From NCBI GenBank assembly GCA_022925895.1, contig JAKSYS010000785.1:1-25730 (forward strand): 25,730 nt of DNA. The letters are read 5' to 3'. Both the position numbers and the translations under genes were made by a program. Below the pieces are notes generated by a model, which was not told the origin of the DNA, searched no databases, and saw only the letters and a program-made list of their open reading frames with translations. Each line of letters starts with the position of its first letter. Within the stretch, counting starts at the first letter, position 1. The DNA is from Fragilaria crotonensis (lineage: Eukaryota > Bacillariophyta > Fragilariophyceae > Fragilariales > Fragilariaceae). Shown here in pieces: positions 1 to 25,730 of this stretch.

Positions 1-2
1 TG

Positions 3-395
3 CATTGGTGTCATGCCCTAGTTCAGCCTCAATTAGACTCCAGGCGATTGTTCATCGTACGATCGGCAACTGGGTTATCTGCCTTCGTCGCGACGACAAC
101 AGCAGTCAAGATTTCGTTTCCTGACACTGCTTGGGCGCTGGATATGAATGCGTTCGAAAACTCGCAACTCACCAAGTCGGACCAACCATCCTTGTTGTCA
201 GCCGATGAAGGACTCTGTCGCTATGGAGCACCTGGGAAGGAGACTGGTGATGCGTGCGTGAGAGCTGGAATTTCTACCAAACGGACAGGAACATTGGACG
301 CGTTTGGGACGGTGGATCGTGGTGACTTTGTTAGATGCAAAACGTACTACGATGATAAAGGAGACCGCTACGAGAAACGCGTTGTTTGTGAATGA
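3..395 (+). CDS. Probable thylakoid-lumen protein, 3' part (5' truncated)
   Basis: The frame is open from the left edge of the window, so the true start lies outside or in an upstream exon; the first ATG-like position near 48 is actually TTG and is not a convincing start. The visible part is about 130 residues. It begins with a Ser-Arg-Arg-Leu-Phe stretch, followed by a mildly hydrophobic segment ending in Ala-Trp-Ala just before Leu-Asp. This resembles the lumen-targeting (possibly twin-arginine) half of a bipartite plastid presequence with an AxA cleavage site. The mature part is small and polar, with cysteines in LCRYG, DACV, RCKT and the terminal VVCE, suggesting disulfides. I do not recognise a named family. 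A plastid-lumen location is an inference from the presequence-like region only. It converges on the lipid-binding gene that ends at 521. Confidence 0.55.
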   Translation, partial: HWCHALVQPQLDSRRLFIVRSATGLSAFVATTTAVKISFPDTAWALDMNAFENSQLTKSDQPSLLSADEGLCRYGAPGKETGDACVRAGISTKRTGTLDAFGTVDRGDFVRCKTYYDDKGDRYEKRVVCE

Positions 396-520
396 TCCCA
401 ATTGTATACCACCATATGACGCCCACATATAGTTAAAGATTAGTCTCAATTCGCAGAACAGACTCGTCAGAAGGATATACACATCCCTTTTGTCTTTACT
501 GTATACAGAATCGCCTTTAA

Positions 521-1511
521 TCAGGACGACCTCCGATGGTCTTTCGCACGACGTTCTTCTAGCCATACCGCGATGTTTACGTCAAGCGAGCCACCCGCTC
601 GGGTAGGGATCATAGATCGAGTAATACCGTAGTTGTTGAGCTCCAATAGAACATTCTCGATTGAGCCGCTGTGAATTCGGACTCGACTCCGGTGTTCTGG
701 TCCCATTGTGTGTAGAACAAACGGAAGGACGAGTCGAGCTACCATACTGTTGCCAATAAAATGGGTTCCAACGAGGCGAACTGAAGTGCTGAATGGAACG
801 TTTTCATCATTCGGTTGTTCACTTTTCGATCGAAGTGTTCAATGGAAAACGATGGCGTATATGCTCGGAGAAAGACTACCCCTTGTCTTTGTACTTCGAC
901 ATCTTCCAGCAATGTGTGTGCTACGTAGAAGGCCACTCGATTCATGACGTATGCTTGATTGTTCCACTTGGTAATATCTGTGAAGATAAGACCTCGTCCC
1001 TTTTCATCTTTTTCTGGAAGTGCAATCACGCCTCCATCTTCTATTACGCGGACATCGTTGGGCTCAAGGTCGTCTATAGTAAGAGGTCTGTATGCTTTTT
1101 CAGACCCAAAGATCTTCACCTTTTCACTCCAATAGACGACCATGCGTTGTGCAGCTTTCTTTGAAATGGTTGAGTGCAAAGATAACCTTACATAATTGGG
1201 CACCAATTATCGTTACTTACGTCGGCATTCAAGTTTTCTGATCTAAGGAACATGAGGCGGAATTCTTGGCTATTGACGTAGTCAGGACACATGTTGGTTG
1301 CCTGAATGAGCTCCGGCTTTTCGTCAATACAACACAAAGCCTCATCCAGCCTTTGTAGCGCAGAGAAGGTGCTCTCGTTTTCGGGACTCGGTTCTCCCAG
1401 CCCAAACAAGTCTCGATTGGCTTCGTCAACTGCTTCGCTGGACAGGCATGCCATCTCAGTGGCTAGCTCCGAAATCTCGAACCGAGGAGCTGAGCATGAG
1501 AACACGGTCAT
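521..1511 (-). CDS. CRAL-TRIO (Sec14-like) lipid-binding protein, one intron, one frameshift
   Basis: CRAL-TRIO proteins bind and transfer hydrophobic ligands such as phosphoinositides or tocopherol-like lipids between membranes. Exon 1 (1511-1221, 97 codons) encodes an acidic N-terminus and the helical lead-in (EFRLMFLRSENLNAD). A phase-0 intron with GTAAGT...AAAG ends (1220-1159, 62 nt) is followed by exon 2 (1158-521), starting KAAQRMVVYWSEKVKIFG. The domain covers roughly residues 115-285, with the family-like segments GVIALPEKDEKGRGLIF, RVRIHSGS and the C-terminal NYGI...PTRAGG. The reading frame breaks near 782-786: upstream sequence runs to a stop at 739, while the C-terminal half is open in the neighbouring frame. 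Allowing for one missing base, the protein would be about 309 residues, ordinary for this family. The start at 1511 is the first ATG of the open exon. Either a pseudogene or an assembly indel explains the break. Confidence 0.72.
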
Positions 1512-2576
1512 GCCAATGCAATCAATGTGCTGCGAACAGATACCTTTCGGTTTCAGTGCTTGCGTACTGTTTCTGAGAACTCACACGGTGTTCACAACTC
1601 ACAGCTGTGCTGTGAGTGCGGTTGTCTGCTTTGTGCAAATGACGCAACTTCAATGACAGTTTACGTACATAAACTTCTCGTTCAACATTGATTCCAACGC
1701 GAACGGGAGTACCAGGTTGTACTGAGTAGATTGCACTCGGAGTAAATTGAGAGGTTGTATCGCCGTTGGAGGAGAGGGGACATACGGAAAAATTTTATAT
1801 GATTTCAACCCTGCACAAATGCGTTTCCGGGTGTCTTAGGTTCTGGATTCCGCAGGGGAGAACTCACTATTTATAGTCTCGGAACGTTTTTGGAACTCCT
1901 ACGGCAGGGCCCTGTTCCCAGTTCACAAATCGATGTTTCGAAGTGCACATATCACACTGTGCACAAAATACATTCATTCGTGACTCAGCTTTGATTGTTG
2001 AGTTAGTAAGACTCGAACGAATGAGATTAAGCAAACCCGACAACAATCGAATCCATGATATCCTAGTAGTATTCAACTTTTTGACCACAGGTTTGGCAGT
2101 GTAGTCAAATTTGGGACATCAAAACTTTGATTTCCTTTGATCATAACGCCTGAATTGCTGCTACATGGATCAGGAAGATATCAAGCCCAAATTTATTTGG
2201 TTACATACAGTTAGAAACGTTGCCAATATATAAAAGCAGGTGGACAGAGCACATTCTCGAGAAGCCACACCGTGTTCCAGAAATCCCCTCCTTGCTATAG
2301 TAATGCAAGTCAACCACCATATGTGTAGTGTAGTTGCTGTGAGACATCAAATGAGAGCATAACATTCAATTTTAACAGGCAAGAAGTAATCGCACAGGCA
2401 TTTATGTAAATCATCAAGACCGATATTGGGCAGTCCCAGTAGATCGACGGCTGGTGGGCATGCAATTTTTAGAAATGCCAACTTATAAACCCAAAAATCA
2501 AGTTCAATATGGCAGGTACTTCACTTAAGACGAAAGAGGTTGTCTAATTTAAATCAAGAACCCGTCGACAGAGTAC
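1512..2576. other. Intergenic spacer between two minus-strand genes
   Basis: I find no convincing gene in this stretch of about 1.06 kb. It holds the presumed promoter of the CRAL-TRIO gene, including a short perfect hairpin at 1597-1617, and the 3' flank of the long minus-strand gene that ends at 2577. A TATA-box-like TATATAAAAG lies on the plus strand at 2227-2236, but only a trivial 19-codon ORF follows it. Confidence 0.5.
1597..1617. repeat. Perfect 9-bp inverted repeat, 3-nt loop
   Basis: The arms ACTCACAGC and GCTGTGAGT flank TGT. It sits about 90 bp upstream of the CRAL-TRIO start codon, so it could be a dimeric factor-binding site or a 5'-UTR hairpin. The structure is seen directly; the role is unknown. 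Confidence 0.5.
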
Positions 2577-4886
2577 TCAATCGGTCTTGGATGCTAATCC
2601 CCTCCTCGACACATCATCGCCTTTCTCTTGGAGGCATATTTTTGCAACTTTTATTGCCTTCCGCACCATGCCAACCTCTACTTCGAAAGAAGGATCCGGA
2701 CGTTCCAGCGGGTCTCCCGCCTTGTCATTTTCGGCAGTCTTACTTGTCGTAGTCGCCTTGGGCGCTGGTGGCGGAGCGGGGAGATCGGATATAACCTTTT
2801 GAAGGCACGACATTTGATCCCGCACCTTGTCGTGATCCATGGCTTGTCGCCACAATTGTGGCAGTGCATCGCACGACACCAAACAATTAGCAAATCGAGC
2901 TAGTTCAGTAATGGAGTGTTTCCAATTGTTTGAATCAACCTCAATTCCGACATGACTCGCGCTGCCATGCGGGCGTTGCGATCTCAATTCGCCAATCATC
3001 TGCAGTGCAGCAAGCACTTGCTGGTGCAAATGGCACCATTGACGCACAGCGATTGCCTTGCATTCTTCGCATGTCATCGTTTTCGCAGCACGCAGTCTCA
3101 TGACTTTACCTCCGGCTAGTTGCTGTCCCATGAGGGACCACACAAGGCTATCCACAATATTATTGCATTGATAGTCGTCTTGGTGAATCAAAGCGTTCAG
3201 ATCCGGGACTCTCCAGGCATACTTTCCCAACAAGGACATGCTTTGCAAAGACAACATCTGCAAGCATTGCAGCAGTTGGTGCCGTGCAGGATCCACCGCC
3301 ACACTTAGGGATGAATATGGCGCTGTTTTGGTGTAGAGCATGATCAATGCTCGAAACAAACCTGAATTCAAGAGCCATTGGGGATCAGCGGCAGGAACGG
3401 AGTAGCGACTCGTGTCCAACGTCGTGCCATCTGCATGGATATTGGCCAACACTTCCAAGAGAGGCAAAACCGCCCAAATCATGGATACCCATTGGGGTAG
3501 AACTTGTTGTGTTGAGATCGTGACGCTTGTTGTCTGTGGTGCTGGGTCGGAGACGACCGATGCACGTTCAATGAGACTACACAAATCTTCACAACAGGCC
3601 AAAACGCACTTGCGGACGGCGGGGATTTCCTTCAACGACTTGGCCTGTGAACATATGGAAGATAAGCTTGCGAGTCCCACCATGCTAGCATACGCCACCG
3701 GCGCCTTTGGATCTTCTTGTGCGGTATCAACAGCAATTAAACATTGCACCAAGCTAAGATAATCCTGTAGACTCCGACTGTCGTTCCGATGCATCAACAC
3801 ACGGTCACGTAAGACATTGAGTGGTTGAATGCTCAACTTCTGCTTTAACGACTCTGACATGTGATGAATATCGGTGTTGCTATTGTCGCCAGGTCCACTC
3901 CCCACCAGCAACAGGAGCGTCAGCTGAGTTAATGTATCGGACAATCCCTGCTTCTTCCACATTGTAGCATTAAATGGAACAAACTTGTCATGAGTCAAAT
4001 CTTGCAACAAATTGGACACTGCAGATTGCACTTGAGGCCAATCATCATCGTTAATCGGTTTCGACAATTCGACGGGATCCATCTCTGCAGTTTCCCATGC
4101 CGTCCAATCGACGTTAGCATTGGATTCGTAAACAAAATCGGATGGATCCGATTCGTCGGCCCAAACTTCATTGTCGTCGTCATCATTCACGGGCGCGGCC
4201 ACTTCGGGAGGAGTACATGTCGGTAGGTTCGATTCCTTTTCTCGTTGCAAATTCATGGCATTCAAACGTTCTTCTACGGCAGTTTCGCGTTCTAATTGTT
4301 GGTGTTGAGGTCCTCGATAGGATCCCAACAAGGATTGTACTTGCTTCAAATCCTTCCTCCCGGCTTGAAAACATTTTAAAGGAATCTCCGCAAAGACAAC
4401 ACTCGCCAGAATGGCATACCCGACAGCCGTTGCACTCGATTGGTTGGCATCTGTAACTAACCCTATATCGTCGGGGTCTGAAGTTGTAGTATCAGTTTTT
4501 GTTGTTGTTGTCGTCTTCCCATCTTGCTGTTCTCCTGACGATACTGTCGGTGTTTGTATTTGAAATCGACTTGTGGCTTGTCGGAGTCCCTCCACAAAGC
4601 GTTCGGAAAGCGCCAACCGTGTGTGCAAAAGTTCATGTGCCAACCAACGACATGCATCATCAGATTCGACACGCGGATCATCAAAACACAATGCTTGATA
4701 GGCATTGCAAGCAGCTTGCCATTGATGTTCCTTTGTTGTAGTGGCAGAGGTATTACTCGTACTAGTACTCGGACGAGGATGATGATGATTGTTGAGTTGT
4801 TGTTGTTGTTGCTCCTCCTTTTCCAGTAAGGCTTTGGCAACAGCTTTTGCAAAGTCTTTAGAGAACTTATTGTTGTCGGACGACAT
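2577..4886 (-). CDS. Unknown 769-residue protein, single exon
   Basis: One uninterrupted frame from ATG to stop; I do not recognise the family. The N-terminus is Lys/Ala-helical (residues 1-22), then a low-complexity zone with a five-residue glutamine run (about 25-29), histidines and Ser/Thr-rich stretches to about 55. A second Thr-rich tract lies near 123-138. An acidic, tryptophan-containing linker (VNDDDDNEVWADESD, about 235-250) precedes a long, mostly helical C-terminal half with leucine-rich segments such as LTLLLLVG and LPLLEVLANI. This would be compatible with an armadillo/HEAT-like or other alpha-solenoid scaffold, but that is only an impression. A C-x2-C...C-H-x-H cluster at residues 606-621 could bind zinc. 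No signal peptide or clear membrane segment is visible, so a cytosolic or nuclear location is likely. The length and clean frame make it a confident gene of unknown function. Confidence 0.85.
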   Translation of the reverse strand: MSSDNNKFSKDFAKAVAKALLEKEEQQQQQLNNHHHPRPSTSTSNTSATTTKEHQWQAACNAYQALCFDDPRVESDDACRWLAHELLHTRLALSERFVEGLRQATSRFQIQTPTVSSGEQQDGKTTTTTKTDTTTSDPDDIGLVTDANQSSATAVGYAILASVVFAEIPLKCFQAGRKDLKQVQSLLGSYRGPQHQQLERETAVEERLNAMNLQREKESNLPTCTPPEVAAPVNDDDDNEVWADESDPSDFVYESNANVDWTAWETAEMDPVELSKPINDDDWPQVQSAVSNLLQDLTHDKFVPFNATMWKKQGLSDTLTQLTLLLLVGSGPGDNSNTDIHHMSESLKQKLSIQPLNVLRDRVLMHRNDSRSLQDYLSLVQCLIAVDTAQEDPKAPVAYASMVGLASLSSICSQAKSLKEIPAVRKCVLACCEDLCSLIERASVVSDPAPQTTSVTISTQQVLPQWVSMIWAVLPLLEVLANIHADGTTLDTSRYSVPAADPQWLLNSGLFRALIMLYTKTAPYSSLSVAVDPARHQLLQCLQMLSLQSMSLLGKYAWRVPDLNALIHQDDYQCNNIVDSLVWSLMGQQLAGGKVMRLRAAKTMTCEECKAIAVRQWCHLHQQVLAALQMIGELRSQRPHGSASHVGIEVDSNNWKHSITELARFANCLVSCDALPQLWRQAMDHDKVRDQMSCLQKVISDLPAPPPAPKATTTSKTAENDKAGDPLERPDPSFEVEVGMVRKAIKVAKICLQEKGDDVSRRGLASKTD

Positions 4887-5294
4887 GATTGCGAATGTAG
4901 ACGCTGAGATTTGTAGTAGTGCTGCAGACTGTCTTATTAGAGTTGTATTGGATCAGTCGACACCACGCACATGTAGAATGTGATATACTTCGAGAGGACT
5001 CGCGAGTATGGATTATATGAAGATCGATGTACCTATGATGGATGATGGGTGTGGGAGTGGGGAGGGGATGGGGAGACAGGACGATTAATGAACGAAGTCC
5101 GACCACAGCCCACACCCACTCACGTGCTCTCAGGTTCATACATGGAACATACGAGTGCTACTACCGTTAGCTAGTAGTGGCGCAATTACAGTATGATACT
5201 TGCAAGTTCCAAGTTCCAAGAATACCTTGCACCTTGCACCATCCTTGGGACACCAGTACATTCTACTACATCGGTGTACTAAGAGTCCAGAGTA
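4887..5294. other. Intergenic region upstream of the long minus-strand gene
   Basis: No gene is apparent. It should contain the promoter of the gene starting at 4886 and ends at the left TA border of the transposon. The G-rich motif at 5047-5073 is its clearest feature. Short repeats of CAAGTTC and CACCTTG-type words occur around 5207-5240. Confidence 0.5.
5047..5073 (+). promoter_or_regulatory. Guanine-quadruplex-like motif
   Basis: Five guanine runs of 3, 3, 4, 4 and 4 bases are separated by loops of 3, 3, 1 and 2 bases, which fits the standard four-tract quadruplex pattern with a spare tract. It lies about 160 bp upstream of the minus-strand gene starting at 4886, on the strand opposite to that gene's sense strand. 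A regulatory effect is inference. Confidence 0.5.
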
Positions 5295-5349
5295 TGGCTG
5301 GACGCACGTTTTGCAAATTTAGGGTAGCCTCAGTAGGGTTGGTATGCTA
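5293..5349 (+). repeat. Left terminal inverted repeat (imperfect)
   Basis: Contains three conserved blocks that recur inverted at the right end: TATGGCTGGACGCA at the tip, TTTAGGGTA 25 bp further in, and TGGTATG near 5340. The sequence between blocks is poorly conserved. Confidence 0.55.
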
Positions 5350-5443
5350 TTTATTTAGTTTCGTGCCAACACCCACTTGTTCATCACGTCGATCACCACA
5401 CTTCATTGCAATCGACATTGACAACCACATATCTCTTGTTATA

Positions 5444-5530
5444 TTGTGTCTCCCGCGTGCACTGATAGCTCAAAAGCACCATCAAAGGCACTATGAGCAG
5501 TAGCAGTATCAGTGCACGCGGGAGACGCAA
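5444..5530. repeat. 24-bp inverted repeat with 39-nt spacer inside the transposon
   Basis: Arms 5444-5467 and 5507-5530 are reverse complements with one mismatch (core CTCCCGCGTGCACTGATA). It lies between the left TIR and the transposase start. It may be an internal transposase-binding site, a stem-loop in the 5' leader, or a footprint of another small element. Confidence 0.75.
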
Positions 5531-5628
5531 CGGATCATCATTTATCTTGTCTTGTGTAAGGACAGTGTGCGTTCAGTGAGCCGCCGCTTCAAGGCAGATG
5601 GCTACCAGCGGAACAATTACGCTTGTAC

Positions 5629-8600
5629 ATGCACCAGAAGTGCAATATTGGGAACGATATCAAGTTTGATATAGCAACAATGATGAGAGTGATTAACAAG
5701 GTGTTTCCCCTTGTGAGTTCGGAACCAAACATATTGGAAATTCCTGGCGGAGTGCAGCTCCGAGTGTTCAGATATACCTTTCAACATCGGACTAGGCGAT
5801 ATTTCTTTTGGGTGACGGCAAAGGATGGAGTAATACCTGCAATGCCTTCAAAGGGTAATGCAACAGCCTGGGAGCAAGACAATGTTTTGACGCGACTGCT
5901 ATCAGCTCGTGGCCAAGAGCAACCATTGGACATTGAAATGTGTTTGGAGCCAGAGGCGAAGCGACAGAAAGGGTCATCAGTCAGCGTGAATCCAAGTACA
6001 GGTAATGCACTTGGAACGGATGAGGAGCGTGCTTCAAAAGAAGCACCAGTAACTGCTGGTACTATGAATCATGAAGTGACTAGTGGTGATTGGTGGGAAT
6101 CCGGCGATGCCCGACGGCTCTTTGCTCCATGCACAATACTGTATGCTAGTGACTGCAATGTGAGAGAAATTGTGATGCAGCGTATCGAGATATTGGAGTC
6201 AGTGAATCACTCGGCAAGTAAATGGAGGAATGTTGTTGATACAACAACAGGCTGCAGCATCGTGAACTCCCACTATTCGGAATCAGATGTCTTCTCTCTC
6301 CGCTACAGAAGCATGTACTTGGCTTTGGCGTTGAAGCAATTTGTGCTGAACGTCACAGGTGACTTGAGGTCTCAGTGGACTTGGAAGCGGTGTCTCCGCC
6401 ATTCAATTGAAGCAATGAATGACATTGGGGTAGAGTACTATTCTAGCTTCGCGACACTGGCTCGATGGCACAGGAAGTTTGCACGCCACAGGTATTATTT
6501 CTATAAAGCGCCAGATGCCAAGGCAGCACGCCCCCGTTTCTTCGTTGAGAACCCTGATGCTATGGATGCGTTCAAAAAACACGGCGTTGCAAATATTAAG
6601 GACCTCAGAGTGGAAATGATGCTAGAGTACGTTCATAATGAGCTCGTGCCAAAGTTGATGCTTAAGCGAGATGGATGTTTGTTCGACGACGATGGCAATG
6701 ATGTCGGAGTAGGAGTAGCGAAAGATATTGTGACTCCTACAACTAGAGCAGCATTTTTGAACTCATACTGCCTTTCAAGCATAAGTATGGCTACTATTGC
6801 AAGGTGGATGCATTCGTGTGGTTTTCGGTACAAGAAGCGTGAGAAACATTATTTTGTTGACGGTCACGAACGACCAGAAACACTTGCGTACAGGCCCGTA
6901 TTCACAGAGAAGTATCTCAGCTACGAGGTGCGAGCTCATCGTTGGCTCCAAATGACGTTGGATGAATCAAATAAACTACTGTTGGAAGGAAGCGTTATTG
7001 CTAACTGCGGTTACAACTATGTCGCCGATGATGGCACTGACATGGTTGAGTATCACATCGATACCTCGTATGCATTTCAGGAGAGACTTACTTTGCTTCC
7101 TTTTGGAGGAAGCCTGAGCGTGCGAAAGCCTATTGGCTCCAATACTGTTATCTACGTTGGCCAAGACGAAGCAATTTTCAAACAATTCCTCTTTCTCACA
7201 AAAATGTGGGTTGGTCCTAGTGGTGAACGCCCGTTACTTCCTAAAGATGAAGGGACTGGCACAATGATATCGACGTTCATTTGTCGAGAGCACGGACTGA
7301 TCAGAGAGATCAGTCCCGAAGTCCTATCTGAAGTAAACCTGAAACGAGCAGGTCAGCGATATGCCGATCAAGAGGCAGCCATTGAGATACTTGGCAGTCC
7401 CGACAAAAAGCCCTTAACACTTGACAGGTCTCCCTTCCTTGTATTCTTTGAGTACGGTGAAAACCGCGAAGGCTACTGGGCTTACAATAACATGGTCCTT
7501 CAGTTCGAGGATGCCGTTGATGTTCTCAAAGTTATGCATCCATCCTATGACTTTGTCTTCTTGTTCGACCATAGTGCTGGTCACGCGAAACAGCGACCGG
7601 ATGGTCTTAATCATCACAGAATGAATCGAGCCTTCGGAGGCAAGACTATTCACATGATGCGCGACACAATCATTTTGCAAGAGGAGGGTTACCTCGGGAC
7701 ATTTCCTCGCATTCTAGAACCTGGAGATACACAATCTTTAGTCTTTCCCACCTCCGACACCTCGTCTGGTCCGTTTTGGATGTCAAACGCAGAAAAAGAC
7801 GAGAGTCGATACGACAAAAACCTTGGAAGTACGACGGCCATCAAACTCAAGATACCGGAAATGATACTACACCTACAAGAGAAGGGTGTTAGAGATACAC
7901 TTGTCGGCAAAAGTATAAGACAGCTGAGGGCCATGTGTACACAACACGGAATCGTGACTCACAAATTAGTGGCTTTGTTGGTTGAGCGAAATCGATCTGA
8001 GTTGGAGCTGGATCTTCAAGGAAAGGGAATCAGTACAAAGGGGAAGAACAAACGGGAGTTAGTTGAAATATGTGAGCAGCATCATATTGCAATAACGAAG
8101 ACTGAAGATAAAATTAAGGAAGGATGGGAGGGAAAACCGAAAGGCTTGTTACAGGTGCTTTGGGAGCGAGGCTTGATTGACGGTTCGAAATTGAAAGACT
8201 ATTCACTTACCGGCAAGAAGGATGACCTCGGTACAGTTGACAATAGCACAAGCTTGCGGCATATCATGGGAATGTGCCACGACTTCCTAAACGAAGAGGG
8301 AATGTTGCAGCACATCGCAAAGAATCTCGGTGTCACAGTCCTCTTGACACCAAAGTGCCATGCCGAGCTTGCAGGAGAAGGTGTTGAGTATGTATGGGCC
8401 TGTGCTAAGGGTGCATACAGAAACATGAGCCTCAAACAGAAGAAAGGAAAAGATAACTTCAAGGCCAGTGTTCTTTATTGTCTGTCAGAAGAGGTGATCA
8501 CAAAGGTGAGAATAAGAAAATTTGCGAGGCGAGCAAGACAGTACTTGATGGCGTATCATGCCATTGATACCAAACAGGTGGATGAACAGACTCAACACGA

Positions 8601-8703
8601 TTGCAAAATGCACGGTCCAGTGGCACTTACAAAGGTGATTGGTGAGTTTAAGACTCACCGCTGCGCATTCGACTTTGATCACAAGTTCGTCATGAGTGCA
8701 TGA
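5629..8703 (+). CDS. DDE transposase with SAP-like insertion
   Basis: About 1,024 residues, intact. The frame is open from 5560; the first ATG is 5629 (an earlier TTG at 5623 is less likely). A helix-turn-helix region (about 375-415) ends in the motif YFVDGHERPETLAYR, which matches transposase-like proteins I know from fungi and oomycetes. The proposed catalytic triad is D513 in GQDEAIF, D647 in FLFDHSAGH and E920 in GEGVEYVW; the last sits in a segment resembling the LPKFHCELNPIEMVW consensus of that family. GGKTIHMMRD (about 670) and KGLLQVLWERGL (about 840) are further family blocks. Between D2 and E lie two SAP-like helix pairs (about 755-820, for example LQGKGISTKGKNKRELVEI), probably DNA-binding. 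Function: cut-and-paste transposition in the nucleus. TIRs with TA borders flank it. The family is IS630-Tc1-mariner-like; the exact subfamily is not resolved. Confidence 0.78.
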   Translation: MHQKCNIGNDIKFDIATMMRVINKVFPLVSSEPNILEIPGGVQLRVFRYTFQHRTRRYFFWVTAKDGVIPAMPSKGNATAWEQDNVLTRLLSARGQEQPLDIEMCLEPEAKRQKGSSVSVNPSTGNALGTDEERASKEAPVTAGTMNHEVTSGDWWESGDARRLFAPCTILYASDCNVREIVMQRIEILESVNHSASKWRNVVDTTTGCSIVNSHYSESDVFSLRYRSMYLALALKQFVLNVTGDLRSQWTWKRCLRHSIEAMNDIGVEYYSSFATLARWHRKFARHRYYFYKAPDAKAARPRFFVENPDAMDAFKKHGVANIKDLRVEMMLEYVHNELVPKLMLKRDGCLFDDDGNDVGVGVAKDIVTPTTRAAFLNSYCLSSISMATIARWMHSCGFRYKKREKHYFVDGHERPETLAYRPVFTEKYLSYEVRAHRWLQMTLDESNKLLLEGSVIANCGYNYVADDGTDMVEYHIDTSYAFQERLTLLPFGGSLSVRKPIGSNTVIYVGQDEAIFKQFLFLTKMWVGPSGERPLLPKDEGTGTMISTFICREHGLIREISPEVLSEVNLKRAGQRYADQEAAIEILGSPDKKPLTLDRSPFLVFFEYGENREGYWAYNNMVLQFEDAVDVLKVMHPSYDFVFLFDHSAGHAKQRPDGLNHHRMNRAFGGKTIHMMRDTIILQEEGYLGTFPRILEPGDTQSLVFPTSDTSSGPFWMSNAEKDESRYDKNLGSTTAIKLKIPEMILHLQEKGVRDTLVGKSIRQLRAMCTQHGIVTHKLVALLVERNRSELELDLQGKGISTKGKNKRELVEICEQHHIAITKTEDKIKEGWEGKPKGLLQVLWERGLIDGSKLKDYSLTGKKDDLGTVDNSTSLRHIMGMCHDFLNEEGMLQHIAKNLGVTVLLTPKCHAELAGEGVEYVWACAKGAYRNMSLKQKKGKDNFKASVLYCLSEEVITKVRIRKFARRARQYLMAYHAIDTKQVDEQTQHDCKMHGPVALTKVIGEFKTHRCAFDFDHKFVMSA

Positions 8704-8817
8704 TACGCTTTCGATGTTTTCGATGATGTGAATTTTGTGTGGTTTTGCGCCTCCGACCTCGAATTCTGAGAACAAGAATCATACTCCTACTCTGATACCT
8801 AATGTATACTAAAATTT

Positions 8818-8875
8818 TAACATACCAGAGCTACGATGGGGTACCCTAAACACTATTTTGCTGCATCCAGCCATA
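8818..8875 (-). repeat. Right terminal inverted repeat (imperfect)
   Basis: Inverse counterpart of the left end. The three blocks occur in the same order, and the first two have identical spacing (34 bp from tip to the end of TTTAGGGTA). The third block is offset by a single base. Confidence 0.55.
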
Positions 8876-9261
8876 GGGTAGTAGTACGGCAGTTAACTAC
8901 CGGCTGGAACTGTACAGTACTCGGTCGTAGAGGATTACCGGTACAGAATAAATCTACTGAGGTTACTTGTACTTCATGACCTGAGGAGAATTAAGTATGC
9001 AATTGTACGGAGTATCGTACAAGAGAGAGAAATGAGCTCTGAGTACAGGACAGCACTCCGAGTACTCGAGTACTACGCGCGAAGCGACTTGAAGATGGTT
9101 GTTGAGAGTTGTGAGTACAAGGACCGACGTGAGAACACGACGACTGCAGACGACATCAAGAATTGAGACAACAACAACATCAACAATCTGATAGTCCGAT
9201 AACCATCATCATGAAATAAACGACTGCAACGCATATTACCGGCGGGGTGAAATCAATTGTA
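8876..9261. other. Intergenic region, probable sulfotransferase promoter
   Basis: No gene is visible. It is rich in GTAC-containing words, including a perfect 14-bp palindrome AGTACTCGAGTACT at 9061-9074 about 190 bp before the proposed sulfotransferase start; this may be a factor-binding site. Confidence 0.4.
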
Positions 9262-10484
9262 ATGACGACGAGAAACAAGTTGCTGAAAGGGCTTCGAATT
9301 TCCTTCGTTGTGCTCGTACTATGCAACGTTGATGTTCACGTGATGCTGAATTCCTTCTACTACACAAACACGCAACAGCAGTCCAGCACGAATGTCGACG
9401 CACTCGGGTAGACATAACTATCCCGAACACTTCCATTGCGATGGGGGAAGAAACGAAAACACTTGAAAGAACGAAAAGCGTTTCACGTGCGAAACAAAGA
9501 GCTTTTGTCCCACTTGTTCGTTGGCAGAATCCCGAAGAGTTGCGCATCGAGCGTAATGCTCCAGGGATGAGGTTGCATCGCAAGAAACCACCCACGGGAA
9601 ATAATACTCAAAACCAGGAAGTACGCAGTCAAGTAAAGCTCGAGCGACAACTCGACAACAAGAGTTCCCGCAAGGTTACTCTCCTTCCCTCAGATGCCCA
9701 TTACCAACAAGAATTGGGGACTGCATCGTGGGATCTTGCTCCGATTGTCGTTCCCGAATACAAACTGCTTTTCTTCACAATCCCGAAGGTCGGGTGTACT
9801 GTCTTCAAACAGCTATTTCGACGAATTGCACAGTGTCCTGACTGGCGCACGCATTCCATTCGTTTGCCTCATGACCCTTCCCTCAACAACTTGACCTATC
9901 TTTCCGACTATGATGTGGACGACGCGCTTCATATCATGACGAGCGATGAATGGACACGTGCAGTGTTTGTACGACATCCCATGAATCGCATCATCTCCGC
10001 CTACCTCAACAAGGCTGTGGATCATTCGTACAATGGTGGGAACTTATCCTACGTTGCTAAACAATGTTGCCCCCACCGCAATATTTGCGGACAGATGATT
10101 CTAAGTAGTTTCCAAACGTTTCTGCATGTGGCACATGAATGCTCCGATCCCCATTGGACAAGCCAATCGCGGCGTATGCACAGTAAGTACTGGCGCTACA
10201 TCAACTTTATTGGTCATTTGGAAACGGCAGAAGCCGATGCCAAGGTGTTGCTGGAACGAGTCGGTGCGTGGGAAGAGTATGGGGCCACAGGATGGGGAGT
10301 TAATGGAACTGAACCAATTTTTGCATCCAAGTCAACCATACTCCACACGACGAATCCGCAGGATCGCATGCATGACTTCTGCAGCAACGAGGCGGTGGCC
10401 TTGGTGAGAGCTCTGTACGCCGATGATTATCGGCATCCCTTGTTTGGTTTCCCTGACAATGGGATTTGCACAGAACCACGATAA
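9262..10484 (+). CDS. Golgi-type carbohydrate sulfotransferase (Sulfotransferase family 2)
   Basis: Such enzymes move sulfate from PAPS to a sugar hydroxyl on glycans in the Golgi lumen. In the long open frame (ATG at 9441) the 5'-phosphosulfate loop is PKVGCTVFKQLFRR (residues 115-128 of that frame) and the 3'-phosphate loop is FVRHPMNRIISAYLNK (176-191). Later cysteines and NxS/T sites fit a lumenal domain. That frame lacks a membrane anchor. An ORF starting at ATG 9262 supplies one: MTTRNKLLKGLR, then ISFVVLVLC, a classic type II signal-anchor. It stops after 49 codons at 9409. A GT (9408) to AG (9469) intron of 62 nt joins the frames exactly and gives about 386 residues; acceptors at 9478 or 9499 would also keep frame. 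The splice is inferred; the catalytic domain is secure. The gene converges on the SET gene, whose stop is about 40 bp away. Confidence 0.8.
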
Positions 10485-10522
10485 GCTAGGATTAAAAGTG
10501 ACTGTACACTTGTCTATAGTTT

Positions 10523-13500
10523 TTAACTCTTATCAAACAAAGAGACAATCCTTCGCACTTCACTCGGTGGACTACCTTTCATCACGGCGCAGGCAAGCTC
10601 AGACAAGAAAACAACATCAGGTCCAACTGCCTCTAGATCCGATAGTACGGGATCGTTCATCCGCACCAGAATCGTAGCTACGACGGCATGGAATTGTTTT
10701 ACAACTTCTGAAAATTCAACTGGCAAGGGAGAGCACGTGCCGATTCCCTCCAACAGCAGCACCCTCCCTCGATGGCGCAACGCCACTGCTACACAAAGTG
10801 CATTCAATAGAAATTCGTCCGGCAGCGTCCCAGTTTCGACAATCTTGCTGACGAACTTCATGCAGCTGGTGACTTCGGCTCTCCGGTACCCGGAGATTTC
10901 CTCCAGATATTCTGCGTTCTCCTGATGAACTGATTTCACTTGGGACTGTTGCTTGGATGCTGGTAGAAAGGAGTAGTTCTTGCGTATCCTCACGCTTTCG
11001 TATTCTGGTCCATAGTTGATGAAGAGCTCCACCATTGACCCGTCCGCGGGTATTGTCAGATTACTGATCCTGCCCCCCAGCACGTAGTGCACCACGCCTT
11101 CGGGATCGTGCTCCGCGTGCACCGAAGGGTTTTCCTCCATTTTGCACTCGTTCACGTAAGCTGGGATATGCTGCGCAGCAATGCTATGCAAATCGCCGGT
11201 CCAATCGTCCGTAATGTCGAATTGCGATGACACTCGTGTTGGACCAGCGTCAAATGTCCACTCCTCACACTTCAAACCCATGATGAAGTTCTTCACCAAG
11301 AAGACACACTCTTCCTTCAGATCCCCTTGACGAAAAGGTGCATAAACCCCCAGATCCAACATTTCCCCCTTCCTGAGGCTCAAGCTGGTGCAAGTTGGCA
11401 CCAGCGAGGTGCATCGGAGAAATACCCCAAATCCAGCATTGGGAATGGTTGATGGCCCAACTGAAAAAACTAACTGGTACGCGTTCCAAACGAGAGTTAG
11501 ACGAGGAAGCTCCTTGCCGTCCGGACCCATGACAAGCTCCTCTGTGCGCATGTCTGGTGTCAGCCATCGACGGCATGGTGCTGAGACAAGTGACTCCTCA
11601 AGTACAAGCGGCTCATGTTTTGAAGCATACGCCAAATACCCCCCGAGTGCCCACTCCAGGGACATCGTTGTAGTGGGCTCTATGCTCCATTCACGAAAGG
11701 GTCTCATCCTTTCAACACCTTTTATGGACTCCTCGTTGTAAGTCACCGTAAATGTCACATCATTCTCGTCAAGGCTGTTGCGCTCGCACGAGGTTATCAC
11801 GCCATAGATGACCTTGTTCCGGCCACAGACATCAGTCCACTCCTGGCAGTATTCTTTTCCAACCAAAAAATGCGAGTCGTCTTTCCAAATCAAGGAACCG
11901 CCGACGTGGGTCACAAACTTAAACCTTGAAGCCTCGGCATCAGTTATCTGGCCATGACAACGATCCCACGCGTCTTGTACCGAATTTAGTTCATCTCCGC
12001 AAGGCGAACCGCCAACGTGGGTCACAAACTTCAACCTTGAAGCCTCGGCATCATCTATCTGGCCATGACAACGATCCAACGCGTCTTGTACCGAATTTAG
12101 TTCATCTCCGCAAGGCGAAATTAGGGTCACGACAGACCCTACCCCAGAGACAAAGGTCCAACCTACCGGTAAACCTGGTGCACTCTGTTTCTTCAGGTCC
12201 TTGTGGATCAAACGGCACATCTGACACAGGATCAAAAACATCCGAAAAACTGAGTTAGAGCATTCTCCGTACGACGGCTCTGAGGCAGACTGACTTACCT
12301 TCCGGAGACAACACTTAATTCCCCCTGCAACCTTTCTTCTGTTGTGTCTACAAGACGCGCAACGCGAACAGTCCTTTTTGGTGCATGAAGGACACGCTTT
12401 ACACCGCATCTTGTACAACTCCGCGGGAGTTAACCTCGTGTCCGTCTTACGAATCTTGACCTGTGGAATACTTAATTTTTTCTCCGGAGGATACACTCCC
12501 ATCCTCTCATGATACCCAGATTCCGTGTATATGTTACCCTCTTCTGCGACATCCTCTGTGTCAGATACATCATCCAGGTAATCCCCGTCCTCAAATTGGA
12601 CTGCATAATGAACTTTTCCACAAACATCCGTTCGCTTGTCAACAATATCACCCCAATAGTAGGAACCGTTGGAAAACTTGCAGTATACTCTGGATCCGAT
12701 ATCCTTGCGTGACGAAAGCTCACGTTTCACAATGGCAGTCGACTGCCTCGCTCGCTTCTTAGATTTCGTGCTCGGTGTCTTGTACGTCGGTTGTTTTATA
12801 CTATCATTTTCGAGAATGGGTTCACCAATATGTGCATGAAACTCTCGTTTCAACCCCGACGCTCTCGATGAAAACTCTCCTATTGCCACCTTTATCGCAG
12901 CATCAACAGTACGAAAGTAACTTTGCTGAGGACTGACAAATATGAGTTCATCTTTTGAATTCCTGTACTCTCTTGTAAAATAGAACATCCACCCGTACGG
13001 AAACCCAACAGCTGTTTGTGCCTTTTTGTAACTGGAAATGTTGAGACACATCTAACGACGAGAGGGTAGTGAGAGAGAGGCGATGATGGCGGCGACACGG
13101 AAAGCAAGGGGATCGACCATTTTGCTTCCGAACGTACCTTTCGAAAGCAAACACCTCGCGGCCACGCGGGCTTGGTCAAGAAACGCAAACAGCTAGCGCA
13201 TTTTCGACAGTCTGGTTTTCGGCACATGGTACATTGTTGGCATCGTCCTTGGAACAGTTCTTGGGGACTCATACGGTCTGTCCGACGAAGGTCACGTAGA
13301 CCCGCAGAGGCGCGGCGGGAGGAGGTCCTTGTCCTTCTGGTATCGTTACCACGCACACCATTCGGGACGGAAACTCGTTTGGTATCAAGGCTATCCATGT
13401 TCATGTTGAAGCCCGAAATGTCGTTATCATCACTGCAATTAGATCCGCTAATGGTATCTTTGATCCACAGACGGGGCCGTGTATGCAACATCTCTGAACC

Positions 13501-13875
13501 ATGAGCTGCAGACTCGTCAACACTAAGCGAATCGGCAGGGTCGACGGCAGCATCCATGCCAACATTACCATTGTCCAATGGACAACCAGAATGGCCATTA
13601 CACGTTTGAACATGACTGAGCCCTTCCTCATTGGTAGCAAACACTGCGTTCGAACAAACACACGTGTATTCAACGAATTCATTTTCAACACTTTCATCCT
13701 TTGTTGGTACTTCTATTTCGATTGGTACTGTCCGTGCACTCACGGTTGACTGTGTCTGGATTGTTGTGGTCAATGGTGGAGACTGTGGTACTAGATCAAA
13801 TGCGATCTCTGCTGGCACATTCGGCATTTTCGAATCCCGGGCATCAGAGTGCCCATTAACATCGGCAGTGTCCAT
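10523..13875 (-). CDS. CXXC / MBD-like / Tudor-like / SET chromatin protein, three exons
   Basis: Exons 13875-13138, 13051-12299 and 12220-10523; introns of 86 and 78 nt, both phase 0 with GTACGT/GTAAGT donors and AG acceptors; about 1,062 residues. In order: a Ser/Asp-rich N-terminus with a Cys/His cluster (70-98); CXXC finger 1 (211-246, C-x2-C-x2-C-x4-C-x2-C-x2-C plus CFRK); an MBD-like segment beginning GFPYGW (about 262-300); a Tudor-like segment with YYWGDI...QFEDGD (363-414); CXXC finger 2 (462-497); a second MBD-like segment GLPVGW (512-545) extended by a 37-residue tandem repeat (532-605); a second Tudor-like segment (616-669); and a SET-like domain (747-915) with AGFGVF, YVNECK in place of the usual NHS/NHxC motif, and ELFINYGPEY. 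By analogy with CXXC-SET (MLL-type) proteins it would bind CpG DNA and modify histones; the altered NHxC motif leaves catalysis uncertain. Confidence 0.75.
10967..11473 (-). other. SET-like domain region
   Basis: This codes for residues about 747-915. The order of motifs is that of SET domains: a GxG-type turn (AGFGVF), a LGVY block, the asparagine-containing YVNECK block near residue 854, and the ELxxxYGxxY block near 895. Loss of the His in the NHS/NHxC motif is visible. A long segment between the second and third motifs (about 60 residues) is larger than in compact SET domains. Confidence 0.6.
11895..12116 (-). repeat. Two 111-bp tandem units within the SET gene
   Basis: Units 11895-12005 and 12006-12116 differ at about five positions (about 95% identical). 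The period equals 37 codons, so frame is kept and the protein carries SPCGDELNSVQDA... twice. The duplication joins the end of the MBD-like segment to the start of the following linker. Confidence 0.93.
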
Positions 13876-16160
13876 GATCTATGCAAACAGTCAGAGAGAC
13901 TCTATCGTTGAGGATGTATTTGGGCCCTTCTACCAACGAAGCATTGGGTGTTGAATCCTAGAGTCGTTGCTTGCCCCACGTATCATACAAGGTACCATGG
14001 GACCAGGGAGTGATAACTATAATGCGACGGAGACGAGGCCAAGCAACGCGAAAAATCGGAACCAGGCTGGGATTCTTGGGAGAAGAGACAAAGGGCATTA
14101 TTGGATCCGCATACAGTACCGGTACGAATATGATAGCGTAGAAGTGGACTAAGAATTAATGGGCGTATAAACAATGCACCAATCAAAATCGTCTGATACG
14201 TCACCATTTTTACAGGGAGACCCTCGGCTTCTATTCGCATATTGTTGACAGTCTGAAACTCGTAATAACCTTAGGAATTGGTGTACATTTGATAGGGATT
14301 TACTCTCCAAGTATGGTTACTTGTGCCAATTGATATCCTCATTACATCAAAAATTTAGATAGTAAATTTCACAAGGCAGAATCCTTCTACATCTCTCCTG
14401 TCATTCCTTCTTTTAATAATGGGATTCAGTCACCGTGGCGAATGGATTATTCCATGCTCACAAAATGCGGCAATTTGCTTGTCAACACATCAATTCGACA
14501 ATAAAGTTCATTTATAGAGCATCACCATTGTCTTGTTTAGAAGCAATCCTCATTGCTGCTTTTGAATGTGATAGGAGAGAAGATAGTTGCAGAAGGTTAT
14601 CCTTATCATTTTGTCCAAATGTAGTATGAATAGAACTAGCAACAGTGAACATGAGGAATTAGAGGCAGGATGACGAGATAAAGTGTTGTCAACAAATTCC
14701 ATGTAACCATTGCCAATGTGAGTGCAATTGTACTTGATTTGACCACAAAAATGAGCATGGCTTGACAATTGTTATTGGATGATGATGCTGTGAGCGACCC
14801 CTTTAGATTCAGAAGCAAAAACTCCTTTCATGAGGTGTCAGACGATAAGCTCTGGCTGTGACTTTCTGTTTTCCTTGCTGGAATTAAAGAGAAAAATGCA
14901 GTTCTTAAAGATGGTCGCCATTCTGCTCCTTTCAACTCTCTTTTGCCTTTATTGGTACTTTGCTAGTCAACATGCTAAACCAGCCACGTTGAATTTTCCA
15001 TGACATGGAACAATTCTTCAGTTGTCAACAAAACTAAAGTTGCACCAGTGTCAAAGCAATGGTGTTGGGTGCTACGTATACCCTTACCTTGCAGTGGCTA
15101 GTACCTTTGAAACCCCACTCTGTTTCATCATCTTCACAGTTCACAGCTATGATTGGGGGTTCATTCATGGGACATTGAGCCAGACATGTTATTTATGACC
15201 AGCAACAGCCAGATGCTGTAAACAGACACAGACATATCTGCAAAGCATGAACCCTGTATGCTTGGCAATCACAGTATAAACGGAAGACAAGAACATGATT
15301 CCTATTGTTGACCGAAAGTAGGATGATGCAAACACTTTACACATGATGGCAGTGTTGGACGAGATGACCTAGATGGTGAAGGCACCAGCATAAATCTAAA
15401 ATGTGCTGATCTTCTCGCATATCCACAATCAACACATTGTTGTGGGTATCAATACTAGTGTCCACCAGTGTCTTAAAAGCTCTGTGGAAAGCACAAATGT
15501 TGAGTGTTAAGGTATGAGTCACCAGTTGTGTGGGGTTTTTGCATGTATCACAATTATTGTTTGTTTTAGTAGAACTTTCAGGCAGCCTTAAAGCTTATTA
15601 TCATGCTACTAATTGCCAAAAAATTTATCCTTGCAACAGCCAGCACTCCTTAGATAACCAGTCACCAACTTTTCTGATTGCGTTGCCAATGGTAGCCTCT
15701 AAATTGATTACTATTTGTATCTGGTTGACAACAATTTGATTAACAGTAGCTACTAATACAACCTACTAGCTAGTACCTCCATTGTTATAGATTGACTCTA
15801 TCTATAGCTAGTCTTAGTAAGTCCTAACACTCCTACCTAGTACTGTATCAAGTAGACACTTATGGTTATCACAACTCGCTATCGCAAAGTAGAAGCTAGA
15901 TTCTTGACGAACAACTTCTAGAAGATCAACTATTTATCACCGCCGTAACTGATTGACTATTTGTCACTGCTGCTTCTTGATCCTTCATTGCTTTTCTTAG
16001 ACGTGTGTTGCTGAAAAATGTAAGCATGTCCACTTGCAGCTTCCGTTCCTGCTGCATCAATGTGAATGCTGACTTCACGTCCAATCATTATCCCCTAGCA
16101 CTAGTTAGAGGGGCCTTGATTAGCTAGGACGCTCACTTTCTTTATCGACTGCCTCAGTAT
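13876..16160. other. Gene-poor, AT-rich region with possible retroelement remnants
   Basis: Holds the presumed promoter of the SET gene (13876 onward) and then over 2 kb without an intact ORF. All frames are short and broken. The only coding-like signal is a retropepsin-like motif on the minus strand at about 15002-15058. The remainder has no structure I can name. Confidence 0.45.
15002..15058 (-). pseudogene. Possible retropepsin (LTR retrotransposon protease) relic
   Basis: The minus-strand frame reads CFDTGATLVLLTTEELFHV, in which DTGAT matches the aspartic-protease active site of retrotransposon polyproteins, followed by the usual hydrophobic strand. A stop lies about 14 codons upstream, and the frame stops again shortly downstream. 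No intact gag, integrase or reverse transcriptase is visible nearby, so this would be a small fragment of an element. A six-residue motif can occur by chance. Confidence 0.3.
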
Positions 16161-16644
16161 GCGGAGTGGCTAGTGGCTTCAGTCTGATCACTGCCTTGAA
16201 TGGAGAGTGGGTTCATGTCCAATCACCACCTTAAATGGAGAGTGGCTTCACATCCAATCACTACCTCTGATGGAGAGTGGCTTCACCTTGGATCACCACC
16301 TGTAATGGAGAGTGGCTTCACCTTGGATCACTACCTCTACTAATGAGAGTGAGGGGGTGCATGTCCTATTGCCACCTCTAATTGAGTCCACATCCAATCA
16401 CCACCTCAAATGGAGAGTGGCTTCACCTTGGATCACCATCTCTACTGCTGGAGAGTGACTTCATGTCTGATCATGACTTCTATTGGAGAGTGGCTTCAAC
16501 GTTGATCACCAACTCTAATGGAGAGTGGCTTCATGTCCAATCATCACGTCTAATGGAGAGTAGCTTCACATCCAATCACTAGCACCTCGAAAGGAGAGTG
16601 GCTTCACGTCCAATCATCACCTCTAATGGAGATTGGCTCATATC
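16161..16644. repeat. Degenerate minisatellite, about 35-bp unit, about 14 copies
   Basis: Repeated unit approximates TGGAGAGTGGCTTCA followed by CRTCCAATCACYACCTCTAA. Most copies are 35 bp, some 38 bp with a 3-bp insertion, and two near 16340-16400 are rearranged or truncated. The period is not a multiple of three, so the short ORFs across it are not genes. Confidence 0.92.
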
Positions 16645-18290
16645 ATATATCACAACCTTATTGCTGGTTGGTTGTTGATTCTGGATTTGAATACTGAGAC
16701 TCGTTTTATACTAGTCACTCGCTCATCCTATGCTCTTGTAATGAACACAGGTGTAAACAGAAGTATAAAAACCCGTGAAGTGGCTGCATAACCACTTGAC
16801 CAAGCACATCCAACGGAAGATGAAGAAATTAAATGTCATCAACAACAAGACAATCCATCCGTATCAGTGGGGCTGCAGATATGCTGCACATAATTTAGTC
16901 AACATAACTGCATATAAGAAGGAAGGAAAATCAATACTGCTGGATTTTGTTTACGTATTAATTTCTAGTAGTCTGCTACTAAGTTTATAAACTTTTAGAC
17001 TGACGAGTTAGGTAACATATTCCTCCTGAAAAATTGAGGAGCCATTACGAGTAGTACAGTAGTCACAAATGAGATTTTGAATACTGTAAGCAGCAGTCCA
17101 TTTGATTGGTGAAAACAATGAAAATCATCATTGACGGATAAAAAGACATTCAAATGACGTTGCCCATGTGTTCACAATTACGGTGCAATCCTGTTAGAAC
17201 CACCACATGAACACAAAACAAGCAAGGGAATTCAAATTTCAAAACAAGAATTACAGTTGTTGGGAGACAGCAAACGAATTAAACGTAAGCATGAAAATGT
17301 GGTGGTGGCATCAAAAATGGGAAACATACATGAACAGGACAAAAGGAACACCACCCAGACAAACAACAATGACTAGATTAATTGAAACCAGCTGAATGAA
17401 CTCATTTTCGATTCCCTTGACAGTGCAGGAAACCAAAATCCAGCATGGTCCAATCACAAGATACATCAAATCTCCATTAGTGGTGGTCAAGCAGGAAATT
17501 GAGTGCCACCATGCAGGGGGAGCAACCCAAAATCCATCATTGCTCTCCATGTAGATGTCATTACTAGCCGGTGCAATGTGACTCATTATTCTGAGGTGGT
17601 CAACAAGCAGGATGCCATAGATACCAGCACGAACGCCAAGAAGGAAGCAGTTGCCACTCAACATACAATTCGAGGAAAACGCTCGAAAATGTCGGAAAGT
17701 GGACCGCTCATGTGAGGAATTCCACAAACAACACGAGGCAAGCAACGATGGACTCGGCATGCTGTAGCAACCTATCAAGTCAGATTGTCAAAAATGCTTG
17801 GAGGCACGGTGATTACTCCTGGTTTCCACCAGTGTGATGATAATCAGTTACAGTTGTATCACTATGCCAACAATGCAAGTATTTGTACTGTATTGTATCA
17901 TGAAGAATACATGAATAAATGTCCTAATGATGACCGTTTAATGAATGTCCGATGACCAATGACCGTTGGTGAATGACCAATGAATAACAATGTCCAATGA
18001 CCCCAGAGGAATTGTGGCTTGTGTAGACTTGTCGGACCTATTGAGTTGATCTTACCTAGGAACATTCAAGAATGCAGTCATGGCTACCAATGACCAATCA
18101 ATGCAGTCTTCTTCTGTATCAATGACTTGGGTTCCATTCATGGTGGCTCACTTCAGAAAATTCATTTCATACTGCTCACAACACAATTGTTTGACTTTTG
18201 TTGAAGCCCTTTCCCTGATATTTGCACAGCACTTGTTAGTTCTGGTAATCGGCGGGAAAAACATCTCCCAACATGCCTCCAGCATTTGCT
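16645..18290. other. Gene-poor region with short degenerate repeats
   Basis: No supported gene. Several ORFs of 60-155 codons on either strand lack any recognisable motif and overlap one another antisense. Around 17925-18003 there are irregular reiterations of the words AATGACC, AATGTCC and GATGACC, a decayed short tandem repeat. Confidence 0.45.
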
Positions 18291-18516
18291 TGCGCTCCCG
18301 CCCTTGCCATTGAAGGACTCCTGGACTAATCCAAGTCCAAACATGCCAAGATATACAAGAGTGGCTGGAATCCGTCAAGTCTCTGATGACCCCTTTGATT
18401 GTGAACCTGAAGGTCTCTACCACCAGTTCCTCAAGGACGTTCATGACAGAGCCAAGGAGATGGGTGGACTGAAGGCATACTCAAGGTCACTTTCAATGTT
18501 TTCCACATTCTCCTGA
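18286..18516 (+). pseudogene. Possible gene fragment, unknown family
   Basis: A plus-strand frame includes a protein-like stretch (GLYHQFLKDVHDRAKEMGG, about 18404-18466) with balanced, amphipathic composition unlike the surrounding DNA. It runs directly into the antisense SET-gene relic at about 18500, where it becomes noise and stops. I do not recognise it. It may be a fragment brought in with, or cut by, the duplicated SET-gene piece; it may equally be chance. Confidence 0.25.
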
Positions 18517-18720
18517 TGTACAGATTTAGCCTGGGACAGTTGTTCCGCCACAGGCAGAGAAGTGTAGTTCCTTCAGATTCTTACTTGCTCGTATTTGGAC
18601 CATAGTAGTTGATGAAATGCTCCTTCATGGACCCATCCGCGGGTATAGTAGTCAATCACTGACGCTAGTATCCAGCATGTAATGCAATACACCTTGAGGA
18701 TTGTGCCCTGCGTACACAGT
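18500..18720 (-). pseudogene. Degraded partial copy of the CXXC/SET gene 3' region
   Basis: On the minus strand this aligns with about 10905-11128 of the SET gene. Recognisable shared segments include HNPQGVLHYML (parent HDPEGVVHYVL), NYTSLPVAEQLSQ (parent NYSFLPASKQQSQ) and AKSVHQEN (parent VKSVHQEN). Stops and indels interrupt it (for example a stop after the VSD equivalent and a TGA between VRI and RNY), so it is not functional. It shares orientation with the parent and lies about 7.4 kb away. Confidence 0.85.
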
Positions 18721-18799
18721 CCTGATGTACAGATTTAGCCTGGGACAGTTGTTCTGCCACGGGCAGAAAAGTGTAGTTCCTTTAGATCCTTACTTGCTC
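18721..18799 (-). repeat. Second copy of 79 bp of the SET-gene relic
   Basis: 18721-18799 repeats 18512-18590 with about five differences (about 94% identical) at an offset of 209 bp. It therefore arose by tandem duplication after the relic was formed. Confidence 0.9.
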
Positions 18800-19143
18800 A
18801 TCAGAAGGCCGTTTTTGTTAACTATTTTCTTTGGTGTTAAGTGTTACCATTTTTTTATCAGTTAGATTTTACTTCTTAACAGAAATGGTAACTTGAACAA
18901 TAAAATACTACTTCTACCATATATTGTAAGTTTGGATAATTTATTTAAAAATAAAGCACGCTTTAGTTACCATTTATTTTTACTCAAGTCAATGACATAT
19001 ATTGTAATTATGCAATTCATGTTAAGTCAAAGTTACATTTTATGTTGATTAATTGATTAGGTTATTCATCTTAATACAACAGATATTGTTCATACGAAAG
19101 TCATTCTATTGCATTTTTAAGTGGATGGCAGTAAAACAAACTC
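18800..19143. other. Very AT-rich spacer with inverted repeat
   Basis: No gene. It contains a perfect 10-bp inverted repeat (GTTACCATTT at 18843-18852, AAATGGTAAC at 18883-18892) and a third direct copy of the same word at 18966-18975. These may be remnants of a small element or merely A/T-rich 3' flank of the gene ending at 19144. Confidence 0.5.
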
Positions 19144-20765
19144 CTAGTCGTCATCAGAGTCCCATTCTGCCTCAACATTCTCCATTGCCCGTGCCGCTGC
19201 ATTGTTGTGAGCACCGTCTAGGTTTGCGTTATCCTGTGGGTCCTTTATTCCGGCCTTTGTCCGGCAGAAATCCATCAGCAACTTTTCCATCCGTTTCGGC
19301 TCGTCGTCACAATTCTTGTCAGCCTCCCTGTCTGCTTTCACTAACTTGCGAAGAAAATTGAACTGTTTGATGCCTGGGACTCCAGCCACCCCACTTACAC
19401 TGTCCTTGAGCTTTTCCAGTGTATTTACCGGCTGTCTTTGTTTGTTTCCTTCTCGTGATCTCCTCACCTTCAGTCGTAATTGCAGCTGCGCCACCTGCTA
19501 CCGAGTCGATGCGGGCTGCGACTTCTTCACCAGCCCTGGTTTTCCACTTTTCCAAGTAATTGTCAATTAACAACAACGCAAATGCTTCATCACTCACACT
19601 GACAATTTTTGATCCACTGGGGTCTCTTGCCTCCAAAACGAGCTGCTTTGTTTTCGCATTATTCCATGCGGTAGCCCCGCAAACACACTCAAAAAACTGT
19701 CGAAGAACCAGAGAAACGCTTTCCTCTCTTTCGGTAGTCGCTCGTCTTAGCTTGCAGAATTCATCAAAAGTGAAGAATTCCTCTTCACGATTCTTGAACA
19801 CTGTATTGATAGCTTTGACCACAATCTTTTTGCCAGACAACTCACACGTACTTCGCTTCTGATTCAAGGCCGTCTTGAACGAATTCTGGTACGTCAACTG
19901 AAATATGTATGGATTCCGTGGCCTTTCCTCCGCCAGCACCTTTTGAAAAGCTTCGTTAAATGACTTGGTACTGGTAACGAATTTGATCTGACGGAAGAGT
20001 GTGTTTTTAACAAACAAAACAATCCTCCGTACAACATTCTTCTGTGCTGTTGGAGCTTCCAACGGCATCCTGCTAACAATTTCCCTGGAATCAGCTCTCG
20101 CGGTGGTGGAGGTGGCGTACCGTGTTCTCGCTGTTGCTTGTCCTCAGAGGATTCACTGCGCCTGCCTGGGCACTGCGTCTCGACTCTTCAGTAGCTTCGC
20201 GGGCACCGCGCCTACCTTCCTCCGGCGATGCCAATGGGTCGTCGTCAAGGTATGAGTTTGCTGAAACGTAAGAATCAATTTCTGCCCCGTCATCATTATT
20301 GTCGTCGTCATCAGCCTGGTCGTCGTCGTCGTCGTCATCATCAGCCTCGTCTTCAGCGCCATCGGTGGGTTCAAAACAAGAATCATCATCCGCCGACTCA
20401 ATGTCGCCAGAATCTGACGAGGTGTTATGCACTTTTGTTGTTTTCGTTTTTTTGGACTCCTTTGTTTTTTTCTGTCTATATTTCCTCTTGTTCCCCGCGC
20501 CAACAACTCGTTTCCGTTGCGTAGAAGCTGCTGCAGCAGCTTCCGCTGCTTTAGCTGCCTCAGCAGCCTCAGCTGCCTTAGCTGCCTTAGCTGCTTTAGC
20601 TGCACGTCTTTCAGCCTTCTTCTTCTCTGCCTCTCTCCTTGCGGCACGCTCCAACGGTGTTTCGCGAACGGGTGTTTGGTCAGCTGGTGGTTCGCGAATG
20701 CGTCGCGAAGAACTCCGAAGGTTCTGAGATGGCGATGCTAGAGCAGGATTCTGTGGATTTGACAT
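19144..20765 (-). CDS. Acidic/alanine-rich protein of a probable diatom multicopy family, one intron, one frameshift
   Basis: The start is taken at MSNPQNPALASP (20765); an in-frame ATG at 20795 gives a less natural hydrophobic start. The N-terminal part has basic patches, an Ala/Lys/Glu helix (AAKAAKAAEAAEAAKAAEAAAAAS), nuclear-localisation-like lysine clusters and a long aspartate-rich tract. The frame must shift by one after SENT. A GTACGC...CACAG intron (20120-20042, 79 nt) joins it in phase 0 to KNVVRRIVLFVKNTLFRQIKFV. This core and the later KWGGWS...GIKQFNFLRKLV block resemble a protein family I associate with diatom genomes, of unknown function and possibly transposon-linked. Between GGWSP and GIKQFN one extra C in a CCC run (19376-19378) breaks the frame; the other frame then runs to EAEWDSDDD and stop. 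Without the break it would have about 510 residues. It may be a pseudogene or an assembly error; a 55-nt intron is also formally possible there but would remove the conserved block. Confidence 0.6.
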
Positions 20766-20795
20766 GCTGACAAAAGGGAATAGAGCAAGCAACAA

Positions 20796-21709
20796 GACGA
20801 AGTGTTAGCAAAAGCAACAAGTTGTATTTTAGATCGCATCAATTGAAAATGAGAGATGGATCAATTATTGCAATATTATGTTTGCTTGAAGTTCACTTTA
20901 CACGACTATATCGTATCTTTTATCCCAAACATGTCAATTTACTACAACAACTGTATGCTTTTATTTTGTTTGAATGTACATACACATTTAATACATAATC
21001 CACCGTTTTTACTCTATGATCTTATATGGATATGTATTGCTTTTCAAATACATATATGGTACACATGGACTGTACTCGCTCGGTGTCATGCATCATACTA
21101 GGTACTGTGTACATCGTTGTACACGTAATGGTATAAGTTGCAGTGTCCTGCGTTTCAATCACGTCAATAAATCTTGTTATTGGCGACTAAAAATACATTC
21201 CATTCATATACTTTTATAAATGCTATACATAGCCAAAAAATTCTATACATGTGACTTGTTGTACTTAGGGCATGATACATGACATGATGACTTTTGGATA
21301 CAAGATTCCTAAATGTGCGCAATTTTACACAATGTACAGTGTAGTATTGTAGCGCTGTTACAGTGCATACTACGGTCCTGGGAAAGTAATATATTATACA
21401 TGCATAATAAAGTCAACGCACTTATTGAAATATTGGTGTTCTGTGTTGTTCAATGGTTTTGGTGTATTTGCATTGAAGTACTATTGACTTAATATCGAAT
21501 CCACATATTCGTATCATAAATAAATATAGCGTCTATTTGTTAGATAAAAATCGAATTTATTTAGAGGGCTTGCAATAAAGTCCCAGGTGTGGAGTCCCTT
21601 AGAGTTGTGTGTACCATGTCGTATGCGCCTGGTATGCAATTTCTGACACCAGAATTGCACCATTACCTCCATTGAATCAGAACATTCAATGAAGCCTCTC
21701 GCCCGATCA
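20796..21709. other. AT-rich intergenic region
   Basis: Over 900 bp with only short incidental frames. It includes the upstream region of the minus-strand gene starting near 20765. I see no repeat or RNA gene in it. Confidence 0.5.
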
Positions 21710-21991
21710 TTGCGTTGTTGTTGATCCTTTCTTGCTGCGTGCGTTTCTTCTGCAACAACTGCACAGTCCTCGCCAGGCAGCGGGTTGATTGTCGTTTTGT
21801 GGACGAAGAGTACGGGAGGAGGACGCGCTCGCAATTGTTGTCAGTGGTCTTGCGTTGTTGTCGATCCTTTCTTGCCGCGTGCGTTTCTTCTGCAACAACT
21901 GCACAGTCCTCGCCAGGCAGCGGGTTGATTGTCGTTTTTGTGGACGAAGAGTACGGGGAGGAGGACGCGCTCGCGACTGTTGCCATTGGTC
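21710..21991. repeat. Tandem duplication, units of 140 and 142 bp
   Basis: Unit 1 is 21710-21849 and unit 2 is 21850-21991. They are nearly identical over most of their length (including CTTCTGCAACAACTGCACAG and GACGCGCTCGC) and diverge only in the last about 20 bp. Unit 2 has two single-base insertions (T and G homopolymers) relative to unit 1, so the units are out of frame with each other. Confidence 0.95.
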
Positions 21992-22184
21992 TGGTGTTGG
22001 GTTGTCTCCTCGTCGTGGTGCGTGATCACCATCCCATTCTTGTCGAACGAAGTGGCGTCGCGCGGACCTTACCTGCCAGGCAGCAGGAGAAGGCCGAACA
22101 ATGTCATCCAGTCGACGGGGGTTGGCGGTCGCGGAAGGGTAGATTCGACGTTGTCGAAGAGAAGGGTGCCGCGGGAACCGGACG

Positions 22185-24662
22185 ATGCCGACTGCGATGT
22201 CCGTTCGGAATCTAGGGCAGTCGCCCCGTGTTTTGGGGTCGCAGGCAATCGTGGACGGGGGGCGGAATCGCCTCCCCTCCAGGCGTGGGACAAGAGAGAG
22301 TCTTCCGACTCCCTCGTCGGTTATGTCGCTGTTGTCCATGGCTGTCGTACCGGAAGAAAGGCGTGCGTTCCGGCGACGGTTCCGACGTGCGAAGAAGGCG
22401 AGTGCGCCGGGGAGTGCGGCTGGTCGGTGGGTTCTTGGGTGGTCGGACGCCGATCCGTGTGGTTGCAACTGCATTTGGGTGGGAGCCGTTCCGACTGCGT
22501 TCAATTGCGGACATGTTCCCCGAATCGGGGATGCAGTCCAATTTTTTGAACGAATTCTACGTTATGGACGTTATCGTGAACCGCCGGTCGGCTCCTTTGA
22601 CTGCTGCATCGGGCGGCGGCCATGCGGTTTGTCACGCCCAGTCGTACATCCCTGACGATGGGGCACCGGATGGGGATTACCAGTTCAGGGCGGTGATCCT
22701 CTTCCTACCCCAGTGTGGGGTCTTCTACTGCAGTCGTGATCGCCACGCTGGTGATGCTGGACTGCAGGGCACATTGAGGGCTTACGACATGAGCTGGCTT
22801 CGCTTGGTCAGGACTGAATCGGAGCACTGTTTGCCATCGTACACCTTTGGTGATGACAGCTATGTGCAGCGGTTTTATTCTGATACCACATTGCCTTGTG
22901 GTACCCGTCAAGTGTCAGCGTGGAGGCTCTCGACTGGGCGAGTGCTCCCGGGTCAGCAGGTACGGTTGGTATACCGGGCAAGCCAGGGAGGGGATGGAGA
23001 GTTGCCCCTGCTCCCCCCAGACTTCATCGGCGGCATGGACTATCGGGATGTTCCTTCCGACTACCGCGCCCACGAATACCTTGACCGGCTGAAGGCTTCC
23101 TCCAGTGCAAGGGAGGGTTGTCGGCACTACGTGGACGGGGCCCGTCACACTGACCTTCCGGTCTTGCTGGATTATTGACCCCAACGTGCATCATTTCGTT
23201 GACGTGCACATCGCCATCGACGAGATCCCGGATCGGGTGTCGGTTGTCATGGTGAGGAACGTTGGGAAAATGGACCCCGTGATGATCGACAGCAGTTATT
23301 GGATGAGCTTACGGAGGTGCAGTGCAATTAAACTTGCCGGTGGGAAGGGCACTGCGAGGCGAAGTCTTCTGATGTTGGGGGATGATTGCAATTGGGACCA
23401 GGATCACCGTGAAGAAGGGCGATTCTGTCGATTGTCCCGCTGTCCACGACAAGGTTCCGTACGCTGCAAACTCGATTGTTGGGAGGATGTCGTCCGCGGG
23501 CTTGTGGTGGACTTGGCGGATGTCGGGAGCTGTTGCTTCCCCCAGGTGTACTCTGTGATAAGAGACACGGAGGTGAATTCTGGCAGGCCCGGTGGCACCA
23601 ATGGATGGCGTTGCCTTTGGTTGGGACGACTCCGACAGCGATGGCAGCGGCGGCGGCGACAGCGGCGGCGATGCGATGATGATGATGATGGGGATGACGG
23701 CGGCAACTACAACTGTGGCGTTGTTGATGATGATCACCACTGCTCGTTTGTTGGCCGATGCCCAGGCCAAGAAGACGCAGGCCAATACCGCCAACGCCCG
23801 CCGCCTGGATTTCCTAAGCAGGAAAATCAGGGGCTGCTTGCGGTGTTGGAGCGTCGGCGACGGGTTGCGTACACTATCGACCTGAGTTATAACCTGGGTA
23901 ACTCGTCTCACTTTGACGTTAACGATGCCTCGCAGGTACAGTTGTTGGACAGAGGAGATGCTTGGCTGGGGAGAACTGGTACTTCATCATGCCCAATGTT
24001 GAAGGCAAGCGACCGAATGGAACCAAGTTCACTGGTTTGGCCATAAAACTTGGCCACGGAATCGCGATCAGCTGGGATGGCAGGATTGTAAGGCACTGCA
24101 CGTCTGTTTCATGTCCTGATGGCTTGGACAGCGGTTACGTTGGTGTTGCAAAGTTCTACATCCTTCGTGAACACCCTCTACGGTGTTCACCTGCGCCAAG
24201 GAAAAGATCGTTCAGGCTGGACGTGCTGGGTGTGCTGCGAATTATCGGCCTGTTCTCCGACCCGATCCTTGGAGGGAAAGGGTGCCCAGTAAGAAGCGCT
24301 TGAACCGAAAACGTCGGCGCCGCCGGAAACACCGGGATGAATTGACGGTTGCCCAAAACCCAATTGAAGACGAGGTGATCGCAACGGCAGCCACCCTTGA
24401 AGCAGCTGCTGTCGAGCCCATCAGTGTGCGCTTGCCGAAGCACGTTGTCACGGTGTCTCGACAGCTTTCCCTTGTTGGGAGAAAGAGGAAACCGCAAGTG
24501 GAGCCAGGAATGGGGACCTCTGCGAATGGGGGTGGTGTTGATGGCGAACGAAAGGCCGTACCTAGACAGCCTACAGCAGCTGACCTGGCAATTGGTGGCG
24601 CATACAGTACCAAGAAAAAAAGAGCTGGTGATGTGCAGGGGCTACTGCGGCGGTTGACTTAA
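22185..24662 (+). pseudogene. Multiply frameshifted relic; C-terminal part 2OG/Fe(II)-oxygenase-like
   Basis: Protein-like segments switch frame repeatedly along the plus strand. 22500-23178 gives FLNEFYVMDVIVNRRS...DLPVLLDY. The next frame continues DPNVHHFVDVHIAIDEIPD from about 23178. Another frame shows GWDDSDSDGSGGGD near 23607, then YTIDLSYNLGNSSHFDVNDA (23870-23930), GENWYFIMPNVEGKRPNG (from 23965), KLGHGIAISWDGRIVRHCTS (to about 24105) and VFTCAKEKIVQAGRAG (from about 24182), ending in a Lys/Arg-rich tail. At least five frame changes are needed, so it is not translatable as it stands. The blocks recall a family I believe is multicopy in diatoms. The HFD motif and the later RHCTS are spaced like the HxD and distal His of 2-oxoglutarate oxygenases; that reading is inference. 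The true 5' end is unclear. Confidence 0.55.
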
Positions 24663-24714
24663 CCGCTTCGTTGTTACCAGGAGGACGAAGTACGGGGCAA
24701 GAAGACCTGCGTTA

Positions 24715-25730
24715 CTATTGAAAAACGAAGAACGTGAAAAATAAGTCTACTACTTGCGAACGTTCTCCCTTCCCGCAACTCGTTTGCGTTTCTTGGCCGC
24801 TGCTTCGTCTTCCTTCTTCTTTTGGTGGCAAGCTTTTCTTTCTTTGCTGCCACCTCCTTGGCGTTGTCTTGGTGTCTTCACGCCGAAGACGACTCACCAG
24901 GCAAGACATGGTGGTCAGCATCTTTGTCTCGTAATCCTCTTCGAACCAGGTGTCATCTTCAACATTGTTTTCCAGATCACTATGCTCCCGCTCAATTATT
25001 GCGTCCCATGCAAGGGACCATTCCACTTTCCTTCTGATGAGGAAAGGTAATGCCGATCCCACCTTGACGCTTTCTTTTCTCCAAATGGTGGGATGTCTTC
25101 TGTGCCAAGTAGCGGCGAGGATATCGCCTTGACATCCACAAGGAACAATGTTGGTTGTCTGTGGTCGGGAGAATAAAAATGGGGTTTATAACGCCCTATG
25201 AGGACATTGGGCGTGTTGAAGTCGGTGGGGTTAACTGGGTCAAAGGTGTGGGCGGCGTACAATCCAGGTTGCACGCTTGTCTGCCCATTCACTTCAATTC
25301 TTCTGATTGAGCTCGGAAGCTGGCGCAGATCAACGAATGTATGGATGAATGCTGAAGGTCATGCTTCTCCCCTTTCCAGTCGATCATTGCGCAATCATTC
25401 CAAGGTTTACCGTCATAACATGGATGTGCTCGGTACATGTTACCCCTTTCATCTGTACGAGGTAAAGCACCGAAGAGACTGTTGTGGCATTTGGGGCAGG
25501 CAGAAGTTTCCAGAAACTTTGACACCAGGTGGAAGTTTCACGACTGGCTCTGCGTTCCGACCGCTACGCATGTGTCCAACGACACGAGGGAATTCATCAC
25601 AGTTTTCCACACAAGGTGGAATTCACGTCAGGGTCGAATTGATGGTTGCTGGTTCCTCTCTCTGGTTCTTCTTCCCTGATGTTGGTGGCACTGCCTTTTG
25701 TCGCTCTCAACATCTGCCCAAGCAAGTGAT
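24715..25730 (-). pseudogene. Frameshifted relic with a YRAHPCYDGKPWND motif, extends past right edge
   Basis: Three consecutive minus-strand frames make one protein-like track. The first (25525-25289) has a CPKCHNSL zinc-ribbon-like pair and YRAHPCYDGKPWNDCAMIDW. The next frame takes over at about 25352 with FIHTFVDLRQLP, EVNGQTSVQPGLYAA and FLVDVKAISSPLLG. The third (from about 25080) has KVGSALPFLIRRKVEWSLAW and an acidic/basic tail to the stop at 24715. The pattern (RAHPxYxGxPWxD followed by a GLYA block) matches a multicopy family I associate with diatom genomes and suspect is transposon-derived; function unknown. Upstream of 25525 the track continues toward the window edge in broken frames. 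It converges on the oxygenase-like relic, with only about 50 bp between their ends. Confidence 0.55.

Follow-up and report, generated by a model that had tools for sequence, protein, structure and literature searches.

The window analysed here, a stretch of 25,730 nucleotides from the diatom Fragilaria crotonensis (contig JAKSYS010000785.1), carries on its minus strand a gene that begins with an ATG at position 13875 and closes with a TAA ending at position 10523. Reading of the open frames and splice sites gives a spliced product of 1,062 residues from three exons which, like every feature of the gene described below, lie on the minus strand. Exon 1 (13138..13875; residues 1-246), delimited by the open frame and GT-AG junctions, encodes the N-terminus, a basic stretch and a first CXXC finger up to its seventh cysteine. 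Exon 2 (12299..13051; residues 247-497) encodes a first MBD-like segment, a Tudor segment and a second CXXC finger up to its seventh cysteine, while exon 3 (10523..12220; residues 498-1062 and the stop) is a single open frame from the last cysteine of that finger to the end. Two GT-AG introns in phase 0 separate them, intron 1 (13052..13137, 86 bp) between the RK and MC of CXXC1 and intron 2 (12221..12298, 78 bp) between the RK and MC of CXXC2. With the open frames and these two introns, the span 10523-13875, the strand and the length of about 1,062 residues given in the initial annotation are right.

The intron calls are based on the GT-AG sites, the reading frame and the completion of the zinc fingers. 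If intron 1 is kept in, the frame ends after 327 codons. Intron 2 keeps the frame and contains no stop, so that its retention with intron 1 spliced would give a product of 1,088 residues. We favour its removal in the main form because the seventh and eighth cysteines of CXXC2 would then lie at the canonical distance; a coding role in that form, which would separate the last two zinc cysteines of the finger, was rejected. Both introns are short, which is compatible with a diatom origin. Residues 1-178 and the C-terminal segment (10526..10957; residues 919-1062) are without a Pfam match, and an NCBIfam search with the 1,062-residue protein returned zero matches. A sulfotransferase ORF, ending at 10484, is convergent with the gene. 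Searching the window for Rfam families and tRNAs gave no matches.

CXXC, MBD-like and Tudor segments

CXXC1 (13046..13242, including intron 1; residues 212-248) and CXXC2 (12215..12403, including intron 2; residues 463-499) both read CxxCxxCx4CxxCxxCx13Cx4C, the canonical CXXC cysteine spacing, where membership of zf-CXXC was defined by eight cysteines in the pattern CxxCxxCx4-5CxxCxxC ... Cx4C. All 16 zinc cysteines are intact. The eight-cysteine pattern appeared in none of 20,000 shuffles when the full protein sequence was permuted, and in none of 20,000 when a 60-residue stretch around CXXC1 was; on these grounds we rejected a chance origin. PF02008 matched CXXC1 at 14.8 bits (E 0.031), below its cut-off of 26.5, and did not match CXXC2, whose assignment draws on the pattern, on its likeness to CXXC1 and on hhalign. 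A sequence search of the PDB with the full protein returned nine matches, all of them DNMT1 chains over CXXC1, the best with an E of 1.1. When the fingers were aligned by hhalign with five known CXXC domains, none of 100 shuffles did as well as CXXC1 and one of 100 as well as CXXC2. A five-CXXC HMM was equalled by 1 and 2 of 500 shuffles (CXXC1 and CXXC2, respectively) by whole score and by 6 and 37 of 500 by best stretch; on the full protein, these figures were 275 of 500 by whole score and 1 of 500 by best stretch. A two-row CXXC profile found only unrelated chains in the PDB.

The fingers had initially been taken for readers of unmethylated CpG. A passage in PMC3685328 associates CpG reading with a KQ or RQ motif, or with HQ in type 3, assigns KFGG to type 1, and describes type-2 CXXC fingers, two of those in MBD1 among them, as being without the KQ/RQ motif. 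Our motif search found KFGG, KQ, RQ, HQ and the G of CGxC in neither finger. Because KFGG and KQ/RQ/HQ are missing from both linkers, classic CpG reading is not expected of them and the claim is unsupported; both fingers appear to resemble the type-2 CXXC.

MBD-like 1 (12881..13006; residues 262-303) was assigned from an AF2 model and its fold matches in the PDB, and MBD-like 2 (12062..12175; residues 513-550) from hhalign and its likeness to MBD-like 1 over a GxPxGW core. The Pfam MBD profile (PF01429) matches neither copy, and DUF7028 matches MBD-like 1 weakly, at 14.4 and 16 bits, below its cut-off of 27. The model of MBD-like 1, built from a two-row alignment, has a pLDDT of 60.9, with ten-residue means of 66 to 78 over residues 11-60. 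Compared with the PDB by Foldseek, its top 26 matches were all MBDs (MBD1, MBD2, MBD3, MBD4 and MeCP2), with probabilities of 0.69 to 1.00, a best E of 6e-3 and TM-scores of up to 0.62; among the best 50 of 319 fold matches, 35 were MBD or TAM domains, that of SETDB2 included, and none had an E <= 0.001. In hhalign comparisons with four MBDs, 0 of 100 shuffles did as well as copy 2 (probability 31%) and 3 of 100 as well as copy 1, and an MBD HMM was equalled by 1 and 18 of 500 shuffles for copies 2 and 1, respectively. A two-row MBD profile retrieved only unrelated chains from the PDB. With medium confidence, the model suggests that MBD-like 1 has the MBD fold. The initial annotation had held that its proposal would fall if the MBD-like or SET-like segments had no profile or structural match; this is what we find for the Pfam MBD and SET profiles, but not for MBD structure.

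Binding of DNA by an MBD involves two arginine fingers, which in MeCP2 are R111 and R133. In our alignment by hand, the arginine after the SP turn is kept in copy 1 (FRT) and is an asparagine in copy 2 (LNS), and the first arginine-finger site is uncertain in copy 1 and has no arginine nearby in copy 2. The further claim that both segments read methyl-CpG finds no support here, given that asparagine in copy 2, itself placed by hand, where copy 1 has arginine.

The Tudor 1 segment (12554..12703; residues 363-412) matches the Tudor of KDM4A in a phmmer search of the PDB (E 8.5e-4), followed by KDM4B (0.0048), SETDB1 (0.13) and 53BP1 (0.16); an iron-sulfur hydrogenase subunit, at E 0.15, stands level with 53BP1. 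PF18104 matches the segment at E 2.8e-4 and 21.0 bits, and the whole protein at 14.3 bits, both below its cut-off of 31.4. The KDM4A match supports the assignment of Tudor 1. Tudor-like 2 (11708..11872; residues 614-668) was recognised by eye only and is without a Pfam match, and its assignment is not supported.

Internal duplication

The two introns share a codon boundary, RK|MC in phase 0, and in each CXXC finger this boundary immediately precedes the eighth zinc cysteine. CXXC1 and CXXC2 align with a score of 128 (shuffle maximum 62); the MBD-like segments score 37 alone (shuffle maximum 30) and 46 with their linkers (shuffle maximum 35), with a 14-residue core that contains GxPxGW; and the whole modules, minus an extra 37-residue repeat, score 178 (shuffle maximum 57). 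In each of these four comparisons, 0 of 1,000 shuffles reached the score. Because the introns fall at the same codon boundary and the CXXC and MBD-like copies are similar, the sequence points to an origin of the CXXC-MBD modules by intragenic duplication. Between the copies of the stretch from MBD to Tudor, similarity is marginal (46 of 1,000 shuffles as good), and the same holds for Tudor 1 against Tudor-like 2 (33 of 1,000); we therefore limit the duplication to CXXC and MBD.

The extra repeat is a 111-bp (37-codon) tandem repeat (11895..12116), 95% identical, which copies the latter half of MBD-like 2 together with the sequence that follows. Its units show 5 differences, and three of the four changed codons are non-synonymous. 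Since the intron position is common to both CXXC copies, the sequence puts an intron in the CXXC before the duplication of the module, with the 111-bp repeat as the youngest event.

The SET-like segment

The SET-like segment, perhaps of PR type (10958..11500; residues 738-918), has no SET match in Pfam, PF00856 included, and no sequence match in the PDB; two weak Pfam matches within it, DUF2845 and Glyco_hydro_32C, are unrelated and were set aside. It was recognised by three motifs that follow each other in the order of PRDM9: SVGPSTIPNAGFGVFL (residues 750-765), IPAYVNECKMEENPSVHAE (849-867) and GSMVELFINYGPEYESVR (891-908). The chain of the three scores 77 against PRDM9, with a shuffle mean of 15.8; it was reached in 0 of 300 shuffles (best 60) and, in a larger test restricted to the 40 best places for the first motif, in 0 of 2,000 (best 50), tests that are weakened by the choice of PRDM9 as reference after the motif had been recognised by eye. 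On 42 control tiles, taken from three other ORFs of the window and from the N-terminal part of the protein itself, the PRDM9 chain scored at most 19, and once the first motif is fixed, 15 of 2,000 shuffles score as high as the remaining two motifs do. The MLL1 chain scores 19, which is at the level of chance (121 of 300 shuffles as good), and the EZH1 chain 35 (7 of 300 shuffles), but its own control tiles reach 39.

Other comparisons gave a mixed picture. Smith-Waterman alignment with PRDM9 scores 52, where shuffles have a mean of 28.2 and a standard deviation of 4.5 (0 of 1,000 as good), and is at chance with PRDM11 (781 of 1,000), PRDM14 (261 of 1,000) and MLL1 (746 of 1,000); with softer gaps and the whole protein, the PRDM9 score was equalled by 7 of 500 shuffles. 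By hhalign, four PRDM sequences score 25.4, above the shuffle maximum of 19.8 (0 of 100), at a probability of only 13.6%, and eight SETs and four canonical SETs were each equalled by 2 of 100 shuffles. On the segment, an eight-SET HMM gave -0.8 bits (equalled by 24 of 500 shuffles), a four-PRDM HMM -1.0 bits (70 of 500) and a four-canonical-SET HMM no reported match; on the full protein, the outcomes were no match, 99 of 500 and 115 of 500. A single-sequence model of exon 3, the sole one to cover the segment, had a pLDDT of 34 and was discarded.

A section of PMC4919437 describes PRDM9 as an active enzyme whose catalytic Tyr-357 is needed for activity. In the segment studied here, GFG (760-762) and Y900 are present, and VNEC, within YVNECK (852-857), replaces NHxC. 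The PRDM9 sequence reads YVNCA at the place of NHxC, and its Tyr-357 is presumably the tyrosine of WYG. YVNECK had at first been read as a sign that the enzyme may be inactive. Because active PRDM9 has YVNCA there, the motif is, by this analogy, no sign of an inactive enzyme and the earlier reading loses its support; MLL1 and EZH1 also fit the segment less well than PRDM9 does when motif order is tested. The odds seem to lean slightly towards an active methyltransferase over an inactive one, because the GxG, the asparagine of the NH motif and a tyrosine at the catalytic position are kept. On these sequence grounds, a PR-type SET is probable, not proven. The architecture that had been proposed, with all of these domains in one chain, is thus supported for a pair of CXXC fingers, a pair of MBD-like segments, a single Tudor and the SET-like segment, whereas the second Tudor is unmatched and the SET has no Pfam profile.

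Known architectures and possible roles

MLL1/KMT2A and KMT2B consist of a CXXC, PHDs and a SET, and resemble the present protein, with its CXXC fingers and SET-like segment, in having CXXC and SET in one chain. In contrast to MLL, with its type-1 CXXC bearing KFGG and KQ and its canonical NHSC SET, this protein has type-2-like CXXC fingers, a PR-like SET and MBD-like segments, and it gave no Pfam match to PHD, FYR or post-SET and no CxCx4C pattern. MLL was the known comparison offered before; MBD1 and SETDB1 are nearer in content. MBD1, according to a passage in PMC3685328, has an MBD and three CXXC fingers, of which CxxC-1 and CxxC-2 belong to type 2 and lack a working DNA-binding loop. It is like our protein in joining an MBD with several CXXC fingers in one chain, in a different order and number. 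To our knowledge, MBD1 has no SET and no Tudor. SETDB1/KMT1E has Tudors, one MBD and a bifurcated SET with a pre-SET, and is not known to have a CXXC; Tudor, MBD-like and SET-like segments likewise lie here in one chain. The match of Tudor 1 to SETDB1 is weak (E 0.13), and our protein differs by its CXXC fingers and its two modules. A pre-SET was without a Pfam match in the protein.

With PRDM9, the protein shares the motifs SxIPxAGxGV, YVN and ELxxxYGxEY in order, a similarity that is short and local. Human PRDM proteins, PRDM11 excepted, carry zinc fingers, as stated in a part of PMC4009873; unlike them, the 1,062 residues gave no Pfam match to a C2H2 finger and no C2H2 pattern. The Tudors of KDM4A and 53BP1 resemble Tudor 1 (E 8.5e-4 and 0.16), and the JmjC of the former and the BRCT of the latter have no Pfam match in the protein. 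Overall, we see in it a variation on chromatin architectures already known, and its least secure part is the SET assignment.

Relatives of the gene were sought in viral and prokaryotic collections, a scope in which a blank says little about eukaryotes. Four pattern scans of viral contigs gave 1, 10, 0 and 52 pattern matches and two scans of prokaryote genome contigs 31 and 34, none of which was confirmed, and a scan of viral contigs for the neighbouring ORF gave no match. No description of such a protein was found among the literature matches listed (titles and starts of abstracts, mostly from outside subscription journals).

We consider it somewhat better than an even chance that the gene encodes a chromatin-bound protein with duplicated CXXC-MBD modules and a divergent PR-type SET, which probably methylates histone lysine. 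In this proposal, which draws on sequence and model, the CXXC would already have contained its intron when the CXXC-MBD module doubled within the gene. The N-terminal half, with its two CXXC-MBD modules, the first followed by the Tudor, would anchor the protein to DNA and nucleosomes. Module 1 with Tudor 1 would keep more of the reading residues than module 2, and copy 2 may have drifted to a structural or protein-binding role, while the C-terminal SET-like end would methylate a histone lysine at the bound chromatin.

A less probable, though serious, alternative is a reader scaffold without an enzyme, in which CXXC, MBD and Tudor are real and the C-terminal half is an inactive SET or has a different fold; the protein would then be an adaptor that recruits other factors. 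The SET segment, without a Pfam SET or a PDB sequence match and with small profiles that stay within noise, would fit such a scaffold, and several members of the PRDM family are believed to lack activity; against it stands the ordered series of motifs like those of PRDM9 (0 of 2,000 shuffles), with GxG, Asn and Tyr present. We think it unlikely that the gene is a decaying or relaxed paralogue of a lineage-specific family, whose domains would be remnants that have lost constraint and have little function now. The 111-bp repeat, with three of its four changed codons non-synonymous, the missing arginine of MBD-like 2 (as aligned by hand) and the unrecognisable second Tudor would be expected of such a gene, but 1,062 codons are open, the splice sites are intact and the 16 zinc cysteines are in place. 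An error in the gene model, such as two neighbouring genes or other introns, with the SET-like part a separate protein, is very improbable, as no stop interrupts exon 3 between the last cysteine of CXXC2 and its end and removal of the introns completes each finger.

MBD1 in complex with SETDB1 reportedly couples DNA methylation to histone marks, and single CXXC-SET proteins likewise couple the two. It is tempting to go further than the chromatin-bound methyltransferase that we prefer and to see here a non-animal PR-type SET methyltransferase which, with duplicated CXXC-MBD modules in one chain, couples DNA state to histone methylation and arose apart from MLL, MBD1-SETDB1 and PRDM9; this broader proposal we hold to be doubtful. 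A single protein with two copies of each type of DNA-contact domain and a SET-like part at its end would put this coupling to a compact, natural test. In the diatom, the protein is a candidate link to histone marks and, if the proposal is true, would reveal how an alga ties DNA methylation to them.

Flanking open reading frames

On the forward strand, a sulfotransferase ORF at 9441-10484 (PF03567, E 8.5e-25) ends 38 bp from the stop codon of the chromatin-protein gene. Farther away, the ORF at 5623-8703 (+), which encodes 1,026 amino acids, resembles, on visual inspection, a transposase of the DDE type that carries SAP-like repeats; a Pfam search with this ORF returned no match, and no relatives were found among the viral contigs searched. 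At 739-1206 (-), a weak Pfam match to CRAL-TRIO falls under the cut-off (E 0.042).

Repeats and base composition

A tandem array occupies 16172-16638; with a 35-bp unit it comprises about 12 copies, and with a 70-bp unit 6.6. The GC content rises to 0.57 to 0.60 at 22001-24000, compared with 0.40 to 0.53 in the rest of the window, and in this same region both strands carry long, overlapping ORFs.

Intron 2 and the second CXXC segment

Intron 2 of the chromatin-protein gene (12298-12221, minus strand) contains no stop codons and keeps the reading frame. In a product that retained it, the final pair of zinc cysteines in CXXC2, the second CXXC segment, would be separated by an insertion of 26 residues. 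Retention of this intron may thus act as a switch.
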